Shown here in pieces: positions 1 to 64,000 of a stretch of DNA of 64,000 bases (positions are counted from its first letter, which is position 1; each line of letters begins with the position of its first letter). The notes under the pieces were generated by a model. It made no database searches, was not told the origin of the DNA, and worked only from the letters and a program-made list of their open reading frames with translations. The stretch lies in assembly GCF_015354405.1 (NCBI RefSeq), contig NZ_JADKYP010000002.1:1-64000 (forward strand), given 5' to 3'. The translations under genes were made by a program, and so were the position numbers. This DNA comes from Nocardia sp. BSTN01. Lineage in GTDB: Bacteria; Actinomycetota; Actinomycetes; Mycobacteriales; Mycobacteriaceae.

Positions 1-402
1 CTCGCGCCGAGCCACCGCGCCCCGCGCCGGACCACGACCGCGGGCCGCCACCGCGCCGCATCCCAGAAATCGCCATCCGCACCGCTTCGCTCCGGAGCCC
101 TGACACTCGTCACACCACTATCCCGTCGAAACCGAAACCAGGACCGGCGGAATCACGCGCCGGCGCCGCCACATGCCGACAGCGCATCGACGTGTTCGCC
201 GGCGCTGATGATCACCGGGCACTGTACGGCCGGCCGGGAAGGCCGTAACCCGTTGCGCTCGAGGTGATTCCATCGACTCGCTCGGCGCGGCGACTACTGT
301 GCACCACCGATCGTCGGCCTGCCTGCCGACACCGGGGTGATCACCCGCCTACGCCGAAGGTGGTGACGCCTCGGGGCCGCCGCTCGGTGGATAAGGTGAG
401 TC
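1..402. other. Left-edge stretch without a supported gene
   Basis: No reading frame here has a credible start, Shine-Dalgarno and recognisable protein. The last part carries the Shine-Dalgarno-like AAGGTGAG just before the ATG at 403, so it probably includes that gene's promoter. I see no repeat or RNA gene. Confidence 0.5.
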
Positions 403-1398
403 ATGTCTTTCCAGCCGACCCGTTGGACTCCCCCGCCGGCGCCCGCCCGGGCCCGCGCCCCGCACAGCGAACCGGCCATGCCCGAGCTGCGGCTGCTCGA
501 ACTGCCCGGCGCCGGTCCCGAGGATGTGGTGCTCGCACCCGACGGGCGGATCCTCACCGGCATCGCCGACGGCGCCGTCCTGGCCGTCGACCCGGCCACC
601 GGCGCGGTCGAGCAGATCGCCCACACCGGTGGCCGGCCACTGGGCCTGCACGCCGGGGCCGACGGATCGCTGCTGATCTGCGACGCCGACCGCGGACTGC
701 TGCGCCTGGACCGCCCGCACGGCACCCTGGAAATCCTCTGCGACCGCGTCGAGGGTGTGCCGCTGAACTTCGCCAGCAACGTCGTCGCCGACACCGACGG
801 CACCGTGTACTTCTCCGAATCCACCTGCCGCTATCCGCTCGACGACTACATGGGCGACATCCTCGAACACTCCGGCACCGGCCGGCTGTTGCGCCGCAAC
901 CCCGACGGACGCGTCGACACCCTCGTGGACGGACTGCAATTCGCCAACGGCATCGTCGTGGCCCCCGACCGCTCCTGCGTGCTGGTCGCCGAAACTGGCG
1001 GCTACCGCATCGCCCGCCACCACCTCACCGGACCCCGCGCCGGCCACACCGACTACCTCGTGGAGAACCTGCCCGGCTGCCCCGACAATCTCGGACTCGG
1101 CAGCGACGGTCACATCTGGGCCGCGCTCGTCACACCGCGCAACCCGATCCTGGACAGGCTGCTTCCCCTGCCTGGCGTGCTGCGCCGTATCGTGCGCGCC
1201 GTCCCGCCCGCACTGCAGCCGAAACCCGCCCGCACCGTCTGGGTACAGGCCTACGACTTCGACGGCGCCCTCGTCCACGACCTGCAACGCGAAGCGGACC
1301 GGTACGCGATGGTCACCGGCGTCGCCGAATCCGGCGGCACCCTCTACCTGGGCAGCCTCAGCGAACCGGCGATCGCGGTGGTGCACCTGCCGTCATGA
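403..1398 (+). CDS. SMP-30/gluconolactonase-like, strictosidine synthase-type beta-propeller protein
   Basis: A 331-residue protein of the six-bladed propeller superfamily that includes SMP-30 lactonases and strictosidine synthase/APMAP proteins. The hallmark region in the middle of the protein reads YFSES, then GRLLRRNPDGR, then VDGLQFANGI, followed by LVAETGGYRIAR, which is the classic strictosidine-synthase-like order. There is no signal peptide, so it is probably cytoplasmic; the first 25 residues are Pro/Ala/Arg-rich and poorly conserved in appearance. The ATG is preceded by AAGGTGAG at good spacing. It converges on the kinase gene at 1435. The substrate cannot be told from sequence; hydrolysis of a lactone or ester is the usual family activity. 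Confidence 0.8.
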   Translation: MSFQPTRWTPPPAPARARAPHSEPAMPELRLLELPGAGPEDVVLAPDGRILTGIADGAVLAVDPATGAVEQIAHTGGRPLGLHAGADGSLLICDADRGLLRLDRPHGTLEILCDRVEGVPLNFASNVVADTDGTVYFSESTCRYPLDDYMGDILEHSGTGRLLRRNPDGRVDTLVDGLQFANGIVVAPDRSCVLVAETGGYRIARHHLTGPRAGHTDYLVENLPGCPDNLGLGSDGHIWAALVTPRNPILDRLLPLPGVLRRIVRAVPPALQPKPARTVWVQAYDFDGALVHDLQREADRYAMVTGVAESGGTLYLGSLSEPAIAVVHLPS

Positions 1399-1434
1399 GA
1401 CGGCCGAGGCTAATCGCTTGTGCCGCAACAGATG

Positions 1435-3198
1435 TCACTGACGTCGCAGGGTTCCGGTGATCGCGCCGATCGGGCCGGTCATCGAGTAGGCGGCGGTGTG
1501 GTCCGGGTTCAGCGTGAGGGTGGAGGACTGGCCGTCGTCCATGCAGGTCGCCCCCGACACCAAGCGGGCGCGCAGCGTGATCGTGGACTCGCTCGCCGAG
1601 GTGAGGGTCTCGGCGCGCCGGCAGGTGAGACGACTGGTCCGGCCGGTATTGCTCGCACTGCCCAGTTCTGTGCCCACCGCGCCCGCGCGCAGGGTGACGA
1701 CGATGTCGTAGGTGGCCAGCCCGTCGGTCGCGGTGCCCTTCCAGGTGCCCACGTAATCGGCGGGCAGCGCCGACAAGTCGCCCGCCGCCGCCGTCGTCTC
1801 CGGCGCCGACGTCTCCTCGGATACGCCGGTCTCGACCGTGGTTTCGGTGCCGGCGGCCGATCCCGCACCATCCGATGACGCGCTGCGGAAGGCGAGCGTG
1901 GCACTGATCACCGCCGCGGCCACCAACAGCACCGCCACACACCCGACCACGACCACCCGGCGCCGCGACGAATCCCTCTGTGCGGGCGGGCTTTCACTGT
2001 GCCCTGCGCCCGGGATGGCGCCGTGCGGAGCCCAGGGCGCGGGCGATGACGACGGCGCACCGGGCCACGGAGCCGTCCGCCCGGGCATGCCGGTATTCAC
2101 GGGTCGTCCCGGCGTATCGGGCCACGGCCGGCCCGTATCGTGCGGACGTGATGCCCGCACAGTCGATGGGGAAGCCTCGCTCGGCGGCACGGATGTGTTC
2201 GCGTGCCCGGCAGCACCGGTCCGGCCCGCCGAACCGATCAGCGTCGAGGGAAGCTCGGGAGCTGCGGTCCTCGATGACGGAATGTGCGGTGACGAAATGT
2301 GCGGCGCCGGATCGGAATCCAGATCCAGCAGCATCACCGCCTGGCGGCTGATGGCCTCCAGGATCGGGCCCGGCAACCAGCCCGACCGGGCCTCACCCAA
2401 AGCCACACACTGTCTTTCGATATCGGCGGGCGTCGGGCGATCGCCGGGCTGTTTGTCCAGACACGCCCCCGCGATCGGACGTAACGCCGCCGGCAGGCCG
2501 TCGAGGCGTGCCGGTTCCTGCATCACCCGCCACAGCATCGGAATCGAATCACCCGAACCGAACGGCCCGCTGCCGCTGGCGGCGTACACCAGCACGCCGC
2601 CGAGCGCGAACACATCCGCCGCGGGCCCCACCGGCGCATCGCCCGAAATATGTTCCGGCGCCATATATCCCGGCGAACCGATCACCTTGCCGGTCGTGGT
2701 GAGCGAGTCGTCGTCGACCGCGCGGGCGATGCCGAAATCGATCAGCCGCGGCCCGTCGAGGGTCAGCAGCACGTTGGACGGTTTCAGATCGCGGTGCACC
2801 ACCCCGGCCGCGTGCACATCGGCCAGCGCCCGCGCCAAACCCGCCGCCAGCGCGACCAGCGCCGATTCCGGCAGCGGCCCGAACGAGTCCACCGCCTCGC
2901 GCAACGACAACCCCGCCACATATCCGGTGGCCAGCCACGGCCGCTGCGCCTCCACATCGGCGTCCAGAACCGGGACCGCGTGGGCCCCCGTCACCTGCCG
3001 CGCGGCGGCCACCTCCCGCCGGAATCGGGTGCGGAATTCGGGATCGCCGGACAGATCCGGGCGCACCACCTTCACCGCGACCGTGCGGCCACCGGCGTTG
3101 CGGCCCAGATAAACTCGGCCCATCCCGCCGGCGCCGAGCACCCCGAGCAGACGATACGGGCCGATGGTCGCCGGATCACCGGACTCCAGTGGGAGCAT
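1435..3198 (-). CDS. Membrane-anchored Ser/Thr protein kinase (PknB-like catalytic domain)
   Basis: 587 residues from the ATG at 3198; an in-frame start 60 bases further upstream would add an Arg-rich tail that looks non-coding. The N-terminal 270 residues are a Hanks-type kinase with glycine loop GAGGMGRVYLG, lysine in AVKVV, catalytic loop HRDLKPSN and the DFGIA metal motif. A Pro/Ser-rich linker of about 130 residues follows, then one membrane helix (VVVVGCVAVLLVAAAV) and an outside domain of about 130 residues rich in Thr with two cysteines. The outside domain is not a PASTA repeat and may sense a ligand. The gene lies 105 bases downstream of the MHS transporter on the same strand and may share its transcript. 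Confidence 0.9.
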   Translation of the reverse strand: MLPLESGDPATIGPYRLLGVLGAGGMGRVYLGRNAGGRTVAVKVVRPDLSGDPEFRTRFRREVAAARQVTGAHAVPVLDADVEAQRPWLATGYVAGLSLREAVDSFGPLPESALVALAAGLARALADVHAAGVVHRDLKPSNVLLTLDGPRLIDFGIARAVDDDSLTTTGKVIGSPGYMAPEHISGDAPVGPAADVFALGGVLVYAASGSGPFGSGDSIPMLWRVMQEPARLDGLPAALRPIAGACLDKQPGDRPTPADIERQCVALGEARSGWLPGPILEAISRQAVMLLDLDSDPAPHISSPHIPSSRTAAPELPSTLIGSAGRTGAAGHANTSVPPSEASPSTVRASRPHDTGRPWPDTPGRPVNTGMPGRTAPWPGAPSSSPAPWAPHGAIPGAGHSESPPAQRDSSRRRVVVVGCVAVLLVAAAVISATLAFRSASSDGAGSAAGTETTVETGVSEETSAPETTAAAGDLSALPADYVGTWKGTATDGLATYDIVVTLRAGAVGTELGSASNTGRTSRLTCRRAETLTSASESTITLRARLVSGATCMDDGQSSTLTLNPDHTAAYSMTGPIGAITGTLRRQ

Positions 3199-3303
3199 CT
3201 GGGCTCGTCGTTCCTTCCCGGCCGTGCCTGCCGCGTGCCGGCTCGCTCGATCACACACGAGCGCGGCATCCGCCGCAAGCCGTGGGGCTCGGGCCGGAGG
3301 GGC

Positions 3304-4620
3304 TCAGGTCGGTTGCGGAACCGGTTCCTCGTCGGCCGCGTCGGGAACCTCGGTACCGGCCAGCGAAACCCCCGCGGTCTCCCGCAGGAAGAACCACGCC
3401 ACCAGACCCACCAGGCACGCTCCGACCATGTAATAGGCGGGGAACAGATGCCAGCCGGTGGCGTCGATGATCGACTCGTTGATCAGCGGTGCGGTACCAC
3501 CGAACGCGGCGGTGGAGATGTTGTAGCCCAACGCGAATCCCGCGTACCGCACCTGCGTCGGGAAGATCGCCGGGAACGTCGCCGAGATCGTCGACAACTG
3601 CGGAACGTAGAGCAGACCGAGCACGACGAAGCCGACGATCGCCCACGCCGCGCCCTGACCCATCAGCCAATACATGGGGATCGCCAGCAGCGCCAGCCCC
3701 ACCAGCGACACCAGCCACATCGGCCGCCGCCCCACCCGGTCGGAGACCGCACCCGAGAGCGGCAGCACCAGCGCCATCACGATCTGACCGATCAGCACCA
3801 TCGCCGTGGTCTCGGAATCGCCCATGCCCAGCGTGTTGTGCAGGTAGGTCGGCTGATACGCCAGCAGCGTGTAGTTGACGACGTTGAGCGCGACCACCAG
3901 CCCGGCGATGGTCAGCAGTTCACGCCGGTAGTCGCGCAGCAGGATCCGCAACCCGCCCTGAGCCTTCTGATGCTCGGCGACCTCGGTGAACACCGGCGAT
4001 TCGTCGAGCTTGCTGCGCAGATACCACCCGATCAGGCCCAGCGGCACCGCCAGCAGGAACGGGATGCGCCAGCCCCACGATTCCATCGCGTCGTCGGAGA
4101 GCAGAACCTGCAGGATCAGTACCACCGTGGAGCCACCGACGAATCCGCACAGCGTGCCGAATTCGAGGAAGCTGCCGAGGAATCCGCGGCGGCGCTCATC
4201 GGTCGATTCCGCGATGTAGGTGGCCGCGCCACCGTATTCGCCGCCGGTCGAGAAACCCTGCACGACGCGCAGCAGAATCAGCAGGATCGGCGCGGCGATA
4301 CCCACCGCCGAATGGGTGGGCAGGATGCCGATACAGCCCGTGGCCGCGGCCATCAGCAGGATCGTGGTGGCCAGCACGATCTTGCGGCCCACCCGGTCGC
4401 CGAGCGGACCCCACACCATGCCGCCGATCGGGCGCAGCACGAACGAGATGGCGAAACCGAGCAGTGTGCCCAGGGTGCCCAGCGAGCCGGGGAAGAACGC
4501 GTCGGTCAGATAGGAGGCCGTGGCCGCGTAGACGCCGTAGTCGTACCACTCGGTGGCGTTACCCATGGCCGCGGCGGCCACCGAACGTCGTTGCTGGGCG
4601 TGCGGCAGGCTGGTGCTCAC
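3304..4620 (-). CDS. MFS transporter, metabolite:H+ symporter (MHS/ProP-like) family
   Basis: 438 residues, twelve predicted membrane helices. The N-terminal GNATEWYDYG motif is diagnostic of the MHS branch of the major facilitator superfamily (ProP, ShiA, KgtP relatives), and GDRVGRK and SDRVGRRP are the two loop 2-3/8-9 MFS signatures. Members move osmolytes, dicarboxylates or aromatic acids with protons; the substrate here is unknown. Translation starts at GTG 4620 behind GAGGAG. The C-terminal tail is acidic and Pro-rich. A Ser/Thr kinase gene follows on the same strand, and the permease at 4991 is divergent. Confidence 0.88.
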   Translation of the reverse strand: MSTSLPHAQQRRSVAAAAMGNATEWYDYGVYAATASYLTDAFFPGSLGTLGTLLGFAISFVLRPIGGMVWGPLGDRVGRKIVLATTILLMAAATGCIGILPTHSAVGIAAPILLILLRVVQGFSTGGEYGGAATYIAESTDERRRGFLGSFLEFGTLCGFVGGSTVVLILQVLLSDDAMESWGWRIPFLLAVPLGLIGWYLRSKLDESPVFTEVAEHQKAQGGLRILLRDYRRELLTIAGLVVALNVVNYTLLAYQPTYLHNTLGMGDSETTAMVLIGQIVMALVLPLSGAVSDRVGRRPMWLVSLVGLALLAIPMYWLMGQGAAWAIVGFVVLGLLYVPQLSTISATFPAIFPTQVRYAGFALGYNISTAAFGGTAPLINESIIDATGWHLFPAYYMVGACLVGLVAWFFLRETAGVSLAGTEVPDAADEEPVPQPT

Positions 4621-4990
4621 GCGCGCTCCTCCTCACCTGATTTCGGTTGCTGCGCGCCCAGCCGCGAAACTGCGACGGGGGACACGAAGTACACGGGTAC
4701 CCGGTGGGCGGTCCGGCAAACCGGGCGCGCGCGGCGCGGCCGGCTCGAGCGGTGGGATCCACCTGCGATGATATCGGGGTGGGTGACTCCGCTCACAGCG
4801 CGACGTGGCCGGTGAACGGGAGTCACCGGCCGGTACCGCGCCGGATTTGCCGGATATGGTGTCTGATTTGCCGTTTTGTGCTGCGGGGCACGGCATCCGG
4901 TCCGCGTGACTCCGGTGGCGGCCCACGTACATTGACCCGGATATCGCTGGACTCCGGGATGCCCGGACAGATGCTCCCGAGGGGGACCAC
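4621..4990. other. Divergent intergenic region with a long inverted repeat
   Basis: A 370-base region between the MHS transporter (minus) and the APC permease (plus) with no gene. It holds a perfect 9-base inverted repeat, GGTGACTCC at 4782-4790 and GGAGTCACC at 4819-4827, separated by 28 bases. Both divergent promoters must lie here. I could not identify a known riboswitch. Confidence 0.5.
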
Positions 4991-6958
4991 GTGACCGCCA
5001 CCGCCACCGGACGACCGCGTTCGGCTTTGACGGAATGGTTGCTGCAGGGCGCCGACGAGGACCGCTACTCCCACCATCCCGGCCCGATGGTGAAGCAGGC
5101 CGAAGAACAGCACCAACGGTCGTGGTGGCAGGTGATGTGCCTGACCGGCGTCGACTACTTCTCCACCCTCGGCTACCAGCCCGGCATCGCCGCCCTGGCC
5201 GCCGGTGTGCTCTCGCCGCTGGCGACCCTGGTCCTGGTCGCGCTGACGTTGCTCGGCGCGCTGCCGGTGTATCGGCGGGTGGCCCGCGAATCCCCGCACG
5301 GCGGTGGGTCGCTGGCCATGTTCGCCGATATCCTGCCCCGCTGGACCGGCAAACTGTTCATCCTCGTCCTGCTCGGCTTCGCCGCCACCGACTTCGTGAT
5401 CACGATGACCCTGTCGGCGGCCGACGGCGCCGCTCACATCGTCGAGAACCCGTTCGTGCCGCATGCGCTGCGCGGACACGCGCTCGCGATCACCCTCGCC
5501 CTGCTGGCGCTGCTGGCGGCGATCTTCCTCAAGGGATTCGCCGAGGCCATCCGGATCGCGATCGGGCTGGTCGGGGCCTATCTGGCCTTGAACCTGGTCG
5601 TCGCGGTCGTCGGCGTGTGGAAGGTCGCCACCGCCTCGCACCTGGTCGTGGACTGGGGCCACGCCATGACCGCCCAGCACGGCAGCGTCGTCGCGATGGT
5701 GGGCATCTCGCTGCTCGTGTTCCCCAAACTCGCGCTCGGACTGTCGGGATTCGAAACCGGAGTGGCGGTGATGCCGCAGATCAAGGGCGGCCCCGACGAC
5801 ACCGAGGAGCACCCGGAACGCCGCATCCTCGGCGCGCGCAAATTGCTGACCACCGCCGCGCTGATCATGAGCGCATTCCTCATCGTCACCAGCTTCATCA
5901 CCGTGGTGCTGATCCCGGAGCACGAATTCGAATCCGGCGGATCCGCCAACGGCCGCGCGCTCGCCTATCTGGCCCACCAGTATCTGGGCAACGGCTTCGG
6001 CACCGTCTACGACATCTCCACCATCGCCATCCTGTGGTTCGCCGGCGCCTCGGCCATGGCCGGACTGCTGAACCTCGTCCCGCGCTATCTGCCCCGCTAC
6101 GGCATGGCCCCGGAATGGGCGCGCGCCACCCGGCCGCTGGTGCTCGTGTTCGCGGTGATCGCCTTCGGCATCACCTGGTACTTCGACGCCGACGTCGACG
6201 CCCAGGGCGGCGCCTACGCCACCGGCGTGCTGGTGCTGATCACCTCCGCCGCCGTCGCCGTCACCCTGTCCGCGGCACGAAAACACCAGCGCGGCAAAGC
6301 TTTCGGATTCGGCGCCGTGGCGGCCGTATTCGTCTACACCACCATCGCCAATATCGTGGAACGGCCCGAAGGCGTGCAGCTGGCCTCGCTGTTCATCATC
6401 GCCATCATCGTGGTGTCGTTCGTCTCACGGGCGCGGCGCGCCTTCGAACTGCGGGCCATCGAGGTCGACTTCGACGACAAGGCCGCCTGGCTGATCGACA
6501 AGATCGCCGCCTCGGGCACCATCCGCATCGTCACCCACGACCTCGACGACGTCGACGCCCGCCGGCCCGACGACTACCGGCAGAAGGAAGCCGAACAGCG
6601 GATCGAGAGCCACATCCCCGCCAAGGAGCCCATCCTGTTCCTCGAGGTGATCGTCAAGGACGCCTCGGAATTCTCCACCGACCTCAACGTCAGCGCCGTC
6701 GAAATCGATTGCTACAAGATCCTTTCCGTCGAAGCCGCCGCGGTGCCCAACTCGATCGCCGCGATCCTGCTCGCGATACGCGACCGCACCGGCATGAATC
6801 CACACGTGTATTTCGAATGGACCGAAGGTAATCCGCTGCTCAACCTGCTGAAATTCCTGTTCGTCGGGGAGGGCGAGGTGGCGCCGGTGACCCGGGAGAT
6901 CCTGCGCCGCGCCGTCGCCGACCCCAATCAGCGCCCGCACGTCCACGTCGACAGCTGA
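4991..6958 (+). CDS. APC-superfamily amino acid permease with a cytoplasmic C-terminal domain
   Basis: 655 residues. The first 490 residues hold about twelve membrane helices in the order typical of APC permeases, including the conserved start of the core, [18 protein letters not shown]. The last 160 residues, from about [19 protein letters not shown], are soluble and probably regulatory. Close relatives in mycobacteria and rhodococci are annotated as amino acid transporters, but the substrate is unproven. The start is GTG 4991 with a GAGGGGG sequence upstream. It stands alone between divergent and downstream promoters. Confidence 0.82.
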
Positions 6959-7216
6959 CCGTCCGGCCGCGACCCGGCACACGGGGGCGGTTCGCGGCAA
7001 TCGGGTTCTGGCATATCGCGGGCGAACACGCCCATCGCCCCCGCGGACGCGAACGCGCGGTTGTGTTGGGACAATAGGGCGGGCCGACGGTGCGACTGTC
7101 GGGGGCTGCGGCGGCCCGGACGCGCGTGAACCGGACAGCTGGTGTTTGCGCAACGGTAACCCCAATGTGAGACAACCGGACGTCCGATAGCCGGAACGGG
7201 AGAGGCAGGCAGAAAC

Positions 7217-10200
7217 GTGATCGTCGGTTCGCAGTCGGGTGCGGGCGCTACCGATGCGCCGCCCACCGCGCCCTCGGGCAGCGACACGAATGGTGAGCCC
7301 CCCGAAGCCCTGACAGACTCCGAAGCTCTGACGGACGCAGAAGCCGCGATCGGCTCCGAAGCCGCGACGGCCCCTGAAGCCGCGACGCACTCCGAAGCCG
7401 CGACAGACTCCGAACCCCGCACGGACTCCGAGACCGCGGCCGACTCCCAGACGACGACCGACTCCCGAACCGGCACAGATGTCGGCCCCTCCGGCCCGAC
7501 GGTGACCGGCACCGACGGACAATCGGCCCTCGAGGCCCGCGACTCGGACTCCGGGCAGCGCACGGCGCACGCTCCGACCTCGCCGCTGCTGCGCGGAGCC
7601 GCGGCGGCGCAGCCCCGGACACTGGTCGACATCCTCGCCGAAACAGCACACGCGTACCCCGATGCCGATGCCGTCGACGACGGCACCGAGGTGCTGACGT
7701 ACCAGGAGTTGCTCGCGGCGATCGACACGTCGGTGGCCGAGCTGCGGGCGGCGGGCATCCGCCGCGGCGACCGGGTCGGCGTGCGGATCCCGTCGGGCAC
7801 CGCGCGGCTGTATGTGACCATCCTCGCCGTCCTGCACGCCGGGGCCGCCTACGTGCCCGTCGACGCCGACGATCCGGAGGAACGCGCCGAGCTCGTCTTC
7901 GGCGAGGCCGCGGTCGCCGCGGTCGTCACCGGCGAGGGCATCACCGCCACCCGGCGAGACGACACCGCCGCCGGGCCGCAAGGCACCACCCCGCGCCGCG
8001 AGGGCGACCGTGTGGCAGCCGACCCCGACCCGACCGGCCCCACCGTCGACGACGACGCCTGGATCATCTTCACCTCCGGCTCCACCGGAACCCCCAAAGG
8101 TGTCGCGGTCACCCACCGCAACGCCGCCGCCTTCGTCGACGCCGAAGCGCGAATGTTCCTGCAGCAGGAGCCGATCGGGCCCGGCGACCGGGTCCTGGCC
8201 GGACTGTCGGTGGCCTTCGACGCCTCCTGCGAGGAAATGTGGCTGGCATGGCGGCACGGCGCATGCCTGGTCCCCGCGCCGCGCGCGCTGGTGCGCAGCG
8301 GGATGGACCTCGGGCCGTGGCTGGTACGCCGCGAGATCAGCATCGTGTCCACCGTGCCCACCCTGGCCGCCATGTGGCCACCCGAGGCGCTCGACGCGGT
8401 GCGGCTGCTGATCTTCGGCGGCGAAGCGGTCCCCCCGGAACTGGCCGAACGGCTCGCCGGCAGCGACGACCGCGAGGTGTGGAACACCTACGGGCCCACC
8501 GAGGCCACCGTGGTGGCGTGCGCGGCGCAGCTCACCGGCACCCCGCCGGTGCGCATCGGATTACCGTTGGACGGCTGGGATCTGGCCGTCGTCGACGCCG
8601 ACGGCACCCCGGTCGCCGCCGGGGAATCCGGTGAACTGGTCATCGGCGGCGTCGGACTCGCCCGCTACCTCGACCCGGCCAAGGACGCGGAGAAATACGC
8701 GCCGATGCCGACCCTCGGATGGCAACGCGCCTACCGCTCCGGCGATATGGTGCGCAACGACCCCGCCGGTCTGATCTTCCTCGGCCGCGCCGACGACCAG
8801 GTCAAAGTCGGCGGACGGCGGATCGAACTCGGCGAGCTCGACGCCGCGCTGCAACATCTGCCCGGCGTCACCGCCGCCGCGGCCGCCGTGCGCACCACCG
8901 CCACCGGCACCCCGATCCTCGTCGGCTACCTGTCCACCGGCGACGACGACATCGACCTGCCGCGCGCGCGGGAACTGCTCGCCGAACGACTGCCCGCCGC
9001 CCTGGTACCGCGCCTCGCCGTTCTCGACGAATTGCCCACGCGCACATCGGGAAAGGTCGACCGTGACGCACTGCCGTGGCCACTGCCCGGCGCCGACGGC
9101 GAACCCGGCGCGGGACTGGACGGCACCGCGTATTGGCTTGCGGGACTGTGGCATTCGGTGCTCGGCGCCGACATCGACGGCCTGGATTCGGACTTCTTCG
9201 ACCTCGGTGGCGGTTCGCTGTCGGCGGCGCAACTGGTCACCGCGCTGCGCGAACGACTGCCGCAGATCACCGTCGCCGACCTCTACGACCATCCGCGCCT
9301 GGGCGCGCTGGCCGAATTCATCGACGCCGCCGCACCGTCGGAACAGGCGCCCACCCGCCACGTCATCCCGACACCACGGCGCGCGCAATGGATCCAGGTG
9401 CTGGCCTCCGTGCCGCTGACCACCCTCACCGGCCTGCAATGGCTGACCTGGCTCGGCGTGGTCACCAACATCGCCTCCCGCTTCGGCGCGCTGCCCTGGA
9501 TGCCGGGACTGTCGTGGTGGTGGGCGCTGGCCGGATTCGTCCTGTTCATCTCACCGCCCGGCCGGATGGCGATCTGTGTGGCCGGTGCCCGGCTCCTGCT
9601 GCGCGGCGTGCGCCCCGGCAGCTACCCGCGCGGCGGCTCGGTCCACCTGCGCCTGTGGACGGCGGTGCGGATGGCCGAGGCCGCGGGCGCGGAAAACCTC
9701 TCCGGCGCACCGTGGATGGTGCCGTTCGCCCGCGCGCTGGGCGCCCGCATCGGACGCGGCGTCGACCTGCACACGCTGCCGCCGGTCACCGGGATGCTCG
9801 AACTCGGCGACGGGTGCAGCGTCGAACCGGAAGTGGACCTGGCCGGATACTGGATCGACGGTGACCTCGTGCACATCGGGGAGATCCGCATCGGCCCCGG
9901 TGCGGTGGTCGGTTCCCGCTCCACGGTGATGCCCGGCGCGGTGATCGGCAAGAACGCCGTCATCGAACCCGGCTCGGCCGTGTTCGGGAAGGTGAAAGCC
10001 GGACAGAGCTGGGCCGGATCGCCCGCGGTGAAAGTCGGTCCCGCCGAACATCGCTGGCCCGCTACCACACCGCCGCGCGCGCTGCACTGGGTGCTCGCCT
10101 TCGGGGTGACCTCGATGCTGCTGTCGGCGCTGCCGGTGATCGCCCTCGCCGCGGGCGGGCTGCTGCTGGCCTGGTGGATCCGCGACGAAACCACCCTGAC

Positions 10201-11482
10201 CGGGGCGCTGGCGCACGCGATGCTGATGCTTCCGGTGGCCGCGCTGATCGTGCTCGCCGTGTTCGCCGCCGTGACCGTGGTCGCGATCCGGGTGCTGTCG
10301 ATCGGATTGACCGAGGGCTACCATCCGGTGCGCAGCCGCGTCGGCTGGCAGGCCTGGGCCACCGAACGGCTCACCGACTCCGCGCGCACCTTCTTGTTCC
10401 CGCTGTATGCCAGTCTGCTCACCCCGCTGTGGCTGCGGCTGCTCGGCGCCGACGTCGGCAAGGGCGTCGAGGCGTCGACGGTGCTGCTGCTGCCGAAATT
10501 CACCAAGGTCGCCGACGGGGCCTTCCTCGCCGACGACACCATGATCGCCGGTTACGAACTCGGCGGCGGCTGGATGCACATCGGCGGCGCCAAGGTGGGA
10601 AAGCGGGCCTTTCTGGGTAACTCCGGTATGACCGCGCCCGGACGGCGGGTGCCCAAGAACGGTTTGGTGGCGGTGTTGTCGGCGGCTCCGGAGAAGGCGA
10701 AAGCGGGTTCGTCGTGGCTGGGCAGCCCGCCGGTGCGGTTGCGCCGCACCGCCGGCGATTCCGACACCGCCCGCACCTTCGACCCGCCACTGAAACTCAA
10801 ACTGGCCCGCGCGCTGGTGGAAACCTGCCGGCTCCTCCCGGTGATCCTGAGCTTCGGCATCGGGCTCGGGGTGCTGTTCGCGCTGGCCTGGCTGGCATCC
10901 GGGCCCGGATACTGGCTGGCCGCCCTGTGTTCCGGTGTGGTGCTGCTGATCGCCGGTGCGGTCGCCGGAGCGTGCGCGGTGGCGGCGAAGTGGCTGATCG
11001 TCGGCCGCATCCAGAAGGTGGAACATCCGCTGTGGAGTTCGTTCGTGTGGCGCAACGAGGTATGCGACGCGTTCGTGGAAACCGTTGCCGCGCCGTGGTT
11101 CGCGCGCGCGGCCACCGGCACCGCGGTGATGAACATCTGGCTGCGGGGGCTCGGCGCGCGCATCGGACGCGGAGTGTGGTGCGAATCGTACTGGCTGCCC
11201 GAGGCCGATCTGGTCAGCCTCGGTGACGGGGCGACCGTGGAACGCGGCTGTGTCGTGCAAACACATCTGTTCCATGATCGGATCATGTCCATGGACAGTG
11301 TGACCCTCGACGCCGGTGCCACCCTCGGCCCGCACTGTGTGGCACTGCCGGCGGCCCGCATCTGCGCCGGTGCGACCGTGGGCCCGGCATCACTGGTGAT
11401 GCGCGGGGACACCGTCCCGCCCTCGACCCGGTGGCAGGGCAATCCGATTGCGCCGTGGCCGGATACCCGGCGCGGCAAGTGA
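7217..11482 (+). CDS. Pls/PosA-family non-ribosomal peptide synthetase-like protein
   Basis: 1421 residues from GTG 7217 (GGGAGAGG upstream). Order: a low-complexity hexapeptide tail (residues about 30-89), an adenylation domain (about 125-610) with FTSGSTGTPKG, NTYGPTEATV and YRSGDMVRN, a carrier domain whose pantetheine serine is in DLGGGSLSAAQL, then membrane helices alternating with left-handed beta-helix acyltransferase-like segments to the C-terminus. This architecture matches the family of epsilon-poly-lysine synthetase (Pls), in which the C-terminal half makes amide bonds without a standard condensation domain. The amino acid used is unknown. The M1 peptidase gene starts 13 bases after its stop, which suggests an operon. 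Confidence 0.88.
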   Translation: MIVGSQSGAGATDAPPTAPSGSDTNGEPPEALTDSEALTDAEAAIGSEAATAPEAATHSEAATDSEPRTDSETAADSQTTTDSRTGTDVGPSGPTVTGTDGQSALEARDSDSGQRTAHAPTSPLLRGAAAAQPRTLVDILAETAHAYPDADAVDDGTEVLTYQELLAAIDTSVAELRAAGIRRGDRVGVRIPSGTARLYVTILAVLHAGAAYVPVDADDPEERAELVFGEAAVAAVVTGEGITATRRDDTAAGPQGTTPRREGDRVAADPDPTGPTVDDDAWIIFTSGSTGTPKGVAVTHRNAAAFVDAEARMFLQQEPIGPGDRVLAGLSVAFDASCEEMWLAWRHGACLVPAPRALVRSGMDLGPWLVRREISIVSTVPTLAAMWPPEALDAVRLLIFGGEAVPPELAERLAGSDDREVWNTYGPTEATVVACAAQLTGTPPVRIGLPLDGWDLAVVDADGTPVAAGESGELVIGGVGLARYLDPAKDAEKYAPMPTLGWQRAYRSGDMVRNDPAGLIFLGRADDQVKVGGRRIELGELDAALQHLPGVTAAAAAVRTTATGTPILVGYLSTGDDDIDLPRARELLAERLPAALVPRLAVLDELPTRTSGKVDRDALPWPLPGADGEPGAGLDGTAYWLAGLWHSVLGADIDGLDSDFFDLGGGSLSAAQLVTALRERLPQITVADLYDHPRLGALAEFIDAAAPSEQAPTRHVIPTPRRAQWIQVLASVPLTTLTGLQWLTWLGVVTNIASRFGALPWMPGLSWWWALAGFVLFISPPGRMAICVAGARLLLRGVRPGSYPRGGSVHLRLWTAVRMAEAAGAENLSGAPWMVPFARALGARIGRGVDLHTLPPVTGMLELGDGCSVEPEVDLAGYWIDGDLVHIGEIRIGPGAVVGSRSTVMPGAVIGKNAVIEPGSAVFGKVKAGQSWAGSPAVKVGPAEHRWPATTPPRALHWVLAFGVTSMLLSALPVIALAAGGLLLAWWIRDETTLTGALAHAMLMLPVAALIVLAVFAAVTVVAIRVLSIGLTEGYHPVRSRVGWQAWATERLTDSARTFLFPLYASLLTPLWLRLLGADVGKGVEASTVLLLPKFTKVADGAFLADDTMIAGYELGGGWMHIGGAKVGKRAFLGNSGMTAPGRRVPKNGLVAVLSAAPEKAKAGSSWLGSPPVRLRRTAGDSDTARTFDPPLKLKLARALVETCRLLPVILSFGIGLGVLFALAWLASGPGYWLAALCSGVVLLIAGAVAGACAVAAKWLIVGRIQKVEHPLWSSFVWRNEVCDAFVETVAAPWFARAATGTAVMNIWLRGLGARIGRGVWCESYWLPEADLVSLGDGATVERGCVVQTHLFHDRIMSMDSVTLDAGATLGPHCVALPAARICAGATVGPASLVMRGDTVPPSTRWQGNPIAPWPDTRRGK
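7304..7483 (+). repeat. Ten in-frame 18-bp repeats encoding a hexapeptide array
   Basis: Inside the Pls-like gene, residues 30-89 divide exactly into ten hexapeptides: EALTDS, EALTDA, EAAIGS, EAATAP, EAATHS, EAATDS, EPRTDS, ETAADS, QTTTDS, RTGTDV. The DNA period is 18 bases and codon use is looser than in the adenylation domain. It is probably a disordered acidic N-terminal tail and may vary in copy number between strains. Confidence 0.8.
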
Positions 11483-11495
11483 AGGCAGGTCGTCG

Positions 11496-12854
11496 ATGAA
11501 GCTGGGTAGAGGTGGCGCCGAGGCGCCGATCGACGACTATCTGCCGCAGAACGGCAACCGCGGCTACCGGGTCTCGCGCTACGAACTGGATCTGGTGTAC
11601 AAGGTCGCCGCCAACCGGCTGACCGGCCGGGCCACCATCACGGCGGTGACCACCGCGGTGCAGCCGCGATTCGCGCTGGATCTGTCGCAGACACTGAGTG
11701 TGGCGAAGGTTTTCGTCGACGGCGCCAAACCCGCCAAATACACCCACAGTCGCGGGAAGCTGACGATCACACCCGCCCGGCACGTGCCCGCGGGCGCGGC
11801 ACTGTCGATCGTGGTGCACTACGGCGGCACCCCGAAACCCGTGCGCGGGCCGTGGGGTGAGGTCGGCTGGGAGGAACTCACCGACGGTGTGCTCGTGGCG
11901 AGCCAGCCCAACGGCGCGGCGTCCTGGTTCCCGTGCGACGATCACCCCAGTTCCAAGGCGAGCTACCGGATTTCGCTCACCACCGACTCTCCGTACCACG
12001 CGCTCGCCAACGGCGTGCTGACCGCTCGCACCACCAAATCCAGCCAGACCACCTGGGTGTACGAGCAGTCCGAGCCGATGGCCTCCTACCTGGCCACCAT
12101 CCAGATCGGGCCCTACCGGTCGCACCGCATCGACGCCGGACGCGCCACGAAGGTGCCGATGACCGCGGTGCTGCCGCCGAGGCTGCGCACCGCCTTCGAC
12201 CACGACTTCGCCCGCCAACCACAGATGATGGCCGAATTCGAGCGCCGGTTCGGGCCCTACCCGTTCCAGGGCTACACCGTGGTCGTCACCGATGACGACC
12301 TCGAAATCCCCATCGAGGCACAGGGATTGTCGATCTTCGGCGCCAACCACTGCGACGGGCAGCGCGGCGCGGAACGGCTCATCGCGCACGAACTGGCCCA
12401 CCAGTGGTTCGGCAACAGTCTCACCGTGCGGCAGTGGCGCGACATCTGGCTGCACGAGGGGTTCGCCTGCTACGCCGAATGGATCTGGTCCCAGGCCGGC
12501 GGCGGACCCAGCGCCGACCAACTGGCCCGCGCCGCCCGCCAGAACCTCGCCCGGGCCCCGCAGGACCTCGTGATCGGCGACCCCGGGCCGGCATCGATGT
12601 TCGACGACCGCGTCTACAAACGCGGCGCCCTCACCCTGCACGCGCTGCGCCTGCGCCTCGGCGACGACGCCTTCTTCGCCCTGCTGCGCGACTGGACCGC
12701 CCGGCACCGCTACGGCACCGTCGCCGCCGAGGACTTCACCGACCTCGCCGGCCACTACAGCCCCGCACCCCTGCGCGAGCTGTGGGACAGCTGGCTCTAC
12801 CGCACCGCGCTGCCCGAACTGCCGCAGCACGGATTGGGTGCGGTCGGCAGCTGA
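11496..12854 (+). CDS. Short M1-family zinc metallopeptidase (aminopeptidase N-like)
   Basis: 452 residues from ATG 11496, with AGGCAGG upstream; an earlier in-frame ATG at 11448 would overlap the synthetase and has no ribosome site. The gluzincin site is HELAHQWFGN followed by the distal glutamate in WLHEGFACYAEW. The exopeptidase loop, usually GAMEN, reads IEAQGLSIFG here, as in many actinobacterial short M1 proteins. It lacks the large C-terminal helical domain of PepN, and has no signal peptide, so cytoplasmic peptide turnover is likely. It lies in a probable operon with the Pls-like synthetase, so processing of that product is possible but unsupported. It converges on the patatin gene. 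Confidence 0.87.
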   Translation: MKLGRGGAEAPIDDYLPQNGNRGYRVSRYELDLVYKVAANRLTGRATITAVTTAVQPRFALDLSQTLSVAKVFVDGAKPAKYTHSRGKLTITPARHVPAGAALSIVVHYGGTPKPVRGPWGEVGWEELTDGVLVASQPNGAASWFPCDDHPSSKASYRISLTTDSPYHALANGVLTARTTKSSQTTWVYEQSEPMASYLATIQIGPYRSHRIDAGRATKVPMTAVLPPRLRTAFDHDFARQPQMMAEFERRFGPYPFQGYTVVVTDDDLEIPIEAQGLSIFGANHCDGQRGAERLIAHELAHQWFGNSLTVRQWRDIWLHEGFACYAEWIWSQAGGGPSADQLARAARQNLARAPQDLVIGDPGPASMFDDRVYKRGALTLHALRLRLGDDAFFALLRDWTARHRYGTVAAEDFTDLAGHYSPAPLRELWDSWLYRTALPELPQHGLGAVGS

Positions 12855-12900
12855 GCCGATATCCCAGGCCCGGTACGAGGCGTTGGTTCAGGCGCCGGTC

Positions 12901-13740
12901 TCAGGCATCGAAGCCCACGGCGGCCAATTGCTTTGCCGCATCCGCTGATTGGCGCAACCCGGCCTCGTAGGCGGGAGTCAAGGCGGCCGGGTTGAACACG
13001 TCGAAGCCGAACACCGCCACCGCGTCGGCGTCGGGGGCGAGCGAGATCTCGGTCGCCGCACCGTGTGCGCCGTCGGCGCGGGTACGGGGGAACATGTGCG
13101 CGAGCGGTTCCATGATCACCACGTTCTCCGCACCGGCGGCCAGGTCGGCGTTGAGGGCCGAGCGCACCCCGCCGTCGAAATAGCGGGATTCGCCGATCGG
13201 GATCGGCGGGAAGACACCGGGCACCGCGGTACTCGCGGCCAGCGCCTGCGGCAACGTCGCCGCCGTGTCGCGCGTCCACACCTGCAGTTCGCCGGTGCCG
13301 ATATCAATTGTGGTGACGTGCAGGTCGGCCTCGGGCCATTCGGCGACACCGGCCAGCCGGGCGATCCGTTCGACGTGATCGCCGGGATCACCGGCCTCGG
13401 CGGCCAGAGCCAATTCGCCCATGCGGCGGCGGATTTCGCGGGCGTCGCCACCCGAGGTCCGCAGCGAGAAGATCTCGGCGAGCCGGCGCGGATCCGGCGC
13501 GAACGATTCACCGCCGGGTGACCGGGTGGTCCCCAGGTGTTCCAGATCGCCGCCCGCCGCCAGCACCACACCGACCACCGACCCCGCCGATGTGCCCACG
13601 ATCCGGTCGGCGCGTGCGGGATCGATCCCGGCGGCACGCAATCCGACCATCACCCCCGCCATCCACGCGATCCCGACGGGGCCGCCACCGCCCAGTACCA
13701 ATGCGGTGCGGAATCGGTCGGGCGAAAGTGCAGCACACAT
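12901..13740 (-). CDS. Patatin-like phospholipase (lipid acyl hydrolase)
   Basis: 279 residues from ATG 13740. The catalytic dyad motifs are present: oxyanion loop GGGGPVG, nucleophile in GTSAGS, and aspartate in DGGVRSALN. Family members hydrolyse phospholipids or neutral acyl lipids. No signal peptide is seen. The gene is divergent from a TetR regulator, and a strong inverted repeat lies between the two starts, so it is probably repressed by that regulator. An upstream in-frame extension to 14256 runs antisense through the TetR gene and is rejected. Confidence 0.88.
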   Translation of the reverse strand: MCAALSPDRFRTALVLGGGGPVGIAWMAGVMVGLRAAGIDPARADRIVGTSAGSVVGVVLAAGGDLEHLGTTRSPGGESFAPDPRRLAEIFSLRTSGGDAREIRRRMGELALAAEAGDPGDHVERIARLAGVAEWPEADLHVTTIDIGTGELQVWTRDTAATLPQALAASTAVPGVFPPIPIGESRYFDGGVRSALNADLAAGAENVVIMEPLAHMFPRTRADGAHGAATEISLAPDADAVAVFGFDVFNPAALTPAYEAGLRQSADAAKQLAAVGFDA

Positions 13741-13817
13741 GATCGCGACACTACCGGCGCGTCCTGCGGCGCGCAGCGCCTCGGCCGCATCACGGACCGC
13801 GAGAACGGGGGTACCCG

Positions 13818-13841
13818 ATAATAGAGCAGTTGCTCTGTTAT
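13818..13841. promoter_or_regulatory. 24-bp inverted repeat, probable TetR operator
   Basis: Left arm ATAATAGAGCA (13818-13828), spacer GT, right arm TGCTCTGTTAT (13831-13841); ten of eleven positions pair. It lies 77 bases upstream of the patatin ATG and 9 bases before the TetR GTG. This size and position fit an autoregulating TetR repressor that also controls the divergent patatin gene. Confidence 0.75.
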
Positions 13842-13850
13842 GGTGAGGTC

Positions 13851-14471
13851 GTGCCCCGCCCCCGCATTCACGACCTCGACGTCGTTCTCGACCACGCCGA
13901 AGCGCTCGCCGTGGCCGCCGGTGTGCCGGCGGTGACCATCCGCGCGGTCGCGGCTGCCAGCGGGATGTCGAACGGGGCGATCTACCACAGTTTCGGCTCG
14001 CGCGCGGAACTGGTGGCGCGCATGTGGATTCGCGCCGCGCGCCGGTTCCTGGACGTACAGAACGAACTCGTCGACGCGGCGCTGGCCGGCGGTTCCGGCA
14101 GCGATGCCGCCGTGCAGGCGGTCGTGCGCGCGGCCGAGGCGCCCGCGGAGTTCGCCGAACGGTATCCGGCCTCCTCGCGTCTGGTGACGATGCTGCGCCA
14201 CGACGAGGTCCTGGCCGCGGAGCTGCCCGAGAGTGTGGCCGCCGAGGTGCGGTCACAACACCGCGCGCTCGTCGCGGTGATGCGGAGGCTGTCGGCGCAC
14301 CTGTGGCACCGGGAGGACCGGCGCGCCGTCGAGGTGGTCACCGCCTGCATCGTCGATCTGCCCACCGCGCTGTTGCTGTCGCGCGACCGCCTCGCCGATG
14401 CCGACACCCGCATGCGGTTGCGGGCGGCCGTCCGGGCCGCCGTCACCGCCGGGCCACCACCGAAACACTGA
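13851..14471 (+). CDS. TetR/AcrR-family transcriptional regulator
   Basis: 206 residues from GTG 13851, with GGTGAGG just upstream; an ATG 21 bases earlier would lie inside the palindromic operator. The DNA-binding helices are in TIRAVAAASGMSNGAIYHSF, which is a standard TetR helix-turn-helix. The C-terminal ligand domain is Ala/Arg-rich and gives no clue to the inducer. It is divergent from the patatin gene and followed after 43 bases by the enoyl-CoA isomerase-like gene, so acyl lipids or acyl-CoA esters are plausible inducers. Confidence 0.86.
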   Translation: MPRPRIHDLDVVLDHAEALAVAAGVPAVTIRAVAAASGMSNGAIYHSFGSRAELVARMWIRAARRFLDVQNELVDAALAGGSGSDAAVQAVVRAAEAPAEFAERYPASSRLVTMLRHDEVLAAELPESVAAEVRSQHRALVAVMRRLSAHLWHREDRRAVEVVTACIVDLPTALLLSRDRLADADTRMRLRAAVRAAVTAGPPPKH

Positions 14472-14514
14472 CCCGCACGAACACCGGTCATCACCGAAAA
14501 CCGAAGGAGACCCG

Positions 14515-15168
14515 ATGTCCCCCACTCTCACCTACCGTGACAGCGTCGCCGTCCTCGACCTCGGCACGGGCGAAAACCGTTTCTCACCCGAGTTCCTCGC
14601 CGCCGTGGACGCTCATCTCGACACCGTCCTCGCCGACGGTGCCGGCGGATTGATCACGACCGCGAGCGGCAAGTTCTACTCCAACGGACTCGACCTGGAC
14701 TGGTTGAGCGCCCACGGCGACCGCGCACCCTGGTACGTCGAACAGGTGCAAGGTCTGCTGGCGCGCGTGCTCACCCTGCCGGTGCCGAGTGTGGCGGCCC
14801 TGCCCGGCCATGCCTTCGGCGCCGGTGCCATGCTCGCCCTCGCGCACGATCAGCGCGTCATGCGCGCCGATCGCGGCTATTTCTGCTTCCCCGAGGTCGA
14901 CATCCGCGTGCCGTTCACCCCGGCGCTGGCCGCGCTCGTGCAGGCGAAGCTGTCGGCCGAGGCCGTCACCGCCGCCGTACTCACCGGCCGCCGATTCGGC
15001 GGGCTCGAGGCGCACGAGTACGGCCTGGTCGACGCCACCGCCGCCGCGGGCGCGGAGGTCGAGACCGCGGCCGCGCTCCTGGCCCCGCTGGGCGCCAAGG
15101 ATCAAGGCTCCCTGGGTTCGATCAAGTCGGTGTTCTACGCGGACGCCTACACCGCTCTCACCGCGTGA
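14515..15168 (+). CDS. Enoyl-CoA hydratase/isomerase family protein (short, ECI-like)
   Basis: 217 residues from ATG 14515, with AAGGAGA upstream. It is a short crotonase-fold protein: SNGLDLDW and the glycine-rich PGHAFGAGAM form the CoA oxyanion hole, and FPEVDIRVPF supplies the only likely acid/base glutamate. The first hydratase glutamate (GGCEL in true hydratases) is replaced by GAGAM. This pattern resembles delta3-delta2-enoyl-CoA isomerases, including the plant peroxisomal type, rather than hydratases. It probably forms an operon with the TetR gene and converges on the SRPBCC-thiolase-crotonase fusion gene. Confidence 0.82.
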   Translation: MSPTLTYRDSVAVLDLGTGENRFSPEFLAAVDAHLDTVLADGAGGLITTASGKFYSNGLDLDWLSAHGDRAPWYVEQVQGLLARVLTLPVPSVAALPGHAFGAGAMLALAHDQRVMRADRGYFCFPEVDIRVPFTPALAALVQAKLSAEAVTAAVLTGRRFGGLEAHEYGLVDATAAAGAEVETAAALLAPLGAKDQGSLGSIKSVFYADAYTALTA

Positions 15169-15172
15169 ACCT

Positions 15173-15205
15173 CACGGCCGCAACCGGTGCCGGGTCGCGG
15201 CCGTG
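15173..15205. terminator. GC-rich hairpin between convergent genes
   Basis: Perfect 9-base arms CACGGCCGC (15173-15181) and GCGGCCGTG (15197-15205) lie 4 bases after the stop of the isomerase gene and 13 bases before the end of the convergent fusion gene. There is no U-tract, as is common in actinobacteria. Confidence 0.55.
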
Positions 15206-15218
15206 CGCGCGGCGCTGC

Positions 15219-18194
15219 TCAGCGGCCCTTCCATTCCGGCGTGCGCTTCTGCGCGAACGCCAGCACACCCTCGGCCGCATCCTCCGACGACAGCGCATTG
15301 CCCGACACCTCGAACTGGCGGGTGAACGCGACATCGGTGGACCAGTCCGGTGATTCGTCGATGATGCGTTTGCTCGCCGCCAGACTCAACGGCGCGTTCA
15401 CCGCGATCCGCTGCGCCAGCTCCAATGCGGCGTCGAGCGCCTTCCCCGATTCGGTCACCTGATTGACCAGTCCCAGCGCCGCCGCACGGTCGGCGGAGAT
15501 CGGATCACCGGTCAGCGCCAGCTCCATCGCCACCGCCCGCGGCAACCGCTGCGCCAGCCGTAACACGCCACCGCCGACGGCCACCAGTCCGCGTTTGACC
15601 TCCGGGATCCCGAACGTCGAATCCTCGGCCGCCACCACCAGATCCGCGGCCAGCGCCAGCTCGCAGCCACCGGCCAGGGCGGGCCCCTCGACCGCCGCGA
15701 TCAACGGCTTCACCGGTGGCTGCGCGGTGACACCGAGCGGTCCGCGCTTCTCGGTCATCGGTGTCTCACCGCGCGAGGCGGCCTTGAGATCCATTCCGGC
15801 GCAGAAATAGCCACCCGCGCCGGTGATGATCGCGACCTGCGCCGACGGATCGGCCTCGTAGGCGTCCAGGGCCCGTTCCAGCGCGAGGGCGGTGGCCAGA
15901 TTCACGGCATTGCGCACTTGCGGGCGGTTCAGGGTGATGATCGTGATCGGGCCGCGCCGCTCCACCAGCACCGGTGGTGCGGGCGGGGCCGGCAATTCCA
16001 CCCGTTCGCGGCCCTCGACCTTGATGTCGTGGCCGGACACCGTCACCGGCAGACCCAGCAGATCGCCGTCGACCAGTTCCGCGATCAATTCGGAGTCGGT
16101 GTTGCGCAGCAGGATTCGACCGCCTGAGGGTTCGATCAGGCTCAGAATCGCCGCTTCCGGCTGTCCGTCGCGGGCATAGGCGACGGTTAAGGCCTCCACC
16201 ACCGCCGGACCGTCGTGGGTGCCGCGGGCCGGGCGCGCCGGCGGATTCTCGATGATCGGGCGCAGATGCCGGTAGGGCTGGGCGGGCGGCAGCGAGGAAT
16301 ACACGCCCAGTGCGTGTTTGGTGACATACCAGCCCAGCGAACTCGCCAGGCCGAAGGTGCCCGGCTCCGCGCGCAACCGCCCCACCATCGTCGCCACCGC
16401 GTGACCGCCGTAGTTGTTGCCCGGACCGCCGCCGAAGGTCAGCCCGCCGGTCACCGACAGTGGACGTGCCGGATCGTCGATCGCCAGCCCCAATTCGCGC
16501 GCGGCGATCTGCACGGCCACCGGGAAACACGCGTAGAGATCCACATGGGTCAGCGCGTCGACACCGATACCGCTGTGTTCGAGCACCGCCCGGCCCAATG
16601 TCGCGATCGCCGGTGAGGCGGCCAGTTCGGCGCGTTCACTGGTGAACCACTCGTCGTGCCCGGAGGCGCCGGCGTGGATGAAAATCCATTTGTCCTGCGC
16701 GATTCCGGCCTCCTGCGCGGCCGCGGCGCTGCACATCACGATGGCGCTGGCCATATCGACGGTCAGATTCGCGCATTCCAGCTTCGTGTAGGGCGTGGAG
16801 ACCATGCGATTGTCCGGACCGGGAGTGGCGATCCGATCGGCATCGAATTCCTCGGGCTGCCAGGCGAACTCGTTGCGCGCCGCCACCGCCGACAGTCGTG
16901 ACCAGAGTTCGGCCACCGCCTCGGCGTGATCGCCGGGACTGCGGCCCAGCCGATGCCGGTTCGCCGACTCCATCAGGGCATACATATTGATCGGCGCGAT
17001 CAGGCCGGCCGCGGTCTCGGCCGGATTGTTGGCCGGCTTGTCGATACCGATCGAACGGGTCGGCGCGACCTCGGAACCCTGCTGCGGCCAGGACAGTTCG
17101 ATACCGGCGCGCTGCGCGGCGGCTTGCGTCGCTCCGGCCTCCGCGCCGGTGACCAGCACCATGTCGTAGTCACCGGCCGCGATCGCCGCCGCGGCCTCGT
17201 TGATCACCAGCTGACCGCCGTCGCCGCCGAAGGGACTCGACTGCGCGGTGTCGACACCGGCTACGCCCAATCGCTGCGCGACCACCGCGCCCATATCGCG
17301 GTACTGCCACGACGTGCACGCCACCGCGAACACCGCGTCCGCACGGCGCAGCAGATCCTCCCCGGCGCCGCTGTCGGCCGCGGCGCGGCGCAACGCGGTC
17401 ACCGCGAGCGCGGCCGGATCGCCGTACCCGGAATCCGGTGTGCGCTGGGTGATCTGCCCGACGCCCACCAGCACGGGGGTGCGCGGATCGATCTCGGTGC
17501 CCGAGGCGCGGTGCCGGATGGGCTGCGCGGCACGCTTTTTCACCGGCCCGGCCGCGGCGATCGCTTCGGGCAGGCGGGCCAGGGACTGCTCCATCGCCTC
17601 GCCGAGACTGCGAGCCACCGACGCGCCCAGCGGGCCTTCGACGGGCGGGCCACCCAGTCCGGCATCGAAATACACCGTCGCCTGATCGCCGGAACCGGCG
17701 ACGGTCAGCCAATACCCCAGCCGCACGCCCTGCGGCCCCTCCCCGGCCAGCGCGAAACCGCGCTCACCGGCCTCGACGACCGTCCAGCGCAACTCGGCGG
17801 GGATGCCCATCACCAGCGCCTGCTGCGTGAACGTCAAACCCTCCCGCACGGCGCCGGGCGCCTGTCCACGCCAGCCGGCGTGCAGGGTGAACCAGTCGGC
17901 CAGCCGGCTCAGATCCGACAGATAGGCCGCCACCGTATCGGGTGCCACGGTGATGCTACGGCGGGCATGCGCGGATTTGGCGTAGTCGCTCACCCCGGCG
18001 GGCGTGAGGTAACCGTCCGCCTCTTCGGCGTGCGCGGCCAGGGGGGCGGACTGTGATCGGGCGGCGCCGACCAGGCCGGTGATCAGGTCACGGGCGATGC
18101 GCGGATCCTTGCGTACCGCCGCGAACAGGGCATTTCCCGCCTCGAGCTTGGTACGTGCGGCGCGGATTCGATCCGATCCCGGCAATGGCGACAC
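15219..18194 (-). CDS. Three-domain fusion: SRPBCC, thiolase-like and crotonase (enoyl-CoA hydratase)
   Basis: 991 residues from GTG 18194, with AAGGAGG six bases upstream; the ATG at 18224 lies on the other side of that ribosome site. Residues about 75-225 look like an SRPBCC lipid-binding domain. Residues about 235-620 are a thiolase/SCP-x-like fold with ITGGLTFGGG-type C-terminal glycine loops (here TGGLTFGGGPGNNYGGH), but the nucleophile position reads SSPFGGDGG, without cysteine. A small OB-like segment follows. From about 730 on is a complete crotonase with CAGMDLK, AGGCELALAAD and the GIPEVKRG glutamate, so that part is probably active. Separate proteins usually carry these functions. 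Divergent from an ArsR gene. Confidence 0.85.
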   Translation of the reverse strand: MSPLPGSDRIRAARTKLEAGNALFAAVRKDPRIARDLITGLVGAARSQSAPLAAHAEEADGYLTPAGVSDYAKSAHARRSITVAPDTVAAYLSDLSRLADWFTLHAGWRGQAPGAVREGLTFTQQALVMGIPAELRWTVVEAGERGFALAGEGPQGVRLGYWLTVAGSGDQATVYFDAGLGGPPVEGPLGASVARSLGEAMEQSLARLPEAIAAAGPVKKRAAQPIRHRASGTEIDPRTPVLVGVGQITQRTPDSGYGDPAALAVTALRRAAADSGAGEDLLRRADAVFAVACTSWQYRDMGAVVAQRLGVAGVDTAQSSPFGGDGGQLVINEAAAAIAAGDYDMVLVTGAEAGATQAAAQRAGIELSWPQQGSEVAPTRSIGIDKPANNPAETAAGLIAPINMYALMESANRHRLGRSPGDHAEAVAELWSRLSAVAARNEFAWQPEEFDADRIATPGPDNRMVSTPYTKLECANLTVDMASAIVMCSAAAAQEAGIAQDKWIFIHAGASGHDEWFTSERAELAASPAIATLGRAVLEHSGIGVDALTHVDLYACFPVAVQIAARELGLAIDDPARPLSVTGGLTFGGGPGNNYGGHAVATMVGRLRAEPGTFGLASSLGWYVTKHALGVYSSLPPAQPYRHLRPIIENPPARPARGTHDGPAVVEALTVAYARDGQPEAAILSLIEPSGGRILLRNTDSELIAELVDGDLLGLPVTVSGHDIKVEGRERVELPAPPAPPVLVERRGPITIITLNRPQVRNAVNLATALALERALDAYEADPSAQVAIITGAGGYFCAGMDLKAASRGETPMTEKRGPLGVTAQPPVKPLIAAVEGPALAGGCELALAADLVVAAEDSTFGIPEVKRGLVAVGGGVLRLAQRLPRAVAMELALTGDPISADRAAALGLVNQVTESGKALDAALELAQRIAVNAPLSLAASKRIIDESPDWSTDVAFTRQFEVSGNALSSEDAAEGVLAFAQKRTPEWKGR

Positions 18195-18271
18195 CGACAA
18201 CCTCCTTGTTGCGTCTCGAGACAATTAATCACCCGCTCTTTCGAGGCGTCAAAGACTTGTGACCTGCATTA

Positions 18272-18289
18272 CGTAAGTGTAGGCTTACG
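18272..18289. promoter_or_regulatory. Inverted repeat upstream of the ArsR gene
   Basis: Arms CGTAAG (18272-18277) and CTTACG (18284-18289) with a six-base spacer end 4 bases before the GTG of the ArsR gene. This is a reasonable autoregulatory operator for a winged-helix regulator and would also affect the divergent fusion gene. Confidence 0.5.
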
Positions 18290-18293
18290 GTTC

Positions 18294-18665
18294 GTGGGGA
18301 CTTACCAAGATGGGGCGCTCGACGCGCTCGGGGACCCGACCCGGCGAGCGATCTTCGAACGACTCGGGCGCGGACCCTGCGCGGTCGGCGAACTGGCCGC
18401 CGAACTCCCGGTCAGCCGTCCGGCGGTCTCCCAGCACCTGAAGGTGCTCAAACAGGCGGGGCTGGTACTCGACGAGGCGATCGGCACCCGCCGGATCTAC
18501 CGGCTCGACCCGAACGGCATCGACGCACTGCGCGACTACTTCACCCGGTTCTGGACCACGGCGATGTCGTCGTTCCGCGACCGGGCCGAGGCGGCGGCAC
18601 GCGCCGGACAAGCGCTTTCGATCGAAACACCCAGCGGCACAATCACATCCGAGGAGAAGTCATGA
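18294..18665 (+). CDS. ArsR-family winged-helix regulator
   Basis: 123 residues from GTG 18294. The typical ArsR recognition region is seen: LGDPTRRAIFERLG at the start and PVSRPAVSQHLKVLKQAGLV for the winged helix. No metal-binding cysteine motif of the ELCVCDL type is present, so this is probably of the type that pairs with an SRPBCC/AHSA1 protein and senses an organic ligand. Its stop codon overlaps the start of the next gene by four bases, so the two are translationally coupled. Confidence 0.9.
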   Translation: MGTYQDGALDALGDPTRRAIFERLGRGPCAVGELAAELPVSRPAVSQHLKVLKQAGLVLDEAIGTRRIYRLDPNGIDALRDYFTRFWTTAMSSFRDRAEAAARAGQALSIETPSGTITSEEKS

Positions 18666-19147
18666 CACAGCAAACCAGCGACACCCAGGTCCACGTCGAA
18701 CTCACCGTCGAGGCGCCGATCGACACCGCCTTCGACGTCTTCACCACCGGCATGGACAGCTGGTGGCCCCGTGAACATCACATCGGCGCCGGGCCGCTGG
18801 CGGAAGTGGTGGTCGAACCCCGCGTCGGCGGACGGCTGCTCGGCCGCGAGGCCGACGGCACCGAATGCCCGTGGGGCCGTGTCCTCGTCTGGGACCGTCC
18901 CGGCCACTTCGCCTTCTCCTGGGACATCTCCCTGGACTGGAAATACCAGCCCGACCCGGCGCTGACCAGCCGCGTCGACGTCACCTTCACCCCCGTCGAC
19001 TCCACCCACACGGCCGTCACCCTCGTGCACGGCGACTTCGGCAACCACGGCGAGGGCTGGGAATCCATGCGCGACGCGGTCGGCTCGCCGGGCGGCTGGC
19101 CCGGACTGGCGGACACCTACGCCCGCGCCGCCGCGGCCGCTGCCTGA
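18662..19147 (+). CDS. SRPBCC (AHSA1-like) domain protein coupled to ArsR
   Basis: 161 residues of the SRPBCC/AHSA1 fold: VELTVEAPIDTAFDVFT at the N-terminus, RVGGRLLGREADG in the middle, and VTLVHGDFGNHGEGWESMRD near the end are family landmarks. Such proteins bind hydrophobic ligands in a deep cavity. ArsR-SRPBCC pairs are common in actinobacteria and the partner is thought to act with the regulator or on its ligand. Ligand unknown. A Shine-Dalgarno (GAGGAGAAG) lies within the ArsR gene. Confidence 0.86.
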   Translation: MTQQTSDTQVHVELTVEAPIDTAFDVFTTGMDSWWPREHHIGAGPLAEVVVEPRVGGRLLGREADGTECPWGRVLVWDRPGHFAFSWDISLDWKYQPDPALTSRVDVTFTPVDSTHTAVTLVHGDFGNHGEGWESMRDAVGSPGGWPGLADTYARAAAAAA

Positions 19148-19431
19148 ACTGCTGCGCATAACTCCGCGCCCCACCGCGAACGGCGGCGGCCCCGCCGACG
19201 TGTGGTGAACCGGCTCAGCGCTGAGATGGACCGGACGCGGTCGTGAGGCCCAGGCGGGCGCGACCTGGAAACATCCTGCGGATCGATGCCGTCCGTGCCG
19301 GCATGCATCGACTGCCTCCAGCCGGTCCCGGCGCGCGGTGAACAATGGGCCGTGGCCGGATTCGCGCCCTGTGGTGTATTCGTCCGGCCGCTGTCCCGAT
19401 TCGGGTTGATGTGTGGTGGAGGTTTCTGAGT

Positions 19432-19749
19432 ATGGCCGGAATTTCTTCGGTGCCGACGTCGGCGCTGGCCGCCGGTGGGCTGCTCGGCGGGTTCGCGCTC
19501 GCGCAGGCGACCAAGCAGCGGCAACTCGGTGGGGTGGTCTTCGCCGCGGCTACCGCGGCCGCGGTCCCGCGCTGGCGTGCGGCGGTGGGCACCCCCGGGG
19601 CGGCCGCGCTGACCGGGCTCTCGGTGGGCGCCATGGGCGCCTCGCATCCGCTGGCCAAGAAGATCGGCGCGTGGCCGTCGGTGGCGGTGGTCTCCGGCGC
19701 GGTGGCGATCACCTCGTGGGTGCTCGCTGACCGCCGCGCCGAACGGTAG
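19432..19749 (+). CDS. Small conserved membrane protein
   Basis: 105 residues from ATG 19432, with TGGAGG upstream; a longer reading frame to 19345 lacks a ribosome site. It has an Ala/Gly-rich body with about three hydrophobic segments, the last being VAVVSGAVAITSWVLAD, and a basic end. I do not recognise the family. It is followed by a strong hairpin terminator, which supports it being a real transcription unit. Confidence 0.6.
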   Translation: MAGISSVPTSALAAGGLLGGFALAQATKQRQLGGVVFAAATAAAVPRWRAAVGTPGAAALTGLSVGAMGASHPLAKKIGAWPSVAVVSGAVAITSWVLADRRAER

Positions 19750-19759
19750 AGCCGGCTCG

Positions 19760-19791
19760 CATCTCCGTGCCCGGTGCCGGGCACGGAGATG
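19760..19791 (+). terminator. Hairpin terminator after the small membrane protein gene
   Basis: Perfect arms CATCTCCGTGCCCGG (19760-19774) and CCGGGCACGGAGATG (19777-19791) lie 10 bases after the stop codon. No T-tract follows. It sits between convergent genes and may act in both directions. Confidence 0.7.
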
Positions 19792-19816
19792 CCACTTCGG
19801 TCGGCAGCCGGGCATC

Positions 19817-19853
19817 CAGCTGATCCGCAGGTGCGACACGTGTGGATCAGCTG
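19817..19853. terminator. Second inverted repeat, possible terminator for mshC
   Basis: Ten-base arms CAGCTGATCC (19817-19826) and GGATCAGCTG (19844-19853) flank a 17-base loop, about 80 bases beyond the mshC stop. It could stop transcription coming from the minus strand or be a protein site. Confidence 0.4.
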
Positions 19854-19931
19854 ACCGGCCCGCAGTTCCGATGGCCTGAAACTACATTCGCCGCGAATAT
19901 GCAGCGCGTGCGCCCTGCGCCCAGGCTGCGC

Positions 19932-21170
19932 TCAGAGGGTGACGCCCAGCAGTGCGTCGACCGCGGTGCGGACCAGACCCGGCGCCGCGGTGTCCGGCCC
20001 GCCGTACTCCAGCGCCTGCTGCACCCAGCTGTCCACGGCCGCAAGGGCTTTCGGGGTGTCCAGATCGTCGGCCAGATGCTGACGCAACCGCGCGACCGTG
20101 TCCTCGGCCGCCGGACCCGACGCCAGCGCCGCCGCCTGCCGCCAGCGCACGAGTCGCTGCTGCGCCTGCTCCAGCACCGCATTCGACCACTGCCGATCGG
20201 TGCGGTAGTGGTCGGCGAACAGGCCCAGCCGGATCGCGGACGGATCCACACCCGCGCGCCGCAACTTCGACACGAACACCAAATTGCCCCGCGACTTGGA
20301 CATCTTCTCGCCGTCCAGGCCGATCAGCCCGGCATGTACGTAGTGGCGGGCGAAGCGCCGATGCGACACCAGCGCCTCGGCGTGCGCGGCCGAATACTCG
20401 TGATGCGGATAGATCAGATCGCTGCCGCCGCCCTGAATATCGAATTCGGGGCCGAGCCGGTTCAACGCGATCGCCGCACACTCGATATGCCAGCCCGGAC
20501 GGCCCTCGCCGAACGGCGCCGGCCACGACGGCTCACCCGGCCGCGCCGCCCGCCACAGCAGCGCGTCGATCGGGTCGCGCTTACCCGGGCGCTCCGGATC
20601 GCCGCCGCGTTCGGCGAACAGCCGCTCCATCGTGGACCGGTCGTAGCCCGACTCGTAGCCGAACTGTTCGGTGGCGTCGTGGCGGAAGTAGATGTCGCGG
20701 TATTCGGCGTCGTCGACCACATACGCCGCCCCGGCGGCCAGCAGCTTGTCCACCAGCTCCACGACCTCGCCGACCGATTCGATCGCGCCGATGTAATCGC
20801 GCGGCGGCAGCACCCGCAGCTGCGCCATATCCTCGCGGAACAACTCGATCTCGCCGGTGCCGAGTTCGCGCCAGTCCACCCCGTCGCGTTCGGCCCGCTC
20901 GAACAGCGGATCGTCGACGTCGGTGATGTTCTGCACGTAGTGCACCTGGTGGCCGCCGTCGCGCAGGATCCGGTTGATCAGATCGAAGGCCAGATAGGTC
21001 GCCGCATGCCCCAGATGCGTGGCGTCGTAGGGTGTGATGCCGCAGACGTACATCGTGGCGGTCGCTCCGGGCGACACCGGGCGCACCTGCCGGTCGGCGG
21101 TATCGAACAACCGCAACGGCGGTCCGGATCCGGGGACGGCGGGAACGGAGATTTCGGACCAGGACTGCAT
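19932..21170 (-). CDS. mshC: L-cysteine:1D-myo-inositol 2-amino-2-deoxy-alpha-D-glucopyranoside ligase (mycothiol biosynthesis)
   Basis: 412 residues, the usual MshC length. It joins cysteine to GlcN-inositol with ATP in the third step of mycothiol synthesis. The class I synthetase signature is THLGHA after the zinc cysteine in [10 protein letters not shown]; further zinc ligands are in HIECAAIAL and HHEYSAAH, and KMSKSRGN closes the ATP site. It is shorter than cysteinyl-tRNA synthetase and lacks the anticodon-binding end, and the start [10 protein letters not shown] is typical of MshC. It ends the conserved block histidine phosphatase, DUF3090, SCO1664-family, mshC. Confidence 0.96.
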
Positions 21171-21359
21171 GATTCGAGGGTAAGGGTCCGGGCGGGCACC
21201 TCGCCCGCCGACCCCGGCAACCGGGCCCGTCGCGGGGTGTTCGCCACCACATCCGACCTCGGCCGAGGCGAGCGATCCGGCGAAGTCAACCGTTGCGCGC
21301 CGCGCGCACCGAATGCGGCCCGCACGTCGGCGGATCGACGCGACCGGGCTCGCCGAGGA

Positions 21360-22202
21360 TCAGAACGCCGGCCAAGGAATGGGGCGAGAGCTGATCGGTT
21401 GCGGCAGCACCGGATCGTTCAGCAGCTCACGTGCCCGCGCCTCGAGGGCCTCGATCTCGTCGTCGGTGATGTGCTCGGCCAGCGCCGCCCCGATCGGACC
21501 CGGGAGCCGGTCGGCGAATTCGGCGATATCGCCGAGCAGTTCCTCTCCCACCGGTTCTCCCGCCCAGCCCCACAGCACCGTGCGCAATTTCGGTTCGCTG
21601 TGCAGGCAGATGCCGTGGTCGACACCGTAGACGCCGCCGTCCACGCCCTCCAGGGCATGCCCGCCCTTGCGGTCGGCATTGTTGAGCAACACGTCCAGCA
21701 CCGCCATCCGGCGCAGCCGCGGATCGTCGGCATGAACCAGCGACACCCGCGCACCCGTGCCGTCCACCGCCCGCAGCACCTCGCGGAATCCGGCGGGCAC
21801 CGCACCGGCGGGCACCAGATCCACCAGATCCAGGCGCTGCGGCGCCGACTCACCCGGGTCGACGGTCTCGATCCAGCGCTGCACCATGCCGGGGCCCAGC
21901 GGTCCCTCCCGCAGGATCGTCTCCGGAATCACCGACCAGCCCAGCGCCGCCGATACCAGATACGAGGCCACCTCACGTCCGGCCAGCGTGCCGTCGGGAA
22001 AATCCCACAGCGGCCGCTCACCGCGGACCGGCTTGTAGACCACCCGCAGCGGTTCCCCGCCTCCGTCGACCGCTGGAGCGTCGATCTCGCAGACCAGGGT
22101 CAGGTTGCTGGCCGTGGTCACCCGCCCGATGATCGACAATTCACCGCTGTAGAGGCCGTCGCGGGCCGCGCCCTCGTCTGCGGCCGCCGCGCGCGTGGTC
22201 AC
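21360..22202 (-). CDS. SCO1664-family protein (PI3/4-kinase-like fold)
   Basis: 280 residues. Landmarks are YKPVRGERPLWDFPDGTLA (ATP-site lysine), a catalytic-loop-like LNNADRKGGH and YGVDHGICLH, giving the layout of a divergent lipid-kinase or HipA-like fold. Members are conserved in actinobacteria beside DUF3090 and mshC, and their substrate is unknown. The gene starts 6 bases after the DUF3090 stop, so the two are co-transcribed. About 190 bases separate it from mshC. Confidence 0.88.
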   Translation of the reverse strand: MTTRAAAADEGAARDGLYSGELSIIGRVTTASNLTLVCEIDAPAVDGGGEPLRVVYKPVRGERPLWDFPDGTLAGREVASYLVSAALGWSVIPETILREGPLGPGMVQRWIETVDPGESAPQRLDLVDLVPAGAVPAGFREVLRAVDGTGARVSLVHADDPRLRRMAVLDVLLNNADRKGGHALEGVDGGVYGVDHGICLHSEPKLRTVLWGWAGEPVGEELLGDIAEFADRLPGPIGAALAEHITDDEIEALEARARELLNDPVLPQPISSRPIPWPAF

Positions 22203-22208
22203 CGGTCC

Positions 22209-22793
22209 TCAGTCCTCCAGATCGGTCGCGCCGAAGATGTCGCCGCGCTTGTAACCGTTGGTGCGCACACACATGTGCCCCTTGGGCGAGAGCGGTTCCC
22301 CGCACAGCGGGCAGGGCGGGCGCCCCGCCGCGATCACCTTCGCCGACCGCAACGCGAACTCGCGGGCCTGCTCCGGGGTCAGGAACACCCGCACCGCGTC
22401 GGGACCCTCCTCGGTGTCGTCGAGCACCACCGATTCGTCGACCTCGGTCTCGGTGATCGCCAGCAGTTCCACCACCACCGCGCCGGCGTCGGCGTCCCAG
22501 CCCAAACCCATTGTCCCGACCCGGAATTCGGTGTCGATCGGCATCTGGAGCGGAGCCGTGTCATTGACGTCCTCGGCCTGCGGTGGCACCGTCGCGCCGA
22601 ACCGCCGGGCCACCTCGTCCAGGAGCAGGCCCATCCGATCGGCGAGAACCTTCACCTGCTGCTTCTCGAGCAGCACGCTCACCACGCGGGGCTCCTGCAC
22701 GGCCTGTAGATAGAAGGCGCGATCCCCTGGCTCACCGACGGTTCCGGCGACGAAACGGTCGGGGGTGCGAAACACATGGATTGCTCGGGCCAT
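22209..22793 (-). CDS. DUF3090 family protein with C-terminal zinc ribbon
   Basis: 194 residues from ATG 22793, chosen because AGGAGG lies five bases upstream; a GTG six bases earlier is possible. The start ARAIHVFRTPDRFVAGTVG and the C-terminal zinc ribbon CPLCGEPLSPKGHMC are family hallmarks. It is conserved next to a histidine phosphatase and an SCO1664-family protein; the function is unknown. Synteny is the main clue, and points to a shared but uncharacterised role near mycothiol genes. Confidence 0.9.
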   Translation of the reverse strand: MARAIHVFRTPDRFVAGTVGEPGDRAFYLQAVQEPRVVSVLLEKQQVKVLADRMGLLLDEVARRFGATVPPQAEDVNDTAPLQMPIDTEFRVGTMGLGWDADAGAVVVELLAITETEVDESVVLDDTEEGPDAVRVFLTPEQAREFALRSAKVIAAGRPPCPLCGEPLSPKGHMCVRTNGYKRGDIFGATDLED

Positions 22794-22817
22794 CTGCACC
22801 TCCTGAAACCGACTGCA

Positions 22818-23567
22818 TCACTGATTACGCTCGTTCCCCGAATCGGGGGGATCCGCAATATTCCCATTATCCGCCCGCGACGCGGCGCCCACCTCACCGC
22901 CGGGTACGGGCCCGGCCCGCTGCTCGGACGGTTGTGCGACCGCCGCCAGCGCCGACAGGTCCGAACCGGTGTCGTTGACCCGCCACACGTAGGGGGCGGC
23001 CGGGGTGTAGCGCACGACGCTGATCGAGGCCGGTTCCACCACGATGCGCTGGAACCCGTCGAGATGGATGCCGAACGCGTCGGCCAGCAGCGACTTGATC
23101 ACATCCCCGTGCGTGCAGGCCACCCACAGCACGTCGCGGCCGTGGCGTCCGGCCAACTCGGCGTCGATCGCCCGCACCGCGGCCACCGCCCGGTACTGCA
23201 CCTGGGCCAGGCCCTCACCGCCGGGGAACACCGCACCCGAGGCGTGCTGCTGCACGACCTTCCACAGCGGTTCCTTGACCAGCTCCGACAGCAGGCGACC
23301 GGTCCACTCGCCGTAGTCGACCTCGAGCAGGCGCTCGTCGGGTTCGGGTTCGAGGCCGAGTTTGTCGGCCAGCGGCGAGACCGTGCGCGTGCAGCGCAGC
23401 AGCGGGGAGTGCACGATGTGCTCGATCGGTAACGGTGCCAGGCGTTCTGCCACCGCCAGTGCCTGGTCGGTGCCGCGCTCGGTGAGCTCGACGCCCGGGC
23501 TGCGGCCGGCCAGCGTGCGCGCGGTGTTGGAGGTCGACACCCCGTGCCGCAGCAGGATCACCGTCAT
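22818..23567 (-). CDS. Histidine phosphatase (phosphoglycerate mutase-like) family protein
   Basis: 249 residues. LLRHGVSTSN at the N-terminus carries the phosphorylated histidine, LLEVDYGEWTG and VACTHGDVIKSLL give the second histidine. This is the branch conserved beside DUF3090 in actinobacteria. A small phosphomonoester substrate is expected but unknown. The tail after residue 215 is Ser/Ala/Glu-rich and probably disordered. It is the first gene of the four-gene block ending in mshC. Confidence 0.9.
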   Translation of the reverse strand: MTVILLRHGVSTSNTARTLAGRSPGVELTERGTDQALAVAERLAPLPIEHIVHSPLLRCTRTVSPLADKLGLEPEPDERLLEVDYGEWTGRLLSELVKEPLWKVVQQHASGAVFPGGEGLAQVQYRAVAAVRAIDAELAGRHGRDVLWVACTHGDVIKSLLADAFGIHLDGFQRIVVEPASISVVRYTPAAPYVWRVNDTGSDLSALAAVAQPSEQRAGPVPGGEVGAASRADNGNIADPPDSGNERNQ

Positions 23568-23836
23568 GGGACCAGACTAGGCGATCACCGCCGCCGCGCT
23601 CGCGCCGTCACCGGCCCGCGACCTCGCACGCAGCGCCCGGCGATGCGGAACCCGCTGGTATGCAACCTGTTTCGCTGTCGGAGGAATCGGCGTCCGGGAT
23701 CCGGGCCGGCCTCCCCGCACCGGCGGGCGCTGTGGTGCGCCTCGCATCTTCCGGCGGTTCGCGAGTGGTATCCGTTTCCGGGACCGGTTGTGGCCCTAGG
23801 CTCGGACACTGTGACGAGAGCTGGGGCGGTGTGGTG

Positions 23837-24799
23837 ATGGAACAGCGGGCGGTGGGTCGTAGTGGCCTGCGGGTATCGCGGATGGGGCTGGCCACCCACA
23901 CCTGGGGCCGGGAAACCGATGCCGAGGACGCGGCAGCGCAGCTGGTGGCCTTCGTGGAGGCCGGCGGGACGCTGGTCGACACCTCACCGGTGTATCAGGG
24001 CGGGGCCGCCCAACGCATGCTCGGTGAGCTCGTGGGTGAGCTGGTGCCGCGCGACGACCTGGTGATCAGCGGATGCGCGGGCCTGGTGCCGGTGCCCGGC
24101 GTCACCGATCCCGACGGCGGGCCCGCGGCGGGCATCCACTGGAGTGTGGACGCCTCGCGCCGCACCCTGATGCGTCAACTCGACCGCACCCTCGCCGAAC
24201 TGGGCACCAACTACCTCGACATCTGGAGTGTCGCGGCTTGGGATCGGCACACCCCGCTCGACGAGATCGCGGCCACTCTCGACCACGCCGTGCGCTCGGG
24301 CAAGGTGCGCTACGCGGGTGCGCGCGGCCTCAGCGCGTGGCAGCTGGCGACCCTGGCCTCGGCCGCCCCGATCGTCGCCGCGCAGTCGCCCTATTCGCTG
24401 CTGGCACGGGGCGCGGAAAGTGAACTGCTGCCGGCGGCCGGACACCACGGCGTCGGATTGATCGCGGCCTCGCCGCTGGCCGGTGGCATCCTCACCGGCA
24501 AATACCGCGACGGTGTGCCCGCCGACTCGCGCGGCGCCGACGAGGCGACCGCCGCCGAGATCCGCGACCGCCTCGACGAACACGCCACCCGGGTCGTGGA
24601 CGCGGTGGTCACCGCCGCCGACGGACTGGGCACCTCACCGCTCGCGGTGGCGGCGGCCTGGCTGCGCGACCGGCCCGGCGTCGCGTCGATGATCGTCGGC
24701 GCCCGCGATATCGGCCAGCTCACCGGCGTCCTCGCCGCCGAAACGCTGGAACTTCCGCGCGCGATCGCGGCCGCCCTCGACGACGTCAGCGGCATCTGA
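23837..24799 (+). CDS. Aldo/keto reductase-fold protein with altered catalytic tetrad
   Basis: 320 residues from ATG 23837. The frame runs 59 codons further up, but that part is not AKR-like. The fold is clear: GRSGLRVSRMGLATHTWG, DTSPVYQGG (tetrad Asp and Tyr kept), GKVRYAGARGLSAWQL and a C-terminal MIVGARDIGQL NADPH-binding region. However the tetrad lysine position, normally ATKVG, reads ISGCAG, and the histidine position, normally LLHRWD-like, reads SVAAWD. Two of four catalytic residues therefore appear lost, so it may not be a classic reductase. It stands next to the histidine phosphatase gene, divergent. Confidence 0.8.
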   Translation: MEQRAVGRSGLRVSRMGLATHTWGRETDAEDAAAQLVAFVEAGGTLVDTSPVYQGGAAQRMLGELVGELVPRDDLVISGCAGLVPVPGVTDPDGGPAAGIHWSVDASRRTLMRQLDRTLAELGTNYLDIWSVAAWDRHTPLDEIAATLDHAVRSGKVRYAGARGLSAWQLATLASAAPIVAAQSPYSLLARGAESELLPAAGHHGVGLIAASPLAGGILTGKYRDGVPADSRGADEATAAEIRDRLDEHATRVVDAVVTAADGLGTSPLAVAAAWLRDRPGVASMIVGARDIGQLTGVLAAETLELPRAIAAALDDVSGI

Positions 24800-24858
24800 C
24801 CGGCCGGGCCGGCGGATCGTGCGGGGACAGGGCGATGACAACCCGTTCGCGCGACCAC

Positions 24859-24871
24859 TTAGGCTTGCCTA
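24859..24871. promoter_or_regulatory. IdeR/DtxR-like iron box half-palindrome
   Basis: TTAGGCTTGCCTA contains the perfect inverted repeat TAGGC-TT-GCCTA and matches the right two-thirds of the actinobacterial iron-box consensus. It lies 139 bases upstream of the preferred start of the heme/siderophore ABC operon. It implies repression by IdeR when iron is plentiful. Confidence 0.55.
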
Positions 24872-25010
24872 CATGAGGTGTCTCGACGTCCGATCGGCCC
24901 GCGCCGCCTCCGCCGCACCGGCGGGGCCCACCGGGACGCGCGATGCGGCAGCGCCGGCGCTGCGGGCGGCGAAGACCGCGCAGAACCGTTCGGCATCACC
25001 GGAGCCGGGT

Positions 25011-26036
25011 GTGTGGCGGCGGCCGGCCGGCACCCGGTGGTTGCTCCTGGTGCTCGGGGTCGTGCTCCTCGCCGGAGTCACCACCGCGTGCGGCGGCACC
25101 GGCACCTCGGGCGGGCAGCAGGGCGCGGCCACCGCCACCCTCGCGAATCTGGATCCGACGCCGATCGGCCCCGCGCCGACACCGGCGCTGCCGGTCACGG
25201 TGCACTCGTTCGACGGCGCCGAGGTCACCGTCACCTCCGTGGAACGGATCGTGGCCGTCGACCGCTACGGCACCCTCGCCCAGACCGTGTGGGCGCTGGG
25301 TTTGGGTTCGAAACTGGTGGGCCGGTCGACGTCGGCGTCCTTCCCCGCGGTGCGTGATGTGCCCAACGTCGCGGGCGGCAACGGCAGCATCAACATCGAA
25401 GCCGTTGCCGCGCAACGGCCCACGGTCTTCCTCACCGACACCACCAGCGCCACCCCCACCATGCGTGATCAGCTGCGTGCGCTGGGCATCACGGTCGTCT
25501 ACTTCGATCCGCAGCGCACCATCGACGGTGTCGGCCCGCAGATCCGGTCGGTCGCCGACGCGCTGGGCGTCCACGACCAAGGGGTGAAACTGGCCGACCG
25601 CACCCACGCCGAAATCACCGCCGCCACGGCCGCGGTGCCGAAACACCAGCCGCCGTTGAAGATCGGATTCGTGTATCTGCGCAGCACCGCGATCACCATG
25701 CTCGCCGGGCCCGGCTCGGGCGCCGATTCGCTGGTCACCGCGTTGGGCGGCGTCGACGCCGGAACCGCGGCGGGACTGACCGAACCGTTCACCACCATCA
25801 CCAGTGAGGCGATGATCAGTGCCGCGCCGGATGTGCTGCTGGTGATGTCGGACGGGCTGAAATCGGTCGGTGGCGTCGACGGCCTGGAGAAGGTGCCCGG
25901 TGTCGCGCAGACGCCGGCCGGTCGCAATCACCGCATCGTCGACATGTCCGATGCGGTGTTGCTCAGCTTCGGACCCGAGACCGGTCACGTGCTCGAAGCG
26001 CTGTCGAAGGCCGTCTACGGCGCCCAGCCCGCATGA
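25011..26036 (+). CDS. Heme/siderophore ABC transporter substrate-binding lipoprotein (HmuT-like)
   Basis: 341 residues from GTG 25011. I prefer this start because GGAG lies six bases upstream and it gives a normal lipoprotein leader (WRRPAGTRWLLLVLGVVLLAG, then TTAC). The ATG at 24873 would add 46 residues before the leader and sits 2 bases from the iron box. The mature part has the FecB/HmuT form: VERIVAVDRYGTLAQTVWALG, a helical linker, and LSFGPETGHVLEALSKAVYG at the end. It captures heme or a ferric chelate outside the membrane. The permease gene overlaps its stop by four bases. Confidence 0.86.
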   Translation: MWRRPAGTRWLLLVLGVVLLAGVTTACGGTGTSGGQQGAATATLANLDPTPIGPAPTPALPVTVHSFDGAEVTVTSVERIVAVDRYGTLAQTVWALGLGSKLVGRSTSASFPAVRDVPNVAGGNGSINIEAVAAQRPTVFLTDTTSATPTMRDQLRALGITVVYFDPQRTIDGVGPQIRSVADALGVHDQGVKLADRTHAEITAATAAVPKHQPPLKIGFVYLRSTAITMLAGPGSGADSLVTALGGVDAGTAAGLTEPFTTITSEAMISAAPDVLLVMSDGLKSVGGVDGLEKVPGVAQTPAGRNHRIVDMSDAVLLSFGPETGHVLEALSKAVYGAQPA

Positions 26037-27457
26037 CCCCCGGCGATTCGCCCGGCGAGGAGTCCGCCGATTCCCGTCTTCGGCCCACGGCGTCGAATCC
26101 GGAACCGCCCACAGAATCGGTTGGGGCGCAAGAGGTTTCGACCGGATCGGGTGAGAGTGGCGCGCACGACCCGGGGCGCGCGGGCGCAGCCGAGCACGAT
26201 ACGAACAGCGGCGAAGATGCCGAACGATCGGGCCCAGCTCTTGCGCGGGGCTCGGGGATCGGTGCCGATGTGGCGTCGAGTGCGGAACGGACTGCCGCGC
26301 ACTCGGCGCGTCCACGAACTGCGACCGGGTCGAATACCGCTGCGGAGCCGCTGATTTCGGCGCCTCCGAGTCCAGACGGTCCCGCTGCCGCGGAAGCGGT
26401 CGTCGGTCCGCGCGCACCGCGTCGCTGGTCCCGCATCACCGTCGTCTTCGCGGTCTCGATCGCCTTGCTGGTGATCCTGGCGCTGATCTCGGCCGCTGTC
26501 GGACAGGTTCCCACGACCCCGCTCGAGGTGGCCGGCAGTGTGCTGCACCGGATCGGGCTGGATTGGGGTCCGATGCCGCACCACCCCGCCGGTGAGGTCA
26601 CACTGTGGGAGGTCCGGTTCCCGCGCGTGGTGCTGGCGATGCTGGTCGGTGCGGCGTTGGCGACCGCCGGTGCGCTGCTGCAGGGGGTGTTCGCCAATCC
26701 CCTCGCCGAACCCGGCGTGATCGGTGTGTCCGCGGGTGCGGCCGTCGGTGCCGGTGTGGTGATCGTGGTCGGTGGCGCGTTCGCGGCGGCCTGGTCGGTC
26801 GCCGGTGGCGCCTTCGTCGCCGGACTCGGGACCACGCTGGCGGTGTATCTGCTGTCGCGTTCGGGCGGGCGCACCGAAACCGTGACGCTGGTGCTGACCG
26901 GTGTCGCGGTCAACGCATTCGCCGGCGGTCTGATGTCGTTTCTGCTGTTCACCGCCTCCCCCGCCGCCCGCGATCAGATCGTGTTCTGGCAGATGGGCAG
27001 CCTGAACGGCGCCACCTGGCAGGCGGTGGCCGTGGTCGCGCCGCTGGCCGCGGTGGGCGTGGCGGCGGCGGTCGTGATGGCTCCGCGCCTGGATCTGCTC
27101 GCTCTCGGGGAATCGGCGGCGCGCCACCTCGGTGTCGACGTGGAACGATTGCGGCGCAACGTGATCGTCGTCGTCGCGATCCTGGCCACCGCCGGGGTGG
27201 CCTTCACCGGCATCATCCTGTTCGTCGGACTGATCGTCCCGCATGTGGTGCGCATGCTCGTCGGTCCCGCGCACCGGGTGCTGATCCCGCTGTCGGCGAT
27301 TCTCGGCGCGGTGGTGCTGCTGGCCGCCGACATCGGCGCCCGCACCCTGGTCCACAACGCCGATCTGCCCTTGGGCATGCTGACCTCGCTGGTCGGCGGG
27401 CCGTTCTTCTTCTGGCTGCTGCGGCGCACCCGCGCCCGATCGGGAGGCTGGGCATGA
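26033..27457 (+). CDS. FecCD-family ABC permease (HmuU-like) with a long disordered N-terminus
   Basis: 474 residues, about 120 more than the usual 330-360. The extra N-terminus (residues 1-128) is Glu/Ser/Pro-rich with no hydrophobic stretch, and its codon use is less GC-biased at third positions than in the core. The core has about ten helices with RFPRVVLAMLVGAALATAGA, GVFANPLAEPGVIGVSAGA and GLIVPHVVRMLVGPAH, the last being the ATPase-coupling loop. It forms the membrane channel with the lipoprotein before it and the ATPase after it; both junctions overlap by four bases. Confidence 0.88.
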   Translation: MTPGDSPGEESADSRLRPTASNPEPPTESVGAQEVSTGSGESGAHDPGRAGAAEHDTNSGEDAERSGPALARGSGIGADVASSAERTAAHSARPRTATGSNTAAEPLISAPPSPDGPAAAEAVVGPRAPRRWSRITVVFAVSIALLVILALISAAVGQVPTTPLEVAGSVLHRIGLDWGPMPHHPAGEVTLWEVRFPRVVLAMLVGAALATAGALLQGVFANPLAEPGVIGVSAGAAVGAGVVIVVGGAFAAAWSVAGGAFVAGLGTTLAVYLLSRSGGRTETVTLVLTGVAVNAFAGGLMSFLLFTASPAARDQIVFWQMGSLNGATWQAVAVVAPLAAVGVAAAVVMAPRLDLLALGESAARHLGVDVERLRRNVIVVVAILATAGVAFTGIILFVGLIVPHVVRMLVGPAHRVLIPLSAILGAVVLLAADIGARTLVHNADLPLGMLTSLVGGPFFFWLLRRTRARSGGWA

Positions 27458-28311
27458 GCGGCACGGGCACGGCACGGGTGCGCGCGCTGATCCGCACACT
27501 CCGTCCCCCACACGGCCTTCCGCAGCCGACACCCCGCGGCGCGGTCACGCTGCGGGCACGCGGCATCGATATCGCGCGCGGCGGGCGAGCGGTGCTCGAA
27601 GCGGTCGACATCGACGTCGTCGCCGGGCAGATCCTGGCCCTGGTGGGCCCCAACGGGGCGGGCAAGTCCACCCTGCTGGCCGCGCTGTCGGGCGAGCTCG
27701 AACCGGCAAGCGGCACAGTCGAACTCGACGGCCGGCCGGTCGCCGACTGGACCCCCACCGATATGGCGCGCCGCCGCGCGGTGCTGCCGCAGAACCATAC
27801 CGTCGGATTCCCGTTCACGGTCCGCGAGGTCGTCGCCATGGGCCGCTCCCCCTGGGCTCGCACCCCGCGCCAGGATGTCGACGATCAGGCGATCGCCGCC
27901 GCGCTGGCCGCCACCGATATCGAACATCTCGCCGCGCGGCCGTTCCCGGCGCTGTCCGGCGGCGAGCGTGCCCGCGCGGCGCTGGCCCGGGTGCTGGCCC
28001 AGGACACCGAGACGTTGCTGCTCGACGAGCCCACGGCCGCACTGGATCTCGGCCATCAGGAACAGGTCCTGCGCCTGGCCGCGGCCCGTGCCGCCGAGGG
28101 TGCGGCGGTGGTGGTCGTGCTCCACGATCTCGGTCTGGCCGCCGCCTACGCCGACCGCGTCGCCGTGCTCGACAACGGCCGCCTGGCCGCGGTCGGCCAC
28201 CCCCGCGACATTCTCACCACCGACCTGCTGACCACCGTCTACCGCCACCCGGTCGAGGTCATCGACCACCCCGTCACCGGCGCCCAGTTGATCCTGCCCG
28301 TGCGCCGCTGA
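27454..28311 (+). CDS. Heme/siderophore ABC transporter ATP-binding protein (HmuV-like)
   Basis: 285 residues from ATG 27454 (GGGAGG upstream), overlapping the permease end by four bases. Walker A is GPNGAGKST, the Q-loop is VLPQNHT, the signature is LSGGERAR, Walker B is LLLDEPTAALD, and the switch histidine is VVLHDLGLA. VREVVAMGRSPW is typical of the HmuV/FecE group. It powers import through the FecCD-type permease. The gene ends 7 bases from the convergent sigma-factor gene. Confidence 0.92.
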   Translation: MSGTGTARVRALIRTLRPPHGLPQPTPRGAVTLRARGIDIARGGRAVLEAVDIDVVAGQILALVGPNGAGKSTLLAALSGELEPASGTVELDGRPVADWTPTDMARRRAVLPQNHTVGFPFTVREVVAMGRSPWARTPRQDVDDQAIAAALAATDIEHLAARPFPALSGGERARAALARVLAQDTETLLLDEPTAALDLGHQEQVLRLAAARAAEGAAVVVVLHDLGLAAAYADRVAVLDNGRLAAVGHPRDILTTDLLTTVYRHPVEVIDHPVTGAQLILPVRR

Positions 28312-28318
28312 CCTCGGC

Positions 28319-29338
28319 TCAGCCCGCGATCGAATCCGCATGGCCGAACAGTGCGACCAAGTCCGGATCGTGGAACTTCACCACACGCGACACCCCGCCG
28401 GCGGTCGCCGCCAGCACCACGATCCCGTCCGCCCGCAGCACCCCGTCCGCCGAACGGTGATAGACGACGGCGGCGGGCTGGCCGTTGGCGGTGGTGGCGA
28501 CCATCCGCCACTCGCCGGGCACACCCAGCACAGCGGTGCGCAGCATCCGGATGCAGTGTTCACGCCCGGCCTGCCACTCGCGGAACGGGGTCGCCTCCAG
28601 CGTGGCATCGGTGCGCAGCACCTGTTCCAGCAGGGCGGCATCGGATCGCTCGAAGGCCGCGATGTAGCCGTCGAGCAGCGCTCGTGCGCGCCGGTCGGTC
28701 GGCTCCAGGAGTGCCTCGGGGGCGGGGTCCAGTTCGTCGAGGCGGGCGCGGGCGCGCTGCAGGCCGCTCTTCACCGCCGCCGTGGTGGTGCCGAGAATCT
28801 CCGCGGTCTCGGCGGCGGAGAAGGCCAGCACCTCGCGCAGCAGGAGGATGGCGCGCTGGCGGGCGGGCAGGTGCTGCAGGCTCGCGACCAGCGCCAGGCG
28901 CAGCGATTCTCGTGCGACCACCACCGCCGCCGGATCGCCGGCGTCCGCCGCGATCCAGCCGTCCGGCAACGGTTCCAGCCACGAAACCTCCTCTGCCGCA
29001 TTGTCTCTCGGTGGCCGACCGGGCTCGCTGTCCGGGCCGTTGAGGCCCGAGGGCAACACCCGCGTGCGGCGCGCCGTGCGCGCGGTGAGGCAGACGTTGG
29101 TGGCGATCGTGTACAGCCACGACCGCATCGACGCCCGGCCCTCGAACCCGGCGTAGGAGCGCCAGGCACGAAGGAAGGTCTCCTGCACCAGATCCTCGGC
29201 ATCCTGCGCCGAACCGGCCATGCGGTAGCAGTGCGCCAGCAGCTCCCGGCGGTAGCGCTCGGAGTCGGCGGCGAACCGGTCCCGGTCCGCCGCCCGTGGC
29301 CGCGCCGTCATATCGCCGAGTGTAGGAGTGGTGGTCAC
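28319..29338 (-). CDS. ECF RNA polymerase sigma factor with SnoaL-like C-terminal domain (SigG/SigX5 type)
   Basis: 339 residues from GTG 29338, which overlaps the stop of the oxidoreductase by four bases; an ATG at residue 10 is an alternative. Region 2 is AHCYRMAGSAQDAEDLVQET and following residues, region 4 is LPARQRAILLLREVLAFSA with the AAVKSGLQRARARL helix. After residue 210 a SnoaL/NTF2-like domain follows, as in ECF factors that use this domain instead of an anti-sigma protein. No anti-sigma gene is adjacent. It probably responds to a small molecule or to redox stress, in line with the coupled quinone oxidoreductase. Confidence 0.88.
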   Translation of the reverse strand: MTTTPTLGDMTARPRAADRDRFAADSERYRRELLAHCYRMAGSAQDAEDLVQETFLRAWRSYAGFEGRASMRSWLYTIATNVCLTARTARRTRVLPSGLNGPDSEPGRPPRDNAAEEVSWLEPLPDGWIAADAGDPAAVVVARESLRLALVASLQHLPARQRAILLLREVLAFSAAETAEILGTTTAAVKSGLQRARARLDELDPAPEALLEPTDRRARALLDGYIAAFERSDAALLEQVLRTDATLEATPFREWQAGREHCIRMLRTAVLGVPGEWRMVATTANGQPAAVVYHRSADGVLRADGIVVLAATAGGVSRVVKFHDPDLVALFGHADSIAG

Positions 29339-30327
29339 GGCCGCAGTGCCAGTTTGCCGACAGTCGTGCGGTTCTCCAGTTCGGCCAGCACCTTCGGGCC
29401 GTCGGCCAGGTCGTGGACCGTGGGCCGTGCGGGTGCGACCACGCCGGCGGCGACGAGGGCGGACAACTCCGCCATGACGGCGCCGAAGATCTCCGGCGCC
29501 GCCTGGATCAGCACGCCGATGTTGAGGCCGATGAGCTGGATCTGGTGTTCGTAGATCATTTGCCGGTTGCTGATCGCGGCATCGCCACCGGCCGCGCCGA
29601 AGACGACCACCCGGCCGGTGACGCGCTTGGCCGCTGCCAAGCTGTCCGCGAATCCAGGGCCGCCTGCGGACTCGAGCACCAGATCGACGCCGGTACCACC
29701 GGTCAGGTCCCGCACCTCGGCGGCCAGGCTCGCATCGCGTGAGTCCACGACATGGTCGGCGCCGAGCCCGCGCACGATGTCGTGTTTGCCCGGCGCGGCG
29801 GCGGCGATAACCGTCGCCCCGTAATGCTTGGCCAGGGTCACCGCGACCTGTCCGGTCGCACCCGCCGCGGCCTGGATCAGCACGGTTTCACCGGCTACGA
29901 GCCGGCCCAGCGGCTTCAGCGCGGCGAGTGCGGTCGGATGGTTGACGGTCAGGCCCAGGGCTTGTTCGGCGGTCCAGCCCTCCGGCACCGGGACGGCCGC
30001 GACGGCCGGGAGGACCAGGTATTCGGCGAAGGCTCCGTCTCCCACCCCGGCCACGTGCGCTCCCGGCACGGGGTCGATCACGCCCTCACCCACCGCCACG
30101 ACCTCGCCGGCGGCTTCGAACCCCGCCAGGTACGGCGGCCGCGGCCCGCCGCCGAACGTCCCGCGGCTGCGCGAGATGTCGGCGAAGTTGACCCCGGCCG
30201 CGGTCACGCGGATAAGGATCTGGCCCGGGCCGGGGTGGGGTACCGGCGCGTCGGTGATCAAACGGGTGTCCTGCGGCCCCAGCAGCGACGTCTGCTGCAG
30301 GGCCCGCATGGTCGCGGGAACGGTCAC
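29335..30327 (-). CDS. Zinc-binding-dehydrogenase-superfamily quinone oxidoreductase
   Basis: 330 residues from GTG 30327 (GAGAGAG upstream); ATG 30309 would shorten it by six residues. It is a medium-chain dehydrogenase of the quinone oxidoreductase type: AAGVNFADISRSRG, AGFEAAGEVVAVGEG, then the NADPH site AAAGATGQVAVTLAKHYG and VLESAGGPGF. Zinc-ligand cysteines are missing, as expected for this branch. It reduces quinones or enones with NADPH. The downstream sigma factor overlaps its stop, so the two are translationally coupled. Confidence 0.88.
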   Translation of the reverse strand: MTVPATMRALQQTSLLGPQDTRLITDAPVPHPGPGQILIRVTAAGVNFADISRSRGTFGGGPRPPYLAGFEAAGEVVAVGEGVIDPVPGAHVAGVGDGAFAEYLVLPAVAAVPVPEGWTAEQALGLTVNHPTALAALKPLGRLVAGETVLIQAAAGATGQVAVTLAKHYGATVIAAAAPGKHDIVRGLGADHVVDSRDASLAAEVRDLTGGTGVDLVLESAGGPGFADSLAAAKRVTGRVVVFGAAGGDAAISNRQMIYEHQIQLIGLNIGVLIQAAPEIFGAVMAELSALVAAGVVAPARPTVHDLADGPKVLAELENRTTVGKLALRP

Positions 30328-30450
30328 GGCACTCAACTCTCTCTCGGCTCGTCGCGGCCCACCGGTTCGGCGCCGCCGACCATGTAGACCTCGGGTGCCG
30401 CGAAAAGGAATCGGTGGCCCGGCGCCAGATCGCGGAGCGAACGGCTTTGA

Positions 30451-30640
30451 CGACTCCGGCCGAGTCTGGACAGCGCCCGGCTCGCGGGTGCGGATCTGAC
30501 CGGCGTGCGCCTGACCGGCACGAAGCTCGCCGACCTCGTCGGCGCGAATCTGACCGGCGCACTGCTCACCGGCGCCGACCTGACGGGTGTGAAATACGAC
30601 GACCGCACCGCGTGGCCTGCCGGGTTCGCTCCCCCGCCTC
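30451..30640 (+). pseudogene. Remnant of a pentapeptide-repeat protein
   Basis: The frame opens directly after a stop at 30448-30450 and reads LDSARLAGADLTG, then VRLTGTKLADLVGANLTG, then ALLTGADLTGVKYDD and RTAWPAGF. That is five or six A(D/N)LxG-type pentapeptide repeats plus the usual closing motif of such proteins. No start codon precedes the repeats except an internal GTG at 30505, and a typical protein would have a longer N-terminal part. I read it as the 3' end of a broken gene; the stretch 30330-30450 shows nothing recognisable. Confidence 0.6.
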
Positions 30641-30673
30641 GGTGGCCGGCCGGCCCGACCGTTCCGGTGCCGG

Positions 30674-31915
30674 TCAGCGCCGCCCGCGGAAGGTGCGGCG
30701 CAGGTCATCGATCCACAGATCCGGGATCTCCCAGGGTATGAAGTGGCCGCCGCGATCGTGGGCGGTGAGATTGACGTGGTTGTACCACTGGGCGCGGTCG
30801 CCGGTGCGGAAGTTCTCGACGCGGCCGTCGGTATCGACTCCGGGTGGGTTCTCGTAGCCGACGAAGGTGATACCGGTGGGCGCTTCGACGACCGGGATCC
30901 GGTCGTGCGCGGGTGTCCAGGGGTAGCGATTGTTGTTGGCGTAGAGGCGGATCGAGGTGCCGATGGTGTCGGTGACCCAGTAGATCGTCGCGTGCGTGAG
31001 CAGATCGTCTCTGCTGAACACGGTTTCGACGTCACCGCCGTTGTCGCTCCACGTCGACCACCGCTCCAGGATCCATGCCAGCATCCCCGCCGGAGAATCG
31101 GACAGCGCGTGGGCGAGGGTGCTGGGGGCGAGTAGATGTGCCGCCAGATGGACGGCGAAACGCCTGTCCAGCTCCACGAATCGCGCGTGCACTGCGGCGG
31201 GCAGATCGTCGGGAATCGGCCGACCGCCACTGAAGTCCCAGGCGCGGTCGCCGTTGAACAGGGTCAGTTTCAGCCCGGACCCGATGTGGATGGCATACAA
31301 CTCGTCGGCGTATTTGTGACCGAGCTGCGCGGTGACCAGCGCGCCGACGTCACAGCCCGCGGCGGCGTACTTCGCGTGGCCCAGCACCTCGGTCATCAGC
31401 GTGTGCCAGAGGTCGGCGACCTTCCAGAAGTTCAGATCCGGGCGGTCGGCCAGCGGGCTGGAGAACCCGAACCCGGGAAACGACGGCACGATCACGTCGA
31501 ACGCCTCCCCCGGATCGCCGCCGTGCGCACCCGGATCGGCCAGCGGGCCGGCGACCTTGGACCAGTGCCAGAACGTCCAGGGCCAGCCGTGCGTCAGGAT
31601 CAGCGGCGTCGGATTCGGTCCGACGCCCGGCTTGCGCATGAAATGAATCGGCACCCCGTCGATGTCGAGCCGGTAGTGCTGGAAGGTGTTGATCTCGGCT
31701 TCGGCTGCGCGCCAGTCGTATCCGCTGCGCCAGTAGTCGACCAGCTCCCGCAGATAACCACCGGGCACGCCGTAGTAGCCGTCGTCGTTGCCGTCGTCGT
31801 CGGGCAGACGGGTCAGTTCCAGGCGCTGCCGCAGGTCGGCGAGCGCACTGTCGGGGACGTGAATCGTCGTGGGAGTCAAGGGAAACGGTCGGACATCGTG
31901 GGTGGTGTCGCTCAT
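30674..31915 (-). CDS. Epoxide hydrolase-like alpha/beta hydrolase (EHN-domain family)
   Basis: 413 residues from ATG 31915, with AGGAGG seven bases upstream. The N-terminal EHN segment (RPFPLTPTTIHVPDSALADL and GVPGGYLRELVDYWRSGYDW) precedes an alpha/beta hydrolase core with oxyanion HGWPWTFWHW, nucleophile region AAGCDVGALV (Asp) and terminal histidine in RGGHFIPWEIP. This is the microsomal-type epoxide hydrolase branch, which opens epoxides to diols. It is divergent from a MarR gene, with operator-like repeats between them, so probably MarR-regulated. Confidence 0.88.
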   Translation of the reverse strand: MSDTTHDVRPFPLTPTTIHVPDSALADLRQRLELTRLPDDDGNDDGYYGVPGGYLRELVDYWRSGYDWRAAEAEINTFQHYRLDIDGVPIHFMRKPGVGPNPTPLILTHGWPWTFWHWSKVAGPLADPGAHGGDPGEAFDVIVPSFPGFGFSSPLADRPDLNFWKVADLWHTLMTEVLGHAKYAAAGCDVGALVTAQLGHKYADELYAIHIGSGLKLTLFNGDRAWDFSGGRPIPDDLPAAVHARFVELDRRFAVHLAAHLLAPSTLAHALSDSPAGMLAWILERWSTWSDNGGDVETVFSRDDLLTHATIYWVTDTIGTSIRLYANNNRYPWTPAHDRIPVVEAPTGITFVGYENPPGVDTDGRVENFRTGDRAQWYNHVNLTAHDRGGHFIPWEIPDLWIDDLRRTFRGRR

Positions 31916-31930
31916 GTGGCCTCCTGCGCC

Positions 31931-31982
31931 GTGTGGTCGCCACACTTACATAAGCAACTTATTTAAGCAACTTGTATAAGTT
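31931..31982. promoter_or_regulatory. Cluster of inverted and direct repeats between epoxide hydrolase and MarR genes
   Basis: GTGTGG-TCG-CCACAC (31931-31945) is a perfect inverted repeat. TAAGCAACTT occurs twice, at 31951-31960 and 31964-31973, and AACTT-GTAT-AAGTT (31969-31982) is another inverted repeat. The AT-rich repeats lie 19-50 bases before the MarR start and fit MarR operators controlling both divergent genes. Confidence 0.6.
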
Positions 31983-32000
31983 CCGGATATAGTTACCCGT

Positions 32001-32438
32001 GTGAACGATATCGACGAGTTCGACGTGGACGGGTTCGCCGCGGTGATCGAGGACTTCAACCGCGTCTACATCCGCATCCCGGTCCGGGAGAAACTGCCGT
32101 TCACCACGCTGTCGGTGCTCGACACCCTGGCTCAGCGCGGCCCGATGCGGCTTACGGAGCTGACCGACACCGAGCAGATGACCCAGCCGGGCATGACGCA
32201 ACTCGTCGCGCGCCTGGAACGCGACGGCCTGGTGCTGCGCCGCCGTGACCCGGGCGACGGACGAGCCGTGCTCGTCCACCTCACCGAGGCGGGCCGGCAC
32301 ATCCGCCGCAGCCGCCACGACGACCAAGTCCGCTACCTGGTACCGCTGATCGGTGACCTCAGTCCCGCGCAGCGCCGGGCCCTGGCGGCCGCACTACCCG
32401 CGCTCTCCCGGCTGGCGCAGCTGGAACGAGAGCGCTGA
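32001..32438 (+). CDS. MarR-family transcriptional regulator
   Basis: 145 residues from GTG 32001. The winged helix is in MRLTELTDTEQMTQPGMTQL followed by VARLERDGLVLRRRDPGDGR, a textbook MarR recognition helix and wing. Dimer helices are at both ends. It is divergent from the epoxide hydrolase and probably represses it until an aromatic or epoxide-type ligand binds. Confidence 0.9.
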   Translation: MNDIDEFDVDGFAAVIEDFNRVYIRIPVREKLPFTTLSVLDTLAQRGPMRLTELTDTEQMTQPGMTQLVARLERDGLVLRRRDPGDGRAVLVHLTEAGRHIRRSRHDDQVRYLVPLIGDLSPAQRRALAAALPALSRLAQLERER

Positions 32439-32489
32439 CACCGCGAATCCACGTCGCCCGCTGCTGTGGCGCGAACGGTTTCCGACAAT

Positions 32490-32783
32490 TCAGGCCGGGT
32501 TCCGCAACGCCCGCAGTAGCAGCGCCCAGCTCCGTGCGGCCGACCGCGCGGCGCTGCTCGGCAGGAGTCTTGTGCAGCAGGGCGGCCAGCATGCTCACCG
32601 CGACGAAAATCTCCTCGACGGTGAGATCGGCCCGCAGATCCCCCCGCGTCGTCGGACCCCCGCGCGCTGGGCGATCACCCACAGGGGGGCATCGGCGCCG
32701 TACGCGGCGAACACCTCGCGCGCCGCGGCCAGCAGCGCGGCCCGGTTCTCGGCGGCTGCGGCCGGACCACGATTGACGCTCAC
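32490..32783 (-). pseudogene. Decayed TetR-family regulator (internal deletion and frameshifts)
   Basis: From GTG 32783, overlapping the MMPL stop by four bases, the first 42 codons are a good TetR N-terminus ending in the helix LWVIAQRAGV. The frame then runs into RRRGGICGP and stops. The C-terminal part of a TetR protein continues in a second frame (DLRADLTVEEIFVAVSMLAA, LLHKTPAEQRR) and its last turn in a third (WALLLRALRNPA, then stop). About 90-100 residues between helix-turn-helix and C-terminal helices are missing. The intact gene would have been translationally coupled to MMPL and probably regulated it. Confidence 0.75.
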
Positions 32784-34873
32784 CGCCACACCAGTTTCAG
32801 CACCGCGGGGGTCAGCAGCATGCGAATCACCGTGGCATCGAGGATCAGCGCCGCGATCATGCCGTAGGCGATGTACTTCATCAGCACCAGATCCGAGAAT
32901 CCGAACGCGCCGGTGACCACGATGAGAATCGCGGCAGCCGAGGTGATCACTCCGCCGGTGTGGGCGATGCCGTAGCGGATCGCCTCCGCCGGTGGCGCCC
33001 CGTCTGCGCGGGCCTCGGCCATGCGCGACTGCAGGAACACCTCGTAGTCGGTGGACAATCCGAACAGCACCGTGACGATCAGCACCAGCACCGCGAACAT
33101 CAGCGGCCCCGGCGTGAAACCGAGCAGGCCCGCGCCGTGGCCCTCTACGAAAATCCACGTCAGAATGCCCAGTGCCGCACCGAGACTCAGCGCGCTCATG
33201 AGTACGGCCTTCAACGCCAGCACGATCGAGCGGAAGGCGATGTACATCAGCACCAGCGCCGCGGTCGCCAGAATCGTTGCCAGCAACGGCAATCCGTCGA
33301 TGAGGCCGTGGATGGCGTCGCGTTCCAGGGCCGGCACCCCGGCCACCATCACCTGCACCCCGGGCGGATGCGGAATCGCACGCAGCGCGGCGATGGCGGC
33401 GTCGGCGTCGGATTTGTGCACCAGACCGGTGGACAGCACGTTGATACCGTTGGTCGTCGGCGCCGCCGCCTCGAACGGACCCGTCAGACCGGGCGCGAAA
33501 TTGGCTTGGAAGCGGATATCGGATAGCTGCTGCGGATCGGCCCCGACCACCACCAATTTCAACGGCTCGGTGCGGAATTCGGGAAACAGCGTGTCGAACT
33601 TCTCCTGCGCCACGCGGGCCGGATTGTCGGCCGCCAGATACCGCTCCGACAGGCCGCCGAATTCGATGTTGCGGAACGGGATCAGCAGGAACAGCAGCCC
33701 GGCCACCACCGGCACGATCACCCGCGCGGGATGGCGCATCGCGAACAGGGCCAGCTTGGAGAAGAATCCGTTGTCGATCTCCTGGGCGCTGCGGATTCCG
33801 GCGAACCGGTGCCAGCCCCACAGATCGATGCGCCGCCCGACGATGCTCAGCGCCGCCGGCAGCGCGGTCACCGACAGCAACGCCGCCAGCAGCACCGAAC
33901 TGATTCCGCCGTAGGGCACCGAGCGCAGCACCCCGTTGGGGTAGATGAACAGCGCCGCCAGGCTCACCGCGATGATCGCCGCGGAGAACAGCACCGTGCG
34001 CCCGGCCGTGGCGACGGTGCGCGCGGTCGCCTCCTCCACACTGCGCCCCGCCGCCAATTCCTCCCGGAAACGGGTCACCGCGAACAGGCCGTAGTCGATC
34101 GCCAGCCCCAGGCTGACGAGGGTGACCACGGCACTGGCGAAGACGTTGACGTCGATGTGGTCGGTGAGCAGGCGCATCATGCCTTGACTGCCCAGAATCG
34201 TCATCCCGCCGATGAGCACCGGCAGCAGCGCGCCCACCACGCCGCCGAACACGAAATACAGCAGCACCGCCACCACCGGCAGCGCGATCAGCTCGGCCCG
34301 ATGGATATCGTCCTGCATCCCGATGTTGATGCCCTCGACCACCGGCTGCAGACCCGCCAGCTGCACCGTCGTGCCGCCCGGCCCGCGCCCGGAACCGCCT
34401 GCGCCCAAATCCTTCTGGATGGCGAGGTAGTTGTCGACCGTGGCGGTATCCGAGCCGTGCAGGCCGATGCTGGCGAACGCGTGGGTGCGGGAGGCGTCGG
34501 CGAACTGCCCCATCATCGAGCCGTCGAAATAGCTGTCGATCTTCTTGATCCGGTCCGGATACCGGTCGTGCAGATCCTTCAGTGCCGAGCCGATCGCCGC
34601 GCGGATCGGTGGATCGTCGACGGTATGGCCGGGCGGTGCGGTGTAGAGCACGATGACGTCGGCGTCGGTGTCGCGGCCGAAGGTCTGGTCGGCGAGTTTG
34701 GAGGCGACCACCGATTCGCTGTGTTCGTCGAACCATCCGCCCTGGGTCAGCCGCGAGCCCAGATCACGGCCGTAGAACCCCGAGACGGCCACGATCAGGA
34801 CGAAGACCGCGAACACCAGATACCGATGGCGATGGACGAATCGGCCCCACCGCAGGAGAAACCCCTCGAGCAT
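32780..34873 (-). CDS. MMPL-family RND transporter
   Basis: 697 residues from ATG 34873, eight bases after the stop of the lipoprotein gene; the frame extends upstream through that gene, which I reject. Two halves each have one helix, a large outside loop and a five-helix bundle, as in mycobacterial MmpL11/MmpL3-type transporters. Motifs include SLGLAIDYGLFAVTRFREE and the second-half GLSTDYEVFLQSRMAEAR, which carry proton-relay Asp-Tyr pairs. Family members export lipids or take up heme. The upstream MTB12-like lipoprotein is its likely partner. Confidence 0.9.
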   Translation of the reverse strand: MLEGFLLRWGRFVHRHRYLVFAVFVLIVAVSGFYGRDLGSRLTQGGWFDEHSESVVASKLADQTFGRDTDADVIVLYTAPPGHTVDDPPIRAAIGSALKDLHDRYPDRIKKIDSYFDGSMMGQFADASRTHAFASIGLHGSDTATVDNYLAIQKDLGAGGSGRGPGGTTVQLAGLQPVVEGINIGMQDDIHRAELIALPVVAVLLYFVFGGVVGALLPVLIGGMTILGSQGMMRLLTDHIDVNVFASAVVTLVSLGLAIDYGLFAVTRFREELAAGRSVEEATARTVATAGRTVLFSAAIIAVSLAALFIYPNGVLRSVPYGGISSVLLAALLSVTALPAALSIVGRRIDLWGWHRFAGIRSAQEIDNGFFSKLALFAMRHPARVIVPVVAGLLFLLIPFRNIEFGGLSERYLAADNPARVAQEKFDTLFPEFRTEPLKLVVVGADPQQLSDIRFQANFAPGLTGPFEAAAPTTNGINVLSTGLVHKSDADAAIAALRAIPHPPGVQVMVAGVPALERDAIHGLIDGLPLLATILATAALVLMYIAFRSIVLALKAVLMSALSLGAALGILTWIFVEGHGAGLLGFTPGPLMFAVLVLIVTVLFGLSTDYEVFLQSRMAEARADGAPPAEAIRYGIAHTGGVITSAAAILIVVTGAFGFSDLVLMKYIAYGMIAALILDATVIRMLLTPAVLKLVWR

Positions 34874-34881
34874 GCCGGGGG

Positions 34882-35415
34882 TCAGCCGCAGGCCGCGGTG
34901 CGATAGTCGGCCGAACGCAGGATTCCGCACAGGTCGGTGCGCGAGATCTTCCACTTCCCGTCGATATCGACGAAATGCACGATGGTGGTGCGCACGTTCT
35001 CGCCGCTGCCGTCCTTGTCCAGGCGCATCGTGGCGGTCAGGGTGCCGTCGTGATTGTCGAAGACGGGATCGACCACGCCGTACACGGCGCGCGGATTGTC
35101 GTGCAGCGCCTTGTACATATCGGGAATGGCGTCCTTGAACGCCGCGCCGTCCTCGATCAGGTCGGTGCGCTCACTGTCGGGCAGCGACGGATCCAGTGCG
35201 CGCTTGATCTGCGAGTCCAGCTGCGCGGCGGACGGCAATGGCGGCCGGTTGGCGCTGCTGACCGCGGCCGCCTCCGAGGAGGAGGTGAGCGCGGCGTAGG
35301 CCGACGAGCGCGCCGCCGCCACCGAAGCCTCGTCGGGACCGCTGTCGCAGGCGGCGATCACCAGCGCGAGCATCGTGATTCCGAATGCGCCGTGGACCGT
35401 GCGTCGCAATGCCAT
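34882..35415 (-). CDS. MTB12/CFP-2-like lipoprotein
   Basis: 177 residues. A lipoprotein leader ends in LVIAAC (Cys 23). The body has PLPSAAQLDSQIKRALDPSLPDSERTDLIEDG and a DGTLTATMRLDKDG strand, then VHFVDIDGKWKISRTDLCGIL, the order seen in the C-terminal domain of the mycobacterial low-molecular-weight antigen MTB12. Such proteins are exported and of unknown function. It precedes an MMPL transporter by eight bases, so it probably delivers or accepts the transported lipid at the outer side. Confidence 0.82.
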   Translation of the reverse strand: MALRRTVHGAFGITMLALVIAACDSGPDEASVAAARSSAYAALTSSSEAAAVSSANRPPLPSAAQLDSQIKRALDPSLPDSERTDLIEDGAAFKDAIPDMYKALHDNPRAVYGVVDPVFDNHDGTLTATMRLDKDGSGENVRTTIVHFVDIDGKWKISRTDLCGILRSADYRTAACG

Positions 35416-35471
35416 TACGTCCTCGAATGTGTCGAAAGTAACCGGTGGTTCCTACAGTCTGGCACGTGGGA

Positions 35472-35825
35472 TCAGCGGCCCTCGATGACCGCGCTCAACC
35501 GGTTCAGCAAGGCGCGCACCGTCGTGGTCGCACTGCGCTGTTCGGATACCGGGACCGCGGTCGGCACCAGATCACGGACCAGGGCGCGCACGCTGCGGGC
35601 GTCGTCGAGGTCGATATCGGTGACGGCGGCCTCGATCACGGCCACCACATCCTCGGGGCCGGGCACGTCGGTGGTGGCGTCGGCGCGGTAGATCTCGAGG
35701 GTGAGGGTGGACCGCACCGTGCGGAAGGCGAACGGCTGTCCCTCGGCCGTTCGGCCGAACCCGTGCGCGAACGGACCAACGGTTAAATCTTCAAGCGTGA
35801 ATTCAGACGTGCGGTCTGTTTCCAA
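35472..35825 (-). CDS. Conserved actinobacterial protein of unknown function
   Basis: 117 residues from TTG 35825, chosen because GGGGAG lies six bases upstream and it leaves room for the divergent LppL-like promoter; an ATG at 35930 would add 35 Arg-rich residues. The sequence has FTLEDLTVGPFAHGFGRTA, then RSTLTLEIYRAD and an acidic helix VVAVIEAAVTDIDLDD. No signal peptide or membrane helix is seen. I cannot assign a family. It lies 56 bases upstream of the MTB12-like gene on the same strand. Confidence 0.5.
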   Translation of the reverse strand: METDRTSEFTLEDLTVGPFAHGFGRTAEGQPFAFRTVRSTLTLEIYRADATTDVPGPEDVVAVIEAAVTDIDLDDARSVRALVRDLVPTAVPVSEQRSATTTVRALLNRLSAVIEGR

Positions 35826-35976
35826 CCGAGACTCCCCTGGTTCGACGTCCGATGCGAGGAATCCACGGTAACGGGTGAGGCGCGTGCCACGCCGGAACCA
35901 CCCCGGTGACCGGGCCGCGTGTCCGATCATGGTCAGATGAAGCAGTACGCATGAGTCACACGAAGGAGTTCGGAGC

Positions 35977-36999
35977 ATGCGGGGTAACCGGTCGGCACTG
36001 AGTGCCGTCCTCGCGGCCGCCGGCGCCGTCGTGCTCGTCGCGGGTTGTTCCTCCCACGGCGACGACGCGACCTCCCCCGCGGCCGGCGCTCCCGGCACCG
36101 CCGCCACCGCACCGGCGACGACGGCCGCACCCGCCGGAACCGTCTCGGCCTTCGGGCCGGTGGGGTCGCTGGTCGCCGAACCCGCCACCGGCCGGGTCGT
36201 GGCACTCGACCCCAACGGACTCGGATTGCGCCTGGTCGACCCGGCGAATCCCGCTGCCGCGCACTCGGTCACCCTGCCCGCGCACGCCACCGGTCTCGCC
36301 CTCGGTGCCCCCGGTGAGGTGCTCGTCGCGGCCGGGCGCGAGGTGTTGCGCGTCGATATCGCCACCGCCGCGGTCCGCCCGGTGTCCGTCGACGGCGACG
36401 TGCGCGCGATCGCCCGCCGCGGCGACGGCAGCCTGGTCGCCGGGCTCGACGGCGGCCGCGTGCAGATCCTCGACGCCGACGGGCACCCGAACCGCACCGT
36501 CAGCGGCCTGGGCACCGTCGATGCCGTGGCCGCGACGGCGAAGGCGGTGGCCACGCTGGATCTGGACCAGACCACCCTCACCGAACTCGACCTCGATCGC
36601 GACCGCCCGGGTCTGGCCCTGCGCGCCGGTCTCGGGGCCACCCACCTCATCAGCGATCACTACGGCCGCCTGCTCGCGACCGACACCTCCGGCGGCGCGC
36701 TGCTGGTCTACACGGCCGATCCGCTGCTGCTGCGCCAGCGCTTCCCGGTCGGGCCCTCCCCCTACGCGCTGGCCTACGATGAACGGTCCGACACCGTATG
36801 GCTCACCCTGAGCGGAAGCAACGAGGTGGTCGGTTTCGATCTGTCGACCGGTATACCGGAAGAAGTGGGTCGCTTCGCGACGGTGCGCCAGCCCAATTCG
36901 CTGACGATCGACAGCCGCACCGGCGACATGTTCGTCGGGTCGGCAACCGGAGACGGTCTGCAACGCATCGGTGCGGACCAGAGGAAGAGAGGTCAGTGA
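35977..36999 (+). CDS. lppL: LppL-like lipoprotein (beta-propeller)
   Basis: 340 residues. A leader of 24 residues ends in the lipobox LVAGC, then a Ala/Thr/Pro linker and a body of short repeated strands such as GRVVALDPNGLGL, GEVLVAAGREVLRVD and RLLATDTSGGALLVY, ending in QPNSLTIDSRTGDMFVGSA, a propeller-like pattern. Position next to the DUF5703-like gene and pyrD matches Rv2138 (LppL) of M. tuberculosis as I recall it. The function of LppL is unknown. The next gene begins on the last base of its stop codon. Confidence 0.8.
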   Translation: MRGNRSALSAVLAAAGAVVLVAGCSSHGDDATSPAAGAPGTAATAPATTAAPAGTVSAFGPVGSLVAEPATGRVVALDPNGLGLRLVDPANPAAAHSVTLPAHATGLALGAPGEVLVAAGREVLRVDIATAAVRPVSVDGDVRAIARRGDGSLVAGLDGGRVQILDADGHPNRTVSGLGTVDAVAATAKAVATLDLDQTTLTELDLDRDRPGLALRAGLGATHLISDHYGRLLATDTSGGALLVYTADPLLLRQRFPVGPSPYALAYDERSDTVWLTLSGSNEVVGFDLSTGIPEEVGRFATVRQPNSLTIDSRTGDMFVGSATGDGLQRIGADQRKRGQ

Positions 37000-37289
37000 T
37001 GGCTCGAGCGCCTCGATACGAGTCGGCGTCCGGCGCCGCACACCATGACCGGCGCAGACGGTCGATTCCCGCGGGATGGGAGGAGACCAGCGAAGAAGGA
37101 GAATACGAGTACGTGCCGCTACGACTACCCCCGGACGTGAATCGGGTCACCGCGTCCATGCGCCTGGCCATCCAGGCCGAATTCGGCGGCTGGGAGCTCT
37201 CGCGAGTGCGGGCCTACACCGACGGCAGCCGGCGAGTGTTGTTGCGGCGGCGCAAAACCAGCTTCCCCGTGACCGAAACGGGGATGTGA
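36999..37289 (+). CDS. DUF5703-like small protein
   Basis: 96 residues from ATG 36999, which shares one base with the lppL stop (TGATG). It is short and very basic: SIPAGWEETSEEGEYEYVPL, then PPDVNRVTASMRLAIQAEFG, ending in GSRRVLLRRRK. No cysteines or membrane helices. The family is restricted to actinobacteria and its function is unknown. It lies in an operon with lppL and pyrD (3 bases to pyrD). Confidence 0.82.
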   Translation: MARAPRYESASGAAHHDRRRRSIPAGWEETSEEGEYEYVPLRLPPDVNRVTASMRLAIQAEFGGWELSRVRAYTDGSRRVLLRRRKTSFPVTETGM

Positions 37290-37292
37290 GGG

Positions 37293-38387
37293 ATGTATTC
37301 CTTATTCCTGCGGTTGCTGTTCCTGGTGCCGCCCGAGCGTATCCACCACCTCGTGTTCACCGTCATCCGGCTCACGACCGCTTTCCCGCCGACCCGATGG
37401 CTGGCCCGCAGACTCACCGCGGCCGGTGATCCGATCCTCTCCACCACCGTCTTCGGCGTCGACTTCCCGGCGCCGCTGGGCTTGGCCGCCGGGTTCGACA
37501 AGGATGCCGCCGGTGTGAATGCTTGGGGCGCACTGGGTTTCGGCTTCGCCGAGATCGGCACCGTCACCGCGCAGGCGCAGCCGGGCAATCCGGCGCCGCG
37601 ACTGTTCCGGCTGCCGGCCGACCACGCGCTGATCAACCGGATGGGTTTCAACAACCACGGGGCGGCCGCGGCCGCGGGACGACTGGCCGCCCGCCGCAGC
37701 GGTGGCGTGCCGATCGGCGCCAACATCGGCAAGACCAAGGTCGTGGAGCCCGAACACGCCGCCGAGGACTATGCCCTCAGCGCCCGCCTGCTGGGGCCGC
37801 TCGCGGACTTCGTCGTGGTCAACGTCAGCTCACCCAACACCCCCGGCCTGCGCGATCTGCAGGCCGTGGAATCGCTGCGCCCGCTGCTGCGCGCGGTGCT
37901 CGACAGTGTCGCGTCCGGCGCCGAACCCAAACCGGTGCTGGTCAAGATCGCCCCCGACCTGTCCGACGAGGACATCGACGCCGTCGCCGACCTGGCCGTC
38001 GAACTCGGGCTCGCCGGAATCGTGGCCACCAACACCACCATTCGCCGTGACGGACTGGCGACCGCGACCGCGAAGGTCACCGCGATGGGCGCGGGCGGAC
38101 TGTCCGGACCGCCGGTCGCCGAACGCTCGCTCGAGGTGCTGCGCCGCCTCTACGCCCGCGTCGGGGACCGGCTGGTGCTGATCTCGGTCGGCGGCATCGA
38201 GAACGCCGACCAGGCCTACGAACGCATCCTCGCGGGAGCCTCGCTGCTACAGGGCTACACCGGGTTCATCTACGGCGGGCCGTTCTGGACGCGGACCGTG
38301 CACCGCGGCATCGCGGCCCGCCTGCGCGCGGACGGATACCGCAGTCTCGCCGAGGCCGTCGGCGCGGCGCACACCGCCCGCACCTGA
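37293..38387 (+). CDS. pyrD: Quinone-dependent dihydroorotate dehydrogenase (class 2)
   Basis: 364 residues, the class 2 length. It oxidises dihydroorotate to orotate in pyrimidine synthesis and passes electrons to menaquinone through FMN. The N-terminal helix pair ([20 protein letters not shown]) is the membrane/quinone tunnel. FMN and substrate residues lie in [37 protein letters not shown] (catalytic serine), and [20 protein letters not shown]. Last gene of the lppL-DUF5703-pyrD operon. Confidence 0.96.
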
Positions 38388-38530
38388 GCCGAGCAGATCC
38401 CACCCGCTCGTCCGATCCCGCCCGCTCGCCGATTCCGCTGCCGCGGCCCGTTTCCGGTGCGCGGAGCCGGTTGCTACCGGCCGGAAGCGCCCCCCGAATG
38501 TCCGATTTCACGTTTAGGATGGGTGATCCG

Positions 38531-38551
38531 CATCACGTCCCAGACGTGATG
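38531..38551. promoter_or_regulatory. Perfect 21-bp palindrome upstream of the acyl-CoA synthetase gene
   Basis: Arms CATCACGTC (38531-38539) and GACGTGATG (38543-38551) with spacer CCA are perfectly complementary. It lies 27 bases before the ATG at 38579, where a bound repressor would block transcription. No regulator gene is adjacent, so the controlling protein is encoded elsewhere. Confidence 0.7.
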
Positions 38552-38578
38552 TTCGTGCACTGACCGGGAACAAGGGAT

Positions 38579-40411
38579 ATGACCACAGCAGAGATCGGCT
38601 ACACCCACCACACCGGCGCCACGGTCCGCACCGTGCCCGAGGCCTTCCAGCAGACGGCGACACTACGCCCGAACCAGGTCGCGTTGCGGACCGTCGGCGG
38701 CACCCAGCAGATCACCTGGGCCGACTACGCGCGCCGGGTGCGCGCGATCGCGTCCGGGCTGGCGAAACTCGGTGTCGCGCACGGTGACACGGTCGGGATC
38801 ATGCTCACCAACCGGCCCGAGTTCAACCTGGTCGACACCGCCATCCTGCATCTGGGCGCCACCCCGTTCTCGGTGTACAACACCAGCTCCCCCGAACAGA
38901 TCGCGCACGTGTTCGGCAACGCCGAGAACGGTGTGGTCGTCACCGAACAGGCGTTCCTGGCGCCGATCACCGCCTCCGGGGCGAAACTCGAGCACGTGAT
39001 CGTCGTCGACGGCGCCGCACCCGAGGGCGGGCTGACCCTGGAGCAGGTCGAAAACGATCCGGCCGCGGATTTCGATTTCGACGCCGCCTGGCAGGCGGTG
39101 CGGCCCGACGATCTGGCCACCCTGATCTACACCTCCGGCACCACCGGGCCGTCGAAGGGCGTGGAGATCACTCACGCCAACGTCGTCGCCCAGATCGTCG
39201 CGCTCACCAACGGCGCCCTCGTGGCCGATATCGACGCCCGGGCGGTGTCGTACCTGCCGGCCGCTCATGTCGCCGACCGCATCTCCGGGCACTGCCTCAC
39301 TCTGTTCACCGGTGTCACCATCACCTGCGTGCCGGATCCGCGTGAGATCGCCGCCGCCCTGCCCGACGCCCGGCCGACCTTCTTCTTCGGCGTGCCGCGG
39401 GTGTGGCAGAAGATCAAGGCCGGTGTCGACGCCGCGATCGCCACCGAATCCAGCCCCGTCAAGAAGGCGTTGGCGCAGTGGGCGATCGGCGTCGGCGTGG
39501 CCACCGCACGGGCGCGACTGGCCGGCGGCAACGGCGGCCCGCTGCTGGCCGTCCAGCACAAACTCGCCGATGCGCTGGTGCTGTCGAAGTTGCGTGCCAC
39601 TCTCGGCCTGGACGAGTTGAAGGTCGCCTCCTCCGGCGCCGCCGCGATCCCGCCCGAGACGCTGGAATTCCTGCTGGGATTGGGTTTCACGGTCAGCGAG
39701 GTGTGGGGGATGTCGGAGACCACCGGCGTCGGCACCTTCACCGAACTCGAGAAGCCGCGCCCCGGATCGGTGGGCCGGGCCGTCGACGGAGTGGAGATCC
39801 GCCTCGACAGCGACGGCGAACTGCTCATCCGCGGCGGCATCGTCACCCACGGCTACCGCAAGATGCCCGAGAAGACCAGCGAGGCGATCGATGCCGACGG
39901 CTGGCTGCACACCGGCGATATCGCGACCATCGACGGCGACGGCTACGTCACCATCGTGGACCGCAAGAAGGAATTGATCATCACCGAGGCCGGGAAGAAC
40001 ATCTCCCCCACCAATATCGAGAATTCGGTGAAGGCCGCCTCGTCGCTGATCGGCCAGATCGTCGCCATCGGCGACTCCCGCCCCTACATCGCCGCGCTGG
40101 TCGTGCTCGACCCCGACACCGCCGCCGTGCGGGCGAACGCGCTGGGCATCCCCGACGCCGATCTCGACGCTCTCGCCACCCATCCGCAGATCCTGGAGGA
40201 AGTGCGCGGCGCCATCGTCGCCGGCAACGCGAAACTGTCGCGCGTGGAGCAGATCAAGCGCTTCCGCATCCTCGCGCGAGCCTGGGAACCCGGCGGCGTC
40301 GAACTCACCCCCACACTGAAGTTGAAGCGCTCGCCGATCGCCGCCGAATACGCCGCCGACATCGCCGAGCTCTACACCGACCCGGTCCCCGAGGGCGTGC
40401 ACAACCTCTAG
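38579..40411 (+). CDS. Long-chain fatty-acid-CoA ligase (FadD15-like AMP-binding enzyme)
   Basis: 610 residues from ATG 38579 (ACAAGGG upstream). Adenylation motifs: LIYTSGTTGPSKG (P-loop), YLPAAHVADR, SEVWGMSETTG, WLHTGDIATIDGDGY and the catalytic lysine region KLKRSPI near the end. The length and the KELIITEAGKNISP linker fit the bubblegum/FadD15 branch, which activates long-chain fatty acids for CoA-linked metabolism. It is transcribed alone, between a palindromic operator and a strong hairpin terminator. Confidence 0.92.
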   Translation: MTTAEIGYTHHTGATVRTVPEAFQQTATLRPNQVALRTVGGTQQITWADYARRVRAIASGLAKLGVAHGDTVGIMLTNRPEFNLVDTAILHLGATPFSVYNTSSPEQIAHVFGNAENGVVVTEQAFLAPITASGAKLEHVIVVDGAAPEGGLTLEQVENDPAADFDFDAAWQAVRPDDLATLIYTSGTTGPSKGVEITHANVVAQIVALTNGALVADIDARAVSYLPAAHVADRISGHCLTLFTGVTITCVPDPREIAAALPDARPTFFFGVPRVWQKIKAGVDAAIATESSPVKKALAQWAIGVGVATARARLAGGNGGPLLAVQHKLADALVLSKLRATLGLDELKVASSGAAAIPPETLEFLLGLGFTVSEVWGMSETTGVGTFTELEKPRPGSVGRAVDGVEIRLDSDGELLIRGGIVTHGYRKMPEKTSEAIDADGWLHTGDIATIDGDGYVTIVDRKKELIITEAGKNISPTNIENSVKAASSLIGQIVAIGDSRPYIAALVVLDPDTAAVRANALGIPDADLDALATHPQILEEVRGAIVAGNAKLSRVEQIKRFRILARAWEPGGVELTPTLKLKRSPIAAEYAADIAELYTDPVPEGVHNL

Positions 40412-40441
40412 CCGAACAGCTTCGGGCACAGGCTGTTTCAC

Positions 40442-40480
40442 GGCGGAGGGGTCTTCGGTAGCACCGAAGACCCCTCCGCC
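40442..40480. terminator. Strong bidirectional hairpin terminator
   Basis: Two 18-base perfectly complementary arms (40442-40459 and 40463-40480, containing GGAGGGGTCTTCGG and its complement) surround the loop AGC. It lies between the convergent ligase and PEBP-like genes. No T-tract follows on either strand. Confidence 0.85.
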
Positions 40481-40491
40481 CGCTCGACCGG

Positions 40492-41043
40492 CTACTTCTG
40501 TTCGTAGGTGCCGACGAGGGTCGCGCGCGCGATGGCGTGCGAGAACAGGTTGAAGCCCAGGTAGGCCGGGGTCGCGTCCGCGCCGACACCCAGCGATTCG
40601 ACATCCACGGCGTGCACCACGATGAAGTAGCGGTGGTAGCCGTGTCCGGGCGGCGGGCCGGCGCCGACGAAACCGGCGAAACCGCCGTCGTTGCGCAACT
40701 GCACCGCGCCGCTCGGCAGTGCGCCGCCTTCGCTGCCCTCACCGGCACTGCCCGCACCGGATTCCAGCGAGGTCACCGACGCCGGGATGTCGGCCACGGC
40801 CCAGTGCCAGAAGCCGGAGCCGGTCGGTGCGTCGGGGTCGTAGACGGTGACCGCGAAACTCTTGGTCTCCGCCGGGAATCCGCTCCACGACAACTGCGGG
40901 GAGATATCCCGGCCGCCCGCCCCGAACACCCCACTGACCTGTTCGTTACCCAGCGGCTGTCCGTCGGTGACGTCGGTGGAGGTGAGGGTGAACTCGGGCA
41001 GCTGCGGCAGTGCCGCATAGGGATTGTAGGAATAGTCGGGCAC
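40492..41043 (-). CDS. YbhB/YbcL-family Raf-kinase-inhibitor-like protein (PEBP)
   Basis: 183 residues. PEBP-fold landmarks: [40 protein letters not shown] and the [17 protein letters not shown] anion-pocket segment. Corresponds to Rv2140c (TB18.6) in position and family. Such proteins bind phosphate-like or lipid head groups; the role is unknown. Thirty-three bases separate it from the M20 peptidase upstream on the same strand. Confidence 0.92.
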
Positions 41044-41076
41044 GAGGACCGTCCTTTCTGCTAGTCGAGCGGATCG

Positions 41077-42426
41077 TCAGCTGTGCAACAGGAAATGCTC
41101 CATGACGCGAGCGCCGAATTCCAGCGCCGACACCGGCACCCGTTCGTCCACGCCGTGGAACAGTGCGGAGAAATCCAGGTCCGGCGGCAACTGCAGCGGC
41201 GCGAAGCCGAAACACCGAATTCCCAAGCGCGCGAACGCTTTCGCGTCCGTGCCGCCGGACAGCATGTAGGGCACGGTGCGGCCGTCGGGATCGTGGGCCA
41301 GGATCGCGTCGTTCATCGCGTCGACCAGATGCCCGTCGAAGGTGGTCTCGTAGGAGTCGAGTTTGGTGATCCACTCCCGCTCCACGTCCGGGCCGATCAG
41401 TTCGTCGACTTCGCGTTCGAAGGCCGCCTGCCTGCCGGGCACCACCCGGCAGTCCACCGTCGCCTCGGCGGTCTGCGGAATCACATTCGCTTTGTACCCG
41501 GCGCGCAGCATGGTCGGGTTGGCGGTATCGCGCAAGGTCGCGCCGATGATGCGCGAGATGGTGCCCAGCTTCGCGAGCTGACCTTCGATATCCGGGCTGT
41601 CCGGATCGAAGTCGATGCCGGTCTCCTCGCTGACCGCGGCCAGGAATTCGGCCACCGAATCCGACAGCACCAGCGGGAACGTGTGCTTACCCAGCCGCGC
41701 CACCGCCTCGGCCAGAATCGTCACCGCGTTGTCGTCGTGCAGGAACGAACCGTGGCCCGCGCGGGCCTTGGCGCGCAACCGCATCCAGCCCAGACCCTTC
41801 TCCGCGGTCTCCACCAGATACAGCCGCCGCTCGGTGCCGTCGCGGCGCGGCACTGTGAGTGAGAAACCGCCGACCTCACCGACCGCCTCGGTGACTCCCT
41901 CGAACAGATCCGGCCGGTTGTCGGCCAGCCACTGCGAGCCCCACTTGCCGCCGTTCTCCTCGTCGGCGAGGAAGGCGAACACCAGATCGCGCGGCGGCAC
42001 CGTGCCCTCGATCTTGAACTGGCGGGCCACCGCCAGCATCATGCCGACCATATCCTTCATGTCGATCGCGCCGCGGCCCCACACGTAGCCGTCGCGGATC
42101 GCACCCGAGAACGGATGCACACTCCAGTCCGCGGCCTCGGCCGGGACCACGTCCAGATGCCCGTGGATCATCAGCGCACCGCGGCTGGGATCGGCTCCGG
42201 GCAAGCGCGCGAACACATTTCCGCGCCCGGGCGCACCCGACTCCACGTACTCGGTGGTGTACCCGGCCTGCTGCAACTGATCGGCCACCCAGTGCGCACA
42301 CTCGCGTTCGCCCTTGGTGGTTTCCAACACCCCGGTGTTGGAGGTGTCGAAACGGATCAGCGTGCTGACCAACTCGACCACTTCGGCTTCCGCCCGGGAG
42401 CGGGACTCGCGCTGCACACCTGTCAC
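41077..42426 (-). CDS. M20-family metallopeptidase (Rv2141c-like)
   Basis: 449 residues from GTG 42426. Metal-site motifs: IHGHLDVVP, WGRGAIDMKDM (bridging Asp), FLADEENGGKWG (catalytic Glu-Glu), and a distal metal histidine in ALFHGVDERVP. This matches the dipeptidase/ArgE/carboxypeptidase group, which releases amino acids from acylated or peptide substrates. No signal peptide, so cytoplasmic. It probably shares a transcript with the PEBP-like gene. Confidence 0.93.
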   Translation of the reverse strand: MTGVQRESRSRAEAEVVELVSTLIRFDTSNTGVLETTKGERECAHWVADQLQQAGYTTEYVESGAPGRGNVFARLPGADPSRGALMIHGHLDVVPAEAADWSVHPFSGAIRDGYVWGRGAIDMKDMVGMMLAVARQFKIEGTVPPRDLVFAFLADEENGGKWGSQWLADNRPDLFEGVTEAVGEVGGFSLTVPRRDGTERRLYLVETAEKGLGWMRLRAKARAGHGSFLHDDNAVTILAEAVARLGKHTFPLVLSDSVAEFLAAVSEETGIDFDPDSPDIEGQLAKLGTISRIIGATLRDTANPTMLRAGYKANVIPQTAEATVDCRVVPGRQAAFEREVDELIGPDVEREWITKLDSYETTFDGHLVDAMNDAILAHDPDGRTVPYMLSGGTDAKAFARLGIRCFGFAPLQLPPDLDFSALFHGVDERVPVSALEFGARVMEHFLLHS

Positions 42427-42715
42427 GCCCCTTTCCTACCACGCGCCGCGCAGGGGCGAATGCCGCCCGACCCGGCCGGGCTCGTGAAACCCCGCACCCA
42501 CGTGCGCCCGGGCACGCTCACATCGCAGCGGGCTCCCCGCGCCTGCTCGGGCAACACCGACCGCATTGTGATCTCGCTGATCGAATTGCCCGTCCGCGTC
42601 GCCGAAGATCGGCGGCGACGCCCCTCCCGTGCCGGCCGCACAACTCCGCTCGGCTCGACGAGATACTTCGCGAATCGGGCGCGCGGATTCCGCCAGTGAC
42701 ACTTATCATTCCGGC

Positions 42716-43369
42716 ATGCGCCGTCTTAGGTGGCTTCGGGCCGCGGTGTGCTCGGTCGTGTTGATCGCCTGTGGCTGCGTCGGCGCGGTGGAACGCGACG
42801 CCTTCGAGCAGCAGATCCGGGCTCGTGGCGGCGGCCTCGTCGACGGGCTGCCCGCCGCGGCGTTCGATGCGGTGCGAAACCGGCTGGGCACCGGCGACAT
42901 TCAGGCCGATGTGATGATGTTCGTCGCTCCCGAGTCGACGCAGTTCCGGCTCGTCCTGGCCGACCAGCCCGAACAGGTGACCCGATTCCTGGCCGACCAC
43001 GACGATCTGAGTACCCGCGAACCGGTCGTCCACCTGCGCGTGCGAACCCCGCAGCGCCCACGCGAACTCGACGACTACTCCTATCGCCTCGGCGCCGTGA
43101 GCGCACCGCGGCCGGTGCGCGTCTCGGCCTTCGACGACCTGGACGGCGAATGCTTCACCCTCGGCGACGTACCCGGCCTCACCCGGCTCGAGTCGATCGT
43201 CGACACCGCCCGCGCCCGCAGCGCCCTCGCCGACGGTGTCGTTCCGGTGATCGTCGTGAGCCGATTCGGACGCGACATCCGCATCGTCGCCGACGTGACG
43301 TCGCCCCGGTCGGACATGATCGCCGAATTCGATTCCGCCGGAACCTTTCTCCGCATCCGGCAGGTGTGA
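42716..43369 (+). CDS. Putative lipoprotein of unknown function
   Basis: 217 residues from ATG 42716. The leader has basic RRLRWLR, hydrophobic VCSVVLIAC with a lipobox (LIAC), so it is probably acylated at Cys 19 and displayed outside. The body holds VPVIVVSRFGRDIRIVADVT near its end and a single later cysteine (GECFTLGDV). No family recognised. The next gene starts three bases after its stop, indicating an operon of two exported proteins. Confidence 0.62.
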   Translation: MRRLRWLRAAVCSVVLIACGCVGAVERDAFEQQIRARGGGLVDGLPAAAFDAVRNRLGTGDIQADVMMFVAPESTQFRLVLADQPEQVTRFLADHDDLSTREPVVHLRVRTPQRPRELDDYSYRLGAVSAPRPVRVSAFDDLDGECFTLGDVPGLTRLESIVDTARARSALADGVVPVIVVSRFGRDIRIVADVTSPRSDMIAEFDSAGTFLRIRQV

Positions 43370-43372
43370 ACA

Positions 43373-43738
43373 GTGCCCAGACCGATCGTTTCCGCATTCG
43401 GCACAGGCGTCACCGCCGGAAGTATCGTCAGCTTCGTCCTGCCGCTGGCGATCTGGCCCGGGGAAGCCCGGCTCACCGCGCCGCTGTTCTGCCGGGCCCC
43501 CTACCTGAATCCGAGGGTGGTGTCGGACACCTTCCACGATTCGGAGGGCACATCGGTGAACTACACCCTCTATTGCGTGAGCGAACGCGGCGCACTGACC
43601 GACGAGGGCTTCGTGTTGCCGTTCCTCACGCTGTTCGCGGCCCATATCGTCCTGATCACCGCGGTGGCCCTGGTAGCGATGTCGTGGACGCGTACGCCGT
43701 CGGCCCCGCCGGCGGACAGCGGCGCCGTGGAACTATGA
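43373..43738 (+). CDS. Small two-helix membrane protein
   Basis: 121 residues from GTG 43373. Two hydrophobic helices (IVSFVLPLAIWP and FAAHIVLITAVALVAM) flank an outside loop of about 50 residues with cysteines in PLFCRAPYL and TLYCVSERG that could form a disulfide. Function unknown. It follows the putative lipoprotein by three bases and probably works with it. Confidence 0.6.
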   Translation: MPRPIVSAFGTGVTAGSIVSFVLPLAIWPGEARLTAPLFCRAPYLNPRVVSDTFHDSEGTSVNYTLYCVSERGALTDEGFVLPFLTLFAAHIVLITAVALVAMSWTRTPSAPPADSGAVEL

Positions 43739-43784
43739 ATCCGTGGAACCGTGACGCCCCGACGGTGCGGTCCACGCGGAGCCG

Positions 43785-44690
43785 CTAACCGGTCGTGACG
43801 ACGGTGCTGCTCGGTTCCGGCAGCTGTCCGAGCGGCGTTCCCGTCGCGTTCTCGCGCCAGCCGGGCGGGCCGAAGACATAACCCAGCCGCCCACGCCAGG
43901 ATCGGGCGTGGCGCACGTCGCGCAGCAACGCGGCGAATTCGTGGTAATTGACCTTCAGGGGATTCCCGGTGCAGATGTCGTGGGTGAGCCCGTAACGGAT
44001 CGGTTCGGATTCGGCGGCGAAACTGCCGAACATGCGATCCCAGACGATGAACACGCCGCCGTAGTTGGTGTCGAGGTAGGGCTGGTTGGAGCCGTGGTGC
44101 ACGCGGTGATGGGCCGGGGTGTTGAACACGAATTCGACCGGGCGCCACAGGTTTCGGATGCGCTGGGTGTGGATCGGGAACTGATAGAGCAGACCGAGGG
44201 TGTTGAGCAGGAAGATCATCCACGCGGGGAAACCCAGCAGCGCGGCCGGCACCCACGCCAGGCTGCGCGCCATCGAGGCGATCGGGTTGAGCCAGGGCAA
44301 TCGGATCGCGGTCGTCAGATTGAAGTGAGTGCTCGAGTGGTGCACCGAATGCGCCGTCCACAGCAACCGGATGCGGTGATCGGCCCGGTGCGCCCAGTAA
44401 TAGCAGAAGTCGGTGACTACCAGCCCCAGCAGCCAGACCCACCAGTCGCGCGGCGACAGATGCAGCGGTGTCCACGAGGCGGCCAGCACGATGGTGGAGA
44501 ACGGCAGCACGTACTGGAGCAGGGGCTTGGTGAGCTGGCCGATCGCGTAGGTGGCCCAGTTGGTGGCCGCCTCCCGCCCGTACCGGCCGCTGGGCGCGCG
44601 ATCGGGATCGCGGCGCGCGTCCCACCACTCCACACCCATCATCGCGATGAAGGCCGGCACCGCGTACAGCGCCAGGTCCGCATTGTTCAT
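43785..44690 (-). CDS. Sterol desaturase/fatty acid hydroxylase superfamily protein
   Basis: 301 residues from ATG 44690. Three to four membrane helices carry the di-iron histidine clusters HRADH, HSVHH and, later, HHRVHH, which is the pattern of the fatty acid hydroxylase/C5-sterol desaturase superfamily. It probably hydroxylates or desaturates a lipid in the membrane with O2. The frame extends upstream to 45197 as antisense of the histidine kinase gene; that part is not used. Divergent from the two-component system. Confidence 0.88.
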   Translation of the reverse strand: MNNADLALYAVPAFIAMMGVEWWDARRDPDRAPSGRYGREAATNWATYAIGQLTKPLLQYVLPFSTIVLAASWTPLHLSPRDWWVWLLGLVVTDFCYYWAHRADHRIRLLWTAHSVHHSSTHFNLTTAIRLPWLNPIASMARSLAWVPAALLGFPAWMIFLLNTLGLLYQFPIHTQRIRNLWRPVEFVFNTPAHHRVHHGSNQPYLDTNYGGVFIVWDRMFGSFAAESEPIRYGLTHDICTGNPLKVNYHEFAALLRDVRHARSWRGRLGYVFGPPGWRENATGTPLGQLPEPSSTVVTTG

Positions 44691-44886
44691 CCGAACTCCT
44701 GTCCCGATCCGTGATCCGGCCGCCCGCGGGAACCCGAAGCGTCGTCGCGCGCGGCGTGCCACAGCGACGCTAATGCCGCCGACCAGCCCGAACATCGGGC
44801 CCGAGAGGGACCGCGGATCCCCCGGCCGAGGGACTCGCCGTCCCGCTCCGCGCCGGTATGGTCGCGGTGTGTTGTGGGAGCGAGCG

Positions 44887-46341
44887 GTGTCGCCGAGTCC
44901 GTGGGCGCTGCTGCGGCGTACTCCAGGGCAGTCGGGGGCCGACAGCGCGGCGGGGCCGCCGGGCGGCGAACTGCGCGCGGTTCGCCGGTCGCTGACCAGG
45001 CAATCGGTGGCGGTCGCGGTGGTCGCGGCGCTGGTTGACGCGGTCGTCTTCGCGCTCTCCGGCATCTTCGCGGTGGCGCCCGGCCCGGCGAGCGCGGTCC
45101 TGGTGGCCATCGTGGCGGCCGATCTGGCTTTCGCCGCGCCACCGGCAACGGCCGCGGTCGTCGCCGTGGTCCAGGTCGCGATCCGGCTGGTGGTCACGGC
45201 GCTGCTGCACCGGCACGGACTGCCCGTCCGTGTGGCCGACGTCGGCTTCCTCGTCGCCGGCTATCGAGCCGGGGCCTGGTTGTCGGGCCGGGCGTCGCTG
45301 GTCACGGTGCCCGTCCTGGTACTGGGTGCGTGCGGTGCGCCGTTGATCGCGGGCGGCGCGCCGGCGGCGGACTGGCGCCTGCTGCTCACCTCGGCGATCT
45401 CCGGCGGCGTCGTGCCGTGGCTGGTCGGCCGTTACACCGCAGGTCGCGGCGCCTATATCGCGGAACTGGAGCAGCGCGAACGGCTCGCCCGCCAGCAACA
45501 ACGGACGGCGCTGGAACGGGCGCTCACCGACGAACGCGAGGCGATCGCCCGCGATCTGCACGACGTCATCTCCCATCACGTCAGCGCGATCGGCATCCAT
45601 GCGGGTGCGGCGCGCCTGGCGCTGCACGGAAGTGGCCCCGCGACCGCCGCGGCGACACGCTCACTGTCGGCGGTGGAATCGGAGAGTCGCGCGGCGATGG
45701 TGGATCTGCGCCGTCAGCTCGATCTGCTGCACGGCCGCGAGGACGCCGCCCGCCAGCCCGGTATGGCCGATATCGACGATCTGGTCGACCGCGTGCGCGG
45801 TGCCGGTCTGGATCTGACCGTCACCACCGGCGGCGCCGAACTACCCCGTTCGCTCGACATCACCGTCTACCGGATCGTCCAGGAACTGCTCACCAACGCC
45901 CTGCGCCACGGCGCCGGCAGTGCGCGGCTGACGGTCCGCAACGACGGCACCGGAGTCGAGATCGACCAGTCCAATCCGCTTGCCGGCGAGGAGGTTTCGT
46001 ACGCCGCCGCACCGTGTGCACCGGTGCGGGCATCGGGGCCGCTCGATTCGGTAGCGACTCCGTACGAGCCCGATGCGGTCCGCTTCCCGGTGGACGCGTG
46101 CGCGACCGTCCGCGCCACCACACCGGCCACGGTCAGGTTCCGCTCCGGCCGGCGAGCCCCGGTGCGGGAACGCGGGCCCGCAGCCCGGCCGGGCGGCGCC
46201 GCACCGGAGGCGACCACGGGCATGCATCGGGGACTCGACGGCATCCGCCGGCGCGCGGAGCTCTTCGGCGGCAGCGTGGACCACGGCGTCGCCGGCGGCC
46301 ACTGGCGCATCCTCGTCCGGCTCCCGGGCGGCCGGTCGTGA
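44887..46341 (+). CDS. NarL-type sensor histidine kinase with an enlarged ATPase loop
   Basis: 484 residues from GTG 44887 (GGAG six bases upstream); GTG 44869 is an alternative. Five or six N-terminal membrane helices form the sensor. The dimerisation helix has the phospho-accepting histidine in AIARDLHDVISHHV, and the N-box is RIVQELLTNALRHGAG. Between the N-box and the last G-box region (GLDGIRRRAELFGGSV) there is an unusual insert of about 80 residues, Pro/Arg/Ala-rich (around VRASGPLDSVATPYEP), where the D-box should be. The response regulator overlaps its end by four bases. Confidence 0.88.
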   Translation: MSPSPWALLRRTPGQSGADSAAGPPGGELRAVRRSLTRQSVAVAVVAALVDAVVFALSGIFAVAPGPASAVLVAIVAADLAFAAPPATAAVVAVVQVAIRLVVTALLHRHGLPVRVADVGFLVAGYRAGAWLSGRASLVTVPVLVLGACGAPLIAGGAPAADWRLLLTSAISGGVVPWLVGRYTAGRGAYIAELEQRERLARQQQRTALERALTDEREAIARDLHDVISHHVSAIGIHAGAARLALHGSGPATAAATRSLSAVESESRAAMVDLRRQLDLLHGREDAARQPGMADIDDLVDRVRGAGLDLTVTTGGAELPRSLDITVYRIVQELLTNALRHGAGSARLTVRNDGTGVEIDQSNPLAGEEVSYAAAPCAPVRASGPLDSVATPYEPDAVRFPVDACATVRATTPATVRFRSGRRAPVRERGPAARPGGAAPEATTGMHRGLDGIRRRAELFGGSVDHGVAGGHWRILVRLPGGRS

Positions 46342-46994
46342 CCGCCCCGGTCCGGGTCCTCATCGCCGACGACCACGCGATGTTTCGATCCGGGCTGCGA
46401 GCTGTCCTCGATGCGGCCCCGGACCTCGAATGCGTCGGCGAGGCGGGCGACGGCCGCACCGCCGTCGCCGAGACCGCGCGGCTACGGCCCGACGTGGCGA
46501 TCCTCGACATCCGGATGCCGAAACTCGACGGTCTGGCGGCCACCGGGGCCATCGTGGCGGCCGGCGGCACCCGCGTGCTGGTGCTGACCACCTACGACAG
46601 CGAGGCGAGCCTGGCGCGTGCCCTTCAGGCCGGTGCCAGCGGATTCCTGCTCAAGACGCTGCCGCCGGAGGAGCTGATCGCGGCGATCCGGGTGGCGGTG
46701 CGTGGTGACGCGATCATCGACCCGTCGATGACGCGCCGCCTGGCCGCGCGCCTCGCCGACACCCTGGCCCCCGCGCCGCCGCCCGATCACGCCCTGACCG
46801 CCCGGGAACAGCAGGTTCTCCTCCTGCTCGCCGATGCCCGCAGCAACAGCGAAATCGCGGCCGCTCTCGGTGTCGGCGAGGAGACCGTGAAGACCCACGT
46901 ATCCCGGATTCTGGCGAAACTGCAAGTGCGCGACCGCATTCAGGCGGTCGTCTACGCCTACCGGCACGGCCTGGTGCGTTCGCCGGGCCGTTAG
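46338..46994 (+). CDS. NarL/FixJ-family response regulator
   Basis: 218 residues from GTG 46338, overlapping the kinase stop by four bases. Receiver domain: acidic pair ADDHAMFRSG, phospho-acceptor Asp in VAILDIRMPKLDG, switch Thr in VLVLTTYDSE, and Lys in LLKTLPPEEL. The LuxR-type DNA-binding helix is LTAREQQVLLLLADARSNSE then EETVKTHVSRILAKLQVRDR. Targets are unknown; nearby candidates include the desaturase-like gene. Confidence 0.94.
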   Translation: MTAPVRVLIADDHAMFRSGLRAVLDAAPDLECVGEAGDGRTAVAETARLRPDVAILDIRMPKLDGLAATGAIVAAGGTRVLVLTTYDSEASLARALQAGASGFLLKTLPPEELIAAIRVAVRGDAIIDPSMTRRLAARLADTLAPAPPPDHALTAREQQVLLLLADARSNSEIAAALGVGEETVKTHVSRILAKLQVRDRIQAVVYAYRHGLVRSPGR

Positions 46995-47109
46995 CCGTCC
47001 GCCGAGCACCCCGGCGACGTGGGCGAATCGTGGCAAATTTCCCGCATCTCGGGTGTCCGAACCCCCGCCACCACCGCCGAACCGGGATTATCCTCGCGGT
47101 GTGTCGACC

Positions 47110-47131
47110 CATCACCGGGCTGCCGGTGATG
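47110..47131 (+). promoter_or_regulatory. Perfect hairpin in the leader of the mIHF-like gene
   Basis: Arms CATCACCGG (47110-47118) and CCGGTGATG (47123-47131) with loop GCTG end 49 bases before the ATG at 47181. It may be an operator, or a structured 5' leader. Confidence 0.5.
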
Positions 47132-47180
47132 TTCAATCGGTGCCGTTGAGGTTCCAGCGAACGAGTGAAAGGTTAGAGAC

Positions 47181-47495
47181 ATGGCACTTCCCACCATGAC
47201 CGCCGAGCAACGCTCCGAAGCGCTGGCCAAGGCGGCCGCGGTCCGTAAGGCGCGGTCGGAACTGATCGAGCAGATCCGCAAGGGCTCGGTCTCGTTGGCC
47301 CAGGTGCTCGAGCGCGCCGACAAAGAGGACTTGGTCAAGAAGACGAAGGTCGCCGCGGTCATCAAGGCTCTGCCCGGTATCGGGCCGGTCAAGGCGGCAA
47401 AGCTGATGGACGAAGCCGATATTCCGGTCGAACGCCGTATCGGTGGCCTGGGGTCCCGTCAGCGTGCCGCACTGCTCGAGGCGTTGACGAACTAG
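47181..47495 (+). CDS. mIHF-like nucleoid protein (divergent paralogue)
   Basis: 104 residues, the length of actinobacterial integration host factor mIHF. Its C-terminal helix-hairpin segment KTKVAAVIKALPGIGPVKAAK and RRIGGLGSRQRAALLEAL are the DNA-binding parts; the start MALPTMTAEQRSEALAKAAA also fits. Several positions differ from the highly conserved mIHF that normally sits beside gmk and rpoZ, none of which are here, so I read it as a second copy. It bends and compacts DNA in the cytoplasm. It lies just before tRNA-Leu. Confidence 0.85.
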   Translation: MALPTMTAEQRSEALAKAAAVRKARSELIEQIRKGSVSLAQVLERADKEDLVKKTKVAAVIKALPGIGPVKAAKLMDEADIPVERRIGGLGSRQRAALLEALTN

Positions 47496-47602
47496 CCCTC
47501 CCGAAGGCGGCGCTCAGCAGTCACCCGCGAGTCCGGGACCTGCACGGACACCCGTGATTTGGACCTTGCGGAGAGATCCGTTAACCTTGCTGAGCACCAC
47601 CG

Positions 47603-47688
47603 GTCCGGGTGGCGGAATGGCAGACGCGCTAGCTTGAGGTGCTAGTGCCCTATTAACGGGCGTGGGGGTTCAAGTCCCCCTCCGGACA
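47603..47688 (+). tRNA. tRNA-Leu(GAG)
   Basis: 86 bases with a class II variable arm. Acceptor arms GTCCGGG (47603-47609) and TCCGGAC (47681-47687), anticodon stem CTAGC/GCTAG with loop TTGAGGT, anticodon GAG, and T arm GGGGGTTCAAGTCCCCC. CCA is not encoded. It reads CUC/CUU leucine codons. Confidence 0.97.
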
Positions 47689-47708
47689 CTGTGTGTAACT
47701 CGGAGTTA

Positions 47709-47742
47709 CAGATAACCCCCGGCTTCGGCCGGGGGTTATCTG
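47709..47742 (+). terminator. Intrinsic terminator after tRNA-Leu
   Basis: Fifteen-base perfect arms (47709-47723 and 47728-47742; core AACCCCCGGC / GCCGGGGGTT) close on a TTCG tetraloop and are followed by TTTT. It is the only classic U-tract terminator I see in the window. Confidence 0.93.
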
Positions 47743-47876
47743 TTTTCCGTGATTCTATCGAGTCGGACGGACTCCGTGGGGCGATCCGCTCATCTCGTCG
47801 CCTGCCGTCGCGCATCGTCCTTCACTGCGTCGGGTGTCGTAGGCTCGAGCGGACGAATCACCCGGAGGAGTTGACT

Positions 47877-48488
47877 GTGACGGTATCGAATCCCGGCGCG
47901 CATCCGCGGATCTCGGCCGAGGAGTTTCTGGGGACCGAGCCCGACGCCTTCAGCAGTACATTCGGCGACGTCGAGATCATCGACGGCACCGTCGTACGGC
48001 TGATGGCCCAGAGCGAGGCGCGCAGCCGCGTCGTTCGCCGACTGGGAGCAGCACTGGAAGACGCTCGCGACCCCGCCGGTCCGTGCCTGCGGGTCGGCTC
48101 CGACGTCGCCGTCCGGTTCCCCGACGCGGACGATCGCCGATCCGACCACCGGCTCAACGTCCGCTATCCGGACATCTTCGTCCGCGATTGCGAACCGTAT
48201 GACGTCAACACCGTGCGCGACCACATCGCCCTCATTGTTGAAGTCGTCTCCAAGACCACCATCGACACGGACACGAGCGACAAACACAAGCTCTACGCAC
48301 GCTCCGGAATACCCGCATACCTGATCGTCCACTTCGACAAGAGCTGGGAGACCATCGACCGCATCGAGGAGTACCGCCTCGACTGGTCCGGACTGCGATA
48401 CATGCCTCATAAGGTCCATCGCACGGCGCTGGTTCTCGACACCCCGGTCATACTCGCCATCACCTTCGACGCACTCCACCGCCCCTGA
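47877..48488 (+). CDS. Uma2-family putative endonuclease (DUF820)
   Basis: 203 residues from GTG 47877, with GGAGGAG upstream. The PD-(D/E)xK-type nuclease fold is visible: EIIDGTVVRLM, VRYPDIFVRD, LIVEVVSKTTIDTD and KLYARSGIPAYLIV. Uma2 proteins are common in actinobacteria and cyanobacteria and have no established cell function; the active-site Asp/Glu/Lys layout is inferred from the family. No partner gene is adjacent. Confidence 0.85.
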   Translation: MTVSNPGAHPRISAEEFLGTEPDAFSSTFGDVEIIDGTVVRLMAQSEARSRVVRRLGAALEDARDPAGPCLRVGSDVAVRFPDADDRRSDHRLNVRYPDIFVRDCEPYDVNTVRDHIALIVEVVSKTTIDTDTSDKHKLYARSGIPAYLIVHFDKSWETIDRIEEYRLDWSGLRYMPHKVHRTALVLDTPVILAITFDALHRP

Positions 48489-48687
48489 CCCCGGCCACAG
48501 ACGGAAAGCCACATCCCGCGCCCGCGAAATCATCGGCGATGCCGTTCGTCACCTGCCGCGCCTGCACGCCGTCGTCACCCGGCCACGAAACCACCGGCGT
48601 CCCGGTTGGCGGGGTGCATGACGAAATTCCAGTTCGAGGGCGGGGTGCCGCGGGCCGAATGATGTACGCGACGTTGGGTTTTCGTGA

Positions 48688-51285
48688 TCAGACCGCGGAC
48701 AGAAGGACGTCGTCGAACTTGTCGACGGCCTCGTTGTATCGGATCTCGAAGCCTTTCATCACGGCTGCCTCGAGCACGGTGGTCTCGACGTCCTGCGGCT
48801 TGCGGGGCGACGGATTTCCCGGCGAATTCTCGTAGTAGAAGACGATGACGTCGAGGTAGACGGGTTTGCGCAGACGGCGTGGGCCGAGCCGGGCGATCAG
48901 CGCGGCGGCCACTGCCGGGTACGGAGTGAACTCCGGATCCTCGAGCCATTGGACGAGGTCGTCTCTCGGCACGCTGAAGTCCACGCCGACGGCTTCGAGG
49001 GTCGTGATCAGATGGGGCGCGTGTGGCACGGGGGCCTCACCCGCGGCCGTGATCGCGAACGGTGCGTGGTTCCACCCCTGATCCGGAGCTGCGTCCCACC
49101 ACTGTGTGGCGATCGCTCCGTCCGGGCGTACCCAGAACACGTCGAGGTGGCGAGCGAGACGAGCGGCGCAGGTGATCGGTGATGCCGGATCGGCGGAGCC
49201 CGGGGGTGCGACCGGAAAGGCGCTGTGATCGGCCCAACCGTGCGCCGGGGCTCCGTGCCACCACTGAGTTCCGATGGACCCGTCCGGAGCCACCCAGAAC
49301 ACATCGAGGTTGATCGGCGTGCGCGCCGTCGCCGTGATACCGCCCTCTGCGACCGCACCCGCGGAAGTGATCGCGAACGAACCGTGGTCGGCCCAGCTGT
49401 GCCCGGGTGCCGCGTGCCACCACTGGCTGCGAATCGATCCGTCCGGTCCGACCCAGTACACATCCAGGTTGTCCGGAGTGCGTGCCACGACAGCGAGCGG
49501 GGATCCCGCTCGGGCGGACCCGGCCGGCGCGACGGCGAAGGCCCCGTGATCGGCCCAGCTGTGGCCCGGCGCCACATGCCACCACTGGCTGCGAATCGAT
49601 CCGTCGGGTCCGATCCAGTACACGTCGAGGTTGTCCGGAGTGCGGGCGACGACCGCCAGAGCCGACCCGGGCTCTGCCGAGCCGGCCGGCACGATCGGGA
49701 AGGCTCCGTGATCGGCCCAGCTGTGGCCCGGCGCCGCATGCCACCACTGAGTACATACGGCACCGTCCGGGGCGACCCAGAACACGTCGAGGTTGTCGGC
49801 GGTGCGCGCGAGCGCCGCCACCGGACCGCCGGGCCGCATGGCGCCGGCGGGCGTGATCGGGAACGACCCGTGGCTGCCCCAGGCTGCGTCGGGTGCCGAC
49901 CACTGAGTCGTGACGGCGCCGTCCGCGCCACCCCAGAAGGCGTCGAGGTGGTTCGGCTCACGTGCTACTGCCGCGACGGCCGACCCTGCCGGCGCGGCAC
50001 CCGCCCCCGCGATGTTCACCACACCATGGTCGCCCCAACTCTCGTGCGGCGCGATGTCCCACCACTGCCATCCGACCGCTCCGTCACGGCGCGGCCAGAA
50101 CACGTCCAGCCGATTGCTTTCGGGCGCAAGCACACTCAGCCCGGACGACGCCGCAGCCCGAAGGTTCGCCGGCGGATCGTCGGTCGGATTGCGGCCGAGT
50201 ACGTCGTTCCAGATATAGCGGTAGTACGGGTTCTCCTGGTCCATCGCCATATAGCGAGCGCTGCGGTCGGTGCCGCCGAACCATTGGTCCACGATGGCGC
50301 CCTGTTGCTCGGCGTTGAACGCCGACCAGTCCGGACCTACCGAGCCATACTGATAGACGTTGTCGCCCATGGTGTACTGCGCTTGGTTGACCATGCCACT
50401 GCACATGAGTGCCGGCAGAAAGCCGGTGTGTGCGATCTGCCAGGCATGTGCGAGCTCGTGGATGAGGAGCTGCCCCGGCTTCGGATAGGACTTGCCGCCG
50501 GGGCCGAGCGGGTTGTCGTAGCCGTTGCCCAGGTTGCAGTAGGTCTTGCCATCGATGCCGGGCGCGGTGAAGGCGCGTCCGCCCAGGCCGGCAAGGTTGG
50601 TGATGAGCACCTTGTCGTACGGCATCGAGTTGCCGTAGACCTGACGGGCGAACCTGATCTCGGCGTCGTTGAGCGGCCGGTACTTGATGAGCGCGTTGGT
50701 GACCGCGCCGACGGCGACGCCCGCGACGATGCCGAGGACGATCGCGCCGCCGATCCCGGCACCGGCGGCGGCCGCGACCGCGAACACGACGACTCCCCCG
50801 ACGACACCGAGGGTGCCGCCGGGTCCGAGTGTCGCGCCCAGCCAGTCGATCGCCTCCCTGGTCGCACCGATCACGACACCGAGCGCGGCGCCGGCGACAC
50901 CGGCCGCGACATCGACCACATCTTCGACCAAGTCTTCGAGTGTTCCGACGACGCCGCCCCACTTGTAGTCCTTGGCGACGCCGTAGGTGGGTGCGGCCTG
51001 TAGCTGCAGCCAGTACAGCGCGAGCAGAGGGTTGTGGCCGTGTTCTTCGCGGTCCCAGCTGTCGACTCCGGAGACGTGTCCGCTCTGTACGAATGCCATC
51101 GTGGGAAAGCCGGGCGCCGTGAGATAGGCGCGCAGGTTGAAGTCGAAGTTCCCGAGAATGCTGCTCGAGTGGGTGTGGAATTTGACGAAGTAATCGCCGT
51201 TGTCGCTGACTTCTACATGGACCGAACCACCGAGCGGCGTGCCCGGCGGCGTGATGATGGGGCGGTCGAAAGTGAGAGTTGCCAT
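48688..51285 (-). CDS. Putative HExxH metallopeptidase fused to a seven-bladed lectin-like beta-propeller
   Basis: 865 residues from ATG 51285 (GGAGG upstream). Residues 1-110: small beta-rich region. Residues 124-200: Gly/Ala/Val-rich hydrophobic stretch. Residues 205-340: metallopeptidase-like domain with IHELAHAWQIAH at 275-286 (HExxH plus a third histidine at the metzincin position) and FNAEQQGAIVDQWF. Residues 382-755: seven repeats of about 53 residues, each with LDVFW, DGSI, QWWH, W-DHG motifs, a propeller as in PLL/PHL-type fucose lectins. Residues 760-865: an unidentified C-terminal domain. No signal peptide. A palindrome shared with the subtilase operon lies 89 bases upstream. Confidence 0.82.
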   Translation of the reverse strand: MATLTFDRPIITPPGTPLGGSVHVEVSDNGDYFVKFHTHSSSILGNFDFNLRAYLTAPGFPTMAFVQSGHVSGVDSWDREEHGHNPLLALYWLQLQAAPTYGVAKDYKWGGVVGTLEDLVEDVVDVAAGVAGAALGVVIGATREAIDWLGATLGPGGTLGVVGGVVVFAVAAAAGAGIGGAIVLGIVAGVAVGAVTNALIKYRPLNDAEIRFARQVYGNSMPYDKVLITNLAGLGGRAFTAPGIDGKTYCNLGNGYDNPLGPGGKSYPKPGQLLIHELAHAWQIAHTGFLPALMCSGMVNQAQYTMGDNVYQYGSVGPDWSAFNAEQQGAIVDQWFGGTDRSARYMAMDQENPYYRYIWNDVLGRNPTDDPPANLRAAASSGLSVLAPESNRLDVFWPRRDGAVGWQWWDIAPHESWGDHGVVNIAGAGAAPAGSAVAAVAREPNHLDAFWGGADGAVTTQWSAPDAAWGSHGSFPITPAGAMRPGGPVAALARTADNLDVFWVAPDGAVCTQWWHAAPGHSWADHGAFPIVPAGSAEPGSALAVVARTPDNLDVYWIGPDGSIRSQWWHVAPGHSWADHGAFAVAPAGSARAGSPLAVVARTPDNLDVYWVGPDGSIRSQWWHAAPGHSWADHGSFAITSAGAVAEGGITATARTPINLDVFWVAPDGSIGTQWWHGAPAHGWADHSAFPVAPPGSADPASPITCAARLARHLDVFWVRPDGAIATQWWDAAPDQGWNHAPFAITAAGEAPVPHAPHLITTLEAVGVDFSVPRDDLVQWLEDPEFTPYPAVAAALIARLGPRRLRKPVYLDVIVFYYENSPGNPSPRKPQDVETTVLEAAVMKGFEIRYNEAVDKFDDVLLSAV
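49021..50142 (-). repeat. Seven tandem ~160-bp repeats encoding propeller blades
   Basis: Residues 382-755 of the gene at 48688 divide into seven blades. The two central blades (about 49380-49620) are nearly identical in DNA as well as protein, both reading ARTPDNLDVYW then GPDGSIRSQWWH, which suggests recent duplication or gene conversion. Confidence 0.85.
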
Positions 51286-51373
51286 CTCGTGTACCTCCGT
51301 AACGGTGAGCCCGAGGCCGAGCCCCCGGGAAGGGCTATCGGCCAAGGCTGCACCGTCGCGCAGGATCCGGATA

Positions 51374-51389
51374 GAGTAGGCGTCTACTC
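51374..51389. promoter_or_regulatory. Palindrome upstream of the propeller-peptidase gene
   Basis: GAGTAGGCGTCTACTC: arms GAGTAG and CTACTC around GCGT. It lies 89-104 bases before the ATG of the minus-strand gene. The same palindrome, differing in one spacer base, lies before the subtilase operon at 53487. Confidence 0.7.
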
Positions 51390-51500
51390 GTTCCTGTGCG
51401 GCGCTGACCAGCACCTACACGGATTCACTGCCTTCCGCCCCATCGCTACCGGAATCCTCCATTTCTCCGGCCGCAGCGACATCGCCTGTTCATCGATCTC

Positions 51501-52940
51501 CTACTTCGGACTCGTCGCCGCCTTGTCCGTCTGCGGAGCCAGCTTGCGCATCAGTTCGAGTAGTTCACGTTGCTCGGCGTCGGTGAGCGGCTCCGAGGCG
51601 TCCCTCGGCATGCCATCGGAAGCGCTGCCGCCCGTGAGTCCGATCGGCTGGACGGCGCTCACGCTCAGGGGTGCGCCGGCCTCGGCGGGCCGCAGTGCGG
51701 CGATGTCCGCGGCGGTGAGCGTGCTGTCGACGTGCGCGGGTTCGCGGCCGCACAGCCGGATGAGCTGGTGCAGATCACCGTCGAATTTGTCGACGCAGGA
51801 GGTGTGCTGAGTGCCGACGACGGCATCCGAGGCGAACTGCAGTACCTTCGGCTTCCGCCCGGACATGGATTTCCAGCCTGCCTGGAAGTCGGTCACGCCC
51901 TGGTATTGCTCCTTGAAGGGGCGGGGAGCGCCGGATCCGCCGTAGTTGCTGTTCCAGATGTCGTAATCGCCGGTGAGCGTGTCTCCGTAGAGCCACCTCG
52001 GCGCATACGCGATGACGTAGCCGACGGCGTTGTGTGCCGTCATCCGTGTCCGCAGTGCTTCCACCGCGCGGCGTATCTCATCGGGGTTGGGTGGGCGGGG
52101 CATCGGCTGGGATCGCTCGGCGTCGATCTGCCAGATCCACGGGACGTCTTTCCACCACGGGGTTTTCTCATCGACGTAGTCCATCCAGAAATTCACCTGC
52201 CGCTCGATATTGTCGGGCCACAGGAAGTGATACGCGCCGAGGACGGGAATCTCGGCACCGCGTGCCCGTTCCAGCGCGTCCTGGAAGTGTGCGGCCCGCC
52301 AATCGCTGCCCTCTGTCGATTTGTGGGTGAAGAACGAGATGCCGTCGCGGCGGGCGGCAACGAGGTTCATGGGACCGCGATCCCAGTCGTAGTCCGAGGC
52401 GTCCCATCCCCAGACCGGGGCGGTGTTCGCCACGCCGACGGGCGTGGCGGCCGCGCCTCCGACGACATCCGGATGGACCCGATCCGGCGCGGATTCGCCC
52501 GCTCGCTGTTCCAGTCGTGTCATCAGATCCGCCGAGGTCGCCCAATGGACGTGGTCGAAGTGCCCGATGGCCTGTGGACCGCCATACACGCTGCCACCCG
52601 GATTTTTGACCTGGTTCTTGACGTAGAAGCCGTTGTCGTCGCTGAACGGTGTCGAGTGGATCAACTCGACGGTGAAGTCCGCGTAATTGTCGTAGAGCCA
52701 TTTGGCGAAGTCGCGCATCTTCACGGCTCCCGCCGGCGTGAGACCACCGGCCCCGATGTCCAGGGCCGCGGTGGGCGAACCGGAGTATGTCAGACCGTAG
52801 TGATGTGACACGGCTCCGTGGTCACCGTCCATTCCGCTGGTGATGTAGATGTCGTCGGCGTGGGGGTAGCGCTCCAGGAACTTCGCCATCCGGTTCCCGA
52901 GCGGACCGGTGACGACACCTTGCCATCGCGCAATAGCCAT
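51501..52940 (-). CDS. Two-domain cell-wall lysin: M15-like peptidase plus GH25 muramidase
   Basis: 479 residues from ATG 52940 (GGAGG upstream). Residues 30-135 resemble an M15-type zinc peptidase: SHHYGL, ALDIGAGG, then VELIHSTPF and GHFDHVH give His-Asp-His ligands. Residues 176-375 are a GH25 lysozyme: WGWDASDYDWDRG, FFTHKSTEGSDWR, GAYHFLWPDN and WIWQIDAE with the DxE acid pair (D273, E275). A Ser/Glu-rich tail follows. The order resembles phage endolysins. No signal peptide and no holin gene nearby. Together the two domains would cut peptide and glycan of peptidoglycan. Confidence 0.86.
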   Translation of the reverse strand: MAIARWQGVVTGPLGNRMAKFLERYPHADDIYITSGMDGDHGAVSHHYGLTYSGSPTAALDIGAGGLTPAGAVKMRDFAKWLYDNYADFTVELIHSTPFSDDNGFYVKNQVKNPGGSVYGGPQAIGHFDHVHWATSADLMTRLEQRAGESAPDRVHPDVVGGAAATPVGVANTAPVWGWDASDYDWDRGPMNLVAARRDGISFFTHKSTEGSDWRAAHFQDALERARGAEIPVLGAYHFLWPDNIERQVNFWMDYVDEKTPWWKDVPWIWQIDAERSQPMPRPPNPDEIRRAVEALRTRMTAHNAVGYVIAYAPRWLYGDTLTGDYDIWNSNYGGSGAPRPFKEQYQGVTDFQAGWKSMSGRKPKVLQFASDAVVGTQHTSCVDKFDGDLHQLIRLCGREPAHVDSTLTAADIAALRPAEAGAPLSVSAVQPIGLTGGSASDGMPRDASEPLTDAEQRELLELMRKLAPQTDKAATSPK

Positions 52941-53589
52941 ACTCGGCCTCCTCCGTGAGAAGTGACGGGTTGTGGTCGACGACTCGGGTGATCGGATGTG
53001 TCGATACCGATGCGTCGCGTGCCGTCGGGGAATTAATTGCCGCACTGTTTTCGATGTGAACCGGGAATACGCCCGGCATGGGATTGGATATGCCGGTTTC
53101 GGTCGGAATTCGCCCAGGATCTGAATGGATCACACGCGATACGGCGAGCCCTACGTCGCTCGCCCGGTATTCTCCGATCCCCGTACCATCGGGATCCGAT
53201 ACGCAAAGGTAGTCCGACGACCTCCGTCGTCGACTTGCCCGCTCATCCTCGTTTGAAATGAGGACCGCAGCCACAATTGTAGGCGAACCGCATGAGGCGG
53301 CGCGCGGAGTTGGAGCAATCCAGAAGTCCCGTCTACGCATGGCATTTCGCCCGTCATCGGGGCCCAGACCGTATGCGCTGGAGATTCCCCTGGCGTGGGA
53401 CGGCTGGTCCCTGTCGACCCTGCGAGGGCGTTTGAATTCGTTGCGCTAAGTATTGATCAGGGTCGGCCCATGGCATTTCTCGATTTCGAGTAGGCGACTA
53501 CTCGCGCAATTGCATACTTGTGTGAATAGATTCGTCTCTCTGAGGGCCTGTTCGGTCGGCCGGTCGGCGAAAAGAGGAGGGCGGTGACG
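52941..53589. other. Long divergent intergenic region with palindrome
   Basis: About 650 bases between the lysin (minus) and subtilase (plus), lower in GC than its surroundings. No frame has a credible start and protein. It contains the 16-base palindrome at 53487, an AATTGCATACTTG-like A/T-rich stretch after it that may hold the plus-strand promoter, and GAGGAGG before the subtilase start. Confidence 0.55.
53487..53504. promoter_or_regulatory. Palindrome upstream of the subtilase operon
   Basis: CGAGTAGGCGACTACTCG: arms CGAGTAG and CTACTCG around GCGA. It ends 86 bases before the subtilase ATG. Fifteen of the 16 core bases equal the palindrome at 51374, in a matching position to its own gene. 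Confidence 0.7.
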
Positions 53590-55044
53590 ATGGACCCGCA
53601 GCGACCCCGTTTCGATCCGAGGGATCTCTACGGATCGGTGATCGCCGCCCCATTGCTCGCGGACATGCGCGAGCAGCCCGCGTCCACCCTTCACCGGGTG
53701 GTGATCGACCTGCATTACGGTTACCCGGCGGGGCGGCCGGCCGCGGCGCGGGCTGTGCGCGGCTACATCGGGCGCGCCACCGACACGTCCGACGACCAGT
53801 CGGGAGTGGATGACGGGCTCGCCCAGTACGTGCTCGCCCGCCTGTCCGCGGACGCCATCCGCGAGGTGGTACGCCTCGACCGCGCGGCTGCGGATGCCGG
53901 GACCGGGCGTGCCATCTATCGAATCTGGCCGGATTTCGGAATCGGCCCGCTGATGAACCGATCAGCGGCCACGGTCAAGGCCGACGCCGCCCATGCGTCG
54001 TTCACCGCGCGCGGGGCCGACATCGTGTGGGCGGTGATCGACTCCGGAATCGACGGCCGTCATGGGCATTTCCGGACGCACGGAACGCTCGAGGTGTCTC
54101 CGCCGGTGCGGCACCTGGATTGCACCGGAGGCAATTCGCCCCTGACCGACGAGTTCGGGCACGGGACACACGTCGCGGGCATCATCGCCGGCGAGGGCAT
54201 CGGAACCACCGCACAACCGCTGAAGGCGGTACGCGCCGAGATCGACGGCAACGATGACGTGCACTACCGCGCCGAACCGGTCACCCGCATGTCCGCGATG
54301 GCGCCCCTGTGCCGCCTGGTCAGCTACAAGGTCCTCGACAGCGACGGCGACGGTCAGACCAGCTCGATCATGGCCGCCCTCAAGGATATTCAGGAAATCA
54401 ACAACCACGGCCGCGACATCAAGATCCACGGCGTGAACTTGTCGGTCGGCTACCCGTTCGACCCGAAATGGTTCGCCTGCGGCGAAAGTCCGGTGTGCCA
54501 GGAGGTGACGCGGCTCGTCCAGTCGGGAGTGGTGGTCGTCGTCGCGGCCGGAAATACCGGATACGGATACAACCTCGACTTCGTGAAGGGAAATGTCGCC
54601 GCGGGACTGGACCTGACGATCAACGACCCCGGCAACGCGGAGATGGCGATCACCGTCGGTTCCACCCACCGCGATATGCCACATCGTTACGGGATCTCGT
54701 ACTTCTCCTCGAAGGGGCCGACCGGCGACGGGCGCGCCAAACCCGACCTCGTCGCACCGGGCGAGCGGATCCTCTCGTGCGCGACCGGCCGGGCGCTTGC
54801 CGACATCGAGGCCAAGGGCGATGTCACCGGACCTGTCGACTACGTCGAGGACAGCGGAACGAGCATGGCCGCGGCCCACGTCTCCGGGGTCGTCGCCGCA
54901 TTCCTGTCGGTGCGGCGGGAATACATCGGAGAACCGGGGGCGATGAAAACCATCTTCACCGGCACCGCCACCGATCTGGGCCGGATGACGAACTTCCAGG
55001 GACACGGCCTGATCGATCTGATGCGGGCCATCCAATCCGTGTAG
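53590..55044 (+). CDS. Subtilisin-like (S8) serine peptidase without signal peptide
   Basis: 484 residues from ATG 53590 (GAGGAGG nine bases upstream; GTG 53584 is possible). Catalytic residues are in place: Asp151 in AVIDSGID, His191 in GHGTHVAG, oxyanion Asn322 in VAAGNTG and Ser425 in SGTSMAAAH. Residues 30-120 (VVIDLHYGYPAG to YRIWPDFGIG) form a propeptide-like N-domain. No leader peptide, which is rare for subtilases and suggests intracellular action or release by an unusual route. The alpha/beta hydrolase gene follows after 52 bases. Confidence 0.9.
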   Translation: MDPQRPRFDPRDLYGSVIAAPLLADMREQPASTLHRVVIDLHYGYPAGRPAAARAVRGYIGRATDTSDDQSGVDDGLAQYVLARLSADAIREVVRLDRAAADAGTGRAIYRIWPDFGIGPLMNRSAATVKADAAHASFTARGADIVWAVIDSGIDGRHGHFRTHGTLEVSPPVRHLDCTGGNSPLTDEFGHGTHVAGIIAGEGIGTTAQPLKAVRAEIDGNDDVHYRAEPVTRMSAMAPLCRLVSYKVLDSDGDGQTSSIMAALKDIQEINNHGRDIKIHGVNLSVGYPFDPKWFACGESPVCQEVTRLVQSGVVVVVAAGNTGYGYNLDFVKGNVAAGLDLTINDPGNAEMAITVGSTHRDMPHRYGISYFSSKGPTGDGRAKPDLVAPGERILSCATGRALADIEAKGDVTGPVDYVEDSGTSMAAAHVSGVVAAFLSVRREYIGEPGAMKTIFTGTATDLGRMTNFQGHGLIDLMRAIQSV

Positions 55045-55096
55045 CGGCGAGCGGCGCCGACCGCCTTCGACCGCCAGAGCAGAAGGGGCCACGACG

Positions 55097-56422
55097 ATGA
55101 ACGACCTATCCGGCTTTCCGAGTGCGGAAGTGCAGTTCGACCGCGATGCCGGAGTGGTCGGCAGCACCGACAACCTGCTCGGCCTCGCCACCGACCCGGC
55201 GGTGACCGACCTGATGGTCGTCAGCCACGGGTGGAACAACGACATGAGCGAGGCGCGACAGCTCTACAGCAGACTCGCCGCGTCGTTGCGCACCGTCCTC
55301 GACTCCGGCGCCGTCGCCGGACTCGCGGACCGTTCGATCGGGATCGCGGGGGTGCTCTGGCCGTCGAAGAAGTTCGCCGAGACCGACCTCGTCCCCGGTG
55401 GAGCCGCCGCGGCCGCCTCCCCGATCGATGGCGGACGTCTGCTCGCCCAGATCGAGGATCTGCGGGATCTGTTCCCCGACGCCGCGGCGCAGCAGACTCT
55501 CGACGCCGTCTCCGCACTCGTTCCCACCTTGCAGGACAAGAGCAGCGCCCGTACGGCCTTTGCCGATCACCTGCGGTCACTGCTCGACCGGGCCGCCGCC
55601 GATCCCGAGGACGCCTCCACCGATCTGTTCACTCAGCCGGGCGGCATCATCATGGATCGGCTGGCGGTCCCGGTGTCCCTGGCACCGCCGCGGCAGGTGA
55701 CCGGTGGGGCCGCCGCGCTGGGCCCGGCCGCCGACGCGCGTCGTGGCACAGTCGGCGGCGCCGCCGGTCTCGGCAGCCTGCTCGGCGGGGTCATGGGAGC
55801 GGCTCGCAATCTGCTGAACTTCACCACCTACTACGAGATGAAGACCCGATCGGGCCGCATCGGCGAACACGGTCTCGCCCCGGTGATCGCCCACGCCCAC
55901 AAGACACGTCCCGAACTACGTGTGCACCTGGTGGGCCACAGCTTCGGTGGCCGCTTGGTCTCCGCCACCGCCAAGGCGCTGCCCGACGAGGACACCTTGT
56001 CGACGCTGACCCTGCTCCAGGCGGCGTTCTCGCACTACGGATTCGCCGAGAACTGGACACCCGGGCAATCCGGATTCTTCCGGAATGTCGTCAGCGACAA
56101 GAAGGTCACCGGTCCGGTCCTGATCACCGACACCGCCAACGACCGGGCCGTCGGCATTGCCTACGCCATCGCCTCACGGATCGCCGGTCAGGTCGCGGCC
56201 GCGGTCGGCGACGCCGACGACATCTACGGCGGCCTCGGCCGAAACGGTGCCCAGAAGACCCCGGAGGCGATTTCCGCACAGCTCCTGGACACGGGAGGCC
56301 GGTACGCCTGGAACGCCCGTGCCCTGCACAATCTGCTCGCCGACCGCTTCATCACCAGCCACTCCGACGTCACCGGCCTTCAGGTCGCCTACGCACTACT
56401 GTCCGCCCTCTCAACCACGTGA
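55097..56422 (+). CDS. Alpha/beta hydrolase (lipase/esterase-like)
   Basis: 441 residues. MVVSHGWNND near residue 40 gives the oxyanion strand and HLVGHSFGGRLVSA the nucleophile Ser282; candidates for the acid and histidine are ITDTANDRAVG and FITSHSDV. Between them is a long helical, Ala-rich insert (residues 110-250) with a Gly-rich hydrophobic segment (LGSLLGGVMGAA), a possible lid or membrane contact. No signal peptide. It is the second gene of the subtilase operon and probably acts on a lipid or ester; the substrate is unknown. Confidence 0.78.
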   Translation: MNDLSGFPSAEVQFDRDAGVVGSTDNLLGLATDPAVTDLMVVSHGWNNDMSEARQLYSRLAASLRTVLDSGAVAGLADRSIGIAGVLWPSKKFAETDLVPGGAAAAASPIDGGRLLAQIEDLRDLFPDAAAQQTLDAVSALVPTLQDKSSARTAFADHLRSLLDRAAADPEDASTDLFTQPGGIIMDRLAVPVSLAPPRQVTGGAAALGPAADARRGTVGGAAGLGSLLGGVMGAARNLLNFTTYYEMKTRSGRIGEHGLAPVIAHAHKTRPELRVHLVGHSFGGRLVSATAKALPDEDTLSTLTLLQAAFSHYGFAENWTPGQSGFFRNVVSDKKVTGPVLITDTANDRAVGIAYAIASRIAGQVAAAVGDADDIYGGLGRNGAQKTPEAISAQLLDTGGRYAWNARALHNLLADRFITSHSDVTGLQVAYALLSALSTT

Positions 56423-56491
56423 GTGGCGAACGTACAGCGCGGGTGGGGCCGAGGACGGCCGGACTGTGGCCGAATCGCACGTGAAACTCGC

Positions 56492-58207
56492 CTATCGCGT
56501 CGGCTCGGTGCCGTCGGAGTGTTCGTCCACATCGGGGAGGTCCGCGACCGCCGCCGTCACGGTCGGATACAGCCCGACCGGTGTCGCCTGCGCTTGCGCG
56601 GTGCCGAGCGTGTCACCGAACTGGCCGATCGAGCGGGCGATGCGGAAGTCGATGTGGCGCCGGCCCAGATCGTCGCGCAGGTCCGCCAGCATCGCCGCGG
56701 CGGTGACGTCGATACTCGGCGAGGTCTCGGCGTCGAGCACGACCAGCCGGGTCCGGTCGGTGCACAATTGCTCGATCCGTCCGCGCACATAGTCGGCGTT
56801 GGCGAAGAACAGGCCCGACTCGACCCGCACCACCACGAGGTCGGGGCGCTGGGTCAATTCCGGATGCCGGTCCGCGTCCAGCCACAGCGTGCCCGACCGC
56901 ACCACGGGCGCCACATGCGGACGGGACGTGCGATACACCAGCAGCAGCATGGAGATGCCGATGCCGATCAGCAGGCCCGGCAGCGTATCGAACAGCAGGA
57001 CGCCGATCATCGCCGCGACGGCTGCGGCGAAGTCGGCGCGGGCGGCCTTACCGTAGATTCCGCCGAGTCGCTGCGTCCACACCCGATACAGCCGGCGCAG
57101 CGCCGCGAAGTCGACCAGCTCGATCACCGCCGCGATCACCACACCCGCCAGCGTCGCCTCGGGCAGGTTCTCGAACAGACCGGTGAGGAAAAGAAGGGTC
57201 AGCACGGTCAGCGCCGCCACCACCAGCCCACTGCCCTGTGATTTGGCCCCCGCCGAGCCGTTGACGGCGGTTTTGGACAGGCTGCCGTTCACGACCATGC
57301 CCGACGCCAGCCCGGCGCCCAGATTCGCCGCGCCCAGTCCGAGCAGTTCGCGGTTGACGTCGATCTGGTAACCCGCTTGGGCCGCATAGGTTTTCGCCGC
57401 GCCGAGGCCCTCGGCGAAGCCGATCAGCAGCACGCCGACCGCGGGCCCCAGCAGATCGATGTAGTCGCTGACATCGAGTCCGTCCGGAAGCCCCAGCGCC
57501 GGCAGGCCCGAGTCGATGTGGCCGACGATGGCCACGCCACGCTCGTCCAGATCGAGCACGGCGACCGCGCCGATCCCGACCAGCACGGCGAGCAGCGAAC
57601 CGGGTACCAGCGGCAGCCAGCGCTTCACAACCAGCACGATCGCCAGGCTCACGACACCGACCACCACGGTCCGCCATTGCGCATCGCCGAGATGACGCAG
57701 CACATCCCAGGCCTGTTCGAAGAAATTGCCCTCATGTTTAGGGATGCCGAGCAGTTTCGGTACCTGGCCGATGATGATCGTCAACGCCAGCCCGATGATG
57801 AAACCCTTCAGCACCGGTTCGGAGATGAACGCCGCGACGAAGCCGAGCCGGATCGCGCCCGCGATCAGGCCCACGATTCCGGTGGCGATGGCGAGCCCCG
57901 CCGACAACGCGATATAGCGGCCGCCGTCGGCACCCGCCATCGGCGTCACGATCGCCGCCGACAATGCCGCGGTCGCCGACATGGGCCCGACCACCAGATG
58001 GCGGGAGCTGCCCGCCAGCGCGTACAGCACCAGCGACGGCACGGCGGCGTAGAGACCCACCACCGGCGGCACACCCGCGATCGACGCGTAGGCGAGTGCT
58101 TCCGGCACCAGAACCGCCCATACCGTGAGGCCGGCGACGACATCGGCACGCAACCATTGCGGGCGATATCCCGCCAAGGACTCGAATATCACCCAGCGTG
58201 CCGCCAC
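56492..58207 (-). CDS. SulP-family anion transporter with STAS domain
   Basis: 571 residues from GTG 58207 (GGTGGAGG upstream); the frame reaches 58246. About eleven to fourteen helices carry SulP marks: GLTVWAVLVPEALAYASIAG, VVGPMSATAALSA, and VNRELLGLGAANLGAGLASG. The last 110 residues are a STAS domain (VVVRVESGLFFANADYVRG to IDVTAAAML). It imports sulfate, bicarbonate or a similar anion. It converges on the hydrolase operon and has no evident link to it. Confidence 0.9.
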   Translation of the reverse strand: MAARWVIFESLAGYRPQWLRADVVAGLTVWAVLVPEALAYASIAGVPPVVGLYAAVPSLVLYALAGSSRHLVVGPMSATAALSAAIVTPMAGADGGRYIALSAGLAIATGIVGLIAGAIRLGFVAAFISEPVLKGFIIGLALTIIIGQVPKLLGIPKHEGNFFEQAWDVLRHLGDAQWRTVVVGVVSLAIVLVVKRWLPLVPGSLLAVLVGIGAVAVLDLDERGVAIVGHIDSGLPALGLPDGLDVSDYIDLLGPAVGVLLIGFAEGLGAAKTYAAQAGYQIDVNRELLGLGAANLGAGLASGMVVNGSLSKTAVNGSAGAKSQGSGLVVAALTVLTLLFLTGLFENLPEATLAGVVIAAVIELVDFAALRRLYRVWTQRLGGIYGKAARADFAAAVAAMIGVLLFDTLPGLLIGIGISMLLLVYRTSRPHVAPVVRSGTLWLDADRHPELTQRPDLVVVRVESGLFFANADYVRGRIEQLCTDRTRLVVLDAETSPSIDVTAAAMLADLRDDLGRRHIDFRIARSIGQFGDTLGTAQAQATPVGLYPTVTAAVADLPDVDEHSDGTEPTR

Positions 58208-58332
58208 CTGTCCTCCACCCGTCCACCGGACCGGTCTCCCGATCACAGACCGTCGTTGCCACTCGGCAGCGACGCTAACGACGGTGGCGGCGGGCGCGCG
58301 TCACACGTGGCGGGTGAATTCGCGGTCGGCGC

Positions 58333-59145
58333 TCACACCTTCCTGCCGACCGCGCCGTACAGCGAGACCTTCTTGTCGTGGTCGGCGGGATGTTCGATGC
58401 CCTCCTGCCGCCACCGGTGAATCACCTCGACACCCGGCTCGACGAGTTCGAGGCCGTCGAAGAAGCGGGCGACCTCGTCGCGGCTGCGCGGGCGCACCGG
58501 AATGCCCTGATCCGAATACACCTGCAGCAGGCGGCCCATCCCGTCGGGATCGTTGGCGCCGTTGTCGAAATCCGTGGTGACATGGCTCATCGCGAGATAC
58601 GAGCCGGGGGCCAGCGCGTCCATCAGCGTGTTCACCATGGCGTAGACGTCGCCTGGGACGAAGTGGACCACCGCCATGAGCGAAATCGCCACCGGCTGTG
58701 ACAGATCCAGGGTGTCGCGGAGTTCGCGGGAGCCGAGGATCGCCTCGGGGTTCGCGGCGTCGGCCTGCACATAGGTGGTGCGGCCTTCGGGCGCGCTCAC
58801 CAGCAGGGCCCGCGCGTGCGCGAGCACGATCGGATCGTTGTCGACGTACACCACCCGCGATTCGCACGCCTGTTCCTGCGCGACCTGGTGCAGATTGGGT
58901 TCGGTCGGGATCCCGGTGCCGATGTCGAGGAACTGGCGCACGCCCTGCTCGGCGAGATAACGCGTCGCGGTGCGCATGAATTCGCGGTTGGTGCGTGCGG
59001 TCAGGCGGACCGCCGGGAAGTTCGCGAGAGCGGTCTCGGCGGCACGGCGGTCGGCCTCGTAGTGGTCCTTGCCGCCGAGAAAGTAGTCGTACATACGGGC
59101 GGGGTGTGCCACATCGGTGCGGAGGTCGACCGGATGATCGGACAC
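58333..59145 (-). CDS. SAM-dependent methyltransferase, DUF574 (PF04672) family
   Basis: 270 residues from GTG 59145 (GAGGAG upstream). The family start PARMYDYFLGGKDHYEADR is present; the SAM site is FLDIGTGIPTEPN, then VVYVDNDPIVLAHARALL. Such methyltransferases are very abundant in actinobacteria, often in many copies, with mostly unknown targets. It may be co-transcribed with the genes around 59236-60834. Confidence 0.9.
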   Translation of the reverse strand: MSDHPVDLRTDVAHPARMYDYFLGGKDHYEADRRAAETALANFPAVRLTARTNREFMRTATRYLAEQGVRQFLDIGTGIPTEPNLHQVAQEQACESRVVYVDNDPIVLAHARALLVSAPEGRTTYVQADAANPEAILGSRELRDTLDLSQPVAISLMAVVHFVPGDVYAMVNTLMDALAPGSYLAMSHVTTDFDNGANDPDGMGRLLQVYSDQGIPVRPRSRDEVARFFDGLELVEPGVEVIHRWRQEGIEHPADHDKKVSLYGAVGRKV

Positions 59146-59235
59146 GGGAAGGCTCCTCGCGGGGTCGGAAACGTATCGCCGATATATAGCGCATACGGGC
59201 CAATTCGGCAGCGGGACGGCGTAATTCGTGCGCGA

Positions 59236-59520
59236 TCAGGCCGGAGCGGAGTCGTCGGGCGGGAGCCGGGGCGACCGCGCATCCGGCCCGGCGTCGTGCG
59301 CCGGGCCGATGCGCGGGTCGGCGAAGATCTCGGCGGTATCCGAGACCGCCGCCGCTCGCGTCGCGGCCGCATCGCTCACCCGCAGCGCGTACAGGTGCTG
59401 CTCCGGGTCCACCGCGACGAGGCCGTAGTCGAGGTCGACCTCGGCCTCGGTGAGGTGCAGTTCGCGCAGCGCCGCCGCCAAGGTGGGGTCGTTGGCGAGC
59501 CGGACGGTGAGCAGCGGCAT
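59236..59520 (-). CDS. Small protein resembling the propeptide region of the adjacent subtilase
   Basis: 94 residues from ATG 59520, nine bases after the subtilase stop, so translationally linked. Residues 29-71 (DLDYGLVAVDPEQ, then LYALRVSDAAATR and AEIFADPRI) parallel residues 37-94 of the subtilase N-domain (DLDHDFAPLSV, then GVAGVFADPRI). Stand-alone propeptide-like proteins can bind and inhibit subtilases. The C-terminal 25 residues are Pro/Asp-rich. I infer a cognate inhibitor or folding helper; this is not shown. Confidence 0.62.
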   Translation of the reverse strand: MPLLTVRLANDPTLAAALRELHLTEAEVDLDYGLVAVDPEQHLYALRVSDAAATRAAAVSDTAEIFADPRIGPAHDAGPDARSPRLPPDDSAPA

Positions 59521-59529
59521 GGTTCCACG

Positions 59530-60834
59530 CTACGCGCGGATCTCGGTGTTCTTCAGCTCCGCCAGCAGGGCGGCGGCGTCGACCACACCGAATCCGTAGT
59601 CGTAGTCGAATCCGCCGGGCTGCGCGGTCGCGGTGCGCCGCAACAGATCTCGCAGCTGCGCCGGGGCCAGCTTGCTCGCCGGGTAGACGGTCCGGATCGC
59701 CGCGACCAGTCCCGCGGCGACCGGGCAGGCGGCCGACGTGCCGGTATCGGGTTCCTTCGCGCCGAACACCGTGGACCCGAGGAAGTGGGTGTAGCTGCAG
59801 ATGTCGGGTTTGCGATCGGACAGCCGGCCCGGCCCCTGCGAGGAGTAGCCGACGCGCTGCCCCTTGGTGTCCGCGCCGCCGATGCTCAGCACACTCGGAT
59901 GCGAATTCGCGCCGCCTATCGGCCGATCCTGGTAGGCGCACCGCCCATCCGGGCAGTCGCGGCCGCAGTTGCCCGCGGCGAACAGGATGTCGGCCCCGGC
60001 CGATTCGAGCGAGCCGACGATCACATTGAACGGGTGGGACGGATTGTCGGAGTAGTTGCCGGGCTGCCCCACCGGGAAGTCCCAGTCCGGGGAGAACGCG
60101 CCCCAGCTGTTGCTGATCACCAGCGTGCGGGTGGCCTCCGGCTGATCGGTGAGCACGGTGCGCAGATGGGCGTAGGCGGCCAGCGCGTCCGAGAGCAGCC
60201 CGTCCATGGTGGAGCCGCCGCGAGTCTTGCTCTGCAACACCGGAATATCGAGCAGGGTGGCGTTCGGCGCGCCGATGAGGGTGTCGAACGCGCACATCGA
60301 TCCGTGGTCGACCGGGAACTGTCCGGCGGTGCCGCTCACTCCCGGCGGATTCCAGCTGCGCGTCGCGTCGACGGTCACCGGCCCGCCCCGCGCCTGCTCG
60401 ACGCGGGCGGCGTTGATCCCGGTGTCGACGATCGCCACCGCGACGGATTTTCCGTCCATTCCCCCGGCGGCCAGATCGCCGGTGTGCAACAGGGTTTGGA
60501 CGTCGTGCCAGGTGCCGACCGCCGGATCGCCGCCGCAGGTGAGGTTCGTCTCGATCCGCGGGTCCGCGAAAACGCCTGCCACGCCGCGGGTTCCGGTCAG
60601 GCGCGCCACCGTGGCGTCGAGGTCGCCGTCGGGGATCTGCCCGCGCACCACCACCGAACCCGCGCCCGCCTGTTCGGCGGCCGCCGTATCGGGGACGGAC
60701 AGCGGTGCGAAGTCGTGGTCGAGGTCGAATTCCGGCAAATCCCCGGCGACATCGGCCGGGGCCACCGCAACGGCCGGATCGGCAACTGCGGCAATCAGTT
60801 CGGCGGAGGGACGGAGTTGGATGAGTGCGCGCAT
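59530..60834 (-). CDS. Second subtilisin-like (S8) peptidase, leaderless
   Basis: 434 residues from ATG 60834; the frame extends to 61050 but that part is Arg/Pro-rich and non-coding in appearance. Catalytic residues: Asp137 in AIVDTGIN, His177 in VDHGSMCAFD, Asn289 in FAAGNCG, Ser367 in DTGTSAACPVAAG. Cysteine pairs around NCGRDCPDGRC may stabilise it or bind metal. The first 100 residues form a propeptide-like domain ending in GVFADPRIETN. No signal peptide. It is followed by a small protein of similar propeptide type. Confidence 0.86.
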   Translation of the reverse strand: MRALIQLRPSAELIAAVADPAVAVAPADVAGDLPEFDLDHDFAPLSVPDTAAAEQAGAGSVVVRGQIPDGDLDATVARLTGTRGVAGVFADPRIETNLTCGGDPAVGTWHDVQTLLHTGDLAAGGMDGKSVAVAIVDTGINAARVEQARGGPVTVDATRSWNPPGVSGTAGQFPVDHGSMCAFDTLIGAPNATLLDIPVLQSKTRGGSTMDGLLSDALAAYAHLRTVLTDQPEATRTLVISNSWGAFSPDWDFPVGQPGNYSDNPSHPFNVIVGSLESAGADILFAAGNCGRDCPDGRCAYQDRPIGGANSHPSVLSIGGADTKGQRVGYSSQGPGRLSDRKPDICSYTHFLGSTVFGAKEPDTGTSAACPVAAGLVAAIRTVYPASKLAPAQLRDLLRRTATAQPGGFDYDYGFGVVDAAALLAELKNTEIRA

Positions 60835-61086
60835 ACCAGCCATCCTGCCGTCAACCGCCGCGAATTTCTCGCCGATTGCCGGAACGGACTGTTCACCGGG
60901 CCGGCGAGCGCCCGAATCCACGTCCACGAGAGCTCGCAAACCCGCCCGCCGCCGGCCACGGCCGAAAACCATCTGCCTCACCCGTCGATGCGGACTCGGT
61001 TCCGGCAGATGATTTCCGGCTGCTTCGACGACCGAAATCGTGGCGTTCAACCCGGCGGATGCGCGAGGCAGGCCGGCGCGGGATCG

Positions 61087-61611
61087 TCAGTTGAAATTGT
61101 TGGAGAAGCCGAAGGCGAAGCTGTGGCCTTTCGCGGTGCAGGTGACCTCGGCACGCATGCTGCCTGCGACGCAGGTGGTCCCCGCGTAGGTGATGCTGCC
61201 GTCCTCGCCGTAGGCCTGGCCAGGGCCGGGGCTGGTGCCGCTGAGTTGGAGGCTGCCGGGTTGCCCGTGCGTGCCGAGCGGGCCGAGGGCCGGGTGGGCG
61301 GGCAGGAACGGTAGATCGATCGAGACGTTGGTCACCGGGATGCCGAACCAGGTGATCGGCGCGCCGATCGAATCGCAGCCGACGTTGCCGTTCGACTCGA
61401 TGGCGCAGTTGGCCATGTTGTTGTAGCTGAAATACACCGTCCCGTTGGTCAGATAGCCCGACGGATCCACCGGAACAGCAGCATTCGCCACGCCGGTACC
61501 GGACGTCGACACCGCAACGGCAGCCACGGCGGTCGCGGCGAGCGCGGCACCGGCGCGGACAAGGCCACCCGGAGACAACCGTCGGCGAGACACTGCCAGC
61601 TCGTCCATCAT
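61087..61611 (-). CDS. Secreted protein of unknown function
   Basis: 174 residues from ATG 61611 (GGAGG six bases upstream). Signal peptide: basic RRRLSPGG, then AGAALAATAVAAVAVSTSG and a likely cut after GVANA. The mature part has cysteines in NCAIES, GCDSIG, TTCVAG and VTCTAKG, suggesting two disulfides, with the closing pattern TYAGTTCVAGSMRAEVTCTA and GHSFAFG seen in many small secreted actinobacterial proteins. No function known. Confidence 0.75.
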   Translation of the reverse strand: MMDELAVSRRRLSPGGLVRAGAALAATAVAAVAVSTSGTGVANAAVPVDPSGYLTNGTVYFSYNNMANCAIESNGNVGCDSIGAPITWFGIPVTNVSIDLPFLPAHPALGPLGTHGQPGSLQLSGTSPGPGQAYGEDGSITYAGTTCVAGSMRAEVTCTAKGHSFAFGFSNNFN

Positions 61612-61816
61612 TTCTTACCTCCCTCAATTCGGCCTGACCAGCGCAGACCGATTGTGCGAGTGAAAAATTCATTGCCGACGTTACGGCGGACACAGTCGGC
61701 CGGGCATACTCTACGCTCGGCCCGGGAAGTCGCCCCGCGAGCACTGGATCGAGCGGGCCGGGCAGCCTGAACGCAAGGTCGACATCCCGGTATTCGTCGC
61801 CCTCGTCCAGGCCGGA

Positions 61817-62053
61817 TCAGCTGCTCGCGTTACCGGCCTGCCACGTGTTCCACGGGACCTCCCAGTCGCCGTAGGTGTCCCACACGGGTAGTGGTTGGCC
61901 GCCCGAATTGGTGATCTCCACGACGTCGCCGACGCCGAAGTGGTCGAAGAACCACTGGGCGTTGTCGGGTGAGAGGTTCACACAGCCGTGCGACACTTTG
62001 CTCGACCCCTGCTGCCCGACCGACCAGGGCGCCGAGTGGACGAATTCGCCGTC
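61817..62053 (-). pseudogene. C-terminal fragment of an L,D-transpeptidase (YkuD domain)
   Basis: The frame reads [18 protein letters not shown], then [34 protein letters not shown], and ends [17 protein letters not shown] before a stop. This is the catalytic core and C-terminus of mycobacterial-type L,D-transpeptidases, with the active cysteine in SHGCVNL. Upstream of 62053 the similarity ends abruptly; no start, signal peptide or Ig-like domains are found. The break is at the region now facing a SnoaL-like gene. Confidence 0.8.
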
Positions 62054-62194
62054 GTTGTGGTTCTCCTCTGCCGTTCGCGGGTGTCGCGATACGTCGTTCG
62101 CACGTTAGCGGTGTCCACCGGCCCGATGACCGGCGAGGTCCCACCCACCGGAAAACGCTGTTCCCGCGCCGGGTTCAGCGGCGAGGATAAGGAG

Positions 62195-62641
62195 GTGGAA
62201 TCGGACCGACTCGCCATCACCACACTCACGGCACGATATGCGCGCGCCGTCGACCGCCGGGACAGTGCGGCGCTCTCCGCGCTGTTCACGCCCGACGCGG
62301 TCCTCGTGCTACCGCCCGTCCTGAACGCGACGGAGACGACCGTCGAGCTGGCGGGCAGGCAGCGCGTGGTCTCGTCGGTGATGGACGCGGTGTCCCGTTT
62401 CGTGCTCACCCGCCACGTCATGGAACAGCATGTGCTCGAGCCGCTTTCACCCGACCACGTCCGGGGTGAGGTCTACTGCACGGCACACCACATCTCACGG
62501 CGTGACGACGGCTACCGAGACCGGCGGGTCGCCCTCCGCTACCAGGACACCTTCGCCCGCACCGGGGAGAACTGGTTGTTTTCGCGGCGGGAACTGGTGG
62601 TCGACTTCATCGAGAACGTCGCGGTTCGCGTGCCGGACTAA
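62195..62641 (+). CDS. SnoaL/NTF2-like protein
   Basis: 148 residues from GTG 62195. The NTF2-like cone fold is suggested by ITTLTARYARAVDRRDSAAL, SALFTPDAVLVLPP, RHVMEQHVLEPLSPDHVRGE and RRELVVDFIENV. The AAGGAGG ribosome site abuts the GTG, so the true start could be slightly different. Such proteins bind or isomerise small hydrophobic molecules. It ends tail to tail with the helicase gene, sharing four bases. Confidence 0.7.
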   Translation: MESDRLAITTLTARYARAVDRRDSAALSALFTPDAVLVLPPVLNATETTVELAGRQRVVSSVMDAVSRFVLTRHVMEQHVLEPLSPDHVRGEVYCTAHHISRRDDGYRDRRVALRYQDTFARTGENWLFSRRELVVDFIENVAVRVPD

Positions 62642-64000
62642 CCGCGGCCTGCGTTGCGAGCGGTCCCGCGGTGGGCGGGCACGGTGGTGGGGTCTTCCGG
62701 CCAGGCGTGTTTGGGGTAGCGGCCGCGCAGATCGGCGCGGACGCGAGGCCAGCCGGTGCGCCAGAACGAGGCGAGATCCGCGGTCACCGCGACCGGTCGC
62801 TGAGCGGGTGAGAGCAGATGCAGGACGATCGGGACGCGACCGTCGGCGAGGCGCGGCGCGTCCGTCCAGCCGAAGATCTCCTGCACCTTGATCGCCAGCA
62901 CCGGCGGATCGGCCGAGTAGTCGATCCGGGGGCGGCTGCCGGACGGGACCGGCACACGTTCGGGTGCGAGTTCGTCCATGCGGGCCGCATCCGGCCAGGG
63001 CAGCACGCGACGCAAGGCTTGTCCGGTGTCGATGCGTTCGAGATCGGCGCGGCGGCGCGCGCCGGCGAGTTCGGGGCCGAGCCAGGTGTCGGCGGCGGCG
63101 AGCAGTGCCTCGTCGTCGACCGCCGGCCACGGGTCGCCGAGGGTGCGGTGCAGGAAGTCGAGGCGCTGACGCAGGGCGGTCGCCTCGGCGGGCCAGCACA
63201 GCAGGCCGAGTCCGGACGAGCTCAGCCCTCGGCGCACGGCGGCGGCGAGCACACTCGGGTCCGGGTCGCGAAGTGCCTTCTCCGACAGGGTGATCGCGCC
63301 CAGCCGTTCGATGCGCCGCGCCACCACATCGCCGTCGGCCCACTCGACCTCGTCGACGGTCGTCAGCAGATCCGAGGCGGCGCGGCGAGCGAGGCGTTCG
63401 TCCGCGACCGCGGCCAGCCGGATAGAGCCCTCGGAACGACCGGGGTCGCGGGTGGCGACACCCACCGCCAGCCATTCCGGATCGCCGGTTCCGGAGGCCG
63501 GTGGCAGCGTGACCGCGGTGCCGCCGGCCATGAGATAGCTCGCCGAGCCCGGGGCGCGCCGCCGCGCGAGCCGTTCCGGATATGCCAGCGCCACCACGTA
63601 AGCGGGATCGTCGGTACCCTCCGGCCCGTCGACCGTCCGGGCCAGCCGCTCGGCCTCGCGTCGCCAGCGCGCCGGCTGTTCGCGGCGGAGCCGACGCAGG
63701 CCGGCCGTGAGATCGACACCCGAGATCAGGGTGTCGTCGTCGAGGACGGCGACGACTTCCGCGGCCGTTCGTGCCCCCACCTCGGCCGCTCCGTCGAGCA
63801 ACGCGCGTGCCAGTCGCGGGTGCAGCCCGATGCGGGCCATCCGCCGCCCGCGGTCGGTCACGGCACCGTCGGCGTCCACGGCACCCAACGCCTGCAACAC
63901 ATTCCGGCCCGCGGTCAGCCCACCGGCCGGCGGCGGATCCCACCAACTGAGACCGTGCCCGTCCGCCGTGCCCCAGCAGGCCAGTTCCAAGGCCAGCCGG
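62638..64000 (-). CDS. hrpB: HrpB-type ATP-dependent helicase, C-terminal part (runs off the window)
   Basis: The visible 454 codons are the C-terminal half of a DEAH helicase of the HrpB family: LACWGTADGHGLSWWDPPP (end of the helicase core region), a winged-helix/ratchet region RRMARIGLHPRLARALLDGA, and the HrpB C-terminal domain with IDYSADPPVLAIKVQEIFGW, VPIVLHLLSPAQRPVAVT and FWRTGWPRVRADLRGRYPKH, WPEDP. The ATPase motifs lie beyond the right edge. RNA or DNA unwinding is expected; the role is unknown. Confidence 0.9.
   Translation of the reverse strand, partial: RLALELACWGTADGHGLSWWDPPPAGGLTAGRNVLQALGAVDADGAVTDRGRRMARIGLHPRLARALLDGAAEVGARTAAEVVAVLDDDTLISGVDLTAGLRRLRREQPARWRREAERLARTVDGPEGTDDPAYVVALAYPERLARRRAPGSASYLMAGGTAVTLPPASGTGDPEWLAVGVATRDPGRSEGSIRLAAVADERLARRAASDLLTTVDEVEWADGDVVARRIERLGAITLSEKALRDPDPSVLAAAVRRGLSSSGLGLLCWPAEATALRQRLDFLHRTLGDPWPAVDDEALLAAADTWLGPELAGARRRADLERIDTGQALRRVLPWPDAARMDELAPERVPVPSGSRPRIDYSADPPVLAIKVQEIFGWTDAPRLADGRVPIVLHLLSPAQRPVAVTADLASFWRTGWPRVRADLRGRYPKHAWPEDPTTVPAHRGTARNAGRG

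Follow-up and report, generated by a model that had tools for sequence, protein, structure and literature searches.

Protease-activated effectors are already known among pores, in the form of gasdermins, and among nucleases (PMC12799240). There, MBL proteins of the family found in Lamassu, Avs1, and DRT systems are described as pro-nucleases; a partner protease releases their activity when it cuts disordered insertions. In fungi, gasdermins are controlled by proteases of the subtilase and CHAT types (PMC10989679). The T6SS effector VgrG2b carries a C-terminal metallopeptidase domain that kills bacteria from the periplasm. Its HExxH motif is required for killing, and the domain is reported to lack peptidoglycan hydrolase activity (PMC6899460).

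The region considered here belongs to Nocardia sp. BSTN01. The window, by which we mean the whole 64,000-nucleotide stretch that was analyzed, comes from a 7.8-Mb assembly of 206 contigs that is 99.65% complete. An earlier note had pointed to a run of leaderless hydrolases there and had read them as a set that may be released together against other cells. As a whole, that observation is confirmed and its interpretation is partly supported. The cluster is a neighborhood of three independent modules, not one system. One of these, the operon at 53584-56422, accounts for most of the finding and may encode a cytoplasmic pair in which a protease gates a lipase-like death effector; we give this reading a probability of about 0.5.

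Five apparently leaderless hydrolases and an 8.0-kb insertion

All of the listed genes are present as open frames at their given positions, with GC3 of the coding type. The hydrolase genes are real, as the note had held, and Pfam recognizes two S8 subtilases and a GH25 domain among their products. Are the enzymes truly leaderless? Starts were set from the N termini of relatives for the propeller protein (51285), the lysin (52940), and subtilase-2 (60843), and the signal-peptide call rests on hydrophobicity, taken as the top 12-residue stretch within the first 60 residues. This value lies between 0.63 and 1.78 in the propeller protein, the lysin, subtilase-1, and the alpha/beta hydrolase. In subtilase-2, read from 60843, it reaches 2.07 at residue 16, within a propeptide-like region and broken by an Asp; we judge that this stretch is not a signal peptide, and the call is the least certain of the five. 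None of the five hydrolases therefore has an evident signal peptide. The protein encoded at 61087-61611 scores 2.36, with a long hydrophobic N-terminal stretch, and looks secreted.

Four of the five genes form one block of about 8.0 kb (48491..56487), since four close relatives (G035, G102, G037, and G002) have an empty site between the tRNA/Uma2 side and a sulfate permease gene. To the left of the site lie a tRNA-Leu (gag) gene (47603..47689, plus strand) and, as its left flank, a gene for a putative Uma2-type endonuclease (47871..48488, plus strand; PF05685, 2.6e-16), the start of which was inferred from a relative in L071. The break is clean in G035, where Uma2 is retained; Uma2 is also absent from G102 and G037 and mostly absent from G002. 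The sister species Nocardia kruczakiae (G078) carries the insertion, with 92.9% identity over 48648-58500. At 51-55 kb the GC content is about 64%, below most of the window. A tRNA-guided island was considered and set aside, as no copy of the tRNA-Leu 3' end of at least 12 bases occurs up to 56.6 kb. Nor did a comparison of the insertion borders reveal shared repeats of at least 10 bases, and no integration mechanism is marked. Beyond the insertion come the sulfate permease gene (PF00916, 7.9e-95), an S-adenosyl methyltransferase gene (58333-59145; PF04672), a gene for a 94-residue protein, and subtilase-2, all of them resident neighbors. A PF04672 methyltransferase stands at the same place in L071, L082, and L083. 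The insertion itself carries two modules: the lysin with the peptidase-lectin protein, and subtilase-1 with the alpha/beta hydrolase.

How often do these genes travel together? Among 119 Nocardia genomes, the window's own included, subtilase-1 occurs in 9, the alpha/beta hydrolase in 10, the lysin in 3, and subtilase-2 in 51. The full peptidase-propeller protein, or its peptidase domain, is found in two, while the propeller or the C-terminal part alone was matched in eight further genomes. The earlier note had itself made conservation of the whole neighborhood the test of its proposal; the genes proved to be scattered, and the complete order occurs in only 2 of the 119 genomes, those of the window and N. 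kruczakiae. Outside these two sisters, only two couples recur together, subtilase-1 with the hydrolase and subtilase-2 with the 94-residue protein.

Subtilase-1 and its lipase-like partner

Subtilase-1 (53584..55044, plus strand) consists of an N-terminal region that by eye resembles a propeptide and an S8 catalytic domain (PF00082, 1.4e-39; PADLOC "subtilase," 1.4e-49). Its partner is a lipase-like alpha/beta hydrolase (55097..56422, plus strand) whose Ser282, Asp349, and His422 do not vary across 58 hydrolase sequences. Together they look like an intracellular module. A scan of the genomes of 84,980 species with the subtilase core gave 231 relatives, of which the best 80 were kept. A hydrolase profile finds the partner downstream in 75 of these 80 loci; the exceptions are L099, which reaches a contig end, L151, L159, L163, and L167. 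The two genes share a strand in all 75 pairs, at a median distance of 16 nt (no more than 30 nt in 58 and no more than 150 nt in 72). The two proteins also diverge in step, the distance matrices of 50 loci giving a Mantel r of 0.68 that none of 2,000 permutations equaled. Because the 80 loci are the closest relatives by design, the pairing rate may drop further out. Nonetheless, all nine subtilase-bearing Nocardia genomes have the hydrolase, and seven of the nine lie outside the 80. In a draw of 296 genomes from the phylum, eight besides the window's carry the subtilase and seven of these the hydrolase; three of the eight were already among the 80, and among the new ones the partner is present in four of five.

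The hosts span Actinomycetota, Pseudomonadota, Bacteroidota, Acidobacteria, Gemmatimonadetes, Verrucomicrobia, Chloroflexi, Nitrospira, and others. Within these groups the distribution is patchy (9/119 Nocardia genomes, 9/296 genomes of the phylum, and 1/251 genomes of the Pedobacter family), and the pair is also borne on plasmids of Rhizobium, Sinorhizobium, and Rhodococcus. Five of 24 plasmid records matching the subtilase were inspected; in three the partner is the hydrolase, in one an MBL protein, and one holds a TIR fusion. Two pattern matches to viral relatives of subtilase-1 were followed up, and neither was confirmed. N-terminal sensor domains were sought on the subtilases as well: in the 72 of the 80 that were scanned, Pfam sees the S8 domain in every one, with a single stray match besides, and Mrr_N falls slightly under its cutoff in L072. 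The literature matches listed contain no description of the subtilase-hydrolase pair. The hydrolase receives no confident name from Pfam, where alpha/beta-hydrolase matches stay below threshold, or from NCBIfam, PHROGs, or PADLOC; no PADLOC model matches it.

What kind of enzyme is the hydrolase? Its AlphaFold model is a confident one (pLDDT, 90.3; pTM, 0.90). A sequence search against solved structures gave no relative at 0.01, and Foldseek gave no match at an E value of 0.001, the best, at 0.034, being a lipase. Ranked by Z among the Foldseek candidates, the nearest are the DDHD domain of Nir2 (14.4), the Tle3 lipase (13.5), and Bacillus LipA (13.3). With so many ties at a Z of 13 to 14, the fold label stops at "lipase-like."

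Two loops of this model are of special interest for the proposed gating. Loop 1 (residues ~91-110; pLDDT, 59 to 61) holds a GGAA motif at residues 101-104 (55397..55408, plus strand). Loop 2 (residues 201-230; pLDDT, 44 to 54) holds GGAA motifs within residues 203-223 (55703..55765, plus strand) and is in part predicted to be disordered, residues 210-225 alone falling below 50. Both are candidate cleavage sites, since protease sites can take the form of a short conserved word within a loop that is flexible. The 58 sequences, which are related to each other and in which the loop limits were picked after the alignment had been viewed, show G[GAS]A[AGS] in loop 1 in 43 cases (strict [GS]GAA in 34) and GG[AE]A in loop 2 in 51 (strict GGAA in 49). 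Shuffled loops give means of 4.8 and 1.3 for the relaxed and strict forms in loop 1 and 5.2 and 4.6 in loop 2. Strict motifs are found in both loops of 31 sequences and in at least one loop of 52, and in none of the 58 across the remaining 22,613 residues; the relaxed loop 1 pattern also turns up outside the loops in nine. Loop 2 is free to vary in both length and sequence around its motif; loop 1 shows moderate conservation immediately ahead of its own. The motif was also considered as a site of subtilase autoprocessing, a role set aside on finding GGAA in 1 and [GS]GAA in 3 of 72 subtilases. Not all of the hydrolases carry the loops. At eight loci (L100, L101, L111, L113, L118, L120, L129, and L143), in Acidobacteria and Bryobacterales kin and one Arcobacter metagenome-assembled genome (MAG), a short hydrolase of about 300 residues that lacks the helical insert and both loops is still paired with a subtilase, so gating through the loops cannot be universal.

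In the window, the neighbors of the pair are the lysin on one side and the sulfate permease on the other. No IetA-type ATPase gene stands beside subtilase-1, and a phmmer search of the window's frames with a single divergent gasdermin, that of L103, found none. Among the two genes closest to the pair on either side (129 of 143 proteins scanned), PADLOC matched 30 families, and among the sixth and seventh genes, taken as a control (100 proteins), 13; these counts are of families, not of distinct proteins hit, and matches are not clearly denser beside the pair. The control is a weak one because its genes sit in the same 20 kb.

There are a few loci at which one partner has been exchanged or a third has joined. 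On plasmid pCMU01 of Methylorubrum extorquens CM4 (L091, 3278-9953), the gene next after the subtilase encodes an MBL protein of the LmuA/Avs1a/DRT family (2.1e-46, 1.2e-28, and 1.8e-27), and before the subtilase lie genes for a Pycsar cyclase, PycC (2e-220), an E2-like protein, and a TIR effector (2.6e-101). In Pedobacter aquatilis (L103, 8431-12012), a gasdermin (1.2e-78), the subtilase, and the hydrolase stand in a tight row, the gasdermin gene ending 1 nt ahead of the earliest start possible for the subtilase; among the 50 host genomes of the 80 loci that were searched, this is the only one with a gasdermin match. A Rhizobium leguminosarum plasmid (L092, 7656-9614) encodes a subtilase of this family with a TIR domain (PF13676, 2.7e-8) fused to its C terminus. 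Genes for relatives of the hydrolase also line up with those for a CHAT protease and two further, unnamed proteins (L085, 5973-11525, and L087, 10414-14470); such rows occur in G063 and G070. The relatives of this type that were examined (L085 and L019) have no GGAA. The swaps are single cases, but each sets the subtilase, or the hydrolase, in the position of a death effector activated by a protease.

Three smaller observations belong beside these loci. The MBL protein of L091 contains a stretch, FGAAALDGGAPADARIG, that by eye is reminiscent of the hydrolase's GGAA loops. In a Methylophilaceae MAG (L114, 12328-15664), genes for a papain-type protease and a patatin phospholipase, a second protease-lipase couple, lie directly beside the pair. 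Finally, a Rhodopirellula subtilase with no hydrolase (L167, 10867-14871) is followed by a 1,335-residue protein with TPR-S, trypsin, and DNA/RNA nonspecific endonuclease domains.

The lysin module and the resident subtilase

The other module of the insertion lies on the minus strand. Its larger gene (48688..51285) encodes a hydrophobic Gly-rich stretch and a zinc-peptidase domain, followed by a lectin-type beta-propeller and then a module of about 105 residues. The peptidase region is homologous to the effector domain of VgrG2b (PDB 6h56; E value, 6.4e-7), with the HExxH motifs aligned, and the propeller matches a beta-propeller lectin model of NCBIfam at 2.3e-47, which is under that model's cutoff. 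Pfam gave no match at 0.01, hence no VgrG or PAAR carrier domain in the protein. The fusion of a VgrG2b-type peptidase with a lectin-like propeller may be an unusual architecture. The C-terminal module (residues ~762-864) is shared with other proteins of Nocardia, Streptomyces, and Roseateles. It sits at either end of further unnamed proteins (L178, L179, and L182-L185) and is repeated three times in tandem in G081; the three carriers scanned have no Pfam family.

The second gene (51501..52940) encodes a two-domain lysin. Its GH25 lysozyme domain is recognized by Pfam (PF01183, 1.5e-9) and by a PHROG endolysin profile (6.5e-17). The N-terminal domain has no Pfam match and shows, by eye, a His/Asp pattern like that of M15 peptidases. 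A phage origin of the lysin was considered and dropped: two weak matches came up, both of them records of Gordonia phage Bunnybear, with 28.6% identity over 46% of the query.

The third module is resident. Subtilase-2 (59530..60843, minus strand; start reset from 61050) has an S8 domain (Pfam, 5.1e-22) and is directly followed by the gene for the 94-residue protein (59236..59520, minus strand) in all 30 loci checked, drawn from the 51 genomes that bear subtilase-2. The small protein resembles a propeptide or inhibitor, and the word FADPRI occurs both in it and in the N-terminal region of subtilase-2. Its model (mean pLDDT, 71) runs beta-alpha-beta-beta-alpha; the last strand of the beta-alpha-beta-beta-alpha-beta propeptide fold is not seen. 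Pfam gave no match at 0.01, and Foldseek none against the PDB at an E value of 0.001. The subtilase EpiP, at rank 2 with an E value of 0.3, was too weak a match for use. The simplest reading is that the 94-residue protein acts on its own as an inhibitor or as an aid to folding. In the phylum draw, subtilase-2 occurs in 4 of 296 genomes, two of them outside Nocardia, and these two also carry subtilase-1, on other contigs.

Competing readings and known systems

What might these genes do? That all five hydrolases jointly attack other cells, after lysis or via an injection device, gains some appeal from the presence within 12 kb of leaderless enzymes directed at wall, protein, and ester bonds, and from a peptidase that is kin to an antibacterial effector and bears a lectin-like propeller. 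The distribution of the genes largely refutes this idea, which we consider very improbable: the entire set is confined to two sister species, and both subtilase pairs are conserved without the remaining genes. The listed genes do not form a unit either, as the sulfate permease and the methyltransferase lie between the pairs, and the window genome has no match to the sheath family PF04984 (0/1, compared with 3/14 control genomes), which argues against a contractile device. Of the attack on other cells, what stands is its smaller part. Such action is plausible for the lysin and the VgrG2b-like peptidase with its lectin, because the VgrG2b domain kills from the periplasm. Could that be the whole story, with these two proteins an antibacterial pair, released by lysis or some unspecified route, and the subtilase pair a mere passenger of the island? 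The two genes share a strand within the insertion, 215 nt apart, one product being homologous to VgrG2b down to the HExxH and the other a GH25 lysin. Set against this, the downstream ORF list holds no convincing immunity gene and there is no known export route, while G072 has relatives of the lysin without the peptidase, and the peptidase domains of G137 and G191 come without a propeller. We regard this proposal as doubtful.

Subtilase-1 and the hydrolase invite two further explanations. They might be a housekeeping or stress unit with no immune role, the subtilase degrading or maturing the hydrolase. PADLOC matches that are not clearly enriched beside the pair, and many neighbors that look by eye like ordinary genes, would agree with this; a patchy, partly plasmid-borne distribution and the single cases with a gasdermin, a gated-type MBL protein, and TIR would not, and such a unit seems to us rather unlikely. 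The tight two-gene arrangement and correlated divergence would also suit a toxin and its antidote, in which one enzyme removes the other, for example by the subtilase destroying the hydrolase. This is improbable, given that other proteases activate their gasdermin and gated-nuclease partners by cutting and do not destroy them (PMC10989679 and PMC12799240).

The reading as a protease-gated pair builds on the genes and their catalytic residues, the two-gene arrangement seen across many phyla, the few partner swaps, and the GGAA-type loops. Subtilase-1 would be made in the cytoplasm together with its own inhibitory propeptide-like region and would be turned on inside the cell by some trigger, probably infection. 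It would then cut the hydrolase at the two flexible GGAA loops, freeing the active site, and the freed enzyme would damage the cell's own membrane lipids, so that the cell dies or stops growing before the phage can spread. We place this mechanism at about even odds because PADLOC families are not clearly commoner nearby and because, of 50 genomes searched, a single one has a gasdermin; each of the MBL and TIR partners, too, comes from one record. A broader version, that there exists across bacteria an unnamed class of protease-gated lipases, with the subtilase as a switch that can be swapped between effectors and operates those of the gasdermin, gated nuclease, and TIR kinds as well, is more tentative and in our estimate falls somewhat short of even odds. 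Because protease, substrate, and sites are all specified, the prediction is directly testable, and if true it would provide a role for an enzyme family whose member in the window gets no confident database name.

How, then, does the locus compare with described systems? The peptidase-lectin protein shares a homologous HExxH domain with the C-terminal metallopeptidase of VgrG2b (PMC6899460); here, however, the domain is fused to a lectin-like propeller, and no VgrG domain was found in the protein. The lysin's GH25 domain matches PHROG endolysins, like those of phage-type enzymes, whereas no phage gene was recognized near it and its N-terminal domain goes unmatched in Pfam. Subtilase-1 has a distant similarity to the subtilase of IetAS, the antiphage pair of an ATPase and a subtilase (PADLOC IetS, 1.9e-10), but the PADLOC "subtilase" model fits far better and no ATPase gene adjoins it. 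Bacterial gasdermin operons resemble the pair in that a protease stands beside a membrane-damaging effector, as is predicted here, and in L103 gasdermin, subtilase, and hydrolase share one row; the window pair, in contrast, has no adjacent gasdermin, and the usual partner is the hydrolase (75/80 loci).

A likeness also exists to the nuclease-protease pairs of Hachiman, AVAST, Lamassu, DRT, and canu, as described by Tuck et al. 2025 (PMC12799240). They, too, have adjacent protease and effector genes, with an effector that bears conserved sites in two flexible insertions, cutting at such sites being a candidate event here, and L091 pairs a relative of subtilase-1 with an MBL-family protein. The differences lie in the parts: the window's protease is an S8 subtilase, not of the trypsin or caspase type; its effector is an alpha/beta hydrolase, not an MBL-fold nuclease, which is seen in L091 only; and no fused sensor was seen in the window. 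The pair thus looks like a variant of the protease-effector arrangement with a lipase-like effector. If that is true, a lipase-like class spread across many phyla would join the pore and nuclease effectors under one principle.
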